Of a stretch of DNA of 64,000 nucleotides, positions 1 through 64,000 are shown in pieces. Every line of letters starts with the position of its first letter. Positions within the stretch are counted from its first letter, which is position 1. A program made the position numbers and the translations under genes. Location of the stretch: positions 1-64,000 of the forward strand of contig JALWOY010000081.1 in the NCBI GenBank assembly GCA_027083355.1, read 5' to 3'. This stretch comes from Phycisphaerales bacterium (GTDB lineage Bacteria > Planctomycetota > Phycisphaerae > Phycisphaerales > UBA1924). The notes below the pieces were generated by a model that ran no database searches, had not been told where the DNA came from, and worked only from the letters and a program-made list of their open reading frames with translations.

Positions 1-56
1 GGTGTGCCGCGTCGAACGCTGGGTGATCGGAAAACTCCTCATCGACGCGGCACACC
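1..56. repeat. 15-bp inverted repeat at left edge
   Basis: Bases 1-15 and 42-56 are exact reverse complements (core GTGTGCCGCGTCGA) separated by 26 bases. It may be a structured element or the tail of a gene cut by the window edge. A short open frame at 2-88, without a visible start, would encode about 28 residues ending LPIAA and could be the C-terminus of an upstream gene; this is unproven. Confidence 0.45.
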
Positions 57-95
57 GACGAAAAAGAAAGCTCCCAATCGCCGCATGATGCAAAA

Positions 96-114
96 GGCCC
101 GTCAGCGAGGGGCC
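96..114 (+). repeat. Left REP-like repeat flanking the transposase
   Basis: GGCCC and GGGGCC arms enclose GTCAGCGA. The 13 bases GTCAGCGAGGGGC (101-113) recur exactly at 700-712, on the other side of the transposase gene and in the same orientation. The sequence resembles the dispersed family A hairpins with one arm reduced. Confidence 0.55.
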
Positions 115-148
115 GAACTCGCCGTGGACGCCCGTGTACCCTGCCTCG

Positions 149-631
149 ATGCCCCCGCTCGCCTATTTCCTGACGTGGACCACCTACGGCTCCTGGCTCA
201 GGGGAGACCGCCGAGGCAGTGTCGTCGATGAAAACCGATGGGGCCGGGCATACGCAACCCCGAACAGCAGGCTTTCTTCGCGCGATACGGGCTTGCTGAA
301 AAATAAACCTTTTCTGCTTACGCATGAAGCAAGACCGTACGTTCACGACGCGATCGTTTCCGTGTGTGAACACCGGGGTTGGCTTCTGCACGCGGTCAAT
401 GTCCGGTCGAACCATGTCCATGTCGTCGTCGCGGCGAACCCGCAACCCGAACGGGTGATGGCCGGCTTCAAGTCGTGGGCGACGAGAGCCCTGCGGGAAT
501 CCGGTTTCGCCGAGAATGGGCAGCGGGTGTGGACCCGGCACGGGAGCACGAGGTATCTGTTCGATCAAGCGAGTTTGACCAAGGCGGTCGACTATGTCAC
601 GCGGCATCAAGATATGAAAGAGGAACGGTAA
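149..631 (+). CDS. IS200-like REP-associated tyrosine transposase
   Basis: This 160-aa protein resembles the Y1/HUH single-strand transposases (IS200-like domain, RAYT group) that cleave and rejoin short palindromic repeats. The metal-binding HUH pair is visible in SNHVHVVV (about residues 89-96). A C-terminal Tyr in KAVDYVTRHQ (about residue 149) is the likely nucleophile. The length suits a RAYT. I chose the ATG at 149 because YFLTWTTYGSW, the usual N-terminal strand of the family, follows directly; a GTG at 134 would add five residues. A 13-base direct repeat flanks the gene (101-113 and 700-712). It stands alone, as RAYT genes usually do. Whether it is active cannot be told from sequence. 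Confidence 0.85.
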   Translation: MPPLAYFLTWTTYGSWLRGDRRGSVVDENRWGRAYATPNSRLSSRDTGLLKNKPFLLTHEARPYVHDAIVSVCEHRGWLLHAVNVRSNHVHVVVAANPQPERVMAGFKSWATRALRESGFAENGQRVWTRHGSTRYLFDQASLTKAVDYVTRHQDMKEER

Positions 632-688
632 GTTCAGCAGCCCCGCGCTCATGCTTGGGGCTCTTTTGCGCCGCCTTCTCTCGGGAAG

Positions 689-712
689 GCGCTCGGAGCG
701 TCAGCGAGGGGC
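689..712 (+). repeat. Right REP-like repeat flanking the transposase
   Basis: The hairpin starts at CTC, closes at GAGGGG and carries a GTCA loop. It shares GTCAGCGAGGGGC with 101-113. It matches the family A pattern (stem, tandem G.A, short stem, tetraloop) with one bulged G. Confidence 0.55.
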
Positions 713-722
713 ATCATCCCGA

Positions 723-2405
723 TCACAAGCCCAGCTTCTCCGCGAGGAAATCCCCCACCGCGTCGAGCGCGATCCGTTCCTGCGCGAGCGTGTCGCGATC
801 GCGGACCGTCACGGTCCCGTCCGTCAGAGTCTCGCCGTCGATCGTGAAGCAGAACGGGCAGCCCGCCTCGTCCATCCGGGCGTACCGCTTGCCGATGGAC
901 TGCTTCTCGTCGTATTCAATCGCCCCGTAGCGGCCGAACCGCTGGACGAGTTCCGCCCGGAGTTTGTCGGCTACCTCGGGCATGCCGTCTTTTTTGACCA
1001 GCGGGAAAACCGCCGCCTTGATCGGGCTGAGGCGGGGGTGGAACTTCATGTAGACCTTGCTGGGTCGGCCGGGGTCGGGCGTGTACGCCTCACACAGCAC
1101 CGCCAGCACGCCGCGGTCGAGGCCCGCGGACGGCTCGATGACGTGAGGGAAGTACCGCTCGCCCTTGGGCTGGCCGTTCTTGGCGAGTTCGCCGCGGGTG
1201 GGGTCGAAGTATTTGAGTTTGTCGCCGAGGCCCGAGTGCTCGGCGTGCTGCCGGAGATCGAAATCGGTGCGGTCGGCGATGCCCTCGAGCTCGCCGAAGC
1301 CGGGGGCGGTGAAGGGGAATCGGTACTCGATGTCGGAGGTGCCGGCGCCCTCCTTGGCGTAGTGGGCGAGCTCGTCGCGGTCGTGCTCGCGGAGCTGGAG
1401 GTTGTCGCCGGCGAGGCCGAGGCCCTGCCACCACTTCATGCGCCAGTCTCGCCAGAATGCGTACCAGTCGGCGGTGTCGTCGGGGTGGCAGAAGAACTCG
1501 ATCTCCATCTGCTCGAACTCGCGGGATCGGAAGGTGAAGTTGCGGGGCGTGACCTCGTTTCGGAAGGCCTTGCCGGTCTGGGCGATGCCGAAGGGGACGC
1601 CGACGCGTGTGGTGTCGACGACGTTTTTAAAGTTGATGAAGATACCTTGAGCTGTCTCGGGGCGGAGATAGACCTTATTTTCTTCGTCGAAGACAGCCCC
1701 GGTGTAACTGAAGAACATGAGGTTGAACTCACGGGGCTCTGTAAGTTCTCCACCACAGTTCGGGCACGGCCAAGGCGATGGTTTTTCGGTTGTGGCCCCG
1801 AGGATACGTATCAACATCGTCAGAGGAATCGGTGCGGTTGAACTCTTCAGTGTTGCGATGATTTCGTTGGCTTGGTCGCGGAATACCGCAAGCCCTGGCG
1901 CAAGTTTACTTCCCTTTTTCTTTGTCCATGTAAGTGCCGCCGTACCATCCACAAGAATTGATTCCTGCTCGTCCTTTTCAGTAACTCCCGCAAGATCACA
2001 CACCCAAGAACTCTTTGACAGCAGATCGGGCACATGATCCGCCCGAAAAAGCTTCTTGCACTGCCGGCATGTCTGCATCGGGTCACTAAACCCCCCGACG
2101 TGCCCGCTCGCCTCCCACACCTTCGGGTTCTGGATGATGCATGTGTCCACCGGGACGATCCGCACCGGCTTGCCGTTGGGGCCGGTTTTGCCGTTGCAGC
2201 CCATCAGCACGACGTCGTTCCACCAGGCGTCGCGGAGGTTCTTTTTGAGCTGGGCGCCCAGCGGGCCGTAATCCCAGAAGCCGTTGATGCCGCCGTAGAT
2301 CTCGCTGGCCTGATAGATGAGCCCCCGGCGTTTGCACAGGGCCATGATGTCGTCCATCGACTTTTTCTGGGCGTCGGCGGTGGCATCGGGTGCGTTGTCG
2401 GTCAT
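723..2405 (-). CDS. glyS: Glycyl-tRNA synthetase (class II, alpha2 type)
   Basis: This 560-aa enzyme charges tRNA-Gly in the cytoplasm. The frame has the class II core of the dimeric GlyRS. Motif 2 region reads RPETAQGIFINFKNV and then FRNEVTPRNFTFRSREFEQME; a late PSAGLDRG is motif 3. The substrate loop YGPLGAQLKKN lies near the N-terminus, and Zn-type Cys pairs CRQCKK and CPNCGG are in the insertion region. The ATG at 2405 is chosen over an upstream extension because GGAGAA lies 5-10 bases before it and family homology starts just after (MDDIMALCKRRG). Residues about 100-262 are encoded by clearly AT-richer DNA (1620-2100) than the rest of the gene, suggesting a recombined segment. It is monocistronic as far as visible. 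Confidence 0.95.
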   Translation of the reverse strand: MTDNAPDATADAQKKSMDDIMALCKRRGLIYQASEIYGGINGFWDYGPLGAQLKKNLRDAWWNDVVLMGCNGKTGPNGKPVRIVPVDTCIIQNPKVWEASGHVGGFSDPMQTCRQCKKLFRADHVPDLLSKSSWVCDLAGVTEKDEQESILVDGTAALTWTKKKGSKLAPGLAVFRDQANEIIATLKSSTAPIPLTMLIRILGATTEKPSPWPCPNCGGELTEPREFNLMFFSYTGAVFDEENKVYLRPETAQGIFINFKNVVDTTRVGVPFGIAQTGKAFRNEVTPRNFTFRSREFEQMEIEFFCHPDDTADWYAFWRDWRMKWWQGLGLAGDNLQLREHDRDELAHYAKEGAGTSDIEYRFPFTAPGFGELEGIADRTDFDLRQHAEHSGLGDKLKYFDPTRGELAKNGQPKGERYFPHVIEPSAGLDRGVLAVLCEAYTPDPGRPSKVYMKFHPRLSPIKAAVFPLVKKDGMPEVADKLRAELVQRFGRYGAIEYDEKQSIGKRYARMDEAGCPFCFTIDGETLTDGTVTVRDRDTLAQERIALDAVGDFLAEKLGL

Positions 2406-2569
2406 CGCGGGTTCTCCTTCGGGCGGGAAGTGTAGGGAAGGAGGGACGGGCCGTGATCGCCATGCGAAGAACACCCGAGGCCGTAGACAGGTCTTGGCCT
2501 GCTCCCCAAATCCTGATCCATGTGCTATGAGAGTCCCGAGCGGCTCCGGTCGGGCCGAGGAGACTCCTG

Positions 2570-2804
2570 ATGAAGCAAACAAGACACAGTCCGGAACAGA
2601 TCGTGACCAAACTCCGTGAGGCCGACGCGATGCTCGCGGCGGGACGAACCATCGCCCAGGTCGTCCAGGCCCTCGGCGTCAGCGAGGCGACCTTCCACCG
2701 CTGGCGGAACCAGTACGGCGGGATGAAGGCCGAGGAAGCCCGACGGCTCAAAGAACTCGAGATCGAGAACGCACGGCTGAAGAAAGCCGTCGCGGGCCTG
2801 CCGG
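2570..2804 (+). pseudogene. IS3-family transposase OrfA, truncated remnant
   Basis: An ATG with a GAGGAG ribosome site (2556-2562) opens a frame with the helix-turn-helix of IS3 OrfA: PEQIVTKLREADAMLAAG, then LGVSEATFHRWRNQYGGM, then the leucine-zipper-like LKELEIENARLKKAVA. The homology stops around 2800, exactly where the convergent EF-G gene ends (stop at 2805-2807), and the frame runs on into antisense of that gene until 2842. OrfB with the DDE catalytic domain is absent. This is therefore a dead end-fragment of an insertion sequence; I could not define its terminal inverted repeat. Confidence 0.85.
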
Positions 2805-4868
2805 TCAGTCGTCGTCCTTGTGCCCCTCGAACGCCGCGATGACCTCCTGCTGGATGTGCGGCGGGCACGGCTCGTCGTGGCTGTAGTCGATCGTGTACGA
2901 GCCCGAGCCCCCGGTCATGCTCTTGAGCTCGGTCGAGTAGTTCTGCAGCTCGCCCAGCGGCACCTGCGCCACGATCGTGCAGCGGTCGCCCGGCAGCATC
3001 CGCGTGTCCTGCACACGCCCGCGCCGCGTCGAGAGGTCGCCCGTCAGATCGCCCATGTACTGCGAGGGCGCCGTCACCTCCAGCGTGACGAACGGCTCGA
3101 GCAACGCGGGCTTCGCCTTGTTCACCGCGTCGATGAACGCCTTCTTGCCCGCCGTGATGAACGCGATCTCCTTCGAGTCGACCGGGTGGTGCTTGCCGTC
3201 GTACACCTCGACCTTCACGCCCGTCATCGGGTATCCCGCCACGGCCCCGTCGCTGAGCACCTGCCGGATGCCCTTCTCGATCGCCGGCATGAACTGCTTC
3301 GGGATCGAGCCACCCACCGTCGCGTTGACGAATTCGAGGTCCTCCTCGCTCCCGTCGGGCAGCGGCTCGACACGGAGATAGACCTCGCCGAACTGCCCGG
3401 CGCCGCCCGTCTGCTTCTTGTGGCGGTGGTGCCCCTCGGCCTTGCCCCGGATGGTCTCCTTGTAGGCGACCTTGGGCGGGGCCGTCTCCAGCTCGATGCC
3501 CATCTCCTCCTGGAGCCGCTCGAGGACGATCCGAAGGTGCGTCTCGCCCAGCCCGCGGAGGACCGTCTGCTTCGTCGCGGCGATCCGGTCGAGGACGAGG
3601 CAGGGGTCCTCCTCCATCATCTTCTGGATGGCGGAGCCGAACTTCGTCTCGTCGGCGTGGTTCTTCAGCTCGATCGCCAGCCCGTACATCGGCTTGGGCA
3701 GGGGCAGCGGCCGGAGATGGACCGAGTCCATGTCGTGGTCCTGGTGGAGGGTGGCGTCGAAATGCAGCTCGTCGATCTTGGTCAGGGCGCCGATATCACC
3801 CGGGCCGATCGCCTCGATCTCCTCGTGGTCCTTGCCCTGCCGCTTGATGATGTGCCCGATGCGGACGGGCTTCTTGTGATCGTCGACGATCAACTCGTCC
3901 TTCGAATGGACGGTGCCCTGGTGGACACGGAAGACCCCCAGCTTGCCGACGTGCTTGTCCGTCGTCACCTTGAACACGTGCGCCAGAACCGGCGCCGACG
4001 GGTCGGGCTCGGGCTTGTACTCGACCTCGACACCATCGACCGTCTTGAGGAACGGCCGGGGGTTGCCCTCGAGCGGGCTGGGCAGCAGGCTCGCGATGAC
4101 GTGCATCAGGCTCCCGATGCCCGCGCCCGTCTTCGCCGAGCAGTAACAGACCGGGACGAGGTGCCCGTCGCGCAGGGCGGCCTCGAACGCGTCGTGCACC
4201 TTCTGCCTGTCGAGGTTCGCGTCGTCGCCCTCCTCCAGGTACTGCGTCATCAGCTCGTCCTGCATCTCGACGATCTGCTCCACGATCGCCATGTGCGCCG
4301 ACGCCGCGTCGCTGAACAGCGTCGGCCCGTCGGCGGACTCGTCGAACACCGGGACGGCATCCTTCCGGTCGGCCGTCGGAAGGTTCACCGGCAGGCACTC
4401 GCCGCCGAACTCCTCGCGGATCTGCTCGGTCAGGCTCTCGATCTCGGCGTTCTCTTCGTCGATCTTGTTGACGACGATCATCCGCGGGAGGTTGCGGGAC
4501 TTGGCCACCGCCATCATCCGCCGCGTAACCGGCTCGATCCCCTTGTGCGCGTCGATCACGACGACGACCGTCTCGACGGCGGGGAACGCCGCGATGGCGT
4601 GGCCGATGAAATCGGGCGAGCCCGGCGCGTCGATCACGTTGACCATGTGCTTCTCGTGCTCGAAATGCATCACCGTCGTGTAGAGCGAGCGGTGGTGATG
4701 CTTCTCGGAGTCCCGCCAGTCGCTGACGGTGTTGCCCTCCTCCACGGACCCCATCCGCGTCGTCTCGCCCGCGGCAAAGAGAAAACGCTCGGCGAGCGTC
4801 GTCTTGCCCGAACCGGCGTGGCCCGTGAGGATGATGTTGCGGATGTCGGCGGGGTTGCGTACAGCCAT
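2805..4868 (-). CDS. fusA: Elongation factor G-like translational GTPase
   Basis: This 687-aa GTPase belongs to the EF-G family, which moves tRNA-mRNA through the ribosome or splits ribosomes for recycling. G1 is GHAGSGKT (residues 16-23), G3 is DAPGSPDF, G4 is NKID and G5 is SAK. The later half carries EF-G domains III-V, ending in STELKSMTGGSGSYTIDYSHDEP. The GSVEEGNTVSDWRDSE segment is typical of the EF-G-like second paralogue (FusA2 type) rather than the str-operon EF-G, and no rpsL/rpsG/tuf lies nearby. The start is the ATG at 4868, since upstream sequence shows no homology. A truncated IS element abuts its 3' end. Confidence 0.9.
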   Translation of the reverse strand: MAVRNPADIRNIILTGHAGSGKTTLAERFLFAAGETTRMGSVEEGNTVSDWRDSEKHHHRSLYTTVMHFEHEKHMVNVIDAPGSPDFIGHAIAAFPAVETVVVVIDAHKGIEPVTRRMMAVAKSRNLPRMIVVNKIDEENAEIESLTEQIREEFGGECLPVNLPTADRKDAVPVFDESADGPTLFSDAASAHMAIVEQIVEMQDELMTQYLEEGDDANLDRQKVHDAFEAALRDGHLVPVCYCSAKTGAGIGSLMHVIASLLPSPLEGNPRPFLKTVDGVEVEYKPEPDPSAPVLAHVFKVTTDKHVGKLGVFRVHQGTVHSKDELIVDDHKKPVRIGHIIKRQGKDHEEIEAIGPGDIGALTKIDELHFDATLHQDHDMDSVHLRPLPLPKPMYGLAIELKNHADETKFGSAIQKMMEEDPCLVLDRIAATKQTVLRGLGETHLRIVLERLQEEMGIELETAPPKVAYKETIRGKAEGHHRHKKQTGGAGQFGEVYLRVEPLPDGSEEDLEFVNATVGGSIPKQFMPAIEKGIRQVLSDGAVAGYPMTGVKVEVYDGKHHPVDSKEIAFITAGKKAFIDAVNKAKPALLEPFVTLEVTAPSQYMGDLTGDLSTRRGRVQDTRMLPGDRCTIVAQVPLGELQNYSTELKSMTGGSGSYTIDYSHDEPCPPHIQQEVIAAFEGHKDDD

Positions 4869-5094
4869 CGCGGCGGCCTCCAGAAAAGCGTGCGGGATGA
4901 CCGCCCGGCCCCTCCCTCCGAGGACCGGCCGAGCGGGTTGTGGCGTGCCGGCGGAAACCCCCGATGGGCCCCGCCGATCCGGGCGGCGACGCCGCCGCGG
5001 GGCGGCATTGTAAACACTCCGCGAAGAAATGGGGAGGACGGGATCGGTTTTTCCGGATATCCCGATCTCTTGGGCTCGGGCCGTACACTCGCCC

Positions 5095-6870
5095 ATGCAC
5101 AGCACGCCCACGGGATCGACCATCACCCGCTTCGCCCCCTCCCCCACCGGGCACCTCCATATCGGGGGCGCCCGCACCGCCCTGTTCTGCTGGGCCTTCG
5201 CCGCCCGTGCCCGCGCCGAGGGACGCGACGGCCGATTCCTGCTCCGGATCGAGGACACCGACCGGGCCCGCTCCAGCGAGGACGCCGCCCGGGGCATCCT
5301 CGAAGACCTCGCCTGGCTGGGCATCAACTGGGACGAGGGGCCGGGATTCAGGACGAACCTCGACCGTGAGGGAGCGGTCACCTGCGGCGGCGACCCCCGC
5401 GACGTCGGCCCGTTCTACCAGTCCCAACGCCGGGAAATCTACGACGCCCACCTCCAAACGCTCCTCGAAGCGGGCCTCGCCTACCCCGCCTTCGACACGC
5501 CCGAGCAGCTCGCCGCGATGCGCAAGGCCGCCGAGGCCGAGAAACGCTCGTTCATCTACCGCCGGCCCCCCGGTTATGACCACGCCGCGGCTCTCGCCCG
5601 GGCCGCGTCCGAGCCCCACGTCCTCCGCTTCAAGATGCCCCCCGAGCCGATCACCGTCCGCGACGAGGTGCTCGGCGAGGTGACATTCCCATACGACCAG
5701 ATCGACGATTTCGTGATCCGCAAGGCGGACGGCTTCCCGACGTACCACTTCGCGGTCGTAGTCGACGATGCGCTCATGGGCGTCACACACGTGCTGCGGG
5801 GACAGGAACACCTGAACAACACACCCAAACACGTCGCCCTGCAACGCGCACTCGGTTTCGACACCCCGGCGTACGCCCACATGCCGCTGATCTTCAACAC
5901 CGACGGCACGAAGATGAGCAAACGCGACAAGGACAAGGCCGCCAAGAAGGCGGTGCGGGATGCGAAGATCGACACCGTTGCCGCCCTCATCGATGCCCTG
6001 CCCCCGACGAGCCGCGACCGTGAGGGAGCGGTCTTGCGATCCCTGACCGACGCCGACCTCATCGCCTGGCTCAAGAACAAGCAACGCCAGCTCCCACGCG
6101 ATCAGGTCGCCGCGGTCGCCGCCGCCCTCGACCTGCGGCTGCCCGAGATCGACGTCGAGGACTTCCGCGCCTCGGGCTACCTCCCCGGGGTGATCATCAA
6201 CTACCTCGCCCTGCTCGGGTGGAACCCGGGGATGAAGAACGAGGACGGCACCGACCTCGAACGCTTCGACGCCGCGTTCCTCGCCGAGCATTTCTCGCTG
6301 GACCGCATCGGCAAATCCAACAGCAAGTTCGACCGCGAGAAACTGCTCGCGTTCAACGCCGACACGATCCAGCACGGCATGACCGACGAGGAATTCGCAA
6401 CAGAATGGCTCGCCTGGGCCGAGCGGTTCGATGATCAACTCGCCGCGTGGGCCGGCGAAGACGAGGCCCGCTGGCGTCTGGCCGCCGCCGCCGCCCGTCC
6501 GCGCACGAAGACACTCGCCGACGCCCGCGCGTCGATCGCCTTCGCGCTCACCGACGCGATCACCTACGACCCCAAGAGCGTCAAGAAACACCTGCTCAAG
6601 GGCGAGCCGAACGGGTTGGCGATCCTGCCCGACCTCCGCGATGCCGTCGCGCAGATCGAGGACTGGTCGCCCGAACCGATCGAAGCCGCCATCGCCGCGT
6701 TCGCCGAGTCGAAGGGGATCGGCATGGGCAAGGCCGCCCAGCCGCTGCGCATCGCCCTGACCGGCACGGCCGTCAGCCCGCCACTCGGGATCTCGCTCGC
6801 GCTGGTCGGACGAGACACCACGCTCGCCCGGCTCGACCGGTGCATCGCGCACGATCACACCACGGGTTGA
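5095..6870 (+). CDS. gltX: Glutamyl-tRNA synthetase with in-frame repeat insertions
   Basis: This 591-aa class I synthetase charges tRNA-Glu. It has the ATP motif PSPTGHLHIGGARTAL near the N-terminus, RIEDTDRAR, and the second signature KMSKRDK (about residues 276-282). At 591 aa it is longer than the usual 470-500. One extra segment sits near residues 86-102 and another of about 70 residues lies between KMSKR and the DVEDFRASGYLP helix. Both contain the same repeat-derived peptide DREGAV, encoded by 19 identical bases (5361-5379 and 6015-6033). The ATG at 5095 has no Shine-Dalgarno sequence. A TACACT -10-like box ends 5 bases upstream, so the mRNA may be leaderless. Confidence 0.93.
   Translation: MHSTPTGSTITRFAPSPTGHLHIGGARTALFCWAFAARARAEGRDGRFLLRIEDTDRARSSEDAARGILEDLAWLGINWDEGPGFRTNLDREGAVTCGGDPRDVGPFYQSQRREIYDAHLQTLLEAGLAYPAFDTPEQLAAMRKAAEAEKRSFIYRRPPGYDHAAALARAASEPHVLRFKMPPEPITVRDEVLGEVTFPYDQIDDFVIRKADGFPTYHFAVVVDDALMGVTHVLRGQEHLNNTPKHVALQRALGFDTPAYAHMPLIFNTDGTKMSKRDKDKAAKKAVRDAKIDTVAALIDALPPTSRDREGAVLRSLTDADLIAWLKNKQRQLPRDQVAAVAAALDLRLPEIDVEDFRASGYLPGVIINYLALLGWNPGMKNEDGTDLERFDAAFLAEHFSLDRIGKSNSKFDREKLLAFNADTIQHGMTDEEFATEWLAWAERFDDQLAAWAGEDEARWRLAAAAARPRTKTLADARASIAFALTDAITYDPKSVKKHLLKGEPNGLAILPDLRDAVAQIEDWSPEPIEAAIAAFAESKGIGMGKAAQPLRIALTGTAVSPPLGISLALVGRDTTLARLDRCIAHDHTTG
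5361..5379 (+). repeat. Family C palindromic repeat inside gltX, copy 1
   Basis: GACCG and CGGTC arms flank a GAGGGA-rich loop. The 19 bases are identical to 6015-6033, and a diverged copy is at 61504-61522 in an intergenic repeat island. It encodes DREGAV in a segment of GluRS where bacterial homologues normally go straight to the GPYxQS region. Confidence 0.8.
6015..6033 (+). repeat. Family C palindromic repeat inside gltX, copy 2
   Basis: Identical over 19 bases to 5361-5379 and read in the same frame (DREGAV, residues 308-313). It lies within the long insertion after the KMSKR loop. The flanks of the two copies differ apart from a few bases, which argues against local duplication of a larger segment. 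Confidence 0.8.
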
Positions 6871-7382
6871 TCCACACAATGCCTTGTTTCAGGCGGATTC
6901 TAAGAAAAACTCGTGTGTGTTGACCGGGCCCGGGCGCACGGAGCGGGTATTTTCCTGTCCGACATGGTTTTCGAGCGTATTTCATCATCGCGTTCTGAAG
7001 TGTGCCACGGCTCTGTGAGCCGTGTCTTGGGCATACTTGCGACACACAGCCATTTCACACGGCCAAGATGACCGTACCACACAGAACAGGATTTCACAAG
7101 CCGCTCTAAGCGTCCGGGTTTCGTGGTGTGCGCGAGGGATGTCAATCCCACCTCTCCCCGGTCGCCGGGGAGAGGTCGACGACGCGGAGCGTCGGCGGGT
7201 GAGGGGCTTCAACTTCTTCCCCTCCTTCACGCCTCGTCGATCGGCAAGTGCAAACGAACGAACGGAGACATGATGCCCCTCTCCCCGGCCCTCTCCCCGG
7301 CCCTCTCCCCGCACGCGGGGAGTGGGAGACGAGAACACCCGGATCTTGCGCCGGAAATCACGAGATCGTTTTGGGATCCGTA
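6871..7382. repeat. Intergenic repeat island 1
   Basis: There is no credible gene here. Modules from left: a GGGCCCGGGCGC hairpin near 6920-6955; module E (6969 to about 7105) with the palindrome GCCACGGCTCTGTGAGCCGTG and a CACACGGCCAAGATG arm; module H (about 7108-7255), built on CCTCTCCCCGG..CCGGGGAGAGG with GGGTGAGGGGCTTCAACTTCTTC; and a triple CCCTCTCCCCGG run (7276-7320) closing in a GGGGA arm. Modules E and H recur at 61105-61420, with H inverted relative to E. Both adjacent genes end or start outside the island. Confidence 0.8.
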
Positions 7383-9008
7383 TCAGTGCTTTTCCTTGAT
7401 CTCGGCGATCTCGGTGACGCCGTACGCGACGCCCGCGACGACATGGGCGATGTGCTTGAGTTCGCCGAGCATCTCGAGGTGCAGCCCGGTGGTCTCGATC
7501 GATTCCTTGTGCCCGTCCTGCAGCCGTTTGTAGTGCTGCTCGCGCAGGTGCAGTTCCTCGTCGCGAACCTCGTCCTTCATCTTGAGCAGCCGGTCGGCCA
7601 GCTCGACGCTCTCCTCACTGAAGGCCGCCCCCGCGAGCTCGATCACGTCGCAGACGGTCATGAACAGACCGTGCAGCTCTTCCCACCCGCTCTCGCTGAA
7701 GCGCACGCCCCGGCGTGTCGCCCGGATCGCCGTCTCGCAGATCCGCTTGTCGATAATGTCCGCGACGGCCTCGAGGTCGCCCACGAACCGCAGCTGGAGC
7801 ACACGCCGCCGGACGTTCATCGCGTCGAGCTCGTTCGTGAGCTGCTGCGTCAGGAACGCCTTGACGTGCCGCTCCAGCCGATCGACGGTCGTATCCCGCT
7901 GGCGGATCTCGCGCAGCGCCGCCTCGTCACGATCGGCGAGCGCCGTCCACGCGTCACGCAGCATCGATGCCGTCACCCGAACCGCCAGCATGATCTCCCG
8001 CTTCGTCTGCACGAACGCGATGCCGGGGTCCTCGGCGTAACGCGGGTCGATCGGGTTGGGCTCGAGGATGTTGCCGTTCGGTCGCTGCCTGATCATCCGC
8101 TCCATCAACCCCGTCACCCACCCCGCCGCCGGCAGGGCGACCATGAGCGCCGCGAGGTTGAAACCCGTGTGACAGATCGCCACACGCTGCGCCCCGCTCC
8201 CCGGGATCGACTCGACCAGAACCGTCAGCACCGGGAGCACCGCCAGCACAACCACCGCCACCGCGGCGCGGATCGTGAGCACGACCAACGCGAACCGCCG
8301 GGCCGGCGGGTCACTCCATCCCGACAGCACCGCGATGGACGTGATCCCGATGTTCGCCCCGGCGACACACGCGACCGTCAGGCTCCCCGTCGCGAACGAA
8401 TCATCCCGCAACGCCAGCCCGATGACCACCGCGAGGGCGGCCGTGGACGACTGGAACATCGCCGCCGCCGCCATCGCCAGCACCGCCGCGAACACCGGAT
8501 GCCCCGACGCGAGCCGGGCGAGCTCCTGCGCATCGCTTGCGTGCTCCATCTCCGAGGACACCCGCCCGACGATCCCGACGCCGAGCAGGATCAACGCCAA
8601 CGCGATGATGATCTGCCCAGTCCCCCGAGACCTCGTCGACCCGGTGCCCTGGAACAGGACCACACCGACGAGCACACCGATCGGCGCATAATCGACAAGA
8701 TCCGCCGCGACGATGTGCAGCAGCAGCGTCGACCCGACATATCCGCCCATGAGCAGCAGAACCGCGCGCGCCGGCGTAACCATCCCGTCACGCACCAGCG
8801 ACACCGAGATCAGCCCCTGCGAGCTGCTGCTCGGCGAGATCATGCCCAGACCGATGCCCACGCCCGCCGTCCGCACCGGGCCGCCAAGCAGCCGCCCGAT
8901 CCACAGCGACAACCGGGGCCCGACGAGTTTGTCCAGCCCCTTACGCAGGAAGCGGACGCCGAACAGGATGAGTGCGACGCCCCCGAGAGCATTTAAAAAC
9001 GCGATCAT
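7383..9008 (-). CDS. Na+/phosphate cotransporter with PhoU-like tail
   Basis: This 541-aa membrane protein resembles the NptA/PF02690 family of sodium-phosphate symporters. The N-terminal half carries two related membrane repeats, each with a characteristic Ser-rich reentrant motif: ISPSSSSQG near residue 58 and MFQSSTAAL near 187. Many hydrophobic segments lie between residues 1 and 310. Residues from about 340 to 541 are soluble, alpha-helical and charged, matching the PhoU-like regulatory domain of bacterial members. The ATG at 9008 immediately precedes the first membrane segment (FLNALGGVALILFG). It is monocistronic. Phosphate is the substrate assigned to the family; other anions are possible. 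Confidence 0.88.
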   Translation of the reverse strand: MIAFLNALGGVALILFGVRFLRKGLDKLVGPRLSLWIGRLLGGPVRTAGVGIGLGMISPSSSSQGLISVSLVRDGMVTPARAVLLLMGGYVGSTLLLHIVAADLVDYAPIGVLVGVVLFQGTGSTRSRGTGQIIIALALILLGVGIVGRVSSEMEHASDAQELARLASGHPVFAAVLAMAAAAMFQSSTAALAVVIGLALRDDSFATGSLTVACVAGANIGITSIAVLSGWSDPPARRFALVVLTIRAAVAVVVLAVLPVLTVLVESIPGSGAQRVAICHTGFNLAALMVALPAAGWVTGLMERMIRQRPNGNILEPNPIDPRYAEDPGIAFVQTKREIMLAVRVTASMLRDAWTALADRDEAALREIRQRDTTVDRLERHVKAFLTQQLTNELDAMNVRRRVLQLRFVGDLEAVADIIDKRICETAIRATRRGVRFSESGWEELHGLFMTVCDVIELAGAAFSEESVELADRLLKMKDEVRDEELHLREQHYKRLQDGHKESIETTGLHLEMLGELKHIAHVVAGVAYGVTEIAEIKEKH

Positions 9009-9167
9009 TCACCCTACTAACGGTTATCGGCCCCCGGCTTCTGAACGATTCCTTCACAATTTATAGCGGCCACCCCCCGCGTCCGAACCACAAACCGCCC
9101 CGGGCCCGTGCCGCCGCGTCGCCCGAGCCCGTGAGCCGAACATCATCATGTTTCAAGCCATCGGACC

Positions 9168-9295
9168 TTGGTGCGTTTCAGGACGCCGACACTGAGGCTG
9201 CGCACGCAGCCGAAGTGTCGGATCGAGCGCCCCCCAAAATCCCCCGGCACGATCCGACGCTTCGCATGCTCAGCACCGACGTCTGGAACAGATCG
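9168..9295 (+). repeat. Family G repeat upstream of ispD
   Basis: The 9009-9320 gap holds no gene. Around 9181-9215 lies GACGCCGACACTGAGGCTGCG..CAGCCGAAGTGTCGG, an inverted repeat. At 9253-9285, CCGACGCTTCGCATGCTCAGC..CCGACGTCTG has a close copy at 25567-25600 (CCGACGCTTCGCATGCTCAGCGTCGGCGTCTG). This is another dispersed palindromic family. A TATCCT box at 9309-9314 lies 7 bases before the ispD ATG. Confidence 0.5.
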
Positions 9296-9320
9296 ATGCC
9301 GGATGCTCTATCCTCAGGGA

Positions 9321-10130
9321 ATGAACATCGCCGTCATCATCCCCGCCGCGGGTTCTTCCCGCCGGTTCAACAACGCCCCCACGGGCCTGCTCGATCCCAA
9401 GAACAAACTCGACGAAGACCTCGGCGGCCGCCCCGTCCTCCAACGCACCGTCGAACTCTTCAACAAGCGCGACGACGTCGCCGCCGTCATCGTCGCCGGG
9501 CCACACGACGACGAGGCATTCGCCCGGTTCGAGCTCCGCCACGGCGACAAACTCGCCCTGCTCGGCGTCACACTCTGCCGCGGCGGCAAGCACCACCGCG
9601 GCGAAACTGTCAAGGCCGCCCTGGCGCACGTCCCCGACAACGCGACCCACGTCGCCGTGCACGACGCCGCCCGGCCCGTGACCCCGGCCGACCTCATCGA
9701 CCGCGTGTTCGATCTCGCCTCGCGGCACCCCGCCGTGATCCCGGTCGTGGAGGTCGCCGACACGATCAAACGCCTCGACCCCGAGCCGATCGAAGACACC
9801 CCGGCCGACCCCGCCGCGGCGATCCTCGGGCTGGGCAACGACGGCCCATCGGACCTGCGGCGCGTCGCCGAGACGATCGACCGGACAAACCTCGCGTATG
9901 CCCAGACGCCGCAGGTGTTCGAGAAGGATCTTCTCCTGCGGGCCTATGCCAAGATCGACACCCCCAGCACCGACGACGCGGGCCTCGTCGAGCGGCTCGG
10001 CGAACCGGTGGTCACGACCCCCGGCGACCCGCGGAACATCAAGATCACCACGCCCGCGGATATCCCGCTCGCCAGGGCCATCGCGGGCTTCAAGCCCCCC
10101 GCCCAGCGGGCGACACACAAACGGTTCTGA
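9321..10130 (+). CDS. ispD: 2-C-methyl-D-erythritol 4-phosphate cytidylyltransferase
   Basis: This 269-aa enzyme couples CTP to methylerythritol phosphate in the non-mevalonate isoprenoid pathway. It starts with the nucleotide-binding PAAGSSRRF, followed by KLDEDLGGRPVLQRTVELF. The family signature VHDAARPVTP is at about residues 112-121. QTPQVFEKDLLLRAY and DDAGLVERLG follow, and the end is KITTPADIPLARA. It is somewhat longer than the usual 230 aa because of an extra stretch (residues about 150-185, DPEPIEDTPADPAAAILGL and on). The ATG at 9321 is directly before the first beta strand. No Shine-Dalgarno is obvious, and a -10-like TATCCT 7 bases upstream suggests a leaderless mRNA. Confidence 0.92.
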   Translation: MNIAVIIPAAGSSRRFNNAPTGLLDPKNKLDEDLGGRPVLQRTVELFNKRDDVAAVIVAGPHDDEAFARFELRHGDKLALLGVTLCRGGKHHRGETVKAALAHVPDNATHVAVHDAARPVTPADLIDRVFDLASRHPAVIPVVEVADTIKRLDPEPIEDTPADPAAAILGLGNDGPSDLRRVAETIDRTNLAYAQTPQVFEKDLLLRAYAKIDTPSTDDAGLVERLGEPVVTTPGDPRNIKITTPADIPLARAIAGFKPPAQRATHKRF

Positions 10131-10294
10131 AGCGAATCTCGCGCGACCGCATCATGTTCGGTATGGATTATCGGATCGACCGGGAGGACACCCCGAATTC
10201 ACGGTTCCGGTGCAGATCGACATACGCTATGATGACCACATCGCCCGTTCACCCGGGCGGCCACACTCGTGGGACGTAGAGGAGATCAAGAAGC

Positions 10295-11353
10295 ATGAAG
10301 TATCAAACTGTTCCCGCCATCCTCGTCGCCGCCGCACTCGCCGGGTCGGCATCCGCCCAGCTCGCCTTCACCGTCGATTCCGACGCCAGCAGCATCACCG
10401 GCTCGGTCGTCGTCTCCATCTCCACCGACGGCACACTCATCGGCGACTACGACCCCGACACCAACCCCGACGGCACACAGACCCGTACCGGCCTCTTCGG
10501 CGGGTCCGGCAACAACCCCATCCCCGTCAGCATCGACACCACCTCCACCACAGACCTCGACCTCGGCCCCGCCGGCGCGTTCAACATGGCCGCCGACACC
10601 GACGCGCTCACATTCACCATCGCCGACTTCAACGCCGACATGCTCAACGGCCAGACCGTCACCTCCATGATCAACGCCACGTTCTTCTACGACACCTTCC
10701 ACACCGTCAACCCCGACATGCTCTACCTCGGCGGCATCCCCCTGCCCGTTGATCTCGACGCCGCCGAGTTCACCACCTACACCATCAACCAGACCGGCCC
10801 GATGGACCCGCCCGGCGTGCTCATCCCCGCCGAGGCAAACTCGTTCACCCTCGCCGGCCAGATCCCCGTCGAGATCACCGTCGTCGGCTCCGCCTTCGGC
10901 AACCCCATCGAGCCCGGCCCCACCGCCGGCGTCCTGCCCATCACCGGCACGCTCACCATGCATGAAGACGGCAGCGCGACCGTCCAGATCGCCGTCGACC
11001 TCGGCGACATGAGCCAGGATTTCGACACCTCGACCCTCCCGCCCCTGCCGGACATCCCCTTCGAACTGCCCACCCTCGGCACCGACACCGCCGGCGTGAT
11101 CCTCACGCTCAGCGTCTCGGCCGCCGGGCTCGACGCCGCCGGCGCGATCGACCTCATCGCCAACGCCGACGCCCCCGGCTGCAACGCCGCCGACCTCACC
11201 GAGCCGTTCGGCACCCTCGACCTCGCCGACCTCTCGGCGTTCATCGTGGCGTTCACCACCGGCGATGCTTCCGCGGATCTCACCGGCGACGGCCTCGTCG
11301 ACCTCGCCGACATCCAGGCGTTCATCACCGCCTTCACCGCCGGCTGCCCGTAA
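10295..11353 (+). CDS. Secreted GC-type dockerin protein 1
   Basis: This 352-aa exported protein has a signal peptide (MKYQTVPAILVAAALAGSASA, cleavage after about residue 21), then a beta-rich, Asp/Thr-rich body with no enzyme motif that I recognise. The last 60 residues are a double dockerin-like module: GCNAADLTEPFG, DLADLSAF, then DLTGDGLVDLADI and the terminal AGCP. The same ending occurs in two proteases in this window. The paired Cys residues bracket two EF-hand-like DxNxDG/DLAD loops, so calcium binding and a disulfide are plausible. Ribosome site AGAGGAGA lies before the ATG. The product may be a cell-surface or matrix protein; its function is unknown. Confidence 0.85.
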   Translation: MKYQTVPAILVAAALAGSASAQLAFTVDSDASSITGSVVVSISTDGTLIGDYDPDTNPDGTQTRTGLFGGSGNNPIPVSIDTTSTTDLDLGPAGAFNMAADTDALTFTIADFNADMLNGQTVTSMINATFFYDTFHTVNPDMLYLGGIPLPVDLDAAEFTTYTINQTGPMDPPGVLIPAEANSFTLAGQIPVEITVVGSAFGNPIEPGPTAGVLPITGTLTMHEDGSATVQIAVDLGDMSQDFDTSTLPPLPDIPFELPTLGTDTAGVILTLSVSAAGLDAAGAIDLIANADAPGCNAADLTEPFGTLDLADLSAFIVAFTTGDASADLTGDGLVDLADIQAFITAFTAGCP

Positions 11354-11401
11354 CACTCGACCCCCACTGAAATTCGCGTCGTTCAATACACGCCAAAACG
11401 A

Positions 11402-11432
11402 GCCCCGGGCGCAAGCCCGGGGTTCTTTTTTT
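11402..11432 (+). terminator. Rho-independent terminator built from a family B repeat
   Basis: An 8-bp stem CCCCGGGC/GCCCGGGG with a GCAA tetraloop is followed by GTTC and seven T. It lies 49 bases after the stop of the first dockerin gene and would end its transcript. Confidence 0.85.
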
Positions 11433-11471
11433 ACCGGCAAAACAGGCACCCCTGTGCTCACCAATCACAAA

Positions 11472-11494
11472 GAGGCTCGAGCGGAAGCGAGGGC
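11472..11494 (+). repeat. Family A hairpin repeat, copy 1
   Basis: GCTC-GA-GC-GGAA-GC-GA-GGGC: outer stem, tandem G.A internal loop, 2-bp stem and GGAA tetraloop. The T77-G92 wobble replaces a C-G pair found in other copies. Other copies are at 11621-11643, 25673-25695 (minus), 52749-52771, 61663-61685 (minus) and 61733-61755. Confidence 0.85.
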
Positions 11495-11620
11495 TTTCTC
11501 ATGCTCCCTCTCCCCGCTTGCGGGGAGAGGGCCGGGGTGAGGGGCTTCATTCTTCCTCCTCTCCCTTGTGGGACGGGCTTCCAGCCCGTCTCTCTCCCAT
11601 CTCCATCTCTCGTCCCCAAA

Positions 11621-11643
11621 GAGGCCCGAGCGGAAGCGAGGGC
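11621..11643 (+). repeat. Family A hairpin repeat, copy 2
   Basis: Consensus copy with GCCC/GGGC outer stem, tandem G.A, GC/GC stem and GGAA loop. It is part of the composite 11568-11647 that reappears inverted at 25669-25754. Confidence 0.85.
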
Positions 11644-11765
11644 TCCCACCTCCAAACGGAACAGGAGTCCCGCCTGTCTCTGCACTCACAAACGAGCCCC
11701 GGGCCCAGGCCCGGGGGTTCTTATCGATAAAGCGATTTGGCACACCCAACAAAACGAAGCGCCCA

Positions 11766-13289
11766 TCACACCTTCCGATCCAGCAACCGATACTGCACCG
11801 CCTCGGCCACGTGCGCCTCGCCGATCTCGTCCTGCCCGTCCAGGTCCGCGATCGTCCGCGACAGCCGGCGGATCTTGTCGTACGCCCGGGCGCTCAGCCC
11901 CAGACCGCTGATCGCCTGCCCCAGCAGCGACATCGCCCGCTCGCCCATCGGCGCCAGTTCATCCAGCTGCTTGCCGCTCAGCCGAGCGTTGGGGATGCCC
12001 GCCCCCTGCCGCGCCGTCATCCGCGCCCGCGCCGCCGCCACCCGCTCGCGCATCTCCGCCGTCCCCGTCCCCCGCGGCTCATCGCTCAGCTGCTTGAACG
12101 GCACCGCCGGCGCCTCGACGTGGATATCGATCCGGTCCAGCAGCGGGCCCGAGAGCCGGCTCAGATACTGCTCCATCTCCCGCCGCCCCACCTCGCCGGG
12201 GGCGACATCCCCCCGCGGCGTCGGGTTCATCGCCGCCACCAGCATGAACGACGCCGGGAATCGCACCGACCCGTGCGCACGCGCGATCGTCACGACATGA
12301 TCCTCCATCGGCTGGCGCAGGGTCTCCAGAACGCCCCGCCCGAACTCGGGCAACTCGTCCAGGAACAACACCCCCCGGTGCGCCAGGCTGATCTCGCCGG
12401 CCCGCGGGATGATCCCCCCGCCCACGATCGCCGGGGGCGAGGCCGTGTGGTGCGGCGTGCGCACGGGCCGCGTCGTGATCAGGCTCTCCCCGGGCCGCAT
12501 CGCACCCGCCGCCGAGTAGATCCGCGTGATCTCGATCGCCTCGTCGGGCGTCAGCGGCGGCAGCACCCCCGGCAGCGCCTTGGCCATCATCGTCTTGCCC
12601 GTCCCCGCCGGACCCAGCATCAGCAGGTTGTGCCCGCCCGCCGCCGCCACCACGATCGCACGCTTGACCCCCTCCTGCCCCCGCACCTCGGCAAAGTCGA
12701 TCGGCGCCCGGGCCGTCCGCAGCATCGCTTCGACATCGGGCGCCGGCTCGGGCTCGGCGTCCATCTCGCCGGACAGCAGCCCCATGACTTCGCTGACTGT
12801 GCGCACGCCGAAGACATCGACACCGCCCACCACCGCCGCCTCGCCCGCGTTGTCCTTGGGACAGATGAACGCGCTCATGCCGCGTTGCCGGGCCATCGCC
12901 GCCATCGCGATCGCCCCCTTGACAGGCCGGACGCGCCCGTCCAGCGCGAGTTCGCCCACGACCACGCACCGCCTCGGGTCCAGCCCGTCCGCGTCCCCAC
13001 GCAGCACGCCCTGTGCCAGCAGCAACCCCAGGGCGATCGGCAGGTCATACACCGGCCCTTCCTTGCGCACGTCCGCCGGCGCAAGGTTGATCAGGCATCG
13101 CCCCAGCGGAAACGGATACCCAGAGTTGCCCAGCGCCGCCCGCACCCGTTCGAGCGATTCCTTCACCGCCGCGTCCGGCAGCCCCACGATGGTCTGTCTC
13201 TCAAGCCCCCGGTCGTCGAGATCGACCTCGATCTCGCACGGCCCGGCATCGATCCCCTGCAGCAGACACGATTCAACTCTCGCGATCAT
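11766..13289 (-). CDS. comM: ComM/YifB-type Mg-chelatase-like AAA+ ATPase
   Basis: This 507-aa AAA+ protein is of the YifB/ComM family. In naturally competent bacteria ComM is a helicase that drives branch migration during integration of taken-up DNA. An N-terminal Lon-protease-like fold (residues 1-170, with FPLGRCLINLAPADVRKEG) precedes the Mg-chelatase ATPase core. Walker A is GPAGTGKTMMAK, Walker B is GVLFLDELPEF, and the tail has RPHHTASP-like (TPHHTASPP) and the C-terminal sensor LSGPLLDRID and LSARAYDKIRRLSRT. The ATG at 13289 is preferred because MIARVES is the usual N-terminus. It has no operon partner; repeat island 2 lies just downstream. Confidence 0.92.
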   Translation of the reverse strand: MIARVESCLLQGIDAGPCEIEVDLDDRGLERQTIVGLPDAAVKESLERVRAALGNSGYPFPLGRCLINLAPADVRKEGPVYDLPIALGLLLAQGVLRGDADGLDPRRCVVVGELALDGRVRPVKGAIAMAAMARQRGMSAFICPKDNAGEAAVVGGVDVFGVRTVSEVMGLLSGEMDAEPEPAPDVEAMLRTARAPIDFAEVRGQEGVKRAIVVAAAGGHNLLMLGPAGTGKTMMAKALPGVLPPLTPDEAIEITRIYSAAGAMRPGESLITTRPVRTPHHTASPPAIVGGGIIPRAGEISLAHRGVLFLDELPEFGRGVLETLRQPMEDHVVTIARAHGSVRFPASFMLVAAMNPTPRGDVAPGEVGRREMEQYLSRLSGPLLDRIDIHVEAPAVPFKQLSDEPRGTGTAEMRERVAAARARMTARQGAGIPNARLSGKQLDELAPMGERAMSLLGQAISGLGLSARAYDKIRRLSRTIADLDGQDEIGEAHVAEAVQYRLLDRKV

Positions 13290-13361
13290 GCCGAAAGCAT
13301 ACCGAACCACACCGTGCCCTGCCGCGTTGAACAGATAGAATCATCGCGCAGGAGGCAGCCC

Positions 13362-13574
13362 ATGACCGACACCTTCCACTGGCTCGACGTGCAACGCATC
13401 GCCGAGGAACTCAACGACACCCACCCGGACCTCGACCCGCTGCACGTCAATTTCGTCGACCTGAAAAACATGGTGATGAACCTCGAAGGGTTCGAGGAGC
13501 AGCCCGGCCACCCCGTCAACGAACGCATCCTCGAAGCCATCCAGCAACACTGGATCGAGGAACGCAACGGGTAA
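13362..13574 (+). CDS. iscX: IscX-like Fe-S assembly regulator
   Basis: This acidic 70-aa protein resembles IscX (YfhJ), the small helical partner of cysteine desulfurase IscS that modulates Fe-S cluster assembly. It shows the expected pattern: FHWLDVQRIAEEL, then HPDLDPLHVNFVDL, then NEKILEAI-like NERILEAIQQHWIEE at the C-terminus. The length fits the family (about 66 aa). A perfect AGGAGG lies 7 bases before the ATG. It stands alone, away from any isc operon in this window, and is divergent from comM with about 70 bases between starts. A TAGAAT box at 13336-13341 could be its -10. Confidence 0.88.
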   Translation: MTDTFHWLDVQRIAEELNDTHPDLDPLHVNFVDLKNMVMNLEGFEEQPGHPVNERILEAIQQHWIEERNG

Positions 13575-13826
13575 CACGGAACCCTGTCAATCAACGAGCC
13601 GCGCGCGCAAGCCCGCGGAGCTCCGTTGCGGTCGAGCAAAATACCAGGCCAAGATCGCAGCCGCAGCGCCGGCGCATCACTCAGATTCGGCGTCTCGCGT
13701 GCAACCGCCCAAGGTCCACCACGGGTGCGTATCCAAGCCGGCAGACCGGCACAGTCCCGCGGCCGGGGAGGGAGGGCTGCCGCCTCACCCCTCCCCGCCC
13801 GGAGACTATCACACCGCGTTGTCTTG
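13575..13826. repeat. Intergenic stretch with family B repeat
   Basis: A family B hairpin (13595-13624, CCGCG..GCAA..CGCGG with one C-C mismatch) follows iscX by about 20 bases. The rest up to 13826 contains GGGAGGGAGGGC-type runs and CCTCACCCCTCCCC near 13770-13800, distantly like family D. I see no gene. Confidence 0.6.
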
Positions 13827-14378
13827 TCAGGCGTGCGCGGGTTCGGGGATGTCGACCTCAGGGAAGTCGATGTCGGTCTGGGCGATGTGGTTGAAGTAGT
13901 TGGTGAACGTCTTCATCCCGACAATCCCGATGATCTGGGCGATTTCGCTGTCATCGAACCCCGCCCCGCGGACGGCCTCGAGCTCATCGTCACCCACCCA
14001 GCCCTGCTTGGACACGACCGCACGGGCGAACTTGAGGGCCGCGTCGGTCCGCGGATCGCTCGACTCACCGTTGATCGCATCCTGGATCGCCTGACGGGGG
14101 ATGCCCGCAGACTCGCCCATGGCCGAGTGCGCACTGACGCAGTACCTGCACCCGTTGACCGTGGAGACCGTGATGGCGATTTGCTCAAAGAGCGTCGCGT
14201 CGAGCGTGCCGCCCCGGAGGTTCTCGTTGAACTGGAGGTACGACTGGAGCACGCCCGGGGCGTGGGCCATCGTGGCGAGCAGGTTGGGGACCATCCCGAA
14301 CTTGCTCTGGACGGCATCGAGGAGCGATTTCGCTTGGCCGTTGGCGGTCGCAGGGTCGATGGGGTTGATCCGTGGCAT
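13827..14378 (-). CDS. Carboxymuconolactone decarboxylase-family peroxidase-like protein
   Basis: This 183-aa protein of the AhpD/CMD superfamily is related to the peroxidase-related enzymes that use a CxxC to reduce peroxides. The redox motif is NGCRYCVSAHS (about residues 76-86), including the conserved downstream His. The N-terminal INPIDPATANGQAKSLLDAVQSKFG and the NENLRGG stretch match the family. It is divergent from a TetR repressor gene with a 204-base AT-rich gap carrying a perfect 20-bp palindrome close to this gene's start, so it is very probably controlled by that regulator. The inducer (oxidant or small electrophile) cannot be inferred. Confidence 0.88.
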   Translation of the reverse strand: MPRINPIDPATANGQAKSLLDAVQSKFGMVPNLLATMAHAPGVLQSYLQFNENLRGGTLDATLFEQIAITVSTVNGCRYCVSAHSAMGESAGIPRQAIQDAINGESSDPRTDAALKFARAVVSKQGWVGDDELEAVRGAGFDDSEIAQIIGIVGMKTFTNYFNHIAQTDIDFPEVDIPEPAHA

Positions 14379-14463
14379 CTACGATTCCTTCCTGTTTGGC
14401 CCGCTCATGCGGGCACCCGGATGTTGTCCACCCCGGCCCGAGCCGGGAACGAGGGAACAAATC

Positions 14464-14483
14464 AATAGACAGATCTGTCTATT
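14464..14483. promoter_or_regulatory. TetR operator 1, perfect 20-bp palindrome
   Basis: AATAGACAGATCTGTCTATT is a perfect palindrome in the AT-rich gap between the CMD peroxidase gene (minus, start 14378) and the tetR-like gene (plus, start 14583). TAGAC half-sites recur in operator 2. Confidence 0.8.
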
Positions 14484-14550
14484 CCAGATGCGGAAGAAAA
14501 AAAGAAAAAACGCGAATAATCAAAATTTTTCAGCGATCATCATTGATAAT

Positions 14551-14568
14551 CAATAGACCGATTAGTCC
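14551..14568. promoter_or_regulatory. TetR operator 2, imperfect palindrome
   Basis: AATAGACCGATTAGTCC shares TAGAC-GAT-GTC with operator 1 but has a degenerate right half. It lies 15-30 bases before the regulator's own ATG, fitting weak autorepression beside tight control of the divergent gene. Confidence 0.6.
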
Positions 14569-14582
14569 TTTACGGAGCCCGA

Positions 14583-15155
14583 ATGTCGTCGAAACGTCAG
14601 GATCTGATCGAGGCCGCCCTGTGTTTGTTCAACGAGCGCGGGTATCACGCCACCGGCATCGACGCGATCCTGGCCCGGGCCGGGGTGGCCAAGAACACCC
14701 TGTACAAGCATTTCCGGTCCAAGGATGAGCTGATCCTGGCGGCGCTGCGGCTGAAGGACGAGCAGCAGAGAAACGAGATCATGCGCCGCGTCGAAAGCCG
14801 GGCCCGGTCACCGCAGGACCGCCTCCTGGCCGTGTTCGATGTCGTCGAGGACTGGTTCCGTGACCCCGACTTCCACGGCTGCCTGTTCATCCGGGCCAGC
14901 GGCGAATTCGCCGACACCGACGACCCCGTCCACAGGGTGTGCCTCGAACACTCGCACCTGCTCAGGGGTTATCTGGAACGTCTGGCCCGCTCGGCCGGCG
15001 CGAGCGACCCGGAAGGTTTATCCAAACAACTCCTCATCCTGCTCACCGGCTCGATGGTTGCGGCTCAGATAAGGGGTGACGCGGCCCCGGCCCAAGTGGC
15101 GAAACAGGCCGCATCCACGCTGATCCAATCACAGTGCACGCCCTCGGGCGGCTGA
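14583..15155 (+). CDS. TetR/AcrR-family transcriptional regulator
   Basis: This 190-aa repressor-type regulator has an N-terminal helix-turn-helix (residues 6-50): LIEAALCLFNERGYHATGID, then AGVAKNTLYKHFRSKDELI. The ligand-binding part includes VEDWFRDPDFHGCLFIRASGEF, typical of the TetR group that has a Cys/Arg-containing second domain. The ATG at 14583 is preceded by GGAG (14573-14576). It is transcribed away from the CMD peroxidase gene with two palindromic operators between them, which makes that enzyme its likely target. No membrane pump lies nearby. Confidence 0.93.
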   Translation: MSSKRQDLIEAALCLFNERGYHATGIDAILARAGVAKNTLYKHFRSKDELILAALRLKDEQQRNEIMRRVESRARSPQDRLLAVFDVVEDWFRDPDFHGCLFIRASGEFADTDDPVHRVCLEHSHLLRGYLERLARSAGASDPEGLSKQLLILLTGSMVAAQIRGDAAPAQVAKQAASTLIQSQCTPSGG

Positions 15156-15225
15156 TTTGTCGGCCCCCGACAAACCTGCAACACAACAAACCACGGACGC
15201 CAGCGCCCCTCCACCCGAAACGAAC

Positions 15226-15285
15226 AAGCCCGCGGAGTTCCACAATATCAACCAACGAGCCGCGGGCGCAAGCCCGCGGAGCTCC
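15226..15285. repeat. Family B repeats, one half and one full copy
   Basis: A right half (AAGCCCGCGGAGTTCC) is followed by a full perfect hairpin at 15256-15285 (CCGCGGGC-GCAA-GCCCGCGG). Compared with 11402-11422, the third stem pair is G-C instead of C-G, a compensatory change. It lies in the gap between the tetR-like gene and the convergent amidohydrolase gene. Confidence 0.8.
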
Positions 15286-15327
15286 GTGCGGTTCATCGAA
15301 ACATCCGCACGCCACCCCGCGATCCGA

Positions 15328-16458
15328 TCAGCGGTGCGAATCGAACCACGCCTGCATCGTCGCCTCGGCCGCGCCGCCGTACAGCACCCGCAGCATGTCC
15401 TCCGGCAGCGCCAGCCCCCGCAGCGTCGGGGCCGACATCTCGTCGTACCGCCCGGGATCGATCAGCATCAAATCAGGGTCCGCGATCGGGCTTTCGCCGA
15501 GGTACGCCGTCTCGAACATCGTCCGCATCGCCCAGTATCGGCTCGCGTACAACTCGAACGCCTCGGCCTCGCTCGACGCGAGATGCACCCCGAACCGCTC
15601 GGCCTCCGGGTCCGACGGCGCCAGATGCTCGTCGTTGGTCACGATGTCGGAGCCGAAAAGGATCCGCCCCCGCCAGCGTTTGAGGAACGCGACGACGTCC
15701 TCCCGCGGGTGTGCGCTCAACTCGCGCACCATCCACTTCGTCGCCGACGTGTCGAGGATCACGTTCGGGTGCCGGTCGAGCAGACCCGACAGAAAACCCA
15801 GATCCTCGGGCCAACCGCCCATATGCGCCAGCAGCCACGGCACCGGGTACCACCCGAGCATCCGCTCCAGCCCCTCGTACTGCCGCGCCTTGGTGCCGTA
15901 CCGATCGGTGTCGGCGTACTTCGTCGCGAACCAGGTGTCCGGGTCGGCCACGTGTGCCATCAGCATCATGCCCAGCTCGACCGCCCGGTCCGCCACCTTC
16001 CGTCGCCACAGCCCGTCGATCGGCACGAGCGTCTCCGGGTCCTCCATGCCCTCGACGAGGTCACGCAGCCGCGGGGCGGCCCAGAACTTCACGCACCGGG
16101 CCCCGAACTCGCCGTGCCACCGTTCGAGATTCTCGAGAAAACCCCGCGTCATCGCGTGCTCGCGGTCGTCGGCCATGTATTCGGGGATCGCGATGAACTC
16201 GGCCGCGTCGCCCAACACACCTCGCACCGATGCCGCCTGCGAAAGTTGCGTCTGCGAATACACCCGCACCACGCCGTATAGATCCGCCGCCCGTTTCCAG
16301 ATCGCGGCGGCCCGGGGGCCGTTGATGTGCGCATGGGCGTCGATGATCGGCCGGACGGGCCGGCCCAGCCGCCCCGCCTCGGCTTCATAATCCAGACCCA
16401 ACCGGTTCGCGGGCGTCGGGTCGCGACCGGTCGTGATAGGCTTTGATTGAACGGACAT
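15328..16458 (-). CDS. Amidohydrolase (TIM-barrel, amidohydrolase_2 family)
   Basis: This 376-aa metal-dependent hydrolase or decarboxylase has the PF04909 fold. The metal-ligand pattern is visible: IIDAHAHI (about residues 38-45), MMLMAHVADPDTW and WLLAHMGGW mid-chain, and ILFGSDIV near 275 supplying the catalytic Asp. Substrate cannot be assigned. Relatives include dihydroxybenzoate decarboxylase-like enzymes. The ATG at 16458 lies just 6 bases from the start codon of the divergent glycosyltransferase gene, so the two promoters must overlap each other's coding ends. Confidence 0.82.
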   Translation of the reverse strand: MSVQSKPITTGRDPTPANRLGLDYEAEAGRLGRPVRPIIDAHAHINGPRAAAIWKRAADLYGVVRVYSQTQLSQAASVRGVLGDAAEFIAIPEYMADDREHAMTRGFLENLERWHGEFGARCVKFWAAPRLRDLVEGMEDPETLVPIDGLWRRKVADRAVELGMMLMAHVADPDTWFATKYADTDRYGTKARQYEGLERMLGWYPVPWLLAHMGGWPEDLGFLSGLLDRHPNVILDTSATKWMVRELSAHPREDVVAFLKRWRGRILFGSDIVTNDEHLAPSDPEAERFGVHLASSEAEAFELYASRYWAMRTMFETAYLGESPIADPDLMLIDPGRYDEMSAPTLRGLALPEDMLRVLYGGAAEATMQAWFDSHR

Positions 16459-16464
16459 CGACCG

Positions 16465-17718
16465 ATGGTAGACCAGCCCACCCCGAACACACTCGACGAG
16501 CCGCAAGCCGTGCTCAGCCCGCACCGACGCGACCGCGCCGACGCCGGCCGGCGGCTGCCGCGCGTGGCCCTCGCCCACGATTGGCTCGTCGCCCGCCGGG
16601 GGGGCGAGGCCGTGCTCGAACGCATCGCCCGGATCGTGCGCACGAACTACATCCACGCGGGCCTCTACACGCTCTTCCGCAAAGGCGGGCACACCTTCAG
16701 CGCCCTCGAAGGGTTCGACATCCACGTCAGCAAACTCAACCTGCTGCCCGGGCCCGCCCGGCGATGGCTGCTGCCGCTCTACCCCGCGGCCGTCAACGGG
16801 CTCTCCGACCGGCTCGCCAGACAAACCGAGGGATCACCCATCGACCTGCTCGTCTCGACCAGCTCGGGGCTGATCAAGGGCATGCGCGCGCCCGGGTCCG
16901 CCCGGCACCTGTGCTACTGCCACGCCCCGGCCCGCTACCTCTGGTCGATCCAGGACGAATACACCCGAGGCCCGGGCGGCGCGGTGCGCAAAGCCGGGTT
17001 CTCGATGTTCGGCGAGCGGCTGCGGCAATGGGACCGCAAAACGACGACCAACGTCGACGCGTTCATCGCCAACAGCCGGCACACCGCCCGCGAGATCGAA
17101 CGCTGCTTCGCCCGCGAGGCCGAGGTGATCCACCCACCCGTGCGCACGGAGCTGTTCACCCCCGATCCTTCGGTCAAGCGCGAGGATTTCTGGCTCGTCG
17201 CCGGGGCGCTCGAGCCGTACAAGCGCACGGACCTTGCGATCTCCGCGGCGATGTTCGCGGGCCGCCGGCTGCTGATCGCAGGAACGGGTTCGCAGGCCGG
17301 GGCGTTGAAGGCTTTCGCCAAAAAAGAGGCCCGCCGGCTGGCGAAAGTGGGCATGGGCAAACGCCGCGACACGCTCGTCGAGTTCCTCGGCCGCGTCGAC
17401 GACGCGACGCTGATCGGGCTGTACCGCCGGGCGCGGTGCCTGATCTTCCCGCAGATCGAGGATTTCGGGATCGTCGCGGTCGAGGCGCAGGCGTGCGGGT
17501 GCCCGGTGGTGGCCCGGCGTGCGGGTGGGGCGTTGGATTCGGTGCTCGAAGGGCGAACGGGGTGCTTCTTCAACGAGCCGGATTCCGAGTCGCTGCGCAA
17601 GGCGGCCGATCATGTGCCCGAGGGCGTGGACGAGCAGTGCCGCGCGCACGCCGAGCGGTTCAGCGAGGCCGCGTTCGATGCGAAGATGCACGCGGCGATG
17701 GAGCGGATGCTCGCGTAA
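16465..17718 (+). CDS. Family 4 glycosyltransferase
   Basis: This 417-aa GT-B enzyme probably adds sugar to a surface polysaccharide. The N-terminal domain starts at RVALAHDWLVARRGGEAVLERI. The acceptor side contains CYCHAPARYLW. The nucleotide-sugar domain shows VAGALEPYKRTDLAI, then LVEFLGRVDDATLIGLYRRAR and the catalytic EDFGIVAVEAQACGCPVVA (E-x7-E like). The pattern matches mannosyltransferases of the WbaZ/WcaC group, but donor and acceptor are unproven. ATG at 16465; a longer GTG start would overlap the divergent gene. A small GTGGGCGTCTCGCCCAC hairpin follows the stop. Confidence 0.88.
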   Translation: MVDQPTPNTLDEPQAVLSPHRRDRADAGRRLPRVALAHDWLVARRGGEAVLERIARIVRTNYIHAGLYTLFRKGGHTFSALEGFDIHVSKLNLLPGPARRWLLPLYPAAVNGLSDRLARQTEGSPIDLLVSTSSGLIKGMRAPGSARHLCYCHAPARYLWSIQDEYTRGPGGAVRKAGFSMFGERLRQWDRKTTTNVDAFIANSRHTAREIERCFAREAEVIHPPVRTELFTPDPSVKREDFWLVAGALEPYKRTDLAISAAMFAGRRLLIAGTGSQAGALKAFAKKEARRLAKVGMGKRRDTLVEFLGRVDDATLIGLYRRARCLIFPQIEDFGIVAVEAQACGCPVVARRAGGALDSVLEGRTGCFFNEPDSESLRKAADHVPEGVDEQCRAHAERFSEAAFDAKMHAAMERMLA

Positions 17719-18073
17719 GTGGGCGTCTCGCCCACTGATTCGATCGGCAAGGTTTCCGGGTGTTTATAGAGATGATCGTTCCCACGCGGTCGCGGCTCGT
17801 TGTCTGCGTTGCGGAACGCATTCCCGAAATGAGACCCCGCTTCAGACTCGGGTGTTTTCCTCGGTCGACGGACTGCCGGGCGACGGGGGTTATCGGGCGT
17901 GCCGTGATTTTCCGGGAACCCTTGCACGGGGCGGGGCGAAGCGGATATCACTGAGGGGACGGATTGAACTGACCTGTATTTCTGATACCGACGATTGATC
18001 CGGTGCGTACAGGCCTCGGCGATCCGCCGCATCCCATGTCTTCTGCTTCGCCGACTCGCAAAGAGGGGATCCG
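17719..18073. other. Intergenic region with a small palindrome
   Basis: GTGGGCGTCTCGCCCAC (17719-17735) directly after the glycosyltransferase stop is a hairpin of the family F type. Beyond it I see no gene, tRNA or repeat. The promoter of the subtilase gene should lie here, but no convincing -35/-10 pair stands out. Confidence 0.4.
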
Positions 18074-20065
18074 ATGAAAACATTGCGCACAGCGACTGCT
18101 CTTTCCGCGACCGCCCTGACCGCGTGCGGCGTCCTCGCGGCCTCGGGATCGAACGTCTCGGCACCGGCTTCATACGGCCCCCGCGCCGTGATGCTCGCCG
18201 CGCCTGTGCGGGCCGGGCTCGAAACATTGATCGTCGCCGACCCCTCGGCCCGGACCAGCCCGGCGTGGCGCGTGAACTCCGACCTCGCCGACAAGGCCGG
18301 CGTGATCCCCGCGCCGGCGGCCGGTTACACCGTCACGAATCGGGTGATCGTCCGGACGGACAAGCCGGCCTCGATCGCGGAGGCGGTGCGTCGACGCTTC
18401 GCCGGGCGGGCGATGATGCGGTCGGCTGGGGTCCGAGGCTACACGATCATCGAGACGGGTTCCGTTGCCGATGCGGTGGCGCTGGCGGCCGAGCTCCGGG
18501 CCTCGGGCGCGGTCGGGTCGGCGGAAGTCGATATCGAGAGGCCGCGGGTTCTGCGGGGCTCGCTGCCGGACGATCCGCTGTTTGCGAGCCAGTGGCATCT
18601 TCGAAACACTTCGATCCCCGATGCCGATGTGAATGCCGAGGCGGCGTGGGCGATGGGTTATACGGGCGCCGGTGTGATCGTGGGCGTGACCGAGGGCGGG
18701 TTCCAGACGACGCATCCGGATATCGCCCCGCACTTCAACACCGACGCCAGCCAGAGCGGGGGCGTCGCCAGCGGGCACGCCACCAGCGTCGCGGGCGTCT
18801 TCGGCGCCGTCGGCAACAACGCCACCGGGGTCACCGGGCTGGCGTACGACTGCGGTGTATCGGCGCAGATCATCGGCACCGCCGCCCAGACGGCCGAGGC
18901 GTTCACGTATCGCAACGACCTCAACGACATCAAGAACGATTCGTGGGGCCCGTTCGACACGGGCAAGCTGTGGGATGATTTCGCCTCGTCGATCGAGCTG
19001 GACGCGCTCCGCGATTCCGCCCAGTTGGGCCGGGGCGGGCTGGGGACCATCACCTGCTGGGCCGCGGGCAACGGTGGCTCTGCGGACCGTGTGGATTACG
19101 ACCCGTTCACCAGCAGCCGATTCACGTTCGCCATCGGCGCCATCGGCGACCTCGACCGCGAAGCGGGCTACAACGAGACGGGCTCGTCGATGCTCGCGGT
19201 GACGCACTCGAGCGGCAACAACCGCAGCATCACGACGACCACGGCGGGTTCGAACTACACCAGTTTCTTCGGGGGCACCAGCAGCGCCAGCCCGCTCGCG
19301 GCGGGGGCGATCGCGCTGGCGCTCCAGGCCAATCCTCTGTTGTCGTGGCGCGACGTGCAGGCCCTGATCGTCGAGACGGCCCGCATGAACGACCCGCTCG
19401 ATACCAGCTGGACCACCAACGCCGCCGGGTACGAGATCAGCGAGAAGTTCGGCTTCGGTGCCATCGACGCGGGTGCGCTGGTCGCCGCGGCCGAGGGGTG
19501 GGTGAACCTCCCCCCCGAGACGAGTGCCACCGGGGGCACGGTCGCCGTCGGGACGCCCCTGCCGGACAACGACCCGGCGGGGGTGGTGTCCACCGCCGAT
19601 ATCGCCGAGGATCTCACGATCGAGTCGGTTGTTCTCAACATCAACCTGACGACGACGAATGTGGGCGATCTGCGGATCGTGCTCACAAGCCCCGAGGGGA
19701 CCGAATCCGTTTTCATGGTGCCCCACACCGACCCTTCCGACGACATCAGCGGGTTCGATTTCATGTCGCTGCGTTCCTGGGGGGAATCGTCGGCGGGGAC
19801 GTGGACCGTGCGGATCTCCGACGAGAAAGCCGGCGACGCGGCGGTGTGGCAGGACTTCACCCTGACCGTGTACGGGACGGCGACGGGGTGCAACGCGGCG
19901 GATATCGCCGAGCCCTTCGGGCAACTCGACCTCGGGGATATCAGTCTGTTCATCAGCGCGTTCTTAAACCAGCAGCCCGAGGCCGATATCGCCGACCCGG
20001 CGGGGGTGTGGGATCTCGCGGATGTGCAGGCGTTCGTGTCGGCTTTCTCGGCGGGGTGCCCATAA
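18074..20065 (+). CDS. Secreted subtilisin-like protease with P domain and GC dockerin (protease 2)
   Basis: This 663-aa S8 family protein follows the kexin plan: signal peptide (about 1-30), a propeptide with a long prodomain, catalytic domain (190-470), P/Homo-B domain (about 495-600, SVVLNINLTTTNVGDLRIVL..GTWTVRISDEKAGD) and the GC-type double dockerin ending SAGCP. The His (GHATSVAG, H235), oxyanion Asn (WAAGNGG) and Ser (GGTSSASP, S403) are present. The first triad residue is Glu, not Asp (VGVTEGGFQTTHPD, E207), so activity may be altered. GAGGGG lies before the ATG. It is probably exported by the Sec system and then displayed or secreted. Sequence resembles calcium-dependent proprotein convertases. 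Confidence 0.87.
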   Translation: MKTLRTATALSATALTACGVLAASGSNVSAPASYGPRAVMLAAPVRAGLETLIVADPSARTSPAWRVNSDLADKAGVIPAPAAGYTVTNRVIVRTDKPASIAEAVRRRFAGRAMMRSAGVRGYTIIETGSVADAVALAAELRASGAVGSAEVDIERPRVLRGSLPDDPLFASQWHLRNTSIPDADVNAEAAWAMGYTGAGVIVGVTEGGFQTTHPDIAPHFNTDASQSGGVASGHATSVAGVFGAVGNNATGVTGLAYDCGVSAQIIGTAAQTAEAFTYRNDLNDIKNDSWGPFDTGKLWDDFASSIELDALRDSAQLGRGGLGTITCWAAGNGGSADRVDYDPFTSSRFTFAIGAIGDLDREAGYNETGSSMLAVTHSSGNNRSITTTTAGSNYTSFFGGTSSASPLAAGAIALALQANPLLSWRDVQALIVETARMNDPLDTSWTTNAAGYEISEKFGFGAIDAGALVAAAEGWVNLPPETSATGGTVAVGTPLPDNDPAGVVSTADIAEDLTIESVVLNINLTTTNVGDLRIVLTSPEGTESVFMVPHTDPSDDISGFDFMSLRSWGESSAGTWTVRISDEKAGDAAVWQDFTLTVYGTATGCNAADIAEPFGQLDLGDISLFISAFLNQQPEADIADPAGVWDLADVQAFVSAFSAGCP

Positions 20066-20209
20066 CGTGATTCTGGGGCCGATCCGCGGGTCGGACGCAG
20101 CCGGGGGCGGCCCGGCGGGTAGAATCCTCGCATCAAACGGGCGAACCCCGGGTTTGTCCGGTGCGTATCCACGCCGGTTGGCGGAGACGCGAGCATCAGG
20201 AGATCTCGG

Positions 20210-21400
20210 ATGAAAAGCACGAACGTGTTCCGTATGGTGTCGGTTCTGATCGGCTTGGTCTGCACGGGCGTCGCCTCGGCCCAGTTGCCCCCGCCGCCCC
20301 CCGAGATCGCCCGGCCCGTGGGCGCCGCCGGCATGCTGAAGTTCGATGAGGATTCGTTCTCCTTCGGCGACATCTGGGACCACAAGAAGGTCACGCACGA
20401 ATTCACGTTCACCAACACGGGCACCGAGCCGCTCACGATCACGGACGTCAAGTCGTCGTGCGGGTGCACGGTGCCGTCGCTGACCAAGACGGTGTACGCC
20501 CCCGGGGAATCCGGGAAGATCACGGTGATCTTCAACCCCGAGAACCGCAGCGGGCCGCAGCACAAGGTCATCACCGTTACCACGGACAGCAAGCTGACGC
20601 CGACCGTGAAAGTCGCGTTCACCGCCAAGGTCTCGAAGGTGCTCGATATCAAGCCCCCGGTGGCCAACGTCGGCCGGATTTTCAAGAACGAGGAAAAGGG
20701 CCTCAAGGTCCACATCATCGGGCGCACGGACGACTTCAAGGCCTGGCCCGCGGAGAAGCAGCCCGAAGAATCGAAATATTTCCACGTCGAATCCGTGGAA
20801 ACGGTGGAGACACAGGTCGACGGCAAGCCGCGGCGTGAGACGGTGGTCCGGGTGTGGGTCGAGAAGGGTGTGCCCGTCGGGCGGCACTCGGCGGGGCTGA
20901 TCATCAAGACGAACGACCCCCGCCGGCCCGAGCTCGAACTGCGGTGCATCGTGACCGTCGTGGGCGATCTGCAGGGGCGCCCGCCCCGATTCGCCCTCGG
21001 GCGTCTGGAGCCGGGGCAGGATTTCGAGCAGAGTGTCCACCTCGTCAACCGCGTCGCCGACCCGTTCAAGATCGTGAGCGTCGAATCGACGGGCGAGGTC
21101 GGCCAGCTTGATATCTCGTACGCCCCCGTCGAGGAAGGCAAGTACGACGCGTACGAGATTACCGTGCACGGTGTCGCCCCGCAGGAAAACGAGCGCATCC
21201 TCGGGCGTATCCTCGTCCACACCGACATGCCCGAGGAGCCAACCGTCGAGTTGCCCATCTACGGCTTCGTGAACTCGAAGAAAGCCCCCGTCCCGCAGAC
21301 CACGCTCAAGCCCGCGAACAAGGAAAAAATGGTCCATCCCGAGGGCAAGCCGATCCGCAAGCTCATTCCCCGGAAGAAAAAGGACGGCTCGGGTGGCTGA
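20210..21400 (+). CDS. DUF1573 Ig-like periplasmic protein, first gene of a redox-type operon
   Basis: This 396-aa exported protein has signal peptide MKSTNVFRMVSVLIGLVCTGVASA. Its first domain, about residues 40-140, is DUF1573 (LKFDEDSFSFGDIWDHKKVTHEFTFTN, then TDVKSSCGCTVPS with the signature CGC), an Ig-like fold common in planctomycetes and Bacteroidetes and found with redox or sulfur systems. The remainder is a repeat of similar beta domains. A TAGAAT -10-like box is at 20120-20125. The gene is translationally coupled to the rhodanese gene: its stop TGA (21398-21400) lies inside that gene's start region. Function is unknown; an assembly or structural role is inferred. Confidence 0.85.
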   Translation: MKSTNVFRMVSVLIGLVCTGVASAQLPPPPPEIARPVGAAGMLKFDEDSFSFGDIWDHKKVTHEFTFTNTGTEPLTITDVKSSCGCTVPSLTKTVYAPGESGKITVIFNPENRSGPQHKVITVTTDSKLTPTVKVAFTAKVSKVLDIKPPVANVGRIFKNEEKGLKVHIIGRTDDFKAWPAEKQPEESKYFHVESVETVETQVDGKPRRETVVRVWVEKGVPVGRHSAGLIIKTNDPRRPELELRCIVTVVGDLQGRPPRFALGRLEPGQDFEQSVHLVNRVADPFKIVSVESTGEVGQLDISYAPVEEGKYDAYEITVHGVAPQENERILGRILVHTDMPEEPTVELPIYGFVNSKKAPVPQTTLKPANKEKMVHPEGKPIRKLIPRKKKDGSGG

Positions 21401-22058
21401 TGCTTCCCTCTCGGCACGCGTCCTCGCGTTGATCGGCCTGGCAACCATCGCGGGCGGTGTGCATTCGCTCGTCGTCCCAGTCCACCTCGAGCGCGAGGGC
21501 GGCGGGTTCACCATCCCCGGCGAAAACGAGCACCCCGACAGCACCGGCCCATCAACCCCGACCACGCCGGACGGGGAATCGACGAAAGCCCCGTCCGCCT
21601 CGGACACACCGTCGGCGGGCGCATCGGCTGAGACCAACGCAGCGGAGTCCACAGGGGCGGGGGCGGGGGCGGCCGAGCCCGCGGGCAAGATCTCGCTCGA
21701 TCTCGCCTCGCGCCTGCATGAAAAGTTCCTCGCGGGCGAGCCGATCCTGTTCCTTGACGCTCGCAACCCGGAGGATTTCAACGCGGGCCACGTCGAGGGC
21801 GCTCTGAACATGCCCCATTCCCGCCTCAGCGGGGGTGACGGGCTGGATGAACTGGCGATGCTCGCCACCCCCGGCGACGGCACGCTGCTCGTGGTCTATT
21901 GCACGGGGGGCGAATGCGAGGCGAGCGAGGACGCCGCGATCCTGCTCGAAGCCGCGGGGTACAACAACATCGCCATCATGGCCGACGGGTATGACGCCTG
22001 GCACGACGCCGGGCTCCCGGTCGAAGAGCCCACCCCGGGCGCGGGAGAATCGCCGTGA
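21393..22058 (+). CDS. Membrane-anchored rhodanese-like protein
   Basis: This 221-aa protein starts with a hydrophobic N-terminal segment (LSARVLALIGLATIAGGVHSLVVP) acting as signal anchor, then an extended Pro/Thr/Ala linker (residues 35-95), then a rhodanese domain. Motifs are DARNPEDFNAGHVEGALNMPHS and the active loop VVYCTGGECEASE with the thiol Cys (about residue 169). This is a single-domain sulfurtransferase-like fold facing the periplasm. GTG start at 21393 overlaps the DUF1573 stop; the next gene overlaps its stop at 22055. Its neighbours suggest a periplasmic thiol or sulfur relay (inference). Confidence 0.85.
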   Translation: MADASLSARVLALIGLATIAGGVHSLVVPVHLEREGGGFTIPGENEHPDSTGPSTPTTPDGESTKAPSASDTPSAGASAETNAAESTGAGAGAAEPAGKISLDLASRLHEKFLAGEPILFLDARNPEDFNAGHVEGALNMPHSRLSGGDGLDELAMLATPGDGTLLVVYCTGGECEASEDAAILLEAAGYNNIAIMADGYDAWHDAGLPVEEPTPGAGESP

Positions 22059-22588
22059 AAATCTGGCAGTGGATCGAATCGATCCTGCTCCTGCTACCGG
22101 TTCGGCTCGCTCTGGCGGGCCTGTTCGGCATGGCGGCCGTGCTCAAACTGAGCGACCCGCAGGCGTTCGCGTTCTCGATCAAGGCCTACGAGGTGTTCGA
22201 CCCGTCGACGCAGGGCCACGCGATCGTGCTGCTCGCGTTCGTCATCCCGTGGGCCGAGCTGCTCGCCGCGTTGTGCCTGCTTCTGGGGGTGTGGACCCGG
22301 GCCGCGGCGGTGCTGCTGGTGCTGATGCTCCTCGCCTTCACCGCGGGCCTGCTCCACGTCATCTCCAACAACATCGACATCGAGTGCGCCTGCTTCGGGA
22401 ACTATCAACTCGTCTGCAAAGGCCCGGCCGGGTGGTGCAACATCGCCCGGAACGCGGTGCTGATGGTCGCGTCGGCCCTGCTCGTCTGGCGCGGCGGGGG
22501 GCTGCTCGCCGTCGACGCGGCCATCGCACGCCGGGGAACCTCCCGCACAGATCCCGACGGGGTGGATCGGGCCTCGGACCCGGCATAA
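22055..22588 (+). CDS. MauE/DoxX-like membrane protein
   Basis: This 177-aa integral membrane protein has four transmembrane helices (LLLLPVRLALAGLFGMAAVLK, IVLLAFVIPWAELLAALCLLLG, AAAVLLVLMLLAFTAGLLHVI, VLMVASALLVW). The motif IDIECACFG (CxC with trailing G) is characteristic of the MauE family, which helps form disulfide bonds in methylamine dehydrogenase and is also fused to VKOR-like or DoxX domains. It starts with GTG overlapping the rhodanese stop, closing a three-gene coupled operon. Its Cys pair is a plausible redox partner for the rhodanese and the DUF1573 CGC motif. Confidence 0.85.
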   Translation: MKIWQWIESILLLLPVRLALAGLFGMAAVLKLSDPQAFAFSIKAYEVFDPSTQGHAIVLLAFVIPWAELLAALCLLLGVWTRAAAVLLVLMLLAFTAGLLHVISNNIDIECACFGNYQLVCKGPAGWCNIARNAVLMVASALLVWRGGGLLAVDAAIARRGTSRTDPDGVDRASDPA

Positions 22589-22599
22589 AACTCTGACCC

Positions 22600-22619
22600 G
22601 GCGGGGTTTGTCCCGCCGA
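22600..22619 (+). other. Hairpin between MauE-like gene and rpsR
   Basis: GGCGGGGTTTGTCCCGCC forms a clean stem with a short TTTG-type loop but lacks a T-tract after it. It may be a weak terminator or an RNA stability element, since the rpsR start lies 53 bases further on. Confidence 0.4.
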
Positions 22620-22671
22620 CCCGTCGCCCGGGCGGAACCCGGGCCGAACAGACCGCGACGGAGAACCACGC

Positions 22672-22914
22672 ATGAGCCGATTCGGACGATTCCACACACC
22701 TTCCAAGAGCAATGTCACCAAGGTCAGCGAGAACGGCGTGCTCTATGTCGACTGGAAAAATGTCGACGACCTCCGCCGGATGATGACCCCCAACGGCAAG
22801 ATCTACGGCCGCAAGCGGCTGGGCACCAACGCCCGCGAGCAGCGGCTCATCGCACAGGCGATCAAACGGGCCCGGTTCATGGGGCTGCTGCCCTACACCT
22901 CCGCGACGCTCTGA
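22672..22914 (+). CDS. rpsR: 30S ribosomal protein S18
   Basis: This 80-aa ribosomal protein binds 16S rRNA beside S6. The body VDWKNVDDLRRMMTPNGKIYGRKRLGTNAREQRLIAQAIKRARFMGLLPYTS carries the S18 signature (about residues 26-78). The N-terminal part is a divergent basic extension. It is normally encoded in rpsF-ssb-rpsR-rplI, but here no such neighbours occur. A GGAG-like site (acggagaacc) precedes the ATG. The following msrC-type gene starts 9 bases after its stop. Confidence 0.95.
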   Translation: MSRFGRFHTPSKSNVTKVSENGVLYVDWKNVDDLRRMMTPNGKIYGRKRLGTNAREQRLIAQAIKRARFMGLLPYTSATL

Positions 22915-22923
22915 ACACCCCCC

Positions 22924-23454
22924 ATGCTCAGCACAGATCAAAGCGAGCCCGCCGCCATCTTTGACGGGTTGGTCGATGCTGCGCGTGCATTCTCCGGAGA
23001 TCGTGCGCACAGGATGCGGTCGGCCGCGGACGCCCTGTGGGAAGCCCTCCATCCCCTCGGCGTGTCGTGGATCGGTTTCTACGAGATCGCCCCTGAAAAC
23101 AACACACACGGGGCCGAGCCCGGCAACGCCATGATCCTCGGCCCCCACCGCGACAAGCCCGCGTGCAGCCCCATCGGCCTGCACGGCGCCTGCGGCCGAT
23201 CGTGGCGACAGTGCCGGGCGATGGTCGTCACCGACGTGGCGAACCTCGGCGAGGACTACGTCGCGTGCGACCCGCGCGACCGGGCCGAGCTCGTGCTCCC
23301 GTGCCTCGACGCGGACGGCTCCTGCTGGGGCGTGCTGGACGCGGACAGTTACGAGCCGCGCTGTTTCGATCTTGAAGATGCCCGCCACCTCGGGCGGTTC
23401 CTCGTCGCCGCGGGCCTGACGCATGAAGTCGATCGAGACCCCCTCCTGATCTGA
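22924..23454 (+). CDS. GAF-domain free methionine (R)-sulfoxide reductase-like protein
   Basis: This 176-aa single GAF-domain protein resembles fRMsr (MsrC/YebR), which reduces free methionine-R-sulfoxide with thioredoxin. All three family cysteines align: KPAC (about residue 79), GACG (about 89) and VACD (about 115). SWIGFYEI near the start and GVLDADSYEP near the end match the binding pocket. The ATG at 22924 begins 9 bases after rpsR, so it is probably cotranscribed. The inserted residues GLHGA and RSWRQC differ from the typical PFGRGVCG loop, so substrate range may vary. Confidence 0.78.
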   Translation: MLSTDQSEPAAIFDGLVDAARAFSGDRAHRMRSAADALWEALHPLGVSWIGFYEIAPENNTHGAEPGNAMILGPHRDKPACSPIGLHGACGRSWRQCRAMVVTDVANLGEDYVACDPRDRAELVLPCLDADGSCWGVLDADSYEPRCFDLEDARHLGRFLVAAGLTHEVDRDPLLI

Positions 23455-23559
23455 TCAACATGCGGGTATGCCACCGCACCGAAACTGCACCCGTCAACGC
23501 CCCGCCGCCCTCCTACAGGACTCATCCACCCGAATTGGTGGAGGCAACGGGTCTGAAAC

Positions 23560-24072
23560 TCAACCGAACATTTTGACCGTGAGGACCTGGCCGACGTAGA
23601 TCTCGTGGTCGGCGTCGAGATCGAAGTGGCGGACGACTTCACAGTCGAAGGCGGCGATGCACCGCTTCGGGACCGGGGCACCGGAACCGAGATCCTCGGT
23701 CGGGATGGCGTCGAACGGGTCCCCCCCACCCACGGGCTCGGCCCCGACCGGAAACTTCCGCATCAAAAGACGGTCATCCGGACGGACCACGCACAAGGCG
23801 AAATGGTGGCTGTCGCGGATCAACGGCTCGATGACGTGTCCCTTCCGTGACGCCACGGCGATCAGCACCGGGACATCGGCGCATCGCATCACGTTCCGGA
23901 CACGGATACCCGACCGTTCCGTGTCGTGCGCCGCGGTGATGAGAAACACCCCCTCCGGGAGCAATTTCAGGGCCTCGTCGATCGGCCCCCGGACCGTGGC
24001 GACCTCTTCGGGGCCGTCGGCCGGGGCGTTCTCGGGGTTGCTGGGCGGTCTGGGGTCTTCCGGGGAGCGCAT
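23560..24072 (-). CDS. Flavin reductase-like FMN-binding protein
   Basis: This 170-aa protein resembles the flavin reductase / FMN-binding split-barrel family. It shows LLPEGVFLITAAHDTERSGIRVRNVMRCADVPVLIAVASRKGHVIEPLIRDSHHFALCVV, then a Cys-rich FDCEVVRHFDLDADHEIYVGQVLTV, matching the usual F-G-V-ITA...V-(S/N)P-V-AV..-H-..I..S..F-..vL...Q pattern. It begins at the ATG at 24072 after a low-complexity Pro-rich lead that follows RSPEDPRPPSN. Convergent with the msrC-like gene. Its partner oxygenase, if any, is not visible nearby. Confidence 0.8.
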   Translation of the reverse strand: MRSPEDPRPPSNPENAPADGPEEVATVRGPIDEALKLLPEGVFLITAAHDTERSGIRVRNVMRCADVPVLIAVASRKGHVIEPLIRDSHHFALCVVRPDDRLLMRKFPVGAEPVGGGDPFDAIPTEDLGSGAPVPKRCIAAFDCEVVRHFDLDADHEIYVGQVLTVKMFG

Positions 24073-24484
24073 ATCGAACCCGTGTGGTTGCGGTGTGACC
24101 TGCTTATCGGCGAACAGCACGGCCGGATCGACGGGAGTGTACGAGATCGCGGCTGGCAGAGCTGAGTTGCCGAGTGTAATACGAACATAAAAATGCCGTC
24201 TGCTCTTTACGCGAGCGATCGGATCGGTTCGAGTCCGGCAAACACCCTGACAAAGAGCAATTTTACAGGTCCGAAGAACAGGTTTTTTGCGATCCGGGGT
24301 CGAGAAACAACAGTTTTGGGGCGAAGTGGCCGAGGATGTGTTGCAGAGTGGGGCGAAGTAGGGCATAATCCCACAACTTTTCGTCGGGTGGTGAATGCAG
24401 GAGGCCTTCATTTCACGCGGCGATCGCGAAACCGGCGGAATTGGCCGAGGCAAGGCAGCCAGATGACCGCGCTGGAAACGACCC
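24073..24484. other. Intergenic region upstream of mraZ
   Basis: This 412-base gap is AT-richer than its surroundings in 24140-24320. It holds the start-side region of the divergent flavin reductase gene (minus), a GAACAGGTTTTTTGCGATCC T-tract near 24275-24293 that could be a terminator remnant, and the mraZ promoter with MraZ boxes at 24317-24369. GGTTCGAGTCC at 24226-24236 looks like a tRNA T-arm, but no cloverleaf can be built. Confidence 0.6.
24317..24369 (+). promoter_or_regulatory. mraZ promoter with MraZ boxes
   Basis: -35 TTGCAG (24341-24346), 17-base spacer, -10 CATAAT (24364-24369). TGGGG at 24317-24321 and TGGC at 24327-24330 are one 10-base-spaced pair. TGGGG at 24349-24353 and TAGGG at 24359-24363 are another, lying inside the -35/-10 spacer. 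MraZ of E. coli and others binds TGGGN repeats spaced by 10 bases, so autorepression is expected. Confidence 0.75.
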
Positions 24485-24937
24485 GTGCTGTTCACAGGAC
24501 AAGCCGAGATCACGATCGACGCCAAGCAGCGGCTCGCCGTGCCGTCGAAGTACCGCAATCGGCTGCCCGAGGGGGAGACGACGTGGTACTGCGTGCCGTG
24601 GCCGGAAGGGTCGATTCTGCGTCTGTACCCGGCGAGCGTGTACGAACCGCTGGCGTTGCGGCTGGACGATTCGCTGACGGCGGGGAGCGACGCGAGCAAG
24701 ATCGATCAGTCGTTCAGCTTCGTCGAACCGCTGGAGATGGACAAGACCGGGCGGGTCCGGCTGCTGAAGTGGCACCTGGACCTGGTCGGGATGCCGAGCG
24801 AGGTGATGGTGATCGGTGCGCGGAATCGGCTCGAAGTGCATGCCCGGGACGTCTGGCGGGCGAGCATGGTCGATCGGTTCCGCGAGATGGCGGCGCTGTA
24901 CGAGCGATCGGAGCGCCGGGGCGAGACGCAGGCATGA
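24485..24937 (+). CDS. mraZ: Transcriptional regulator MraZ
   Basis: This 150-aa DNA-binding protein normally heads the division and cell-wall cluster. It has two AbrB-like swapped-hairpin domains: MLFTGQAEITIDAKQRLAVPSKYRNRL and, later, VEPLEMDKTGRVRLLKWHLDLVG with VMVIGARNRLEVHARDVW. The GTG start at 24485 gives the standard N-terminus. Its own promoter carries TGGG-type MraZ boxes. No rsmH (mraW), ftsL or mur gene follows; instead about 430 bases of structured sequence run to a terminator at 25339-25371. The gene is thus an orphan of the dcw cluster, with autoregulation still intact. Confidence 0.93.
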   Translation: MLFTGQAEITIDAKQRLAVPSKYRNRLPEGETTWYCVPWPEGSILRLYPASVYEPLALRLDDSLTAGSDASKIDQSFSFVEPLEMDKTGRVRLLKWHLDLVGMPSEVMVIGARNRLEVHARDVWRASMVDRFREMAALYERSERRGETQA

Positions 24938-25371
24938 ACCCGGGTCGGCGAAAGGCCCGGGTCGAGATGAACACAACGCCTTTGTGGTGTCCGGACCATC
25001 CGGACGCCACGAGGCCGAGGCGAACCGCGGGTGTGCGAGCGCACGCCCGTGGGGCTTGAACGGGGCGGCTCGCTGCCCCGGGTCGATGTGACCGTCCGGC
25101 AGGGATCGCCGGGCGGGGAAGAAGGCCGGTGTGAACCGAGGAGTGCACACCGGCCGCGCCAGGGACGGCGCGGGCGAGGCAGGGACGCCGAGCCCGGACA
25201 ATCGCGAGCGTGTGCCCGGCCCGCGAGCGGCGGCCCGGGTGCATTGACGATGCGGCGTTTGCGTCGCGACAGAGCGTGACCGGCAGCGGGCGAACTCCCA
25301 CCATGACCTCCCACAGGTGCCCGATGCCATCCTCCCCACACCTGCCGGGCCCCACCCGGCGGGTGTTTTTT
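24938..25371 (+). ncRNA. Candidate structured RNA: serial hairpins downstream of mraZ
   Basis: After the mraZ stop come eight hairpins in a row. 24938-24962: ACCCGGG stem. 24984-25010: 12-bp stem with CCA loop. 25026-25051: 11-bp stem, GAGC loop. 25061-25080: CUCG loop. 25092-25116: 9-bp stem, AGGGATC loop. 25124-25155: perfect 10-bp stem, loop with GAGGAG. 25156-25171: AGGGAC loop. 25172-25195: outer 4-bp stem, tandem G.A, inner 3-bp stem, AGGGAC loop. A terminator follows at 25339-25371. Three loops are AGGGAC or AGGGAU, reminiscent of GGA motifs in CsrA-binding RNAs. I do not recognise RNase P, tmRNA, 6S or SRP motifs here. No convincing protein frame exists. It may be an mRNA 3' part, a processed RNA or an independent gene. 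Confidence 0.55.
25339..25371 (+). terminator. Strong Rho-independent terminator after mraZ unit
   Basis: An 11-bp stem CACCTGCCGGG/CCCGGCGGGTG (one T-G wobble) with CCCCA loop is followed by TTTTTTG. It closes the mraZ and structured-RNA unit. Confidence 0.9.
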
Positions 25372-25380
25372 GTCGGGAGA

Positions 25381-25928
25381 AGGAGAACACGCGATTTGAA
25401 ACACCGACCGGCAAGCTGCCGGTGATCCCCGACGGTGGTTTTCGGGTGTGGTGGGTGTGAAAAAATGGAGGGATGGAGATCGAGGAGGAGAGGGAGCCCC
25501 TCACCCCGGCCCTCTCCCCGCAAGCGGGGAGAGGGAGGGTGGAATCGGTGCGCTTTGGGCGGGCGGAGAATCCGACGCTTCGCATGCTCAGCGTCGGCGT
25601 CTGTTGGTTGAAGTGCATGGCAGGTTGGGTCGGGGCGCCGTGAAGGGTCGTTTGGTTTGGGGGGAGAAGGGAGCCCTCGCTTCCGCTCGGGCCTCTCTGG
25701 GGATGAGAGATTGAGAGATGGAGAAGAGAGAGACGGGCTGGAAGCCCATCCCACCGAGAGAAAGGAGATGAAGAAAGAGCCCCATGCCCCCGGCCCTCTC
25801 CCCGCAAGCGGGCGAGGGTGGAAATGATGACTGGAGACTCGGCTCGGAGAGCCGAGGTATCCGAAGCCAAGGTATCCGAAGCCAAGGTGCCCGGGGTCGT
25901 CGGATGGGGCGCGCGGGATCGGCGCATG
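25381..25928. repeat. Intergenic repeat island 3
   Basis: There is no gene here. It includes an ACCGGCAAGCTGCCGGT palindrome (about 25408-25424), family D in reverse orientation (25491-25544 and 25792-25821), a family G copy (25567-25600), family A in reverse (25673-25695), a family F palindrome GACGGGCTGGAAGCCCATC (25731-25749), and the triplicated GCCAAGGTATCCGAA unit (25853-25890). 25669-25754 is the inverse of 11568-11647. Confidence 0.8.
25673..25695 (-). repeat. Family A hairpin repeat, copy 3
   Basis: On the minus strand this reads GAGGCCCGAGCGGAAGCGAGGGC, identical to the consensus copy at 11621-11643. Confidence 0.85.
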
Positions 25929-25950
25929 AAAAAGGCCCGGGGTCCGGGCC
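25929..25950 (-). terminator. Terminator of the tRNA-Leu gene
   Basis: On the minus strand GGCCCGGACCCCGGGCC is followed by five T. It lies 9 bases beyond the tRNA 3' end. The plus-strand reading has only a weak T-tract, so it serves the tRNA. Confidence 0.85.
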
Positions 25951-25958
25951 TTGATCAA

Positions 25959-26044
25959 TGCGGACGAGAGGAGTCGAACCTCCACGGGGTTTTACCCCCA
26001 CTAGGACCTGAACCTAGCGCGTCTGCCAATTCCGCCACGTCCGC
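25959..26044 (-). tRNA. tRNA-Leu (anticodon CAG)
   Basis: This 86-nt class II tRNA has acceptor GCGGACG paired with CGTCCGC, D-arm GGCGGAATTGGCAGACGC, anticodon arm CTAGG-TTCAGGT-CCTAG with CAG at its centre, a long variable arm (TGGGGGTAAAACCCCG) and T-arm GGAGGTTCGACTCCTC. The discriminator is A, and the CCA tail is not encoded. A TTGCCG-18-TAGCAT promoter lies upstream and a terminator downstream. Confidence 0.97.
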
Positions 26045-26084
26045 GTCGCGGTGCCGGGCCGGGTTTGCCGGCTCGGCGGCGGAC

Positions 26085-26114
26085 ATGCTAGGCCCTCGGG
26101 TGGAACAACGGCAA
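26085..26114 (-). promoter_or_regulatory. Promoter of tRNA-Leu
   Basis: Minus strand: -35 TTGCCG (26109-26114), 18-base spacer, -10 TAGCAT (26085-26090). The -10 box sits about 41 bases before the mature tRNA 5' end. The same two hexamers with the same spacing occur before the phosphoesterase gene (56881-56910). Confidence 0.7.
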
Positions 26115-26227
26115 GCCGATCGGGGTTGTGCAGCCGAGATCATCGCCTTCGCGGGCGTGGACAACGCCCCCCGGAACGCGGTAGGCTGTGTTCCCTGACC
26201 GGGGGCTGTCTGGAATAAGGAAAACCG

Positions 26228-29200
26228 ATGAAGTATGCATCGATCGTGGTCGCGGTCCTGATGGTTGTGTTCAGCCCGGCGGTCGGAGCCGACGACGAGC
26301 GGCCCGACGCGCTGGGGTCGCTCTCGTGGCGGGCGATCGGGCCGGCCCGGGGCGGGCGGGTGCAGAGCGTCACCGGGGTGATCGGGGACCGGGAGACGTA
26401 CTACATGGGCGCCACCGGGGGCGGGGTGTGGAAGACCACCGACGGCGGGCAGCACTGGCGGAACATCACCGACGGGCAGCTGCACACCGGCAGCATCGGC
26501 GCGATCGCCGTGGCCCCGTCGGACCCGAACGTGATCTACGTCGGGACGGGCGAGGGCGACGTGCGGGGCAACTTCAGCCACGGCGACGGGGTGTACCGCT
26601 CGACCGACGCGGGCAAGACCTGGACGCACGTGGGGCTCGACGACACGCGGCAGATCGGGCGGATCGTGGTGCACCCGGCGGACCCGGACACCGTGTACGT
26701 CGCGGCGATTGGGCACATCTTCGGCCCGAACGCCGAGCGCGGGGTGTTCCGCTCGACGGACGGGGGCGAGACGTGGAACAAGATCCTGTATGTCAACGAC
26801 CGGACGGGTGCGGTGCAGATCGCAATGGACCCGAACAACCCGCGGGTGCTGTTTGCGAGCTTCTGGCGGGTGAGCCGGACGCCCTGGAGTTTGGAGAGCG
26901 GCGGCGAGGGCAGCGGGCTGTGGCGCTCGACGGACGGGGGCGACACGTGGGAGGCGCTGACGGGCGAAGAGGGCGTCGCCGAGGGGCTGCCGGGGGGCAC
27001 GCTGGGCAAGATCGGCGTGTCGGTGTCGGGCGCACGGCGTGATCTTGTCTACGCGATCGTCGAGGCGGAGGACGGGGGCGTGTTCCGCTCGACCGACGGG
27101 GGAGACCACTGGAAGAAGGTGAACTCGGACCGCGCGTTGCGTCAGCGGGCGTGGTACTACACGCACATCTACGCCGACCCGGTGGACGCGGACACGGTGT
27201 ACGTGATGAACGTGAGCGTGCAGAAATCGATCGACGGGGGCAGAACGTTCCATCGGGTGCGCGCGCCGCACGGTGATAACCACGATCTTTGGATCGACCC
27301 GCTGGACAATCGGCGGATGATCAACGGCAACGACGGCGGGGCGACGGTGACGTATGACGGGGGGCGGACGTGGTCGCCGCTGTCGAACCAGCCGACGGCG
27401 CAGTTCTACCACGTGACGGTGGACAACCGGTATCCGTACCGCGTCTACGGTGGGCAGCAGGACAACTCGACGGCGTCGATCTCGAGCCGGGCGGGGCAGT
27501 TCGGCGACTGGAAGCGTGATCTGTACAGCGTCGGGGGGTGCGAGTGCGGGTATGTCGCGGTGCACCCGGAGAACCCGGACATCGTGTACGCGGGGTGCTA
27601 CGGGGGCTATCTGTCGATCTATGACCATTCGCTGCGGGAGAGCCGGAACATCTCGGTGTGGCCCGAGGACCCGATGGGGAGCGGCGCGGACGTGCTGACG
27701 CACCGGTTCCAGTGGACGTTCCCGATCGTGATCAGCCCGCACGACCCGGAGACGGTGTACGTGGGCGGCGAGCGTGTGTTCCGTACGCACAACCGGGGGG
27801 CGTCGTGGGAGGCGATCAGCGACGATCTGACGACGAACGACAAGGCGAAGCAGCGGTCGTCGGGCGGGCCGATCACGAAGGACAACACATCGGTCGAGTA
27901 TTACTGCACGGTGTTCACGATCGCGGAATCGCCGGTCGAGGCGGGCGTGATCTGGGCGGGGTCGGACGACGGGCTGATCCATGTGACGAGCGACAACGGG
28001 CAGACGTGGGAGGACGTGACGCCGCCCGAGATGGGCGACTGGCCGATGATCAGCCTGATCGAGGCGTCGCCGCACGACGCGGACACGGCCTGGGCGGCGG
28101 TGACGCGGTACAAGATGGACGACTTCGAGCCGTACATCTATCGCACGCGGGACCGGGGCAAGACGTGGGACCTGATCGTCGATGGGATCGACGACGACGC
28201 GTTTGTGCGCGCGGTGCGGGAGGACCCGGTGGTGCCGGGGCTGCTGTACGCGGCGACGGAGACGGGTGTGTATTACTCGCGCGACGCGGGGGAGTCGTGG
28301 CATTCGCTGCAACTCGAACTGCCGGTGGTGCCGGTGACGGATCTGGTGGTCAAGGATGACGATCTTGTTATCAGCACGCAGGGTCGGTCGTTCTGGATCT
28401 TGGACGATCTGGCGGTGCTGCGGCAGCTGGACCCGGATTCGCTGGGCGACGAGATCATACTGCTGACCCCCGAGCCGGCGTACCGGGAGCGGTGGGACGC
28501 GGCCCGGGTGCATTTCTATCTGCCGGAGGACATCGAGGAGCCGACGACGCTGCGTTTCCTGAACGCGGACGGCGAGGTTGTGCGCTCGTTCGTGGTCGAG
28601 ATCGAGGGCGTGGAGCACAAGAAGGAGCCGGGGGAGGGTTCGTTCAAGGCGGAGGCCGGGATGAACCTGTTCCGGTGGAACTTCCGCGAGGCGAGGCCGA
28701 CGACGGTGCCGGGGGCGGTGGGCTGGCCGGGGACGCCCGCGGGTCCGCGTGTGCCGCCGGGGACGTACACGGTGGGGCTGGTTTCTGGCGATGTGACGCG
28801 GTCGGCGGATTTCGAGGTCCTGCCGGACCCGCGGTATGACACGACGGCGGAGGAGTACGAGGAACAGTTCGCGTTGCTGAAGGAGATCCACGATTCGATC
28901 GACGCGGCGCACCGGGCGGTCAACGACATCCGGAAGATCCGCGGGCAGATCAAGGCCGCGATGGAGCGGGCGGAGGCGGCGGGCCTGAAGGATGAGTTGA
29001 AAGAGCAGGCCGAGGCGATCCGCGGGGCGATCAAGGAGATCGAGGAAGCGATCATCCAGACGAAGAGCAAGTCTTCGCAGGACCCGCTGAACTTCCCGGT
29101 GATGCTCAACGACAAGTTGTCGGCGTTGGCCGGTGTCGTGGACGGGGACTACCCCCCCACCGCGCAGTCACGCGAGGTGTTCGGCATGCTCAAGACGAAA

Positions 29201-29326
29201 CTCGACGAGCAACTGGAGCGGCTGAAGAAAGTCATGGACGAGGACGTGGCCGCGTTCAACGACAAGATGGTGGAACTTCGCGTGCCGGCGGTGGTCGTGG
29301 ACGACCACAGCGAGGGCGGCGAGTGA
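26228..29326 (+). CDS. Large exported BNR-repeat/sortilin-like beta-propeller protein
   Basis: This 1032-aa exported protein starts with a signal peptide (KYASIVVAVLMVVFSPAVGA). Residues 30-640 form beta-propeller repeats of the sortilin/VPS10 and BNR (Asp-box) type. Many blades carry variants of GGVWKTTDGGQHW, GVYRSTDAGKTW, GVFRSTDGGETW and GLWRSTDGGDTW. A beta-sandwich-like part (residues 720-830, NADGEVVRSFVVEIEGV) and a charged, coiled-coil-prone helical tail (870-1030, EEQFALLKEIHDSIDAAHRAVNDIRKIRGQIKAAMERAEA) follow. Such proteins are common in planctomycetes and Bacteroidetes with unknown function. AAGGA precedes the ATG. Confidence 0.85.
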   Translation: MKYASIVVAVLMVVFSPAVGADDERPDALGSLSWRAIGPARGGRVQSVTGVIGDRETYYMGATGGGVWKTTDGGQHWRNITDGQLHTGSIGAIAVAPSDPNVIYVGTGEGDVRGNFSHGDGVYRSTDAGKTWTHVGLDDTRQIGRIVVHPADPDTVYVAAIGHIFGPNAERGVFRSTDGGETWNKILYVNDRTGAVQIAMDPNNPRVLFASFWRVSRTPWSLESGGEGSGLWRSTDGGDTWEALTGEEGVAEGLPGGTLGKIGVSVSGARRDLVYAIVEAEDGGVFRSTDGGDHWKKVNSDRALRQRAWYYTHIYADPVDADTVYVMNVSVQKSIDGGRTFHRVRAPHGDNHDLWIDPLDNRRMINGNDGGATVTYDGGRTWSPLSNQPTAQFYHVTVDNRYPYRVYGGQQDNSTASISSRAGQFGDWKRDLYSVGGCECGYVAVHPENPDIVYAGCYGGYLSIYDHSLRESRNISVWPEDPMGSGADVLTHRFQWTFPIVISPHDPETVYVGGERVFRTHNRGASWEAISDDLTTNDKAKQRSSGGPITKDNTSVEYYCTVFTIAESPVEAGVIWAGSDDGLIHVTSDNGQTWEDVTPPEMGDWPMISLIEASPHDADTAWAAVTRYKMDDFEPYIYRTRDRGKTWDLIVDGIDDDAFVRAVREDPVVPGLLYAATETGVYYSRDAGESWHSLQLELPVVPVTDLVVKDDDLVISTQGRSFWILDDLAVLRQLDPDSLGDEIILLTPEPAYRERWDAARVHFYLPEDIEEPTTLRFLNADGEVVRSFVVEIEGVEHKKEPGEGSFKAEAGMNLFRWNFREARPTTVPGAVGWPGTPAGPRVPPGTYTVGLVSGDVTRSADFEVLPDPRYDTTAEEYEEQFALLKEIHDSIDAAHRAVNDIRKIRGQIKAAMERAEAAGLKDELKEQAEAIRGAIKEIEEAIIQTKSKSSQDPLNFPVMLNDKLSALAGVVDGDYPPTAQSREVFGMLKTKLDEQLERLKKVMDEDVAAFNDKMVELRVPAVVVDDHSEGGE

Positions 29327-29360
29327 ACCCATAAGACCGGGGTTTCGGTGGAGTCGCAAC

Positions 29361-29882
29361 TCAATGCCGGCGCAGCATCAGCGTCGCCTCGCCGAGCAAG
29401 TGGTGGCGGATGGTCACACTCTGCGAATCGGGATCGATTCTCTGCACGATCCAGCCGTCTCCGAGAGAGGTCCCGGCGACGCAGGCCTTGCCGTTGATCA
29501 TCGCGATGGTCCGTCGGCCGGAAACGACGGCGGTCAGGCGGAAATCGGGCATGGATGGCAACATCGGTGTGTCGTCGATGACGCTCGGGGCGCTCATTTC
29601 GATCAGCTGTTCTTCCGGGAGGTCGTCCCTTCGGAAGGGGCTGGGGGCGATCTCCACGAGCGGATCGAGAGAGCCCGCCACGGCTCGCTGTTTCTCGTTG
29701 AGTTCGACCATGCCGACATCCGAACGCGGGAGCATGGGCGGGGGCGAGGGCCTGTCGTCGTCCTGCGATGCGGAGGCGTTCGCCGGTCCGGCGGGGATGT
29801 ATCGCGCCAGCCCCACGGCGAGCGACGGGGCGGCGACCGTGAGCAGCAGCATCGCCTTGCGATCGAGCTGATCGAGGTTCAC
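29361..29882 (-). CDS. GspC/PilP-like type II secretion protein (last gene of the operon)
   Basis: This 173-aa protein has an N-terminal membrane segment (RKAMLLLTVAAPSLAVGLARYIP) and a Pro/Asp-rich linker. The C-terminal part, about residues 112-173, fits the GspC homology/PilP pattern: FRLTAVVSGRRTIAMINGKACVAGTSLGDGWIVQRI, ending LLGEATLMLRRH. GTG start at 29882 overlaps the GspM/PilO-like gene's stop in GTGA. The assignment rests on the short C-terminal pattern and operon position, so a plain periplasmic pilus-alignment protein is also possible. Confidence 0.72.
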   Translation of the reverse strand: MNLDQLDRKAMLLLTVAAPSLAVGLARYIPAGPANASASQDDDRPSPPPMLPRSDVGMVELNEKQRAVAGSLDPLVEIAPSPFRRDDLPEEQLIEMSAPSVIDDTPMLPSMPDFRLTAVVSGRRTIAMINGKACVAGTSLGDGWIVQRIDPDSQSVTIRHHLLGEATLMLRRH

Positions 29883-30478
29883 GGCGACACCTCCTGCCGG
29901 GGCGGCGTGCGGAACGCGTGCTCGATGAAGAACCGCGTCACGGTCGCCTGGATGTGCAGCGTGCCCGAGCCGTCGTATGGCCCGAGATGGAACGATTCGA
30001 TTCGGACGGCGCCGAGGTCGGTGCCGATGCGTTGGATGAACCGGGTGATCTGTTCGAACGAGCCGGTCGCGTCGATGGTCGAGGATTCGATCCGCAGGAG
30101 GGTGTCGTTTTCCTGATCGCCCTCGCCGATGATCCGTGTCTGCGAGCGCCCCGGCTCGACGCCCGTCAGCTGCACACCGCTTGCGCGGGCGATCTCCCGC
30201 ACGGCGTCGTACATCCTCGCCTTGGGGTTCGGGCCGGTCCACCAGCGTTCGTAGGCCTCGGCGCTGCGCTCCAGCGAGGCCAGGACGTACTGCGGGTCGC
30301 GCGGCGCGGCGTTGATGATGACCTCGCCCGTGGAAACCTCGTCGAGCGCGGCGCGCAGCTCGGCCTCGAGCGTGTCGGCTCTGCTGTGCAATGGTTTGAC
30401 CAGCAGATGCCAGCCCCCGGCCGCGACGGCGCACAGGAGCAGAAGCCGCATCATCAGCGTGCGGGTTTCGTCGCTCAC
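29879..30478 (-). CDS. GspM/PilO-like inner membrane assembly protein
   Basis: This 199-aa protein has one N-terminal transmembrane helix (RLLLLCAVAAGGWHLLVKP), a coiled-coil stretch (HSRADTLEAELRAALDEVS), then a ferredoxin-like domain (residues 90-190: IARASGVQLTGVEPG, SFEQITRFIQRIGTDLGAVRIESFHL, THIQATVTRFFIEHAF). This is the typical PilO/GspM build. GTG start at 30478 overlaps the upstream gene's stop; its own stop overlaps the next start. It would join the PilM-N-like protein in aligning the platform. Confidence 0.8.
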   Translation of the reverse strand: MSDETRTLMMRLLLLCAVAAGGWHLLVKPLHSRADTLEAELRAALDEVSTGEVIINAAPRDPQYVLASLERSAEAYERWWTGPNPKARMYDAVREIARASGVQLTGVEPGRSQTRIIGEGDQENDTLLRIESSTIDATGSFEQITRFIQRIGTDLGAVRIESFHLGPYDGSGTLHIQATVTRFFIEHAFRTPPRQEVSP

Positions 30479-32109
30479 GGCGTGCCCCCTTCCGCCGATC
30501 CGCTGTCATTCTCGACAAGCAACACGCCGCGTGGAGCCGCGGGGATGCTGACGAGCCGGAGACGGACGACGAATCGCTGCACGGGCGCTTCCTTGCGTTG
30601 CTCGACGCGAGCGGATTCGAGTTCGACCGCGTCGATGAAGTCGCTCTGTTCGAGAGTGTCGAGGAAGGTTCCGAGCGTGCGGTCTTCGCTCGAGCTGAGC
30701 GCGACCTCGCCGCTGAGCCGGTACCAGAGCGCGCCGGATTCGCGGAACCCGCGGCAGTCGACCAGGTCGATGCTCTCGGGGAGGACCGAAGCGATGGCGT
30801 TGAGCGCCGGTGCCCAGGGGCCGACCCCGCCGATCCGTTCATCGATCGCGGCGCGGACCGTGTCGAGTTCCCCGGCGAGGCGCTCGGCATGGGTGGACTG
30901 GACGTTGAACGAACGGACCGCCTCGATCCTCGGCGAGAGGGCTTCCAGCTCGGCGGAGGTGCGCCGGATCTGCCCGTAGGTGGTCAACGCTTCGGTACCG
31001 AGCGCCACCAACGCGGCGGCGGCCCCGAATCGCATCATCTTTTTCAGCCGGGTTCGCTCGGACTGTCTGATTAACCGGAGCGGCCTGAGTGTGCCGCCGC
31101 TCGAAGTATCGCGCTCGACACTCCGGGCATACGGGGGCGCGGCGCTGCCCTCGGGGGGGTCTTGGCCGATGATCTCGGTGTCGAGCTGGGAGGAGAGCAC
31201 GCCGGTGATTCCCGGGATCTCCGCGGCCAACCCGGTCATCTCGACGCGGAGCGATTCGGGGTCGCGTCCTTCGAGGCCGAACCGGATGGTGTTCTTGATC
31301 TCGACGGCGAAGCGCTGGATGACGGGCTGGAGCAGCGGCAGGACGTCCCGGCCGGTCAGCCCCCGCGATTCGTCGAGCACCTGATCGCGGCCGGGCACGC
31401 CGAATCGGAAGACGAATTCCCTCGCGGCCTCCTGCGGGTCCTCGAGCCCGGCCTGTTCGAGGGCGCGGTTGTAGGCGTCGATGAAGGAGGCAGCGCCGAC
31501 GCTGAACGGGCGGAAGAGCGGAACGATGCCGTCTTCGCCGAGCGCAACGATCGACTCGTGTTCCCCGAGATCACAGACCAGCCGGGAACCGGACGCGACC
31601 AGCCGCGAGACCCGCAACGCGTGGGATCTGGCGAGAGGGACGACGCCCGCGCATCGGAACCCCGCCCGCTCGGCGAACGCGGCGATCCTGTCGAGCGTGG
31701 TGTCGGTCTCGGCGGCGATGAAGTATCGCGCGGCCTTCGAATCGGGGTCGGGTTTGCCGTCGAGGCGGCATAACGCGACTTGGAACAACCCTTCTTCGAG
31801 CTCGAACTGCTCGGCCATCGTCGCGTGCGCGATCCCGATCGCGGCCCGCTCGGGTCCGGCGGCCTGCAGGATATCGGTCCGCATCCCCGTCCCCGAGGCG
31901 TGGACGACAAGGCTCGGATTCTTCGGCAGACCCGATTCGGCCGCGGCCCGCGCGAGCCATGCATCGAACGGACGAAAACCCGAGGCGACGGCGTCGCGCC
32001 AGACGCCGGGCGAGAACGACATCGCACGGACCTCATCCGAAGACGCCGCGGCAAGCTCGATTCGGGTCGGGCTGAGGATCAGGATGGCTTGATGGCGTTG
32101 TTTCGGCAT
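30475..32109 (-). CDS. GspL/PilM-N-like assembly protein
   Basis: This 544-aa protein combines an actin-like N-terminal half (PilM/GspL type: ILILSPTRIELAAA at the start, LVCDLGEHESIVALGEDG mid-chain at about 190-207) with a C-terminal PilN-like half. One transmembrane helix is near residue 375 (MMRFGAAAALVALGTEALTTYG), then a coiled coil and a ferredoxin-like fold. The ATG at 32109 is preferred over a GTG at 32121 because the beta strand begins there. In T2SS GspL links the ATPase to the platform; here both roles may be in one chain. A 110-base gap precedes it, so it may have its own promoter. Confidence 0.8.
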   Translation of the reverse strand: MPKQRHQAILILSPTRIELAAASSDEVRAMSFSPGVWRDAVASGFRPFDAWLARAAAESGLPKNPSLVVHASGTGMRTDILQAAGPERAAIGIAHATMAEQFELEEGLFQVALCRLDGKPDPDSKAARYFIAAETDTTLDRIAAFAERAGFRCAGVVPLARSHALRVSRLVASGSRLVCDLGEHESIVALGEDGIVPLFRPFSVGAASFIDAYNRALEQAGLEDPQEAAREFVFRFGVPGRDQVLDESRGLTGRDVLPLLQPVIQRFAVEIKNTIRFGLEGRDPESLRVEMTGLAAEIPGITGVLSSQLDTEIIGQDPPEGSAAPPYARSVERDTSSGGTLRPLRLIRQSERTRLKKMMRFGAAAALVALGTEALTTYGQIRRTSAELEALSPRIEAVRSFNVQSTHAERLAGELDTVRAAIDERIGGVGPWAPALNAIASVLPESIDLVDCRGFRESGALWYRLSGEVALSSSEDRTLGTFLDTLEQSDFIDAVELESARVEQRKEAPVQRFVVRLRLVSIPAAPRGVLLVENDSGSAEGGTP

Positions 32110-32219
32110 GGTTCGGACCACTCACCCGTCGCGACAGACAGGCGCAGCACCTGATTCGGCCATGCGTGGTGAGGACTGGACCGGATCCACCCGTTTTTGG
32201 ATAACTCGTGGGTGCGGAT

Positions 32220-32576
32220 TCATTCCAGGCCGACTTGAATCCGTCGATGGGCGGCGTCGGCCTGTCCTTCGACTTCGAGGATGTTGTTGCCGTCGTCCCA
32301 AGGTGTTTCGAGGAAGGTGGCGGTGGCGTTGGGCAGTGCCAGTGTGTCCCCAGTGCCGGGGGGGGTGTTGCCGCGGAGATCCTCGGCCAGGGCGATCAGG
32401 GCCCCGCTTTCAGAGGCATAGAACGCCCGGAGGGTCTGGACGCGGAGGACGGCTTCGTCGGTATCGTCGGTGGTGCCCTTCACCGAGGAGATCACCGTCA
32501 GCTGGAGCAGGGACAGCATGACGATCACCATCGCCAGCACCGCCCCGCGGCGGGTTTTTCTCTGGAGCCGTGTCAT
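32220..32576 (-). CDS. GspK/PilX-like minor pseudopilin
   Basis: This 118-aa protein starts with a short basic peptide and a hydrophobic helix RRGAVLAMVIVMLSLLQLTVISSV, the pattern of PilX and GspK N-termini, with a YASESGALIALAEDL stretch typical of PilX-like proteins. The remainder is a small beta-rich globular domain. The ATG at 32576 overlaps the preceding prepilin gene's stop in ATGA. Lack of the larger GspK head suggests the PilX class. Confidence 0.75.
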   Translation of the reverse strand: MTRLQRKTRRGAVLAMVIVMLSLLQLTVISSVKGTTDDTDEAVLRVQTLRAFYASESGALIALAEDLRGNTPPGTGDTLALPNATATFLETPWDDGNNILEVEGQADAAHRRIQVGLE

Positions 32577-33103
32577 CGAGTCATCCCCACTCGCGGGAAG
32601 ACCATGGTGCGGAGTTCCGCGTCGGCGGTGGCGATGCGGACGCGGTAGACATAAGCGGTTTCGGGGGCGTCGGCGGGGACCTCGGTGACGCCGTCGGTGT
32701 CGAGGGCGACGATCTCGAACGTATCGACGTCGTCGAGGAGGACCGCGTCGTCCTGCGTGGCGTCGAGGAGCATGAGCGATGTGCCGGACAGTTCGAGGCC
32801 GGTGCCGTCGGTGAACTCGATGGTCTGGGCGTCGAATCGGGTGATGCCGATGGTGCCGGAGGTGTCGCCGGGGGGGGCCTGGCGGATGATGCGGATGGCG
32901 CGGTCCATGGCGTAGCGGATCCGCCCCGTTTCGTTGCGGGTACGGGCGGTCTCGCTGTATGTCCGGGCCGAGGCGTCGATCACGGGGAGCACCGCGGTGG
33001 CGGCGATGGAGAGGATGACGATGGAGGCCATGACCTCGAGAAGTGTCATGCCGCGGCGGATCATCGGGATGCAACGCACCGGGCTGCGGGGGATCGGGTT
33101 CAC
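32573..33103 (-). CDS. GspJ-like prepilin-type N-methylation protein
   Basis: This 176-aa pseudopilin carries a class III signal IRRGMTLLEVMASIVILSI: prepilin peptidase should cut after Gly (residue 18) before MTLLE. The head domain includes RNETGRIRYAMDRAIRIIRQ and many Asp-rich strands, as in GspJ. GTG start at 33103 overlaps the previous gene in GTGA; an ATG 13 codons later would leave MIRRGMTLLE. It is one of four pseudopilins in the cluster. Confidence 0.82.
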   Translation of the reverse strand: MNPIPRSPVRCIPMIRRGMTLLEVMASIVILSIAATAVLPVIDASARTYSETARTRNETGRIRYAMDRAIRIIRQAPPGDTSGTIGITRFDAQTIEFTDGTGLELSGTSLMLLDATQDDAVLLDDVDTFEIVALDTDGVTEVPADAPETAYVYRVRIATADAELRTMVFPRVGMTR

Positions 33104-33591
33104 GGCATCACCTCCCCGACGTATGTCGAAACGGCGAGTTCGAGATCCCCGCCCCGGGCGGAGGGCCAGGAAACACGGACGGTGATCAGCCGGAATCGGT
33201 CGAGGTCTTCATCGCCCGAGGCCTGTCCGTCGGAGGCGACGAGTTCGCCGATATCAACGTTGTACGACATCCCGATGCCCGTGTAATAGGACGTGGTCGG
33301 GCTGATGCGGTCCCGCAGGCCGGTGTCTGGTGTGTCGAGGTAGGTCGACGAGTCGGCCAGGGCCGCGATCCCCAGCCCGGCGGCGTCCGACTGAACATCG
33401 GCGATGATGGATTCGATAACGGCCTCGGCGAGTGTGCCGGCACGGAGGGCATTGACGGAGTCGGCGCGGTCGGCCGAGGCATCGCCCATCAACTTCGTCG
33501 AGATCGGGACGGCGATGGCGATCACGGTCAGGACGAGGACGGTCTCGATCAGCGTGAACGCGGGCAGGCGGTGTTTGAGCACGCGGGTCAC
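33100..33591 (-). CDS. GspI-like prepilin-type N-methylation protein
   Basis: This 163-aa protein has class III signal LPAFTLIETVLVLTVIAIAVP, cut before FTLIE after Ala. The head is acidic with YYTGIGMSYNVDIGEL. GTG start at 33591 overlaps the preceding gene's stop (GTGA), and its own stop overlaps the next start. The order after the H-like protein suggests GspI; the head sequence itself is too divergent for certainty. Confidence 0.8.
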   Translation of the reverse strand: MTRVLKHRLPAFTLIETVLVLTVIAIAVPISTKLMGDASADRADSVNALRAGTLAEAVIESIIADVQSDAAGLGIAALADSSTYLDTPDTGLRDRISPTTSYYTGIGMSYNVDIGELVASDGQASGDEDLDRFRLITVRVSWPSARGGDLELAVSTYVGEVMP

Positions 33592-34106
33592 GGCGCGTCC
33601 TCCGTGATGATCGAGCCCGAGAGGCGGCGGAACCGGACGCGTTCGCCGCCGGTGACGACGATGACCGTGTCCTCGGTGGCGGGCCCGGTGTCGTTGAGGT
33701 TGGCGTCCCGGAGCCTGGGGGTGCCGTCGTAGCCGAACCAGATCGTGCCGTCGGTGGTGGAGCCGTCGCCGAGTGTGATTTCGGTGATCTCGACGCCGGG
33801 AAATCTTGCGGCGATGTCGAGCGCGGGCCGGTTTTCACCGAGCGGGCCGGGGATGGGTTCCGTCGCGGTTCCGGTATCGTCGATGCGGAGCGGGGTGAGG
33901 GTGTCGCCGTCGATGGTGATGCCGGCGGCGTCGCCGGTAGCCATGGTGTGGGCGCGGATCACGCGCATGAGGCGCGCGATCTCGTCGACGGCGGCGGTCC
34001 GTCTCGCGGACTCGACGGTATCGAACGCGGGGACGACGCTGACAGCGAGGATGGCGAGGATCACGCTGACCACGACGACCTCGAGAAGTGTGAATGCGCG
34101 TCGCAC
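33588..34106 (-). CDS. GspH-like prepilin-type N-methylation protein
   Basis: This 172-aa protein begins MRRAFTLLEVVVVSVILAILAVSVVP, with cleavage expected before FTLLE after Ala. The middle region DEIARLMRVIRAHTMATG and the beta-rich tail WFGYDGTPRLRDANLN fit GspH-type minor pseudopilins. The gene lies 18 bases after the G-like gene and overlaps the next gene by 4. Confidence 0.82.
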   Translation of the reverse strand: MRRAFTLLEVVVVSVILAILAVSVVPAFDTVESARRTAAVDEIARLMRVIRAHTMATGDAAGITIDGDTLTPLRIDDTGTATEPIPGPLGENRPALDIAARFPGVEITEITLGDGSTTDGTIWFGYDGTPRLRDANLNDTGPATEDTVIVVTGGERVRFRRLSGSIITEDAP

Positions 34107-34124
34107 GGGCGTCCCCTCCGTCGT

Positions 34125-34601
34125 TTACAACTCGTTGGCGGTGAGCGTGCCCCCCGAGCCGTCGGGCACGGTCGTTTCGCTGTCGGAGTTCGCGTAGAAG
34201 ATCGCCACGGGCGGGTCGGCGCTGTTGTCGACGTAGTAGTTCCAACCGGCGGAATCGGTGTTGACCACCGTTCTGTCCTGGGCCTGGGCCAGCGAGACGG
34301 CCTGGATGCCGGAGACGCCGGTGAACGGGTTGGCCGGGACGGCCTCGGTCATCACGACGCCGGCGGTGTTGAGCTGGTCGAGCGTGGGGAATGGGTCGGC
34401 CCCCTGCATGACGGCGCGCGAGCGGAACGCGGCGATCGAAGCCCGGACGCTGGCGACCGTGGCCTCGGTGGCCGACGAGCGGGCGTCGTCGGTCGCGCCG
34501 GCGAAACGAGGGACGACGACCGCGGCGAGAATGCCGAGGATCATCACGACGATCAGGATTTCGAGAAGCGTGAAACCGGCACGAACGATTCTGGATTCCA
34601 T
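34125..34601 (-). CDS. gspG: GspG-like major pseudopilin
   Basis: This 158-aa protein has prepilin signal VRAGFTLLEILIVVMILGILAAVVVP, cut before FTLLE after Gly; Glu at +5 of the mature chain is conserved. PRFAGATDDARSSATEATVASVRASIAAFR continues the helix, typical of GspG. Its body GWNYYVDNSADPPVAIFYANSDSET contains the strand region. It lies 14 bases downstream of gspF and should be the main filament subunit. Confidence 0.87.
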   Translation of the reverse strand: MESRIVRAGFTLLEILIVVMILGILAAVVVPRFAGATDDARSSATEATVASVRASIAAFRSRAVMQGADPFPTLDQLNTAGVVMTEAVPANPFTGVSGIQAVSLAQAQDRTVVNTDSAGWNYYVDNSADPPVAIFYANSDSETTVPDGSGGTLTANEL

Positions 34602-34615
34602 CACCACACCTCGGA

Positions 34616-35821
34616 TCAATGGGACGACATGCGGACCATCTGCCACATCGGGAGGAACACGGAGAGCGCCACGAGCAGCACGATCCCGGCGAGGGCGAAC
34701 GTCATCAGCGGCTCGATCAGCGAGCTGACCGACTTGCTGAGGTGGTCGGACTCGCGGTCGTAATGCTCCGAGACGACACTGCTGGCGCGGGCGAGATCGT
34801 GCGAATCCCGCCCCGCGGCGAGCATCCTCCGGGCGAACGCGGGAAGATACTTCGAGTTCGACAGGAGCGATTCGAGCGACTCGCCGCCACGGAGGCGGTC
34901 GGCGATCGAGGCGCATTCCTCGGCGAAGAGTGGGCGCCCGGTCGCCTTGCCCCCCATCTGGATCGCGTCGGTCAGGTCGATGCCCGCCTCGAGGGCGATG
35001 CTCACGACGCGCATGAAGCGGGCCGTCGTGATCGTCTTGATCATCCGCCCGATGTGGGGCAGGCGGGGGAGCAGGGCCTCGATGACGCGGCGTCCGCCGG
35101 GTGCGCGCCACGCGGCGACGAGCGACCAGATGACCGCCGCGGTGCCGAGCAGATAGACCCACCAGTGGGCACGCATCGACAGCCCGAGCCCCTGGACCAC
35201 CCGCGTCACGGCGGGCAGCTGCACACCGTTGGCGCTGAACGTCGCGGCGAACCGTGGCACGACAAAGACGAGGATGACGCTCACCGCGAGGATCACCGCC
35301 GCCAGCACGACGACGGGATAGGTCAACGCCCGGCGAAGGTTCTGGCTCGACGCGACCTGTCGGTCGAGCATGTCCGCCAGGTGGGCCATCACCGGGGCGA
35401 GGCTGCCCGAACGCTCCGCGGCCCGGATCGTCTCGATGTAGACCTCGCCGAACACCTTCTCGTGCATGGAGAGGGCCTCGGTGATGCTCGAGCCGGACTC
35501 GATCTGCGAGGCGACCTTGATGAGGATCTCGCGGAGCATGGGGTTGTTCTGCTGCTCGGCCATCGAGGCCATGCCGCGCCCGATAGGGATCTGTGCGTCG
35601 AGCAGCACGCTCAGCTCGCGCGTCATGGTGGCCAGTTCCGTGCGGGTGATGCGTCTCGATAGCAGCGAAGACCGCCCGCGATCGGCGGCCAGAGAAACCG
35701 GCCTCAGCCCCTTCTCCGCGAGGCGGCGGATCGCCTCGGGCTCGCCCGAGACGCTCAGCTTGCCGTGGGACGAGCGCCCCTGCCGGTCGATCGCGGTGTA
35801 GCGGATCGTCACGGGGCTCAT
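34616..35821 (-). CDS. gspF: Type II secretion inner-membrane platform protein GspF
   Basis: This 401-aa platform protein has an N-terminal extension (RYTAIDRQGRSSHGKLSVSG) and two T2SSF domains. Domain one: LATMTRELSVLLDAQIPIGRGMASMAEQ..YIETIRAAERSGSL; domain two: TARFMRVVSIALEAGIDLTDAIQ..FARRMLAAGRDSHDLA. Three hydrophobic segments are visible: TYPVVVLAAVILAVSVILVFVVP, HWWVYLLGTAAVIWSLVAAW and FALAGIVLLVALSVFLPMW. ATG at 35821 overlaps gspE's stop (ATGA). A second T2SSF gene begins at 63591. Confidence 0.92.
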   Translation of the reverse strand: MSPVTIRYTAIDRQGRSSHGKLSVSGEPEAIRRLAEKGLRPVSLAADRGRSSLLSRRITRTELATMTRELSVLLDAQIPIGRGMASMAEQQNNPMLREILIKVASQIESGSSITEALSMHEKVFGEVYIETIRAAERSGSLAPVMAHLADMLDRQVASSQNLRRALTYPVVVLAAVILAVSVILVFVVPRFAATFSANGVQLPAVTRVVQGLGLSMRAHWWVYLLGTAAVIWSLVAAWRAPGGRRVIEALLPRLPHIGRMIKTITTARFMRVVSIALEAGIDLTDAIQMGGKATGRPLFAEECASIADRLRGGESLESLLSNSKYLPAFARRMLAAGRDSHDLARASSVVSEHYDRESDHLSKSVSSLIEPLMTFALAGIVLLVALSVFLPMWQMVRMSSH

Positions 35822-37524
35822 GCGGATTTCCTCCGCGGCTGGGCGGACGACTCGGGCACGCCCGCGTGATCCTCGGTGCTGACAACGAGCCGGAGCACTT
35901 CATCAACAGACGTGATGTGCATGGCGGCCTTCTCGGCGGCGTCCTCGGCGAGCGTGCGCAGCCCGGCGTCGCGGGCCGCCTCGAGCAGGACCTCACGCGG
36001 GGACTCCGTTTCGATGGCGCGTCCCACGGCGGGCGTCACCGGGAGAGCCTCGAACACACCGCATCGGCCCTTGTAGCCGGTGTGGGCGCACTGGCTGCAT
36101 CCATTCCCGGTGACGAATGTCGCGTCCGGGTCGACGGCGAGGCCCGCGCGGGCGAGCTCGAGCGGCCCGGAATCGGCCGGGACGCAGCAGTGCTTGCAGA
36201 CCTTGCGGACCAGCCGCTGGGCGATCACGCCGAGCAGGGCGTTCGTGATGGCGTAGGGCGGGACGCCGAGATCCTGGAGCCGGCTGATTGTGCCCATCGC
36301 GTCGTTGGTGTGCAGCGTGGAGAACACGAGATGCCCGGTGAGCGCGGACTGCACCGCGATATGGGCGGTCTCCTCGTCGCGGATCTCCCCGACGAGCACG
36401 ACGTCCGGGTCCTGACGCAGCACAGACCGAAGGGCGGAGGCGAACGTCAGCCCGATGCCGTGGTCGGTCTGGATCTGCCGGATCATGGGCAGGCGGATCT
36501 CGACCGGGTCCTCGATGGTCATGATGTTGCGCTCGGGCGAGTTGATATCCGCGAGCGCGGCGTAAAGGCTGGTGGTCTTGCCCGACCCGGTGGGCCCGGT
36601 GACGAGGATCATCCCGTGCGGACGGGAGATCGCCTCGCGGTACCAGTCGCAGATCGCCTGGGGCATGCCCAGATCGGCGATGCCGGCGACCTTGCTGCCC
36701 TGCCGGAGCAGGCGGAGCACGACGTTCTCGCCGTTGATCGTGGGCACCACGCTGAGGCGCACGTCCACGGGCCTGCCGAGGTGGACGAAGCGGAATTTGC
36801 CGTCCTGCGGCTTGCGGGTCTGGGTCAGGTCCAGCCCGGCCATGACCTTCAGGCGTTGGACCATGCCGGTGTGGGCCGCCAGACCCGGGCCCTGCTGCGA
36901 CTGGAGCACGCCGTCGATGCGGTATCGGATATGCAGATCGTTCTCGTCGGGGCTGATGTGCACGTCGCTGGCCTCGGCCTCGATGGCGCCCGCGATGATC
37001 TGGTTGACGGCCGCGACGATGGGCTCGTCGCCCGTGGTCAGGTCCTGTGTCGCCGCATGGTCGATGCCGGCGATCGATTCGGTCGAACGCAGCATCGAGT
37101 ACGCGCGTTTGATCAGCGTCCGGAGAAGCCGCTCGTTGCACAGCACCGGCTCGACTTCGAGGCGGGTGATCTGCCTGACCTGATCGACCGCCTGGAGGTC
37201 GAGCGGATCGGTCATCGCGACGGTGGCGACCCCGTCGAGCACGAACAACGGGAACGCCCCGATCTTCTCGGCGACCGTAGACGGGATGAGCGAGGCGTTG
37301 CCGATGTCGATGTCGAAACGCTCGAGATCGACATATGGATATTCACAGATCCGCGCCTTGGCGATGGCCAGATCGCGGTGACGCAGGCGCTCCATCTCGA
37401 TCAGCGCGTCGAGAACGGAAGACTGCTTCTCGACGGCGTGATCGCCGGCCGCGGCGAGGTCGTCCTGGGTGATCTTGCCGCGTTCGAGCAGGTCCCGGAT
37501 GACGAACTGGTCGGAGTCAAGCAT
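35818..37524 (-). CDS. gspE: Type II secretion/pilus assembly ATPase GspE
   Basis: This 568-aa motor ATPase energises pseudopilus growth. An N-terminal MshEN-like domain (residues 1-150) contains DLLERGKITQDDL and AKARICEYPYVDL. The core has the Asp box, Walker A GPTGSGKT (310-317), Walker B DVVLVGEIRDEETA, His box SALTGHLVFSTLHTND, and the C-terminal tetracysteine pair CKHCC and CSQCAHTGYKG. ATG at 37524; another three codons earlier (37533) is possible, and both overlap the PilZ gene's end. A c-di-GMP-binding PilZ protein precedes it and could regulate it. Confidence 0.93.
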   Translation of the reverse strand: MLDSDQFVIRDLLERGKITQDDLAAAGDHAVEKQSSVLDALIEMERLRHRDLAIAKARICEYPYVDLERFDIDIGNASLIPSTVAEKIGAFPLFVLDGVATVAMTDPLDLQAVDQVRQITRLEVEPVLCNERLLRTLIKRAYSMLRSTESIAGIDHAATQDLTTGDEPIVAAVNQIIAGAIEAEASDVHISPDENDLHIRYRIDGVLQSQQGPGLAAHTGMVQRLKVMAGLDLTQTRKPQDGKFRFVHLGRPVDVRLSVVPTINGENVVLRLLRQGSKVAGIADLGMPQAICDWYREAISRPHGMILVTGPTGSGKTTSLYAALADINSPERNIMTIEDPVEIRLPMIRQIQTDHGIGLTFASALRSVLRQDPDVVLVGEIRDEETAHIAVQSALTGHLVFSTLHTNDAMGTISRLQDLGVPPYAITNALLGVIAQRLVRKVCKHCCVPADSGPLELARAGLAVDPDATFVTGNGCSQCAHTGYKGRCGVFEALPVTPAVGRAIETESPREVLLEAARDAGLRTLAEDAAEKAAMHITSVDEVLRLVVSTEDHAGVPESSAQPRRKSA

Positions 37525-37966
37525 CGGGCGCATCCCCCCCGTCCGCGGGTGTGGCCGGTGCGTCGGCCGAATTGTCGAGCCGGCGCAGGAGCATCTCGAG
37601 GTCGTGGTTGAAGATGTCGTCGCCGCCGGAGAACGAAAGCCCGAGGAGGTACCCGGGCCGGGCATCGGTCATGGTGACACGTTGGACTCGGACGTTGCCG
37701 TCGAGCAGGGTCGGGCCGTCCACGCCGTCGAGGCCGTAAAGACGGAGCCTGACCGAACAGCGTTTGGGGAAAAACTGCGGAGTCATCACGCCGCAGCCCC
37801 CTCGGCTGAGATCGATGAGGTTTCCTTCGACGCAGTTGTCCTTGTCCGCGACGCCGTGCGCGAATTGCACCTGCTTCTGATGCTCCGACGCGACACTGAG
37901 GCGCACGGGGAGCACGATCTCCTGCCTGGTTGAACGGCGAACCGGGATTCCGGAATCCGGGTGCAT
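37517..37966 (-). CDS. PilZ-domain protein heading the secretion operon
   Basis: This 149-aa protein carries a PilZ domain (about residues 10-110). The c-di-GMP motif RRSTRQEIVLPVRL gives the RxxxR element and NLIDLSRGGCGVM gives the D/NxSxxG element. FFPKRCSVRLRLYG and RPGYLLGLSFSG fit the barrel. The stop overlaps the gspE start, so the two are coupled. It probably senses c-di-GMP and tunes the ATPase, a link known in pilus systems. Upstream 37967-38330 contains no other gene. Confidence 0.87.
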   Translation of the reverse strand: MHPDSGIPVRRSTRQEIVLPVRLSVASEHQKQVQFAHGVADKDNCVEGNLIDLSRGGCGVMTPQFFPKRCSVRLRLYGLDGVDGPTLLDGNVRVQRVTMTDARPGYLLGLSFSGGDDIFNHDLEMLLRRLDNSADAPATPADGGDAPDA

Positions 37967-38330
37967 ATTCTGATCCCCTTCACCCTGAAGCAGGCAGGGC
38001 TATCTGGTCGATCGGTCCGGTAGTCGGGTGAGTTGAGCGGGATTCGCGCGAGCCCGACAGGGATCGCCCGGGCACCCGGATGATCGGACCTGCCCGATTT
38101 CCGAACGGTCACCGAATCATCCCGCGCCCGCGGGGGGGCTATAGTTGCCGCGGCGTCCGGTCGGCCGGGCGTGGTTGTCCGGGCGGCGGGGAGCCGCCTG
38201 TCTGTCACAAGAAGCATCGCGGGCGACCGCCCGCACCACAAGCGCCCTTGCGCGGGGGAGGGCGGCACGGGTCACGACCCCGGGCCGCGGCCGATCCACC
38301 ACCGCCGGTGTCGCTGACGCGAGAACGATC
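37967..38330. other. Intergenic region between the secretion operon and rpsB
   Basis: This 364-base gap must hold both divergent promoters. TATAGT at 38140-38145 is a plausible -10 for rpsB, leaving a leader of about 180 bases with a GGCGGGGAGCCGCC hairpin (near 38173-38190) and a GCGGGCGACCGCCCGC hairpin (about 38218-38233). S2 operons are often regulated through such leaders; no known motif is recognised. Nothing else stands out. Confidence 0.5.
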
Positions 38331-39182
38331 ATGGCGAATCCACTTGTTCAGGAACTCATCGAGGCGGGCATCCACTTCGGGCAGCGCGCCAGCAACTGGA
38401 ACCCCCGCATGGCGCCGTATATCTACGGCAAGCGGAGCGGGATCCACATCATCGACATCAAGGAGACGGTCAAGGGCCTGCTGCTCGCCAAGAAGTTCCT
38501 GACCAAGGTCACGGCCGGCGGCAAGGACGTCTGCTTCGTGGGGACCAAGCGGCAGGCCAAGAGCGTGATCGAGCAGCACGTCCCCGACGTGGGGATGCAC
38601 TACGTCACCGAGCGGTGGCTGGGCGGGACGCTGACGAACTTCGGGACGATCCGCTCCCGGCTGAAGCGGCTCGAAGAACTCGAGGCGATCGAGCGGGAGG
38701 ACAACTTCCAGTCGTACTCGAAGAAGATGGAGAGCCAGCTCCGCCGCGAGATGCGCAAGATCAAACGGAACCTCGACGGCATCCGCAATATGAAGAAGAT
38801 GCCCGGGGCGCTGGTCGTCATCGACGTGAACCGCGAGCTGACCGCGTTGAAAGAAGCCCGCAAGCTGGGCATCCCGACCGTCTGCCTGATCGACACCGAC
38901 GGCAACCCCGAGTACGCCGATATCGCCATCCCCGGCAACGACGACAGCATGCGATCGATCGATGTCATCGTCCGCGAGCTGTGCAAGGCGGTCGCCGAGG
39001 GCAAGGGGCAACGCACCGGCGCACCGGACGACGAGCAGACAACCGCCGAGACCGGCGACGATGAAGCCCAGCGCCCGCGCCGGAGTCGCCGCGCCCAGTT
39101 CCGCGCCGACGACGCGGCCCCACCTGCTGAGCCCGACACCGCCGAGACGACACCCGCCCCGGCCGCACAGACCGAGGGCTGA
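38331..39182 (+). CDS. rpsB: 30S ribosomal protein S2
   Basis: This 283-aa ribosomal protein is clearly S2. It begins LVQELIEAGIHFGQRASNWNPRMAPYIYGKR, continues GGKDVCFVGTKRQAKSVI and HYVTERWLGGTLTNFGTIR, then FQSYSKKMESQLRREMRKIKRNLDGI and PTVCLIDTDGNPEYADIAIPGNDDSMRS. The last 55 residues form a low-complexity Pro/Ala/Glu tail beyond the usual 230-240 aa. The ATG at 38331 is in a leader with possible autoregulatory hairpins. tsf follows 107 bases downstream, as in most bacteria. Confidence 0.97.
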   Translation: MANPLVQELIEAGIHFGQRASNWNPRMAPYIYGKRSGIHIIDIKETVKGLLLAKKFLTKVTAGGKDVCFVGTKRQAKSVIEQHVPDVGMHYVTERWLGGTLTNFGTIRSRLKRLEELEAIEREDNFQSYSKKMESQLRREMRKIKRNLDGIRNMKKMPGALVVIDVNRELTALKEARKLGIPTVCLIDTDGNPEYADIAIPGNDDSMRSIDVIVRELCKAVAEGKGQRTGAPDDEQTTAETGDDEAQRPRRSRRAQFRADDAAPPAEPDTAETTPAPAAQTEG

Positions 39183-39289
39183 ACCAGCCCGGGGGCCGGC
39201 GTCGGCCCCCGACCCGAGACGTGAACCAGCAGAACACCGCGCGGCGAGTCGCTCTCTCCGCCGCGCGATCGAAGACGAGGACGACAACG

Positions 39290-40105
39290 ATGGCCGAGAT
39301 CAGCGCCAAAGACGTGATGAACCTCCGCAACCGCACCGGGCTCGCGATGATGGCCTGCAAGAAGGCCCTCGTCGAGACCGGCGGGGACGTGGAAGCCGCC
39401 GAGGACTACCTCCGCAAACAGCTCAAAGGCAAGATGGAAAAACGTTCCGACCGCGCCGCGGGCGAGGGACGGATCGAGATCAAGATCGCCGACGACGGGT
39501 CGGCCGCCTCGCTCGTCGAGCTCAAGGCCGAGACGGACTTCACCGCCAAAAACGATGACTTCATCACCTGCGCCGCCAAGTGCGCCGAGATCGTCCTGGC
39601 CGGCGACGTCGGCCCCGCCGCGGTGAACGACGAGATGACCAAACTCATCGACGACATCCGCGCCAAGACGGGCGAGAACATCTCGATGGGCCGGGCCGAG
39701 AAGGTCGACGGCTCGGGCGCCTCGTTCGCCCACTACGTCCACCACGACGGCAAGACGGGCGTGCTGCTCGTCGTCGAGGGCGACCTGAACGAGGACGTCG
39801 CGCGTCAGATCTGCATGCACGTCACGGCCGCGGTGCCCCGCCCGGCCGGCGTCACGCCCGACGACGTCCCCCCGGAGATCGTCGAGAAGGAGCGGAAGTT
39901 CCGCGTCGAGCAGGCGGTCGAGAGCGGCAAGCCGCAGGAGATCGCCGAGAAGATGGTCGAGGGCGGGATGCGGAAGTTCTTCTCGGAGGTCGCCCTGATC
40001 GAGCAGCCGTTCGTGATGGACCCGTCGAAGAAGATCAAGGACCTGCTCGGCGGCGCGACGATCCGCAAGTTCTACCGCTGGCAGGTCGGCGAGACCGACG
40101 ACTGA
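39290..40105 (+). CDS. tsf: Elongation factor Ts
   Basis: This 271-aa guanine-nucleotide exchange factor restores EF-Tu-GTP. The N-terminal UBA-like domain contains VMNLRNRTGLAMMACKKALVETGGDVEAAEDYLRK, and the core has LKAETDFTAKNDDF (the exchange loop TDFVA-like). The C-terminal part reads GKPQEIAEKMVEGGMRKFFSEVALIEQPFVMDPSKKIKDLL. The ATG at 39290 is chosen because it precedes MAEISAKDVMNL; upstream Met would add 23 odd residues. A strong terminator (40133-40156) follows. Confidence 0.96.
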   Translation: MAEISAKDVMNLRNRTGLAMMACKKALVETGGDVEAAEDYLRKQLKGKMEKRSDRAAGEGRIEIKIADDGSAASLVELKAETDFTAKNDDFITCAAKCAEIVLAGDVGPAAVNDEMTKLIDDIRAKTGENISMGRAEKVDGSGASFAHYVHHDGKTGVLLVVEGDLNEDVARQICMHVTAAVPRPAGVTPDDVPPEIVEKERKFRVEQAVESGKPQEIAEKMVEGGMRKFFSEVALIEQPFVMDPSKKIKDLLGGATIRKFYRWQVGETDD

Positions 40106-40132
40106 GCCGAGTGAAACAAATCACCCGCACGA

Positions 40133-40156
40133 CCCCGCCCGAAGGCGGGGTTTTTT
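40133..40156 (+). terminator. Rho-independent terminator of rpsB-tsf
   Basis: CCCCGCC-CGAA-GGCGGGG stem-loop directly followed by six T, 27 bases past the tsf stop. Confidence 0.93.
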
Positions 40157-40342
40157 GTGCGTCAACCAACCGCCCACATCGGCGTCTGACCGAGGGTGCC
40201 CGCTCATTTTGGTCGGGTATCCAGCGAACCACGGCATCTTTGCTTTCTTCCGCACGCCCGCCGGCGCAACGCAATGAAACGCCCCGTCGGCGTGTTCGAT
40301 CCGTGTACGATGTCCCACACGCAGCCCGAAGGAGATACACGC

Positions 40343-41086
40343 ATGACCGACCACAGCATCGACCGCCGCACCGCCATCGGCACCATCGCCGGGGCCGCCG
40401 CGCTGGGCGCGTTCGCCGCCCCGTCGCACGCCGCCTCGGTGCTCTCGCCCGAAGCCCTCGGCTGGAACAAGGCCACGGGTGCGTATGAACTGCCCCCGCT
40501 GCCGTACGCCTACGACGCCCTCGAGCCGCACATCGACGCGCAAACAATGCGCATCCATCACGACAAGCACCACGCCGGCTACGTCCGCGGGCTGAACCGG
40601 GCGATCGTCATGCTCCGCGACATCCGCGAGGGCAAGGGCGACGTCGGCCTGATCAAGCACTGGTCCCGCGAGCTCGCCTTCCACGGCTCGGGGCACGTCA
40701 ACCACACGCTCTTCTGGACCGGTATGGCACCCGCCGGCAAGGGCGGGGGCGGCTATCCCGCGGGCGACCTCGCCGAGCGCATCGACCGCGACTTCGGCAC
40801 CTTCGAGCAGTTCGTCGCCCAGTTCAAGGCGGCGTCCAAGTCCGTCGAAGGCTCGGGCTGGGGCTGGCTCGTGCTCGACACGCTCTCGGGCCGGCTGCTC
40901 GTGACCCAGACCGAGAAGCACCAGAACCAGACGATGACCGGGGCCGTCCCCCTGCTCGGCGTGGACGTGTGGGAGCACGCGTACTACCTGAAATATCAGA
41001 ATCGCCGCGGGGATTACATCGCCGCGTTCCTGAATGTCGTGAACTGGCCCGAGATCGGCAGACGCTACGACGCGGCGCGGCGTTGA
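40343..41086 (+). CDS. Exported Fe/Mn superoxide dismutase
   Basis: This 247-aa protein starts with a Tat-like leader (DRRTAIGTIAGAAALGAFAAPSHA), so it is probably folded in the cytoplasm and exported. The mature part is a complete SodA/SodB enzyme: YAYDALEPHIDAQTMRIHHDKHHAGYV (first His ligand), HGSGHVNHTLFW (second), GSGWGWLVLD, and VDVWEHAYYLKYQNRR (Asp and His ligands). Fe versus Mn preference cannot be read with confidence. GGAGA precedes the ATG. It converts superoxide to peroxide outside the cytoplasm. Confidence 0.92.
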   Translation: MTDHSIDRRTAIGTIAGAAALGAFAAPSHAASVLSPEALGWNKATGAYELPPLPYAYDALEPHIDAQTMRIHHDKHHAGYVRGLNRAIVMLRDIREGKGDVGLIKHWSRELAFHGSGHVNHTLFWTGMAPAGKGGGGYPAGDLAERIDRDFGTFEQFVAQFKAASKSVEGSGWGWLVLDTLSGRLLVTQTEKHQNQTMTGAVPLLGVDVWEHAYYLKYQNRRGDYIAAFLNVVNWPEIGRRYDAARR

Positions 41087-41114
41087 CCGCCCGGCCCGCT
41101 CGATCCGGAGCATG

Positions 41115-42401
41115 TCATACCAGCGTGCGGACACGCCCCAGCAGCCGCAGCGACTGCGACTGACGCGAGTATGACTCGATCAATGCCCGGTCCGGTTCGC
41201 GGTCCGGCGCGAATGCGCCCTCGACGAGCAGGGCCAGGGACCGGGCGATCGCCGCGGGGTCCTGCCCGGCCCACGCGCCCCGGCCGGCGCGTTCGACAAG
41301 ATCCGAGATCGGCCCCCGCGGCCCGATCACGAACACCGGCGCGACCGAGGCGAGGTATTCGAAGACCTTGGCCGTCAGCACCCCGCCCTGCGGCCCGGAC
41401 CACTCGATGCTCAGCAGCGCCCCGGCCGTGCGTTGCAGCTCGATCGCCGCGGCATGCCCGATCAGCCCGAGATCTTCGACGGCGGCCGCCACACCGGCTT
41501 GCCGTGCCGCCCGGAGCCATTCGGTCCCGCTCGAACCCGCGACGGTCAGGCGGATTCGATCGGCGAGAGCGGGGCTGTCCCGACGCAACCGGGCGAGTGC
41601 ATGCATGAACGGGGCGGCGTCCTGACCCGCGGGATAGAGCGTGCCGGTGTAGACGAGCCGACCGGGATCGGCGGCCCGGGTGGACGAAAGCCCCGGCGGC
41701 GGCATGCCCGTGTGCCCGTTGTAGATCACCTCGACGGGAGACGTAGAGCGACGCCCGAGCCATTCCGCGAGCGGCTCGCTCACCGTGACGAGCATGTCCG
41801 CCTCGCGCAGCACGGCCCGTTCGAGGGCGCGTTCGCGCAGGGTCAGGGGGAACACGCCCCGGGCGTGGTGGTTGGCCGTCCAGAGATCGCGGAACTCGGC
41901 GACGAACCGCCGGGCGGCGCCGAGCCGCTTGAGCCGATTCGCGACGAGCAGCGTCGTGTACGGGCCAGACGATGCCATCACGACATCGAACGGTTCGTCT
42001 TCGGCGAGCGCGAGCCCCGCCTCGACGGCCGGTGTCACCCAGGCATCAGTCAGATCGGGCATGCGCACGCCCGCGTACACCCCGGACCGCGCACGCCAAC
42101 GGGCGAGCGGCCCGGGCCTGCCCCGTGGGCCGGCGGTCACACCGGCGGCCCCCGTCCGCATCCCGCGCTGCCCCGCCTCGCGCCGGAGCCATTCGGCGAA
42201 CACCGACGCCCGGTACGGCACCTCGACGACGCGCACGCCGGGGCTTTCGGCTGGTGCGCCGCGCTGGTCGGGGCGTTTGGTCGTCGTCAAGACGGTCACG
42301 TCCTCGCCCGCATCGGCCCACGCGCACGCGCAGCCGTGCACCCGCAACGACGCGACCGCCGGCTGCGGCGGGTAGAACGCGCTGACGATCAGGACCCGCA
42401 T
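41115..42401 (-). CDS. Glycosyltransferase (GT-B, family 4-like), second of a pair
   Basis: This 428-aa enzyme begins MRVLIVSAFYPPQPAVASLRV, the N-terminal Rossmann strand of GT4. Middle motifs are FVAEFRDLWTANHHARGVFPLT and MLVTVSEPLAEWLGRR; the C-terminal domain reads LVYTGTLYPAGQDAAPFM and GVLTAKVFEYLASVAPVFVIGP (E-x7-E-like). The architecture matches group-1 transferases acting on O-antigen or exopolysaccharide. Its start overlaps the stop of the upstream partner by 13 bases. Substrate is unknown. Confidence 0.87.
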   Translation of the reverse strand: MRVLIVSAFYPPQPAVASLRVHGCACAWADAGEDVTVLTTTKRPDQRGAPAESPGVRVVEVPYRASVFAEWLRREAGQRGMRTGAAGVTAGPRGRPGPLARWRARSGVYAGVRMPDLTDAWVTPAVEAGLALAEDEPFDVVMASSGPYTTLLVANRLKRLGAARRFVAEFRDLWTANHHARGVFPLTLRERALERAVLREADMLVTVSEPLAEWLGRRSTSPVEVIYNGHTGMPPPGLSSTRAADPGRLVYTGTLYPAGQDAAPFMHALARLRRDSPALADRIRLTVAGSSGTEWLRAARQAGVAAAVEDLGLIGHAAAIELQRTAGALLSIEWSGPQGGVLTAKVFEYLASVAPVFVIGPRGPISDLVERAGRGAWAGQDPAAIARSLALLVEGAFAPDREPDRALIESYSRQSQSLRLLGRVRTLV

Positions 42402-43555
42402 CGGTCCCCAGCGTAAACACCGGCGAGCCGCTCCGCGTGGCGGCGGGGGCTCCATTCCTCCAGTTTCTCGGCGACAACTGCCCAATCCGCGGTATCTTCG
42501 CGGGCCGCGCGCAGCGCTTCGAGGACCGATCCGCGGCTGCGGGGGTCGAATGCCGCCCCGACGCCGAACTGTTCGATGATCTCCGGCGGAGCCCCGCGGT
42601 CGGTCACGAGCGGCACGGTGCGCGACGCGAGGGCTTCGAACAGCACCATCGCCGCGTTTTCGGCGCACAGCGAGGGCAGCACGAGCGCGTCGGCGCGGGC
42701 GATCCGGCGGATGGTCTCTGCTCGGTCGAGCCGGCCCGCGAAGTCGGCATCGACGCGGGCGTCCTCCGCCGCACGCCGGCAGCGTTCGAGATCACCGCCG
42801 TCGCCGATGATCTCGATGCGAAGATGCTCGACGCGGCGGAGGTGGGCGATGAATTCTGCGAGTCCTTTCTCCGGCTCGACGCGACCGGCAAAAACGAGGC
42901 GGGTTTCAACGCCGACCGGATGCGCGATGTCGCGGGCCGGGGCCGGCGACACATCGACCGGGTTGGGCACATACACCGCCCCGATCCCGGCCCGTTCCAG
43001 CACGCCGCACGCCCATCGGCTCGGGGCGATGACCGTGTCGATCGCCCGGCGTCGGTGGTGCAGGCGGTAGTTGAACAGGTGCTGGAGCAGTTTCGCCGCC
43101 GAGTGCGCACGGCCGCGGTGGTCCCACCGTTTCGTCAGCAGATAGACGAGCGACGCGAGACGGTCGGGGTCGGCCTCGACGCCCTCGCCTCGAACGAAAA
43201 ACCGCATACCCGCGTTGGGGCAGATAAGGTGGAAATCGTGGGCCGTCGCGACGACGCGCGGGCCGCCGCGTTGCCGGCGCTCTGCCAGCACCGCGAGGAT
43301 GCCCGGCGAGAACAGGTGATAGAAATTGTGCAGGTGCACGACATCGGGCGAGAAGCGTTCGATCGCCTCAGCAAGCACACGCCGGCCCCGGCGCGAGTCG
43401 ATATATCCCCACGGCGACGGCGTCGTAAGCCCCGCGCCCTCGGCCGATAGCAGCATCACGTCGTGCCCGGCGTCGCGCAGGGCGTCCGCCGACAGCGAGC
43501 AGACCACCTCGGCCCCGCCCATCCGCTCGTAATCGTTGACGATGAGGATTCGCAC
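42389..43555 (-). CDS. Family 4 glycosyltransferase, first of a pair
   Basis: This 388-aa GT-B enzyme starts MRILIVNDYERMGGAEVVCS, with DVVHLHNFYHLFSPGILAVL and HDFHLICPNAGMRFF. Donor domain: LVFAGRVEPEKGLAEFIAHL, DADFAGRLDRAETIRRIARADALVLPSLCAENAAMVLFEALASRTVPLVTDRG. The extended Glu motif (ENAAMVLFEA) is standard for GT4. It belongs with the following transferase in a surface-sugar locus. Confidence 0.9.
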   Translation of the reverse strand: MRILIVNDYERMGGAEVVCSLSADALRDAGHDVMLLSAEGAGLTTPSPWGYIDSRRGRRVLAEAIERFSPDVVHLHNFYHLFSPGILAVLAERRQRGGPRVVATAHDFHLICPNAGMRFFVRGEGVEADPDRLASLVYLLTKRWDHRGRAHSAAKLLQHLFNYRLHHRRRAIDTVIAPSRWACGVLERAGIGAVYVPNPVDVSPAPARDIAHPVGVETRLVFAGRVEPEKGLAEFIAHLRRVEHLRIEIIGDGGDLERCRRAAEDARVDADFAGRLDRAETIRRIARADALVLPSLCAENAAMVLFEALASRTVPLVTDRGAPPEIIEQFGVGAAFDPRSRGSVLEALRAAREDTADWAVVAEKLEEWSPRRHAERLAGVYAGDRCGS

Positions 43556-43573
43556 CCGCCCACCCCCGACGCC

Positions 43574-44620
43574 TCAACGGGTTTCGTCGTCCCACCGCAC
43601 CGACGTGGTGAGCCGGAGCGGGCCGGGGGTCCAGCACATCGCCCCGCGTCGCATCACGGGCGGGTTGTCGAGCATGGGGGCCGCGAGTTTGGCGAACCCG
43701 TTGGCCTCGCCCGCACCATCGAAAAGCGAGGGGGCCGAGGCCCACGCGGTCGCCTCGTGGATGTTGCCGATCTCGCCCGAGACGCCGTTGCCCAGGACGA
43801 CCCCCAGCCCGAGGTTCGCGGCCCGGAGGGCGAGGGCGAGCAGTTCCCGTCGACCCCGCGCCTTGCAGAGTTTGAGCTTGATCAGGTCCGCCCCGACCGA
43901 CGAGGCCCGGTCGATGTCGGTTTCGTCGAGGATGGATTCGTCGAGCATGAGCGGGACGCCGGCGCGGACGGCGAGGCGCTCGAAGGCGGCCCATTCGTCG
44001 ATCCCGAGGGGTTGCTCGACGAGTTCGACGGCGGGGTGGTCGCCCAGCACGTCGAGGAACCGGGCGGCCTCGTCCTCGGTGTAAGCCTGATTGGCGTCGA
44101 AGCGGTATCGCACCGGCGGGCCGTCCCGCAGCAGGGCGCGGGCCGATGCGGTGTCGGTTTCGAGATCGTGCCCGACCTTGACCTTGATCGTGGTGAAGCC
44201 CTCCAGCGACGCCGCTTTTTTCACGCACGCGGCCGGGTCGCCCGCGGAGAGGATGCCGACCTGGGGCCACTCGACGGGGCCGTTCATCGCAGCCGGTTCG
44301 ATCGCGTCCTCGATCGCCGAGATCACCGCCGAGCGGGCGAAGGGGCCGGCGGTTTCGTCCCGACTGACCCGGTCGAACGCCTCCTCGGCTTCGAGCCCGA
44401 CGATCGTCGACGCGAGATGCCGCAGGGCGCGGGCCACGTCCTCGTCCGTTTCCTTGCCGTAGCCGGGCAGGGCGACCGCCTCGCCGAGGCCCACGATGCC
44501 GGCGTCGGTCGTGCATTCGACGAGCCGGACGGGGAAGGATTCGAGCGTCACGAACGAGAGCGCGTAGGGCGCGCGCAGGCGCACGGCTGTCAGCCCGGTC
44601 CGCACGCGGGCGATCTTCAT
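43574..44620 (-). CDS. Enolase-superfamily (muconate lactonizing/dipeptide epimerase-like) enzyme
   Basis: This 348-aa enzyme has capping-domain N-terminus (ALSFVTLESFPVRLVEC, VGLGEAVALPGYGKET) and the (beta/alpha)7beta barrel with all catalytic elements: lysine strand TIKVKVG, metal ligands RFDANQAY, VELVEQPL and LMLDESIL, and the second lysine side LIKLKLCKA. That is the MLE subgroup (epimerases, o-succinylbenzoate synthase, cycloisomerases). ATG at 44620 overlaps the upstream flavoprotein gene's stop in ATGA. The link to the flavoprotein and cysH is interesting but unexplained. Confidence 0.87.
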   Translation of the reverse strand: MKIARVRTGLTAVRLRAPYALSFVTLESFPVRLVECTTDAGIVGLGEAVALPGYGKETDEDVARALRHLASTIVGLEAEEAFDRVSRDETAGPFARSAVISAIEDAIEPAAMNGPVEWPQVGILSAGDPAACVKKAASLEGFTTIKVKVGHDLETDTASARALLRDGPPVRYRFDANQAYTEDEAARFLDVLGDHPAVELVEQPLGIDEWAAFERLAVRAGVPLMLDESILDETDIDRASSVGADLIKLKLCKARGRRELLALALRAANLGLGVVLGNGVSGEIGNIHEATAWASAPSLFDGAGEANGFAKLAAPMLDNPPVMRRGAMCWTPGPLRLTTSVRWDDETR

Positions 44621-46155
44621 GGGGTGGCCGCGGAGAAAGTCAGACGCACCGCCGCCTCCTGCCGGGCGCGCTCGGCGCGATCGGCGGTCATCCGGCGTCG
44701 GCGTTCGAGCGTCTCGGCTTCCTTGTCCTTTTCGGCGCTGAGCACATACCCGACGGGGTTGTATCGCACGCCGTCGGCGTCCTCGGCCGCGTTGATCAGC
44801 CGGCCCGTCGCCAGGCGTTTGCCCTGCTCGACGAACGCACGCCACGAATCGGCGAGCTCGTCTTCGTTCAGGAGCCGGCCCTCGTGCAGGTGCCCGATCA
44901 TGGGTCGGGACATCACGGTGTGGTGCCGGAGCGTCGAGGTGAGCATCCGCAGCGGCAGGCTGTCGTTGGCGCCGACCTCCTCGAAGACGAGCGGCGCGGT
45001 GAGCAGGTCGGTAAAGACATAATCCCCACGCCGGAGGTATCGGGTGCGCTCCATGAACTGCTGGTACATGGACTCGACACCGGTACGATCCCGCAGCGTC
45101 AACGCCACGGGGACAACCGCGTCGAGGCCCACGAAGCCCTCGTGGTGTGTCTTGAAATAGTCGGTCTTGCGTTTGATGATGCAGCGGTACTTGCTGTCGA
45201 CATCGACCTCGGTGGGGCAGATGTCGCACGCGATGCAGCGTGTGACGTCCGCATCCGAGGCGTCGAAGACGCTCGCCGCCACGCCGCCGGGGGTCTGGTT
45301 GACGAGCCGCTCGATCTGCGAGACGCAGTAGCCGTCCTTGTCCTGGAGGACCCAGAACCCGACGCGGAGGGTGTCGATGAACGAGGCATCGCCGGCCTTG
45401 CGGAGCTGGTGGGCCACGCGGGCGATGCGCCGACCCGTGCCCATCGAGGTGTTGAGCCCGTAGTCGTCCTTCCACGCCGACCCGACGTCGCCGGCGTGCA
45501 CCGTCCCGCCGTACTGGCTGGTCGTCTCGGAGTCGTTCCCGACGGCGAGCATCCCCGCGTTGAGCATGTCGACGATCTGGTAGATCAGCGCCGTCTCCTG
45601 CCCGCCGTTGCGCTTGGCGCCGACGGCGACGCCGGTGTAGACCTTGCCGCGGACGGCCTCGGCGAGCCGCTCGTCACCGCGGAACAACTCGATCAGCGAG
45701 GCCGACAACGAGGAGCGGTCGCCGAAATAGACCGGGGTGGCGAGGATGATCGCGTCGGCTTCCTCGATCTTCTCGATGAGGGTTTCGAGGCGACGCACCC
45801 CACCCGCCGGCGGGAAGTGGTCCACCAGCGACACGAGGTCGATCCGGCAGCCCAGTTCCTTCGCGGCCCACAACGCCGCCGAAAGCCCGACCTCCGAGTT
45901 CGACAGGCCCTTGTTGCCGACCTCGCGCTTCAGGTTCGCGTAGATCTCGTCGAACGGCTTGCCCTCGGACCGGCCCGCGTGGACGAAGTTTTCGAGGTGC
46001 GCCAGGCTCTCGGTCTTGAGGAACGCGCGCAGATCGTCCTCGCACCCGAGGCCGCGGATCTGCTCGGCGAGCTGCTCGGCCCCCTCGGCCCAACGCCCGG
46101 CCCGCAGGCTGGCGCACAGACCGAGGATCTTCGGTGCTTCGGCGGGTGTGTTCAC
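44617..46155 (-). CDS. Flavodoxin-fold reductase with C-terminal CxxCxxC domain
   Basis: This 512-aa protein has an NADPH-dependent FMN reductase/flavodoxin-like half (residues 1-240: KILGLCASLRAG, then ADAIILATPVYFGDRSSLSASLIELFRG). A second half carries the motif RCIACDICPTEVDVDSKYRC (C-x2-C-x2-C and a fourth Cys), resembling a 4Fe-4S site, then a large region (DYVFTDLLTAPLVFEEVGANDSLPLRMLTSTLRHHTVMSRPM) that I do not recognise. GTG at 46155 overlaps the cysH stop and its stop overlaps the next start, so three genes are coupled. Role is unknown; electron transfer linked to sulfur assimilation is a guess. Confidence 0.75.
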   Translation of the reverse strand: MNTPAEAPKILGLCASLRAGRWAEGAEQLAEQIRGLGCEDDLRAFLKTESLAHLENFVHAGRSEGKPFDEIYANLKREVGNKGLSNSEVGLSAALWAAKELGCRIDLVSLVDHFPPAGGVRRLETLIEKIEEADAIILATPVYFGDRSSLSASLIELFRGDERLAEAVRGKVYTGVAVGAKRNGGQETALIYQIVDMLNAGMLAVGNDSETTSQYGGTVHAGDVGSAWKDDYGLNTSMGTGRRIARVAHQLRKAGDASFIDTLRVGFWVLQDKDGYCVSQIERLVNQTPGGVAASVFDASDADVTRCIACDICPTEVDVDSKYRCIIKRKTDYFKTHHEGFVGLDAVVPVALTLRDRTGVESMYQQFMERTRYLRRGDYVFTDLLTAPLVFEEVGANDSLPLRMLTSTLRHHTVMSRPMIGHLHEGRLLNEDELADSWRAFVEQGKRLATGRLINAAEDADGVRYNPVGYVLSAEKDKEAETLERRRRMTADRAERARQEAAVRLTFSAATP

Positions 46156-46940
46156 GCTTCGCTCCTTCTCACGCCGGTCGGGGCGTGCACATGGATTCCG
46201 CATTCGAGTTTGGGCATGCTGTTCCACCGGCCCGCGCGTTCCGGTTCGCCCGGGAGAACCGGGCTTGTGCACGGGCGGCAGCCGATGCTCGGGTACCCCT
46301 CGTCGTGAAGGGGATTATACGGCAGGTCGTGCTCGTGGATATACGACCAGCACTGTTCACGCGTCCAGTCCACCAGCGGGTAGATCTTGATCGAGCCCCG
46401 GCCGTCGATCTCGATCGGGCTGAGCCCCGATCGGCTCACGGACTGGTCCCGCCGGAGGGCGCTCAGCCACGCCTTCTTCGTGTGCAGGACCCGCAGCAGG
46501 GGTTCGACCTTGCGGTAGTGGCAGCACAGATCGGGGTTTGTCCGCCACGGCTCCGGCCCGATGAGCGACTCGATCTGCTCATCGTTGAACGCGGGGGTCA
46601 GGACCTCGAAACGGATCGGCCAGCGCCGCTCGATCTCGTCTTTCAGGGCGAGGGTCTGCTCGAAGTGCTTGCCGGTGTCGATGAAGTAGACGGTGAGGTT
46701 GTCGACAAGTCGACGCAGATGGTCCAGCATGACGATGCCGCTGTAGCCTAGGGCGGTCATCACGCCGAGCCCGTCGCCGAACGAGTCGACCGCCCAGCGG
46801 AGCACGTCCTCCATCGGTCGGCCCGCCAGCGTCTCGGCTTGCTGCTCGACCCACAACGCCTTGTTGTCGTCGAAAGAGTTGTCGTCGAACGATTCCAGCC
46901 CCGTGGGTTCGATCCACCCCGCCGCGTCGTGCTCGGACAT
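46152..46940 (-). CDS. cysH: Phosphoadenylyl/adenylyl sulfate reductase CysH
   Basis: This 262-aa enzyme reduces activated sulfate to sulfite. It has the PP-loop fold with ALGYSGIVMLDHLRR, VYFIDTGKHFEQT and PLVDWTREQCW. The catalytic Cys lies in LECGIH near the C-terminus (ECGLH type). CCHYRKVEPL and GCRPC supply the CC...CxxC ligands of the 4Fe-4S cluster characteristic of APS reductases rather than the cluster-free PAPS type. The ATG at 46940 is followed by the usual acidic lead. TATACT at 46996-47001 (minus) may be its -10. It starts a coupled three-gene operon. Confidence 0.93.
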   Translation of the reverse strand: MSEHDAAGWIEPTGLESFDDNSFDDNKALWVEQQAETLAGRPMEDVLRWAVDSFGDGLGVMTALGYSGIVMLDHLRRLVDNLTVYFIDTGKHFEQTLALKDEIERRWPIRFEVLTPAFNDEQIESLIGPEPWRTNPDLCCHYRKVEPLLRVLHTKKAWLSALRRDQSVSRSGLSPIEIDGRGSIKIYPLVDWTREQCWSYIHEHDLPYNPLHDEGYPSIGCRPCTSPVLPGEPERAGRWNSMPKLECGIHVHAPTGVRRSEA

Positions 46941-47168
46941 TTGCCGGTCCCTCGGTCTGTTCCGGACCATCCGGCCCGGTTTGTTCTAAGCCGCGAGTAT
47001 AGGACACCGCCGGGGAGCCGTGGGCGCACGGAGGGCGGAGCTGAACCGGGGTAACACCATTGTGCGCGGATTTGTGCATGAAACATGGCCCGCCTGCACG
47101 CGCCGAAAGCGTTGCACCGGACTAGGCTAGCACAAAGCCAGGTAACCGATGCGTGGGGGCAGCAGAGC

Positions 47169-48239
47169 ATGAACACAACACAACCTTCCATCGCCGTGCT
47201 CGGGTGCGGCGGCTGGGGCAAGAACATCATCCGAACGATGGCGAAGGTCCACGGCGTGGCCGCGGTGGTCGATCCTTCCGACGCGGGGGCCGCGTTGGCC
47301 GCCGAGCTTGCCCCCGACGCGGCGGTGCACCGGACACCCGATGCGGTAATGGACGATCCGTCGATCGACGCGGTGATGATCGCGACGCCGGCCGAGACGC
47401 ATTTCGAATTGGCCTCGCGTGCGATCGCCGCGGGCAAGCATGTGTACGTCGAGAAGCCCCTGACGACCGAGCTGGGTCATGCCCGGGAGCTGGTCCGCCT
47501 GGCCGACGAGGCGGGGCGGGTGCTGATGGTCGGGCATCTGCTGGAATACCACCCGGCGATCCTGAAACTGCGTGAGCTGATCGATTCGGGCGAGCTGGGC
47601 AAGGTCCGTTACATTATCTCGAACAGGCTGAACCTCGGCAAGATCCGCACGGAGGAGAACGCGTTGTGGTCGTTCGCCCCGCACGATATCGCGGTGATCC
47701 TCCGGCTGGTCGGGTCCGACCCGATCCAGGTGGTGTGCACCGGGGGGTGCTATGTCAGCCCGAACATCGCCGACACGACCGTGACGCAGCTGCTGTTCGA
47801 CGACGGGGTGCGTGCGCACGTCTTCGTGTCGTGGCTGCACCCGTTCAAGGAGCAGATGCTGGTGGTGGTCGGCTCCGAGAAGATGGCCAGTTTCAACGAC
47901 ATCACCAAGGAGCTGGTCCTGCACGACCAGCGTGTGGATTTCGACGAGGGCCGGCCCGTGCCGATCAAGGGCGAGGGCACGCACGTCGAGTTCGATACGA
48001 CGATGCCGCTCGACGCGGAATGCCTGCACTTTGTGGATGCGGTCCGCAACGGCGTGACCCCGCGGACCGACGGCCGCAACGGGCTGCGGGTGCTGAGCAT
48101 TCTGAGCGCCGCCCAGCGATCGTTGATGCTCAACGGGGTGCCCGTGACGACCGAGACGGGCGGCATCGCCCACGTCGAGGAGGGCACGCCGATCCGCGGT
48201 TCTTTTCGCCGCGAGGCCAAGGCCCCCGCGACCGTCTGA
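47169..48239 (+). CDS. Gfo/Idh/MocA oxidoreductase, WbpB/WlbA-like
   Basis: This 356-aa NAD-dependent dehydrogenase is first in a four-gene sugar pathway. Rossmann start IAVLGCGGWGKNIIRT, then IDAVMIATPAETHFELASRAIAAGKHVYVEKPLTT with the catalytic EKP lysine, then GHLLEYHPAILKLRELIDSGELGKVRYI and SFAPHDIAVILRL. It matches the enzyme that oxidises UDP-GlcNAcA at C3 in the WbpA-B-E-D route. ATG at 47169 is preceded by a purine-rich AGCAGAGC; earlier in-frame starts are weaker. The acetyltransferase gene follows 60 bases on. Confidence 0.87.
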   Translation: MNTTQPSIAVLGCGGWGKNIIRTMAKVHGVAAVVDPSDAGAALAAELAPDAAVHRTPDAVMDDPSIDAVMIATPAETHFELASRAIAAGKHVYVEKPLTTELGHARELVRLADEAGRVLMVGHLLEYHPAILKLRELIDSGELGKVRYIISNRLNLGKIRTEENALWSFAPHDIAVILRLVGSDPIQVVCTGGCYVSPNIADTTVTQLLFDDGVRAHVFVSWLHPFKEQMLVVVGSEKMASFNDITKELVLHDQRVDFDEGRPVPIKGEGTHVEFDTTMPLDAECLHFVDAVRNGVTPRTDGRNGLRVLSILSAAQRSLMLNGVPVTTETGGIAHVEEGTPIRGSFRREAKAPATV

Positions 48240-48298
48240 GCCGGGTTGAGCCGACCCGTCCTGATTCATCCTGACCCGATCTGACCTGAAGCAGAGCC

Positions 48299-48919
48299 AT
48301 GACACAGACCGCAGAAACCGCAGAGAACATCCGAGTGCACGAGACCGCGTGCGTCGACGAGGGCTGCACGATCGGCCCGGGCACGAGCATCTGGCACTAC
48401 ACGCACGTGATGCCGGGGTGCACGATCGGCGAGAACGTGAACATCGGGCAGAACGTCGTCGTCTCGCCGGACGTGACGATCGGCAAGGGCTGCAAGATCC
48501 AGAACAACGTGAGCCTGTACACCGGGGTGGTGCTGGAGGACTACGTCTTCTGCGGGCCCTCGATGGTGTTCACGAACGTGACCAACCCGCGGTGCGAGAT
48601 CCCCCGGCGGGATCAATACAAGCCCACGCGCGTCAAATACGGCGCGAGCCTGGGGGCGAACTGCACGATCGTGTGCGGGCACGACGTGGGGCGGTTCGCC
48701 CTCGTCGCCGCGGGGGCCGTGGTGACGAAGGACGTGCCCGATTACGCCGTCGTCGCGGGTGTGCCCGCCAGGCGGATCGGGTGGGCGTGCCGGTGCGGGT
48801 ATCTGCTGCCGGGGGCGGACGAGGCCGGGGTGCTGACGTGCGGCGAGTGCGGCAACACCTACCGGCAGGCCGGCGGGGACCGGCTCGAACCGGTGTCCGA
48901 GGCCGACCCGCGGGCCTGA
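48299..48919 (+). CDS. Hexapeptide N-acetyltransferase, WbpD/WlbB-like
   Basis: This 206-aa left-handed beta-helix enzyme should acetylate the 3-amino group of the UDP-sugar. Repeats include GTSIWHYTHVMPGCTIGENVNIGQNVVVSPDVTIGKGCKIQNN and VTNPRCEIPRRDQYKPTRVKYGASLGANCTIVCGHDVGRFALVAAGAVVTKDVPDYAVVAGVPAR. The C-terminus adds a zinc-ribbon-like CRCGYLLPG...CGECGN (CxC and CxxC), which also occurs in some family members. ATG at 48299 follows GCAGAGCC. The gene sits between the dehydrogenase and aminotransferase. Confidence 0.88.
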   Translation: MTQTAETAENIRVHETACVDEGCTIGPGTSIWHYTHVMPGCTIGENVNIGQNVVVSPDVTIGKGCKIQNNVSLYTGVVLEDYVFCGPSMVFTNVTNPRCEIPRRDQYKPTRVKYGASLGANCTIVCGHDVGRFALVAAGAVVTKDVPDYAVVAGVPARRIGWACRCGYLLPGADEAGVLTCGECGNTYRQAGGDRLEPVSEADPRA

Positions 48920-49034
48920 ACAACGCAACATCGAGCGGATCGGCCGGGCGGACCCGGCGGGCCCGCGTCGAATACCATCCCAGATCGAACCGCGCGGCGT
49001 CGGGCCGCGTCGCAGCATGATAAAAGGAAAGACC

Positions 49035-50249
49035 ATGAGCCAGATCACCGTTCCCCTGCTCGACCTGAAGGCCCAGTACAACACGCTCCGCGACGAGATC
49101 GAGCCGGTGGTCCGGCGGGTGATCGAGGACCAGTGGTTCATCATGGGCCCCGAGGTCAAATCGCTGGAAGAAGAGATCGCCGCGTACACCGGCGTCCGGC
49201 ACGCCATCGGGTGCGCCTCGGGCACCGACGCGATCCTGCTGGCGTGCATGGCGCTGGGCATCGGCCCGGGCGACGAGGTCATCGTCCCGACGTACACGTT
49301 CTTCGCCACCGCGGGCTCGGTCAGCCGGCTCGGGGCGACGCCCGTCTTCGCCGACATCGACCCGGTCACGTACAACATGGACATCGAGCACACCCGCCGG
49401 CTCGCCGCGGACTGCAAGAACCTCAAGGCGATCATGCCCGTGCACCTGTTCGGGCAGGCCTGCGACATGGCCGCGTGGACCGCGCTGGGCGAGGAGCTCG
49501 GGGTCCCCGTGATCGAGGACGCCGCCCAGGCCATCGGCACCAAAGACAGCGACGGCGTGATGACCGGCAACCGCGGCGCCGCCGGGTGCTTCAGTTTCTT
49601 CCCCTCGAAGAACCTCGGCTGCTTCGGCGACGGGGGCCTCGTCACCACCAACGACGACGAGATCGCCGACAAGATCAACATCCTCCGGCTGCACGGGTCG
49701 CGGCCGAAGTATTACCACGCGATCGTCGGGCTGAACTCGCGACTGGACGCGTTGCAGGCGGCGGTGCTGCGTGTGAAGCTGCGTCATCTGGAGTCGTGGC
49801 ACGACGCCCGCAACGCCAACGCGGACACCTACGACCGGCTCTTCGCCGAGGCGGGTGCGACGACGAACGAGACGCCGATCCCGGAGGACTGGGCCGACCA
49901 CGACGAGCCGGTGATCCGCACGCCCAAGCGGCCCACCGACGGCAAATCGCGGCACGTGTTCAACCAGTACGTCATCCGGGTGCCGGCGCCGCTGCGTGAC
50001 CCGCTGCGTGAGCACCTGAAGGCGAACAACATCGGCAACGAGGTGTATTACCCGGTGCCGCTGCATCTCCAGCAGTGCTTCGCCGACCTGGGCGGCAAGC
50101 CGGGGGATCTGCCACACGCCGAGCACGCCGCGGCCGAGACGATCGCGCTGCCGATCTATCCCGAGCTGACGGATGAGCAGCAGCGGTACGTCGCCGAGAC
50201 GGTGGTGTCGTTCGTGCGGGCCAACGCGCGGGCCGCCGCCGGGGTCTGA
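49035..50249 (+). CDS. DegT/DnrJ/EryC1 aminotransferase, WbpE/WlbC-like
   Basis: This 404-aa PLP enzyme should aminate C3 of the keto-sugar. Landmarks: LDLKAQYNTLRDEI, IGCASGTDAILLACMALGIGPGDEVIVPTYTFFATAGSVSRLGA, VPVIEDAAQAIGT and the Schiff-base Lys in FSFFPSKNLGCFGDGG. The insert PIPEDWADHDEPVIRTPKRPTDGKSRHVFNQYVIRV is slightly longer than usual. ATG at 49035 is chosen over 49017 because AAAAGGAAAG lies between them. Confidence 0.92.
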   Translation: MSQITVPLLDLKAQYNTLRDEIEPVVRRVIEDQWFIMGPEVKSLEEEIAAYTGVRHAIGCASGTDAILLACMALGIGPGDEVIVPTYTFFATAGSVSRLGATPVFADIDPVTYNMDIEHTRRLAADCKNLKAIMPVHLFGQACDMAAWTALGEELGVPVIEDAAQAIGTKDSDGVMTGNRGAAGCFSFFPSKNLGCFGDGGLVTTNDDEIADKINILRLHGSRPKYYHAIVGLNSRLDALQAAVLRVKLRHLESWHDARNANADTYDRLFAEAGATTNETPIPEDWADHDEPVIRTPKRPTDGKSRHVFNQYVIRVPAPLRDPLREHLKANNIGNEVYYPVPLHLQQCFADLGGKPGDLPHAEHAAAETIALPIYPELTDEQQRYVAETVVSFVRANARAAAGV

Positions 50250-50301
50250 TGGGAGAGGGACTGGTCGATTCAGCCGGCCGAGCACCGGCCGGGAGGCAGG
50301 C

Positions 50302-51699
50302 ATGAGCACGATCGAGACGGCCCCGACCGGGGCGGCGGCGGGTGAGAACACCATGCAGACCGAAGCAGGGCGGCTGCTGTTCGAGAAGATCCGCGACAGG
50401 ACGGCCCGGATCGCGATCATGGGGCTGGGGTATGTCGGCCTGCCGCTGGTCGAGGCGATCCACGCCGCCGGGTTCCCGGTGATCGGGTTCGATGTCGACG
50501 AGTCGAAGGTGAAGAAACTCGCCGCGGGTCAGACGTACCTGAAACACCTCGGCAACGATCTGGCCTCGACGCTGGCGGCTTCGGACCGGTTCACGCCGAC
50601 CTCGTCGCCCGAGGATTTGGCCGACGCCGACATCGTGATCCTGTGTGTCCCCACGCCGCTGGGCGAGCACCGCGAGCCGGACCTGAGCTACGTGCTCGGC
50701 AGCACGGCGATCGCCGCCGGGGTGCTGCGGGCGGGTCAGCTGGTGGTGCTCGAATCGACGACGTATCCGGGCACGACGCGCGACGAGATGATCCCCGTGC
50801 TGCGCGAGGGCGCGGCCAAACGGGGGCTCGATCTCGAGCCGGGGCGGGATTTCTTCGTCGCCTACAGCCCGGAGCGGGAGGACCCCGGCCGGGCCGGCTT
50901 CACCACGTCGAGCATCCCCAAGCTCGTCGGGGGGACCGACCCCGACGGCGGTCGGCTCGCGTCGATGTTCTACCGCTCGTTCATCGAGCGCGTGCACGAT
51001 GTCTCCAGCGCCGAGGTGGCCGAGGCCGCCAAGCTGCTCGAAAACATCTACCGCGCCGTCAACATCGCGCTGGTCAACGAGCTCAAGATCGTCCTCGACC
51101 GGATGGGCATCGACATCTGGGAGGTCGTCGAGGCCGCCGCGACCAAGCCCTTCGGGTTCCAGGCGTTCTATCCGGGGCCGGGGCTGGGGGGGCACTGCAT
51201 CCCGATCGACCCGTTCTATCTGACGTGGAAGGCCAAAGAGGTCGGCTACGCCACCCGCTTCATCGAGCTGGCCGGCGAGATCAACCAGGCGATGCCCCGG
51301 CACGTCGTCGGGCGCGTCATGGAGGCCCTCAACGGCGAGGGCAAGGCCCTCCGCGGCTCGAAGGTGCTCGTCATCGGGCTGGCGTACAAGCCCAACGTCG
51401 ACGATGTCCGCGAGTCGCCCGCGGCCGAGATCATCAAGGAACTGCACGAGCAGGGGGCCGAGGTGCGGTACCACGACCCGCACGTGGCCGAGTTCCCCTC
51501 GATGCGACGGTACAGCTTCCACATGTCCTCGGTGCCGCTGAGCACTGAGGAATTGTCGGGCGCGGACTGCGTGCTGATCGTTACGGATCACGACGCCGTC
51601 GACTGGAATCGCGTCGGGCGCGACGCGAAACTGATCGTCGACACCCGCAACGCGATGGCCAAGGCCATCAGCCCCTCGGCCCGGATCTTCAAGGCCTGA
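50302..51699 (+). CDS. UDP-N-acetylglucosamine 6-dehydrogenase, WbpA-like
   Basis: This 465-aa nucleotide-sugar dehydrogenase oxidises UDP-GlcNAc to the uronate, the first step in the pathway. N-terminal Rossmann motif IAIMGLGYVGLPLVEAIHAAGF; central LENIYRAVNIALVNELKIV; catalytic Cys in PGLGGHCIPIDPFYL; C-terminal domain ALRGSKVLVIGLAYKPNVDDVRESPAAEI. GGGAGG precedes the ATG. Gene order is B, D, E, A. No UDP-GlcNAc(3NAc)A 2-epimerase (WbpI) is in the window. Confidence 0.93.
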   Translation: MSTIETAPTGAAAGENTMQTEAGRLLFEKIRDRTARIAIMGLGYVGLPLVEAIHAAGFPVIGFDVDESKVKKLAAGQTYLKHLGNDLASTLAASDRFTPTSSPEDLADADIVILCVPTPLGEHREPDLSYVLGSTAIAAGVLRAGQLVVLESTTYPGTTRDEMIPVLREGAAKRGLDLEPGRDFFVAYSPEREDPGRAGFTTSSIPKLVGGTDPDGGRLASMFYRSFIERVHDVSSAEVAEAAKLLENIYRAVNIALVNELKIVLDRMGIDIWEVVEAAATKPFGFQAFYPGPGLGGHCIPIDPFYLTWKAKEVGYATRFIELAGEINQAMPRHVVGRVMEALNGEGKALRGSKVLVIGLAYKPNVDDVRESPAAEIIKELHEQGAEVRYHDPHVAEFPSMRRYSFHMSSVPLSTEELSGADCVLIVTDHDAVDWNRVGRDAKLIVDTRNAMAKAISPSARIFKA

Positions 51700-51763
51700 C
51701 GTCATCCCGCGGGACGCCCCGCGGCCGGGTGCGGCTCCGGGGACTTCGCCCTACCATCGACGC

Positions 51764-52501
51764 ATGGCAACAATCATCGTCCTGCAGCACGGCCCGAGAC
51801 AGACCGCCGGTCGGCTCGGCATGACACTCCGCGATCACGGCTTCCGCCTCGACACCCGTCGGCTCGACATCCCCCCCGACCAGGGCGGGCACAACGTCCC
51901 CGATGATCTCGACGGTGTCCACGGCGTCATCAGCATGGGCGGGCCGCAGAATGTCGGCGAGCCCCACCCGTGGATGGCCCGTGAGATCGAGTTTATCAGG
52001 GCCGCCCACGAGGCGCAGCTGCCCGTCATCGGCGTCTGCCTCGGTGCCCAGCTCATCACCGCCGCCCTCGGCGGCGAGGTGGGCAAGATGGACAAACCCG
52101 AGGTCGGGTTCTGCCCCATCGACATCCAGTTCATGGGCCAGACCGACCGCATCCTCGCGGGCCTCCCATGGCGGCACCACCAGTTCCAGTCGCACGCCTA
52201 CGAGACGAAGACCATGCCCGCCGGCGCGATGCTGCTCGCGTCGAGCGACGCGTGCAAGGTGCAGGCCTATTGCGTCGGGCTGCGGACATATGCGTTCCAG
52301 TTCCACTTCGAGTTCGACCGCCCCGGCATCGACGCCGTGATCAAGGCCCAGAGCAACCTGCTGGCCGAGGCGAACCTCGAACCGGCGGCGATCAGCGAGC
52401 AGGCCGACAAGCACTACGAGTCGTACGCGAGGCTCTGCGACCGACTGTGCCTGAACATCGCGAGTTTCGCCTTCGCACCGACGGAGCTGCTGAGGGCGTG
52501 A
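51764..52501 (+). CDS. Class I glutamine amidotransferase-like protein
   Basis: This 245-aa protein has the GATase fold of GMP-synthase-like enzymes. VISMGGPQNVGEPHPWMAREIEFIRAAHEAQLPVIGVCLGAQL includes the nucleophilic Cys, and FQFHFEFD supplies the His (with Glu). Its acceptor substrate and partner are unknown. The ATG at 51764 lacks a Shine-Dalgarno; TACCAT at 51752-51757 lies 6 bases before it, fitting a leaderless transcript. A family F hairpin with GGTGGGACAGGCGTCCCGCCTGTCTC follows at 52516-52541. Confidence 0.85.
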   Translation: MATIIVLQHGPRQTAGRLGMTLRDHGFRLDTRRLDIPPDQGGHNVPDDLDGVHGVISMGGPQNVGEPHPWMAREIEFIRAAHEAQLPVIGVCLGAQLITAALGGEVGKMDKPEVGFCPIDIQFMGQTDRILAGLPWRHHQFQSHAYETKTMPAGAMLLASSDACKVQAYCVGLRTYAFQFHFEFDRPGIDAVIKAQSNLLAEANLEPAAISEQADKHYESYARLCDRLCLNIASFAFAPTELLRA

Positions 52502-52515
52502 GCGACGCTTTCTCG

Positions 52516-52541
52516 GTGGGACAGGCGTCCCGCCTGTCTCT
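52516..52541 (+). repeat. Family F palindrome
   Basis: GGTGGGACAGGCGTCCCGCCTGTCTC contains ACAGGCG..CGCCTGT. Relatives are at 11572-11591, 25731-25749 (minus), 61613-61636 (minus) and 17719-17735. It sits in the 59-base gap between the amidotransferase and glycosylase genes. Confidence 0.7.
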
Positions 52542-52560
52542 TCCGTAACCCCCCTTCAAG

Positions 52561-53601
52561 ATGACCGGCTCCCGCCTCACCATCCCCGCACCCGCGGATT
52601 ACGACCTCCCGCGCGATGTCTGTTCCTACGGCTACTTCCTGCTCGCGCCCAACCACTGGGATGTCGAAACGCAGTCCCTCTTCCGCGTGCTTGACCTCGA
52701 AGACGGCGCAACGACAGTACGAATCACACAACCGGATACCATGCAACAGAGGCCCGAGCGGAAGCGAGTGCCCGGCACCCGAACGACGAATCATCAGAAA
52801 AAGCCCCCGCGCGGGACTCATCTCAAAACGCTCCGGGCGGCGTTCGATCGCAAACTCTCCCGCGCCGAGCAGCAGCAGGCCCGCGCCCAGATCGCCCGCA
52901 TGCTGCGCCTCGACGAATCCGCCGAGAACCTGCGTGACTTCCACAAACTCGACCCCCGTTTCAAGAAATCCGGCCGGGGTCGGCTTTTTCGCTCGCCCTC
53001 GCTGTTCGAGGACGTCGTCAAGACCGTCACCAGCTGCAACGTCACCTGGCCGAGCACGGTGCACATGAACACCCGGCTGTGCGAGGTGCTGGGCCGAAAA
53101 AGCCCCACCGGCGGGCGGGCCTTCCCGACGCCCGACAGGCTCGCCCGCACCCGCCCCGGCACGCTCCGGGCCCGCTGCCGGGTGGGCTACCGCGACCAAC
53201 GCATGATCGACCTCGCCCGGCTCTTTCGCAAGGGCGACATCGACGAGCCGTGGCTCACCGACCCCGAAACGCCGGACGACGACGTGTTCGCTTTTCTCAA
53301 GACCCTCCCCGGCATCGGCCCATACGCCGCCGGCAACATCATGCAGCTGCTGGGCCGCTACTCCCGCCTCGCGCTCGACACCGAATCCATCCGCCACGGC
53401 AGGGCGCTGCTGGGTTACACGGGCAGCGAGCGGCAGATCCTGAAACAACTCGCGGCCCACTACGAGCCGTTCGGTGCGCACAAGTTCCGGTCATACTGGT
53501 TCGAGCTGTGGGATTTCTACGAGTCCAAGGCCGGGCCTTCGCACCTGTGGCAGCGTGAATCAACGGCGAAGGTCTTCACCGCCGCGCTGCTCAAGAAGTG
53601 A
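52561..53601 (+). CDS. HhH-GPD DNA glycosylase-like protein
   Basis: This 346-aa protein resembles base-excision DNA glycosylases. The helix-hairpin-helix and catalytic Asp appear in KTLPGIGPYAAGNIMQLLG and LALDTES. The N-terminal half includes FEDVVKTVTSCNVTWPSTVHM, typical of the AlkA/Ogg1 group. Residues about 60-82 (QPDTMQQRPERKRVPGTRTTNH) look foreign: they are encoded by a family A repeat (52749-52771) and adjacent sequence. The gene follows a family F palindrome. Substrate base is unknown. Cysteines for an Fe-S cluster are absent. Confidence 0.83.
   Translation: MTGSRLTIPAPADYDLPRDVCSYGYFLLAPNHWDVETQSLFRVLDLEDGATTVRITQPDTMQQRPERKRVPGTRTTNHQKKPPRGTHLKTLRAAFDRKLSRAEQQQARAQIARMLRLDESAENLRDFHKLDPRFKKSGRGRLFRSPSLFEDVVKTVTSCNVTWPSTVHMNTRLCEVLGRKSPTGGRAFPTPDRLARTRPGTLRARCRVGYRDQRMIDLARLFRKGDIDEPWLTDPETPDDDVFAFLKTLPGIGPYAAGNIMQLLGRYSRLALDTESIRHGRALLGYTGSERQILKQLAAHYEPFGAHKFRSYWFELWDFYESKAGPSHLWQRESTAKVFTAALLKK
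52749..52771 (+). repeat. Family A hairpin repeat inside the glycosylase gene
   Basis: GAGGCCCGAGCGGAAGCGAGTGC differs from 11621-11643 by one base near the end. It is translated in frame as part of QRPERKRVPG in an apparent insertion that keeps the reading frame open. Confidence 0.8.
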
Positions 53602-53613
53602 GCCTCGATCGCT

Positions 53614-55977
53614 CTACTTGCGCTTCTTGTAGTTGCGGTTCTTCGGCTCGGGGCGCGCCCTGTTGGGGACCTTCTTCCGCCCCTGGGCCTGCATCTTCTC
53701 ACGTTCCTCGGCCAGCGCCTGGAGACGGGAGGCGAGCCCCCCACTCTTCTTCGCGGCCCGTTTGGCGGCTTTCTCGGCCTTGATCTTCTCGGGGTCGAGC
53801 AACCCCTGCTTCTCGGCGGTCGAGCGGATGTGTTTGTTCTCGATGATCGCCAGGGCCGAGTTCGTGATGAAGTAGATCAGCAGACCCGAGGGCGCCGGAT
53901 ACATGAACACAGGCATCATGATCGGGAAGAGGATCTTCATCAGCTTCTGCTGGCTCTCCTGCTCGGGCGTCATCGAAGCCGACGGCGGGGGCGAGAGGTA
54001 TTTCTGGTGCATGTAGAACAGCACCGCCATCAGGATGGGCAACAGATTGATCGACTCGACCTTGCCGTAGAGGGCGCCCAGCACGGGCGGCGTGAACTGG
54101 AGCGCCTTCGGCAGCGGGAGCGCCGCGTCCGGGCTGGACAGGTCCGCCAGGAAGTGCCACTGCCCGCCGCTGATGGCCTGGAACACGCCCCAGAAGCCCG
54201 GCTGGTGCCGCATCTCGGTGGCGAAGTAGAGCGTCGCGTACAGCGCGATCCACACCGGGCTCTGCAGGAACATGGGCAGACACCCGAGCGCCCCGGCCGG
54301 GTTGATGCCCTCCTCCTTCCAGAGACGGGCCATCTCCTGCTGCAACCGCTTCGGGTCGTCCTTGTATTTTTCGCGGAGCTTGGCCTGCTTGGGGCCGAGC
54401 GCCTGCATCTGCTTGCTGAATCGCTGCAAACGGATCTGGCTCCACCGCGTGATCGGGTGCAGGCTTGTGCGCACGATCAGCACCAGCAGGATGATCGACG
54501 CCGCCCAGTCGTGCGTCAGCGAATGCGCGGCCCGGAGCACGAAGATCAGCACGTGGGTGAGCCAACCGAACGTGCACATCGATCCGCACATCCCGCCGAA
54601 GTTGTACGCGATCAACCCCTCGAGATTCAGCGAACGCGACAGGGCATCCACGTTCAGCTCATGCTTGAGCAGAGGACCGGCGTAAACACCCTTATCACGC
54701 GTCGAGACACCACCCGGGGCGATCAGCTCGGGCACGTCGACGAGACGCATCAGCATCACGGCGTCGCGGCCCCGGTTCACACCCGCGGCCATCGGGTTGA
54801 GCACCAGCCGATCGACATGATCGACCTCATCGAAGACCTTCTGCGCCCCGCCGGGCGTGACGGCATCGGGGTCGAAAATGGGGTGCAGGGCGACGCCGAA
54901 GTACCGCCCCGTGAACGCGGTCCAGACCAGCCGATCGCCCTCTTTCTCGGTCTTGGGCGTGGGCCAGATGGGCCGGACGGGCTCGTACATCTTCGAGCCG
55001 TCGGCGAGTGTTTTGGGTTTGCCGAGGATCGACGCGCGGCTTTTCAGGTCCCGGTCCGCGGTGACGGCGGTGCTGCCCGCCTGGAGCTTGTCGTTGAACA
55101 GATAACCGAACCGCACGCGGCGCTTGTCCCCGCCGTAGCCCATGGTCGGCACGGGCAGGTCGATCGGGCCCGCTTCGGACCAGAGCGCGCGCACGAGCTT
55201 GTCGGTCAGGTTCCGCGTGGAACGGGTGATCTCGAGGCGGAACGTGCCGGCGACGAGCCGATACCGTCGCTCAAGACGGAGAACGGGCTCGCCCCGCTCG
55301 TCGTCGATAAACGCCTCGAACACGCCGGGCTCATCCGGGACCGGACGCCAGATCCCGGGCGCCGCGAGCGAGACCACCTCGCCGTTGACCTCGATCGACA
55401 ACGCCGCGAGGGGGACAGCCGTCAGCTCACCCCGGCCCGGCCGGGAGACCGACCGCTGTGATTGCAATTCGACATGCTTCTTGTGCTCGATCGTCTCGTA
55501 GTAGTCCTTGCCGAGCTTGAGCGACTTGACGCCCGCCCCGTATCGGCTGAACTCGACGTAGATGTGCTGCCCGTCGACACCGTCGAGCGACCCGATCGGG
55601 CCGGCTTCGGGGATGTCCTCGAATGTGCGCGCATGCAGCGGGCCGAGAGATTCGATTTCCGGCTCGTCGGCCTCACCCCGAGTTCCATCCGCAGAAGATG
55701 CGGCGGTCTCGATTGCGGAATCGGCGGCCCGGCCCGGCTGGTCGGAGGCGGATTCCGACGCGGGCGAATCGTTCCGCGCCCGCTCACCCGGTGGCGTCCC
55801 CTCGTCGCCCGACGAACCGGCCTTGTTGGCCGGGGCCGCCGGTGCCGTCGGGGAAGCCGGTTGGTTCCTGGTCTGGTTGGCGGAATTGACCGCGACGGCC
55901 GCGACGACACCGACGCCGGCGAGGATCGCGGCCAGCGGGATGATCGTGCGGAGGAGGGAGTTCTTTTTTCGTGCCAT
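53614..55977 (-). CDS. yidC: Membrane protein insertase YidC
   Basis: This 787-aa protein inserts and folds inner-membrane proteins. An N-terminal helix (RTIIPLAAILAGVGVVAAVAV) is followed by a low-complexity linker (30-110). A large periplasmic beta-sandwich (110-430) precedes the C-terminal insertase core. The core holds SIILLVLIVRTSLHPITRWSQIRLQRFSKQMQALGPKQAKLREKYKDD, with the conserved Arg in the groove, then GCLPMFLQSPVWIALYATLYFATEMR and ILFPIMMPVFMYPAPSGLLIYFITNSALAIIE. The tail is very basic (RARPEPKNRNYKKRK), which may bind ribosomes. It is longer than the E. coli form (548) mainly through the linker and periplasmic part. Confidence 0.94.
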   Translation of the reverse strand: MARKKNSLLRTIIPLAAILAGVGVVAAVAVNSANQTRNQPASPTAPAAPANKAGSSGDEGTPPGERARNDSPASESASDQPGRAADSAIETAASSADGTRGEADEPEIESLGPLHARTFEDIPEAGPIGSLDGVDGQHIYVEFSRYGAGVKSLKLGKDYYETIEHKKHVELQSQRSVSRPGRGELTAVPLAALSIEVNGEVVSLAAPGIWRPVPDEPGVFEAFIDDERGEPVLRLERRYRLVAGTFRLEITRSTRNLTDKLVRALWSEAGPIDLPVPTMGYGGDKRRVRFGYLFNDKLQAGSTAVTADRDLKSRASILGKPKTLADGSKMYEPVRPIWPTPKTEKEGDRLVWTAFTGRYFGVALHPIFDPDAVTPGGAQKVFDEVDHVDRLVLNPMAAGVNRGRDAVMLMRLVDVPELIAPGGVSTRDKGVYAGPLLKHELNVDALSRSLNLEGLIAYNFGGMCGSMCTFGWLTHVLIFVLRAAHSLTHDWAASIILLVLIVRTSLHPITRWSQIRLQRFSKQMQALGPKQAKLREKYKDDPKRLQQEMARLWKEEGINPAGALGCLPMFLQSPVWIALYATLYFATEMRHQPGFWGVFQAISGGQWHFLADLSSPDAALPLPKALQFTPPVLGALYGKVESINLLPILMAVLFYMHQKYLSPPPSASMTPEQESQQKLMKILFPIMMPVFMYPAPSGLLIYFITNSALAIIENKHIRSTAEKQGLLDPEKIKAEKAAKRAAKKSGGLASRLQALAEEREKMQAQGRKKVPNRARPEPKNRNYKKRK

Positions 55978-55998
55978 GGGAGGGCGGAGCGTAGCGCG

Positions 55999-56787
55999 TC
56001 AGCGGCCGTCGTAGAGACGGTCGCCCAGCCAATCGTGCAACTCGGGGATGCTTTTAATCTTGTTCGCCGTGGCGTCGATGTCGTACGGGAGCCGGACGAA
56101 CTCGACGGCCCCGTCGTGCAGGATCGCGTAGCTGGCGCGGGGGTCGTTGTCGCGGGGCTGCCCGACGGAGCCGACGTTGATGACGATTTTCTCGTCGTCG
56201 TTGAACTTGTACCTCGGCGGGTCGCCGAGCTCACGCGGGGGGAAAAAATCCGGGTCGTCGGTAAAGACGCCGGGGACGTGGGTGTGCCCGCACAACGCGA
56301 CCCGGTCGACGCGCTCGAAGATCGCGGCCATTTTTTCGGGGGCTTCGGTCGCGTCGTCGGGGAAGATGTATTCGTTGATAGGCCGTCGGGGCGAGGCGTG
56401 GACACAGAGCACGCCGGCGTCGCCGTTGCCGGTTCCCAGTTCGGGGTCGACGACCCGAACCCGGAGCCGGCCCAGGAAGTCGTACCGCTCGGCCCGGAGC
56501 GCATCGTCCGGCTCGTTGTCGAACTGGTCGCGGGTCCAATAGGCCGCGGCCTCGGCGCCGGGGTTGAAATTGGTCGGCTCATAGAGGACGCCGAAGTCGT
56601 GGTTGCCCATCAGGCTCCACGCGCATTTTTCGCGCACGAGATCGACACATTCGAGGGGATCAGGCCCATACCCGATGATGTCGCCGAGGCAGATGATCCG
56701 CTCGATCCCCCGCGAGGCGATGTCATCAAGGACGGCGCGGAGGGCGACGGCGTTGCCATGGATATCGCTGATGACGGCGGTCGGCAC
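55999..56787 (-). CDS. Metallophosphoesterase (calcineurin-like)
   Basis: This 262-aa protein of the YfcE/MPP superfamily has all metal ligands: AVISDIHGNAVAL, IICLGDIIGYGPDP, LMGNHDF, VALCGHTHVPGVF, and VINVGSVGQPRD. It probably cleaves a phosphodiester or phosphomonoester; the substrate is unknown. The reading lies 22 bases upstream of yidC, so it could be cotranscribed with it. A promoter TTGCCG-18-TAGCAT is seen at 56881-56910 on the minus strand. Confidence 0.9.
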   Translation of the reverse strand: MPTAVISDIHGNAVALRAVLDDIASRGIERIICLGDIIGYGPDPLECVDLVREKCAWSLMGNHDFGVLYEPTNFNPGAEAAAYWTRDQFDNEPDDALRAERYDFLGRLRVRVVDPELGTGNGDAGVLCVHASPRRPINEYIFPDDATEAPEKMAAIFERVDRVALCGHTHVPGVFTDDPDFFPPRELGDPPRYKFNDDEKIVINVGSVGQPRDNDPRASYAILHDGAVEFVRLPYDIDATANKIKSIPELHDWLGDRLYDGR

Positions 56788-56880
56788 GGCGATGGTCTCT
56801 CGCGAATCGGGGCCGCGGGGCGGCCGCCGGGCTGTCCGGTCGGCGGGAGGCCCGCACGGGGGGCGTCCGCAGGTTCGGAC

Positions 56881-56910
56881 ATGCTAGGGAGGTTGCGGGC
56901 ACACCGGCAA
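56881..56910 (-). promoter_or_regulatory. Promoter of the phosphoesterase gene
   Basis: Minus strand: -35 TTGCCG (56905-56910), 18-base spacer, -10 TAGCAT (56881-56886), followed by GTCCGAACC. The hexamers and spacing match the tRNA-Leu promoter exactly, suggesting a local sigma-A consensus. Confidence 0.75.
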
Positions 56911-57066
56911 CGGGCCGCCGCGATGTGTCCGGGGCACGAACCGCGGCATTCTCGCCGGGTCCGCTTCAGCCGGGGATATGATCGGACGATTGAGCACCCG
57001 GGGCTCCCGAGCCCCGCCCACACCCCGCGCCGGCGGGGCCGAGCACGCACCCACAGAGGGGGGACC

Positions 57067-57666
57067 ATGCCAGCGGCACAAGTGAACTATCAGCGGACCC
57101 GCGAGATGACGATCGACGAGCTGCTGCTCGAAAACCGGATCGTCTTTCTCATCGGGGAGATCAACTACCAGACGGCCAGCCGGGTGATGATGCAGATGCT
57201 GTATCTGGAGAACCAGCGGCGGGGCCAGGAGATTAATTTCTACATCAACTGCGTCGGGGGCAGCGTGGACGACACGCTGGCGATCTACGACACGATGCGG
57301 TTCCTGTCGTCCCCCGTGGCGACGTACTGCATCGGGCGGGCCTATTCCGGGGCGGCCGTGCTGCTGACGGCGGGCGAGAAGGGCAAGCGGTATTGCCTGC
57401 CGCACGCGAAGGTGATGATCCACCAGCCCTACGGGGGCGTGACGGGGCAGGCCGAGGACATCCGTCTGCAGGCCGAGCAGATCATCAAGAGCAAGAAGAT
57501 GCTCAACGAGATCCTGGCCGAGCACACGGGCCAGCCCTACGACCGGGTCGTCGCCGACGGGGAGCGGGACAAGTATTTCTCCGCGGAGGAGGCGAAGGAC
57601 TACGGGCTTGTCGACGAGGTGCTCACCCGCTCGCCCAAGGGCTCGGAGAAGGGGGGTGCCGCGTGA
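57067..57666 (+). CDS. clpP: ATP-dependent Clp protease proteolytic subunit, copy 1
   Basis: This 199-aa ClpP-like protein contains [31 protein letters not shown] and [46 protein letters not shown]. The Ser sits where ClpP has ASMGA, but the loop reads YSGAA. His is in [18 protein letters not shown] and Asp in [21 protein letters not shown]. The triad thus seems complete. The ATG at 57067 follows GAGGGGGG. A TATGAT -10-like box is at 56977-56982. It is directly followed by a second clpP with overlapping GTGA. Confidence 0.92.
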
Positions 57667-58343
57667 GTCCGCTTTTTTCCATGCACCCCGGCGCCGCGGC
57701 GTCGTCGACGAACTCGAACAGCGGGAGCCAGACCGTGAACCAACTCGTCCCGATCGTCATCGAAAAATCCGGCTCGGGAGAGCGGGCGTACGACATATTC
57801 AGCCGGCTGCTGAAGGACCGGATCGTGTTCGTGGGCGGGCCGGTGATGGACGACATGGCGAACCTCGTGGTGGCGCAGCTGCTGTTTCTGGCCAACGAGG
57901 ACCCGAAGGCGGACATCCACATGTACGTCAACTCGCCGGGCGGGTCGGTCAGCGCGGGGCTGGGGATCGTCGACACGATGCAGTTCATCAAGCCCGACGT
58001 GGCGACGTACATCATCGGGCAGGCGGCCTCGATGGGGTCGGTCATCGCGACGTGCGGCGCCAAAGGCAAGCGGTACGCCCTGCGGAACGCGCGCAACCTG
58101 ATGCACCAGCCGCTGCTGTCGGGCGTGATGGAGGGCCAGGCGACGGACCTCCAGATCGAGGCCGAGGAGATGCTGCGGATCCGCGAACGGCTCTACTCGT
58201 TGTACGCCGAACAGACCGGACAGAGTATTGACAAAATCACCAAGGATTGCGATCGGAATCTCTGGCTGGATGAGAAGGAAATGAAGGAATACGGCCTGAT
58301 CGACGAGGTGCTGGCGAGCATGCCCGCGTCGTCCGAGACATGA
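57663..58343 (+). CDS. clpP: ATP-dependent Clp protease proteolytic subunit, copy 2
   Basis: This 226-aa ClpP starts with an unusual low-complexity lead ([24 protein letters not shown]) before [33 protein letters not shown]. Catalytic Ser in [12 protein letters not shown], His in [18 protein letters not shown], Asp in [27 protein letters not shown] at 57663 overlaps the first clpP's stop, so the two subunits are made together, as in bacteria with mixed ClpP1P2 rings. An ATG at 57681 is an alternative start. Confidence 0.93.
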
Positions 58344-58398
58344 TCGGTGGCCGCGAGGACCGACCGGCCGCGCCGATTCTGAGCGGGCATCCCGGGCA

Positions 58399-58437
58399 AG
58401 AAGAATTCTTGTCCGCAAGTCGTGTTTCCGATACCAT
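58399..58437 (+). promoter_or_regulatory. Promoter region of the trypsin-like dockerin protease
   Basis: TTGTCC (58409-58414), 17-base spacer, TACCAT (58432-58437). The -35 hexamer overlaps a small inverted repeat (CAAGAAGAATTCTTG, 58398-58412) that could be a regulator site. The start codon is 127 bases further on. Confidence 0.5.
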
Positions 58438-58563
58438 CGGATTCCCGGCCCTGTTTTGGGGGCGAAAAACACGGAGTATTGCATCCGTCGAGATGCTCGG
58501 TCATGCCGTCATCGCGTGTGGCGTGCCGGTCGGCCGGGTGCACGAATGGAAGAGGGCATTACG

Positions 58564-60939
58564 ATGAAGATCCCGCGTATGTTGTGTCTCGTCGCGGTGG
58601 GGATCGCCGTGTCGTCGGGCTTTGCCCGCGCGGCCGACGTGGTCAAACCGACCGCCGCCACGTTCAACGCCATCCCGGTGGCGAAGCTGCCGAGTTTCGA
58701 CATCCCGGCGATGGACCTGCAGGCCGCCGCGTTGCTCGAACAGGCCGAGCAGCAGGCGGGTCTTCCCCCGCGGTTCGCGCTCGAACAGCCCACCATGCTG
58801 ACGCCCGACAACAGCGGGGCGTGGGAGCAGGTGGACGCCGACACGGTGATGTGGCGTCTGCGGGTGACGTGCCCCAATGCCGTCTCGATGAACTTCGGGT
58901 TCACGCGGTATGTGATGCCCGAGGGCGGTCGGCTGTATATCTATCGCACGGATGGGGGGGCGGCGATCCGCCCGTTCACCGCGGCCGACAACGGGCCCGA
59001 GGGCGAGCTGTGGACGCCGATCATCCCCGGGGGGGACGCGATCATCGAGGTGACGCTGCCGTTCGAGCGGCAGAACGATCTCGAGCTGGAACTCGGGTCG
59101 GTCAACACCGCCTACCGCGGGTTCGGCCAGGACGCGGGCGCGCCGCGTTCCGGGTCTTGCAACGTCGACGTGGTCTGCCCGGAGGGCGACCCCTGGCGGG
59201 CCGAGATCCCCGCGGTCGGGGTCTATACCGTCAGCGGCACCTGGACCTGCTCGGGTTCGCTGATCAACAACACCGCCGAGGACCAGACGCCGTACTTCCT
59301 GACGGCGAACCACTGCGGGCTGAACACGGGCAACGACCAGAGCGTGGTGATCTACTGGAACTACGAGAACTCGTACTGCCGCACGCCCGGCTCGGGCGCC
59401 TCGGGCGGCCCGGGTGACGGCTCGCTGAGCCAGTTCTCGAGCGGGACGATCTGGCGGGCCTCTCGCAGCGCCAGCGACTTCACGCTCGTTGAGGTCGTCA
59501 ACCCGCTGGACCCGAACTGGGACCTCGCCTTTGCCGGTTTCGACGCGACGGGCGCCGACGCGACCAGCGCCGTGGCGATCCACCACCCCAACACCGATGA
59601 GAAGCGCATCAGTTTTGAGTATCAGCCCACGACCACGACGTCGTATCTGGGCAACGCGGTGCCCGGCGACGGGACGCACGTGCGCATCACGGACTGGGAC
59701 CTGGGCACGACCGAGCCCGGCTCGTCCGGCTCGCCGCTGTTCAATCAGGATCACCACATCATCGGGCAGCTGCACGGCGGGTACGCCTCGTGCTCGAGCC
59801 AGACCTCGGACTGGTACGGCAAGTTCAGCGTCTCGTGGGATGCCGGTTCGAGCGCTTCGTCGCGGCTGCGTGACTGGCTCGACCCCGGCAACACCGGCAT
59901 CCTCGTGATGGACACGCTCTGGCCCTCGCAGGCCGGCATGACCGTGCAGGGGACGGCGCTGGCGGCCGAGGGGCAACACGGCGGGCCGTTCGTGCCCGAT
60001 TCGACGGTCTACACCGTCCAGAACCACCTCGACGTGCCGATGAGTTACAGCGTCAGCGTGGACACGAACTGGGTGACGATCACCGGGGCCGACGGGTCGA
60101 TCCCCGCGGGCGGGGAGGATCAGGTCACTGTCTCGATCAACAGCAACGCCGACGCGCTGCCCAACGGGCACTACGAGGCCAACGTGTCGTTCGTCAACCT
60201 CACGGACCACGACGGGGACACGACCAAACTCGTGACACTGGATGTCGGCGTGCCCGTCCCGATCTACACCTTCGACATGTCCACCAACCCCGGCTGGTCG
60301 ACCGAGGGCAACTGGGCATTCGGCCACCCCACCGGGCACGGCGGCGACCACGGCGGGCCCGATCCGACCTCGGGGCACACGGGCGCCAACGTCTACGGCT
60401 ACAACCTCAACGGAGACTACACCAACAACATGCCCGAGTACGACCTGACGACCACCGCCATCGACTGCTCGAACCTCACGCAGGTCTCGCTGCGGTTCTG
60501 GCGCTGGCTGAACGTCGAACAGCCCGCCTACGACCACGCGTCGATCCGGGTCTCGAACAACGGGTCGAACTGGACGACGATCTGGGCCAACGATGCCACC
60601 ATCACCGATTCGGCGTGGCAGCAGTTCGAGTATGACATCTCGGCGATCGCCGACAACCAGCCCACGGTCTACATCAAGTGGGTCATGGGCACGACCGACT
60701 CGTCCTGGCTCTTCTCGGGCTGGAACATCGACGATGTCGAGATCCTCGGCGTCGAGCCCGAGGCGTCGTGCCCGGCCGACCTGAACGGCGACGGCATCCT
60801 CGACCTGACGGATGTCCAGCTGTTCACCAGCGGGTTCGTCGCCAATGACCCGGTGGCCGACCTCGCCGCCCCGTTCGGCGTGTGGGATCTGGCGGATATC
60901 CAGGCGTTCGTCGATTCGTTCAACGCCGGCTGCCCGTGA
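58564..60939 (+). CDS. Secreted trypsin-like protease with GC dockerin (protease 3)
   Basis: This 791-aa protein has a signal peptide (KIPRMLCLVAVGIAVSSGFARA), a pro-region, and a trypsin/lysyl-endopeptidase-like domain. The triad is His250 (TANHCG), Asp305 (SDFTLVEV) and Ser388 (EPGSSGSPLF). A long beta-sandwich part follows (about 450-720, with VTVSINSNADALPNGHYEANVSF and a jelly-roll-like TFDMSTNPGWSTEGNWAFGHPTGHGG). The ending is the GC-type double dockerin: SCPADLNGDGILDLTDVQLF and LADIQAFVDSFNAGCP. It belongs with the subtilase and the first dockerin protein as an exported, surface-associated set. A rho-independent terminator follows. Confidence 0.86.
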   Translation: MKIPRMLCLVAVGIAVSSGFARAADVVKPTAATFNAIPVAKLPSFDIPAMDLQAAALLEQAEQQAGLPPRFALEQPTMLTPDNSGAWEQVDADTVMWRLRVTCPNAVSMNFGFTRYVMPEGGRLYIYRTDGGAAIRPFTAADNGPEGELWTPIIPGGDAIIEVTLPFERQNDLELELGSVNTAYRGFGQDAGAPRSGSCNVDVVCPEGDPWRAEIPAVGVYTVSGTWTCSGSLINNTAEDQTPYFLTANHCGLNTGNDQSVVIYWNYENSYCRTPGSGASGGPGDGSLSQFSSGTIWRASRSASDFTLVEVVNPLDPNWDLAFAGFDATGADATSAVAIHHPNTDEKRISFEYQPTTTTSYLGNAVPGDGTHVRITDWDLGTTEPGSSGSPLFNQDHHIIGQLHGGYASCSSQTSDWYGKFSVSWDAGSSASSRLRDWLDPGNTGILVMDTLWPSQAGMTVQGTALAAEGQHGGPFVPDSTVYTVQNHLDVPMSYSVSVDTNWVTITGADGSIPAGGEDQVTVSINSNADALPNGHYEANVSFVNLTDHDGDTTKLVTLDVGVPVPIYTFDMSTNPGWSTEGNWAFGHPTGHGGDHGGPDPTSGHTGANVYGYNLNGDYTNNMPEYDLTTTAIDCSNLTQVSLRFWRWLNVEQPAYDHASIRVSNNGSNWTTIWANDATITDSAWQQFEYDISAIADNQPTVYIKWVMGTTDSSWLFSGWNIDDVEILGVEPEASCPADLNGDGILDLTDVQLFTSGFVANDPVADLAAPFGVWDLADIQAFVDSFNAGCP

Positions 60940-60965
60940 GGCCCGGGTCATTCTGAATCAGAACA

Positions 60966-60992
60966 GGGGCGTCCAACAGGGCGCCCCTTTTT
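60966..60992 (+). terminator. Rho-independent terminator after protease 3
   Basis: GGGGCG/CGCCCC stem (60966-60971 and 60982-60987) with a 10-base loop, followed by five T, 27 bases past the stop. Confidence 0.8.
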
Positions 60993-61804
60993 CTGTGCGC
61001 CTGCAAAGTTGCATGTTCCCGTGCTTTCTGGAACAAGAACCGGGCGCGGGTGCTTCCTCTCCCCGCGTGCGGGGAGAGGGCCGGGGTGAGGGGCTCTATC
61101 AGATCTTCGAGCGTCGTTCATCATCATGTTTCGATGCGTGCCACGGCTCTGTGAGCCGTGCCTTGGGACGCACTTGCGACACGCAGCCGGTTCACACGGC
61201 CAAAATGGCCGTGCCACACGGAAGCAGGATTACGCAAACCGCTCTCTTACCCCACTTTCTCCTTGTTCTGTCGGGTACATTGATCGACGAGGCTTGAAGA
61301 AGGAGAAGAAGTTGAAGCCCCTCACCCGCCGACGCTTGCGCGTCGTCGACCTCTCCCCGGCGGCCGGGGAGAGGTGGGACTGGCATCCCTCGCCCACACC
61401 CACGAAACCCGGGCGCGAAAAGCACATCGATCAAGAAAAACACCCGCCCCATGCGCCCGGGGCTCGATACGGTGGAGCGTTCCACACCACCCACAAGGAG
61501 CCGCGACCGGAAGGGAGCAGTCCTCGCACAATCAACCGGAATCGTTGGAAAATGATTCGGTGCCGCTCATGTGGAACCGCGACTCCCGGTTCGGCTGATG
61601 GGTGTGATGAAAAGACAGGCGAGACGCCCGCCCCACCGGAAGAAGAACACCGGGAGAAGAGAGCCCTCGCTCCCGCTCGGGCCTCCTTGTCCTTGCACAA
61701 ACCCCTGCGATGGCGCGAATCGCAACGTGAAAGAGGCCCGAGCGGAAGCGAGGGCTTTGTCTTCTCGGATGCCCCACCTTCGATGGGTCAATCTGAAAAC
61801 AAAC
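60993..61804. repeat. Intergenic repeat island 4
   Basis: There is no gene here. It contains family D (61057-61098), module E (61105 to about 61240) and module H inverted (about 61262-61420), which reproduce the 6969-7255 island. A reversed family B-like run CACCCGCCCCATGCGCCCGGGGCTCG lies near 61441-61466. A diverged family C copy (61504-61522), a reversed family F copy (61613-61636) and two family A copies (61663-61685 minus, 61733-61755 plus) follow. This is the densest repeat tract in the window. Confidence 0.85.
61733..61755 (+). repeat. Family A hairpin repeat, copy 6
   Basis: GAGGCCCGAGCGGAAGCGAGGGC, identical to the consensus. Copy 5 at 61663-61685 (minus strand) has GGGA instead of GGAA in the tetraloop, preserving the GNRA pattern. 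Confidence 0.85.
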
Positions 61805-62263
61805 TCACGCGGCTTCGGTGGCGTGCGACTTTGCCGAACCGAGCAGGGGGATCTGCCGTCGGCGGATCGTCAGCACGATGATGTTCGCGATCAGCACGGT
61901 CAACGCCATGGCGAACATCGCCGGGCCCTCGGCCGCCTTGAGCGCCTCGGGATGGCCCAGGGCGACCGGGTCGATCGAGAAGCCGAGCTTGGTCGCGTGG
62001 GCCCCGATCGCCCCGATCATCAGCAGGATCGACAGCATCGAGCCGAACACCACCGTCCGGGGGATGAGCAGCAGGGCGATCGCGGCGATCTCCATGAGGC
62101 CGACGCCGTATCGGCCCGCCGGTTCGGCTCCCAGCACCTCAAACAGGGCCTTCGAGCCCTCGTCACCGGTAAGCTTGGGGACCGCGGCCATCGCGAAGAT
62201 CGCGACGGCGATGATCTGGAGTACCCACGAAAAGATCGTCGCACCTTTGCTCGGTCCGGGCAT
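61805..62263 (-). CDS. DoxX-family membrane protein
   Basis: This 152-aa protein has four predicted membrane helices: IFSWVLQIIAVAIFAMAAVPKLTG, GVGLMEIAAIALLLIP, VFGSMLSILLMIGAIGAHATKLG and MFAMALTVLIANIIVLTI. The FAMAAVPKLTG stretch and small-membrane layout suit the DoxX/SURF4-like family, whose roles are mostly unknown (some work in quinone or thiosulfate metabolism). ATG at 62263 follows a GGAGAA-like site (minus). It lies between tdh and the repeat island. Confidence 0.8.
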   Translation of the reverse strand: MPGPSKGATIFSWVLQIIAVAIFAMAAVPKLTGDEGSKALFEVLGAEPAGRYGVGLMEIAAIALLLIPRTVVFGSMLSILLMIGAIGAHATKLGFSIDPVALGHPEALKAAEGPAMFAMALTVLIANIIVLTIRRRQIPLLGSAKSHATEAA

Positions 62264-62342
62264 GTTTTCTCCTTGTCGGCCTTGCTGACTCGTGACGATC
62301 CCCCGCCCCGGCCTGTTTATTCCGGCATTGCCCGGGTCGGTG

Positions 62343-63440
62343 TCATTCGAGGTCCAGCAGGACCTTGATGCCTTCACCGGAGATCATCGTCTCGAAGGCC
62401 TCTTTGTAGCGTTCAATGGGGAACTCGTGGGTGATGATCTCGTCGAGCTCGAGCTTGCCCGAGAGCAGGAGGTCTTCCATCTGGTACCACGTCTGCCACA
62501 TCCGCCGGCCGTTGATGCCCAGCACGGTGCAGCCCTTAAAGATGATGTTGGCGTTGAAGTCGAAATCGACGCTGCGGGCGGGCAGCCCGAGCAGGGCGGC
62601 CGTGCCCCCGTTGCGCAGGGCGTGGAAGCCCTGATCCATCGCTTTGGGGGCGCCGCTCATCTCGAGCAGGACATCGACGCCCTCATCGCGGGTTTCCCGG
62701 CGGATCGTGTCAATCCAGTCGTTGCCCTCGCGCGCGTCGAACGCGGCGTGGGCGCCGAGTTTCTTCGCCAGTTCGAGCCGGGGCGGGTTGATGTCGGTGC
62801 AGTAGATCCGGGCGGCGCCGGCGGCGCGGGCGACGGTGACGGCCATCAGCCCGATGATCCCGACCCCCGAAATCAGGACGGATTTCGCCGAGACATCTGC
62901 CGCCATCACGGTGTGCACCGCGTTGCCCAAGGGATCGAAGGTCGCGGCGATGCGGTCGGGGATGTCCGGGTGGATGGGCCAGACGTTGGACTCGGGGACG
63001 GCGACGTAGTCGGCGAAGATCCCGTCGCGGTCGACGCCGAGGATCTTGGTATCGCGCGCGATGTGGGCGTTGCCGGTCCGGCTGTTGTAATCGACGCCGG
63101 CGGTGATGTGGCCCTCGGCGCTGACGCGCTGGCCGACCTCGAACTTGGTGACGGCGTCGCCCACGGCGGCAACGACACCGGCGAATTCGTGCCCCGTCAC
63201 GATGCCGACGGGGATGCGCGAGGCGGCCCAGTCGTCCCAGAGCCAGATGTGGCGGTCGGTGCCGCAGATGCCGGCTTTTTTCACACGGATGAGCACGTCG
63301 AGCGGCCCGACGGTGGGCCGGGGCCGGGCGTCGTCGTAGGCGAGGCCCTCGCCGGCGTGGTGCTTGACGAGGGCCCGCATGGTCGCGGGCAGGTCGAGGT
63401 CGTCGGTCGGGGGGGTCGGCGAAGGGGCGGTCAGGGTCAT
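62343..63440 (-). CDS. tdh: L-threonine 3-dehydrogenase-like medium-chain dehydrogenase
   Basis: This 365-aa zinc-dependent alcohol dehydrogenase family enzyme oxidises L-threonine to 2-amino-3-ketobutyrate if the assignment is right. It shows VKKAGICGTDRHIWLWDDWA, then VTGHEFAGVVAAVG, then Rossmann VLISGVGIIGLMAVTVARAAGAARIYCTDINPPRLELA, and the Tdh-like tail FKGCTVLGINGRRMWQTWYQMEDLLLSGKLELDEIITHEFPIERYKEAFETM. The structural zinc lobe, which has four Cys in the E. coli enzyme, is here AEGHITAGVDYNSRTGNAHIARD and has none. Related sorbitol or galactitol dehydrogenases remain possible. Start chosen at the ATG 63440. Confidence 0.83.
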   Translation of the reverse strand: MTLTAPSPTPPTDDLDLPATMRALVKHHAGEGLAYDDARPRPTVGPLDVLIRVKKAGICGTDRHIWLWDDWAASRIPVGIVTGHEFAGVVAAVGDAVTKFEVGQRVSAEGHITAGVDYNSRTGNAHIARDTKILGVDRDGIFADYVAVPESNVWPIHPDIPDRIAATFDPLGNAVHTVMAADVSAKSVLISGVGIIGLMAVTVARAAGAARIYCTDINPPRLELAKKLGAHAAFDAREGNDWIDTIRRETRDEGVDVLLEMSGAPKAMDQGFHALRNGGTAALLGLPARSVDFDFNANIIFKGCTVLGINGRRMWQTWYQMEDLLLSGKLELDEIITHEFPIERYKEAFETMISGEGIKVLLDLE

Positions 63441-63590
63441 GGTGCACTATATCCGGCCGGTCATTGTGGTAGACCAGAAGGGCCCGGGGAGCCGCCCGTC
63501 GGCGGAAAACCCGGGGATCGCGACCGGGGTAGGGGCGTTGGCTTATCGGGCCGTGCAGCGTCGGCCTTTCCAGCCGGTAGGATTGACGCA

Positions 63591-64000
63591 ATGAGCCGGG
63601 CCGCCCCGAGATCGTTTGTCTTCCTCGCAGCCAAGCCGGGCGGGGGGCGTTCGCTGGGTGTCAAGCACGCGCGGAGCGAACGGGCGCTCGCCGAGATTCT
63701 CCGCCGCGAGCGTCTGGTGCTGCTGCGGACGTGGAAGCTGCCGGGGTGGATCTCGACGGAGGCCCCGCTGAAGAACAAGGACATGCTGGCGCTCAACGAG
63801 CAGCTCGCCCAGTTGCTGGCGCGGGGGGTGCCGCTGGTCGAGGCGCTGGAGGTGGCCGAGTCGGTCGTCCGACCCCAGCAGCGGCCGCGGGTCGAGCGGA
63901 TGCGTGAGGCCGTCGCGGCGGGGTCGAGTTTCGCCGACGCCTGCCGGGCCGCGGGCGGGTTCGACGTGGTGACGATCGCGGTCTACCGGGCGGCGGAGCG
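63591..64000 (+). CDS. gspF: Type II secretion F-domain protein, 5' part only
   Basis: The ATG at 63591 opens a frame that reaches the right edge: about 136 residues are visible. After a basic lead (MSRAAPRSFVFLAAKPGGG) comes LVLLRTWKLPGWISTEAPLKNKDMLALNEQLAQLLARGVPLVEALEVAES and VERMREAVAAGSSFADACRAAGGFDVVTIAVYRAAE. This is the start of a T2SSF domain (compare LATMTRELSVLLDAQIP in the 34616 gene). It is therefore a second platform protein, divergent from tdh; the rest lies outside the window. Confidence 0.83.
   Translation, partial: MSRAAPRSFVFLAAKPGGGRSLGVKHARSERALAEILRRERLVLLRTWKLPGWISTEAPLKNKDMLALNEQLAQLLARGVPLVEALEVAESVVRPQQRPRVERMREAVAAGSSFADACRAAGGFDVVTIAVYRAAE

Follow-up and report, generated by a model that had tools for sequence, protein, structure and literature searches.

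A candidate CsrA-titrating RNA array in the 3′ region of mraZ in Phycisphaerae

In Phycisphaerae bacteria the cell-division regulator gene mraZ ends in a long, apparently untranslated region studded with hairpins of the exact shape bound by the global regulator CsrA, and on sequence evidence this region is probably an RNA sponge for CsrA (we put the probability at roughly 0.7). It coexists with the protein antagonist FliW, in a phylum listed among the groups that may use FliW (PMC4682653). The locus was examined in a window of 64,000 nucleotides (contig JALWOY010000081.1 of assembly GCA_027083355.1, forward strand), in which mraZ stops at 24937. A sequence-only reading had described at least eight consecutive hairpins between this stop and a strong terminator, several with GGA loops, and had likened them to the CsrB/RsmY-type RNAs; the observation was confirmed, and the interpretation was supported by relatives which that reading could not see. 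The parts of the locus are as follows.

24340 to 24374, + strand: MraZ-type operator (two G-rich repeats, GTGGGGC/GTAGGGC) overlapping the −10-like CATAAT of the putative mraZ promoter
24485 to 24937, + strand: mraZ coding sequence (GTG start, 150 aa)
24938 to 24962, + strand: predicted hairpin 1 (9 bp)
24977 to 25022, + strand: predicted hairpin 2 (long stem GTGGTGTCCGGA/TCCGGACGCCAC)
25025 to 25052, + strand: predicted hairpin 3 (12 bp)
25054 to 25089, + strand: predicted hairpin 4 (GGGGCGGC/GCTGCCCC)
25092 to 25116, + strand: predicted CsrA-type hairpin A, CCGTCCGGC-AGGGATC-GCCGGGCGG, loop 25101–25107 (9-bp stem)
25124 to 25155, + strand: predicted hairpin with CGAGGA loop (off-consensus GGA loop)
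25156 to 25171, + strand: predicted CsrA-type hairpin B, GCGCC-AGGGAC-GGCGC, perfect CANGGACG hexaloop 25161–25166 (5 bp)
25172 to 25195, + strand: predicted CsrA-type hairpin C, GGGC-GA-GGC-AGGGAC-GCC-GA-GCCC, loop 25181–25186 (3 bp, then tandem G.A, then 4 bp)
25204 to 25262, + strand: predicted branched hairpin
25263 to 25280, + strand: predicted hairpin GTCGCG/CGTGAC, with CGACA..CGTGACCGGC conserved in the genus
25282 to 25337, + strand: conserved 3′ element, a GC stem with a large C-rich loop (CUCCCACCAUGACCUCCC), then CCUCCCC
25338 to 25372, + strand: predicted intrinsic terminator (25338–25366 plus T-run)

The mraZ gene was identified by its Pfam domain (MraZ, PF02381, E 4e-11), and 111 of 120 genomes of the same family have a relative. 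Downstream of it, positions 24938–25371 fold into about twelve consecutive hairpin domains, with a minimum free energy of −261 kcal/mol against −220 ± 6 for dinucleotide shuffles (z −6.6, 0/100 shuffles as good). All three ANGGA words of the region lie in hairpin loops, and the GGA of hairpins B and C are 20 nt apart, close to the 18–21 nt quoted for one CsrA dimer bridging two sites (PMC4894983). The fourth loop, which the sequence-only reading had counted as GAGGAG, lacks the A two bases before GGA and may not be a site. Neither the window array nor 33 related loci matched any Rfam family at gathering level, including CsrB, CsrC, RsmX/Y/Z and TwoAYGGAY, and relaxed E-values gave only sub-threshold hits that are probably due to chance. 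A BLASTN search of the whole region in 120 family genomes found no real homologues and missed even the two same-genus genomes, as the RNA diverges too fast for sequence search.

If the region is bound by CsrA, relatives are predicted to keep the loop motif while the rest changes, and this was tested on mraZ with its flanks from 108 genomes of the family. Hairpins with an ANGGAN hexaloop number 171 in the 500 nt after the mraZ stop, against 12 in mraZ, 9 upstream, 3 further downstream and 1 on the opposite strand. The decisive control does not select for stems: of all 434 ANGGAN words after mraZ, 174 are closed by at least four pairs exactly at the hexaloop register, while moving the loop by one to four bases gives at most 13. 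The corresponding counts are 15/289 in the mraZ CDS, 12/187 upstream, 3/182 at 700–1400 nt downstream and 16/670 for [CGT]NGGAN words, and site density is 5.3/kb against 1.1 (CDS), 0.8, 0.4 and 0.15/kb (reverse strand). The sixth loop base is C or U in 151/174 and the closing pair is C-G in 125/174, giving the consensus CANGGAYG with 76 distinct 4-bp stems. Stems also covary: in 15 clusters of close relatives, double changes keep pairing 41 times and break it 12 times, against 7–19 and 18–30 when one strand is slid (reciprocal comparisons being counted twice), and the loop is kept in 81/91 comparisons. Site number is nevertheless low, with three ANGGA sites in the window, mostly 1–4 hairpins per locus in the family and at least two ANGGA-loop hairpins in 65/108 loci, whereas nine of the 108 loci have none detected.

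In 400 kb from each of two relatives (G024 and G042), on both strands, the only cluster of three or more such hairpins within 400 nt is the mraZ 3′ stretch, with 6 sites (the first near the end of mraZ itself) and 4 sites, and in the 64-kb window the only + strand perfect hexaloop with at least four pairs is hairpin B. The register signal is present in other families of the order (29 vs at most 2, 15/24 loci), weaker in other orders of the class Phycisphaerae when restricted to the gap before rsmH (15 vs at most 2, 10/27 loci), and absent as a signal in other Planctomycetota classes (1/29 loci). As the sequence-only reading had noted for the window, rsmH does not follow mraZ; it follows in 0/103 loci of the family and 0/24 in other families of the order, but in 24/27 loci of other orders and 27/29 of other classes, which points to a split of the division cluster, probably at the base of the order. 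Genes downstream of mraZ are not conserved in the family, so the RNA belongs to mraZ and not to the next gene. A terminator is present in 79/108 family loci, with a median end +377 from the mraZ stop.

The presumed ligand is widespread in these genomes. csrA is present in 119/120 family genomes, so that csrA-less genomes could not serve as negative controls, and most carry a second copy. The main copy (CsrA1) sits between fliW and flagellin in 21/21 loci inspected; it has a C-terminal extension and, by our own residue count, keeps L4, R6, V42 and R44, which contact RNA, and N55, the FliW-contact residue (PMC13407953). A second, divergent csrA paralogue (locus L002:1495-1725, genome and contig G000:C177) has no fliW beside it and carries an insertion after GD (GDPKNPIG). 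In nearly all of the 21 loci the flagellin Shine-Dalgarno lies in a hairpin of type CAAUC-ACGGAG-GAUUG (L001:1053-1068 and the flagellin leaders of loci L211-L230), with variants in some, and most csrA leaders carry such hexaloops too. The classic CsrA targets in these genomes therefore carry the same site type as the mraZ array, which is the strongest indirect evidence that CsrA is the ligand.

Control by MraZ, which the sequence-only reading had suggested, also has some support from sequence. A 35-base element, GTTGCATTGTGGGGCAAAGTGGGGCATAATCCCAC, lies upstream of mraZ with at most 10 mismatches in 78/108 loci and in 0/105 control stretches, and the window copy has 4 mismatches; it resembles the MraZ operator, which probably consists of direct GTGGG repeats. 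Within the array itself no sigma70-like site was seen, and TTGACA is enriched in some relatives but has no matching −10. The 5′ part of the mraZ 3′ regions (e.g. loci L006, L009 and L012) is enriched in GAGAGA soon after the stop (49 vs 14 expected) and, in a subgroup, carries GGGATTGACAACCC. Short dispersed repeats of GCGAGTCGCGAGT type (L105:1149-1198; L279; L280) occur in many copies in the genome G098, one of them inside its mraZ 3′ region, and in several copies in the genome G061. In the window, two similar intergenic copies of CCGGCCCTCTCCCCGCAAGCGGG followed by GAG-rich sequence lie at 25501–25536 and 25788–25815, between the mraZ terminator and the tRNA gene at 25959–26044.

A second conserved element lies at the 3′ end. 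The 70 nt before the terminator are C-rich and contain CCACC in 51% of mraZ loci against 5% of 230 control terminators, and the terminator itself contains it in 39% against 0%. CCACC is mostly unpaired (0.72 against 0.35 overall), and in the window's genus the CUCCCACCA-GACCUCCC loop is among the most conserved parts. An intra-RNA partner for these CCACC/CUCCC loops was sought, but no enriched GGUGG was found.

Taken together, these data are best explained by transcription from the MraZ-boxed promoter through mraZ and a ~430-nt structured 3′ region to the intrinsic terminator. In this model, which is inferred without RNA-seq or binding data, the hairpins with C-ANGGAY-G hexaloops, the high-affinity CsrA site, bind CsrA dimers, either in the intact mRNA or as a processed sRNA, and titrate CsrA away from weaker targets such as the Shine-Dalgarno hairpin of flagellin and the csrA leader, working alongside FliW. 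MraZ, by controlling its own promoter, would thus tie a division-linked regulator to the Csr/flagellar circuit. The main weakness is the small number of sites, far below that of CsrB, so titration needs an abundant or stable RNA.

The main rival, less likely but not separable from the sponge by sequence, is that CsrA binds the array in cis and controls the stability, processing or translation of the mraZ mRNA itself. CsrA binding is expected from the same evidence under both models, and the array is always attached to mraZ; four family genomes over 90% complete (G029, G047, G061 and G071) have no detectable mraZ, and in the two that were checked (G047 and G061) DNA searches did not find the array, although the divergence of the RNA limits such searches. 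However, the sites lie mostly in the middle to 3′ part of the untranslated region and not at the mraZ ribosome site, only 9/108 loci have a hexaloop within 300 nt upstream of mraZ, and several sites per RNA plus a dedicated terminator fit titration better. It is improbable that another RNA-binding protein recognises the array or that its role is purely structural, with the CsrA match being convergent. The fold does contain hairpins without GGA and the C-rich 3′ element, and CsrA binding is here inferred without an assay, but the consensus is the published CsrA/RsmE hexaloop CANGGANG (PMC4894983), and the same shape covers the Shine-Dalgarno of flagellin, the classic CsrA target, next to csrA in the same genomes. 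Chance hairpins in a GC-rich intergenic sequence, or an unannotated small protein gene, are refuted: the region is GC-rich and its open frames are long by chance, but open-frame length is about equal to that of shuffles (0.84 vs 0.80), and the folding score, register specificity and strand specificity all argue against such a reading.

The CsrB/CsrC and RsmX/Y/Z sRNAs of Gammaproteobacteria likewise have serial hairpins with A(N)GGA in hexaloops closed by C-G, an intrinsic terminator and a coexisting csrA, but the present RNA has no Rfam match, is encoded as the 3′ region of mraZ, has fewer sites and no promoter of its own seen by sequence inspection, and occurs in organisms carrying FliW. RsmU (sRX061) of Xanthomonas campestris is processed from an mRNA 3′ UTR, has several GGA motifs, and binds and sequesters RsmA (PMC7694677); its parent gene is predicted comEA, in Gammaproteobacteria, and no homology is expected. 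The flaA mRNA leader of Campylobacter jejuni, which works with FliW (PMC4894983), and the fimAICDHF leader of Salmonella also titrate CsrA, but these are 5′ leaders with few sites, whereas here a 3′ array is found on a regulator gene, separate from the flagellin mRNA. Similarity of the 3′ part to the alphaproteobacterial ar14 and Xanthomonas sX13 RNAs is weak, with scores far below gathering (22.5 vs 58.8 and 12.4 vs 50 bits). No earlier report combining CsrA with Planctomycetes or with mraZ was found in the open-access literature searched, judged from titles, abstracts and selected passages.

A 2015 survey proposed that BarA-UvrY systems transcribe CsrA-antagonist sRNAs throughout the Gammaproteobacteria but rarely or never elsewhere (PMC4682653), and a 2020 review of CsrA states that it 'remains to be determined' whether FliW and sRNAs act together in any species (PMC7652899). 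More tentatively, and somewhat less likely than not, Phycisphaerae may have an RNA antagonist of CsrA, encoded in the mraZ 3′ UTR and switched by MraZ, that works together with FliW on the same CsrA, with C-rich 3′ loops adding a second, base-pairing function. This would be the first such FliW-plus-RNA-sponge circuit outside Proteobacteria and a direct link between a division-cluster regulator and motility control. The locus also shows how fast-evolving RNAs that are invisible to Rfam can be found by the register of a loop motif rather than by sequence similarity. It gives a concrete, conserved candidate in which FliW and a probable RNA antagonist exist in the same genomes, making the question testable, and it offers a function for an mraZ detached from the division cluster.
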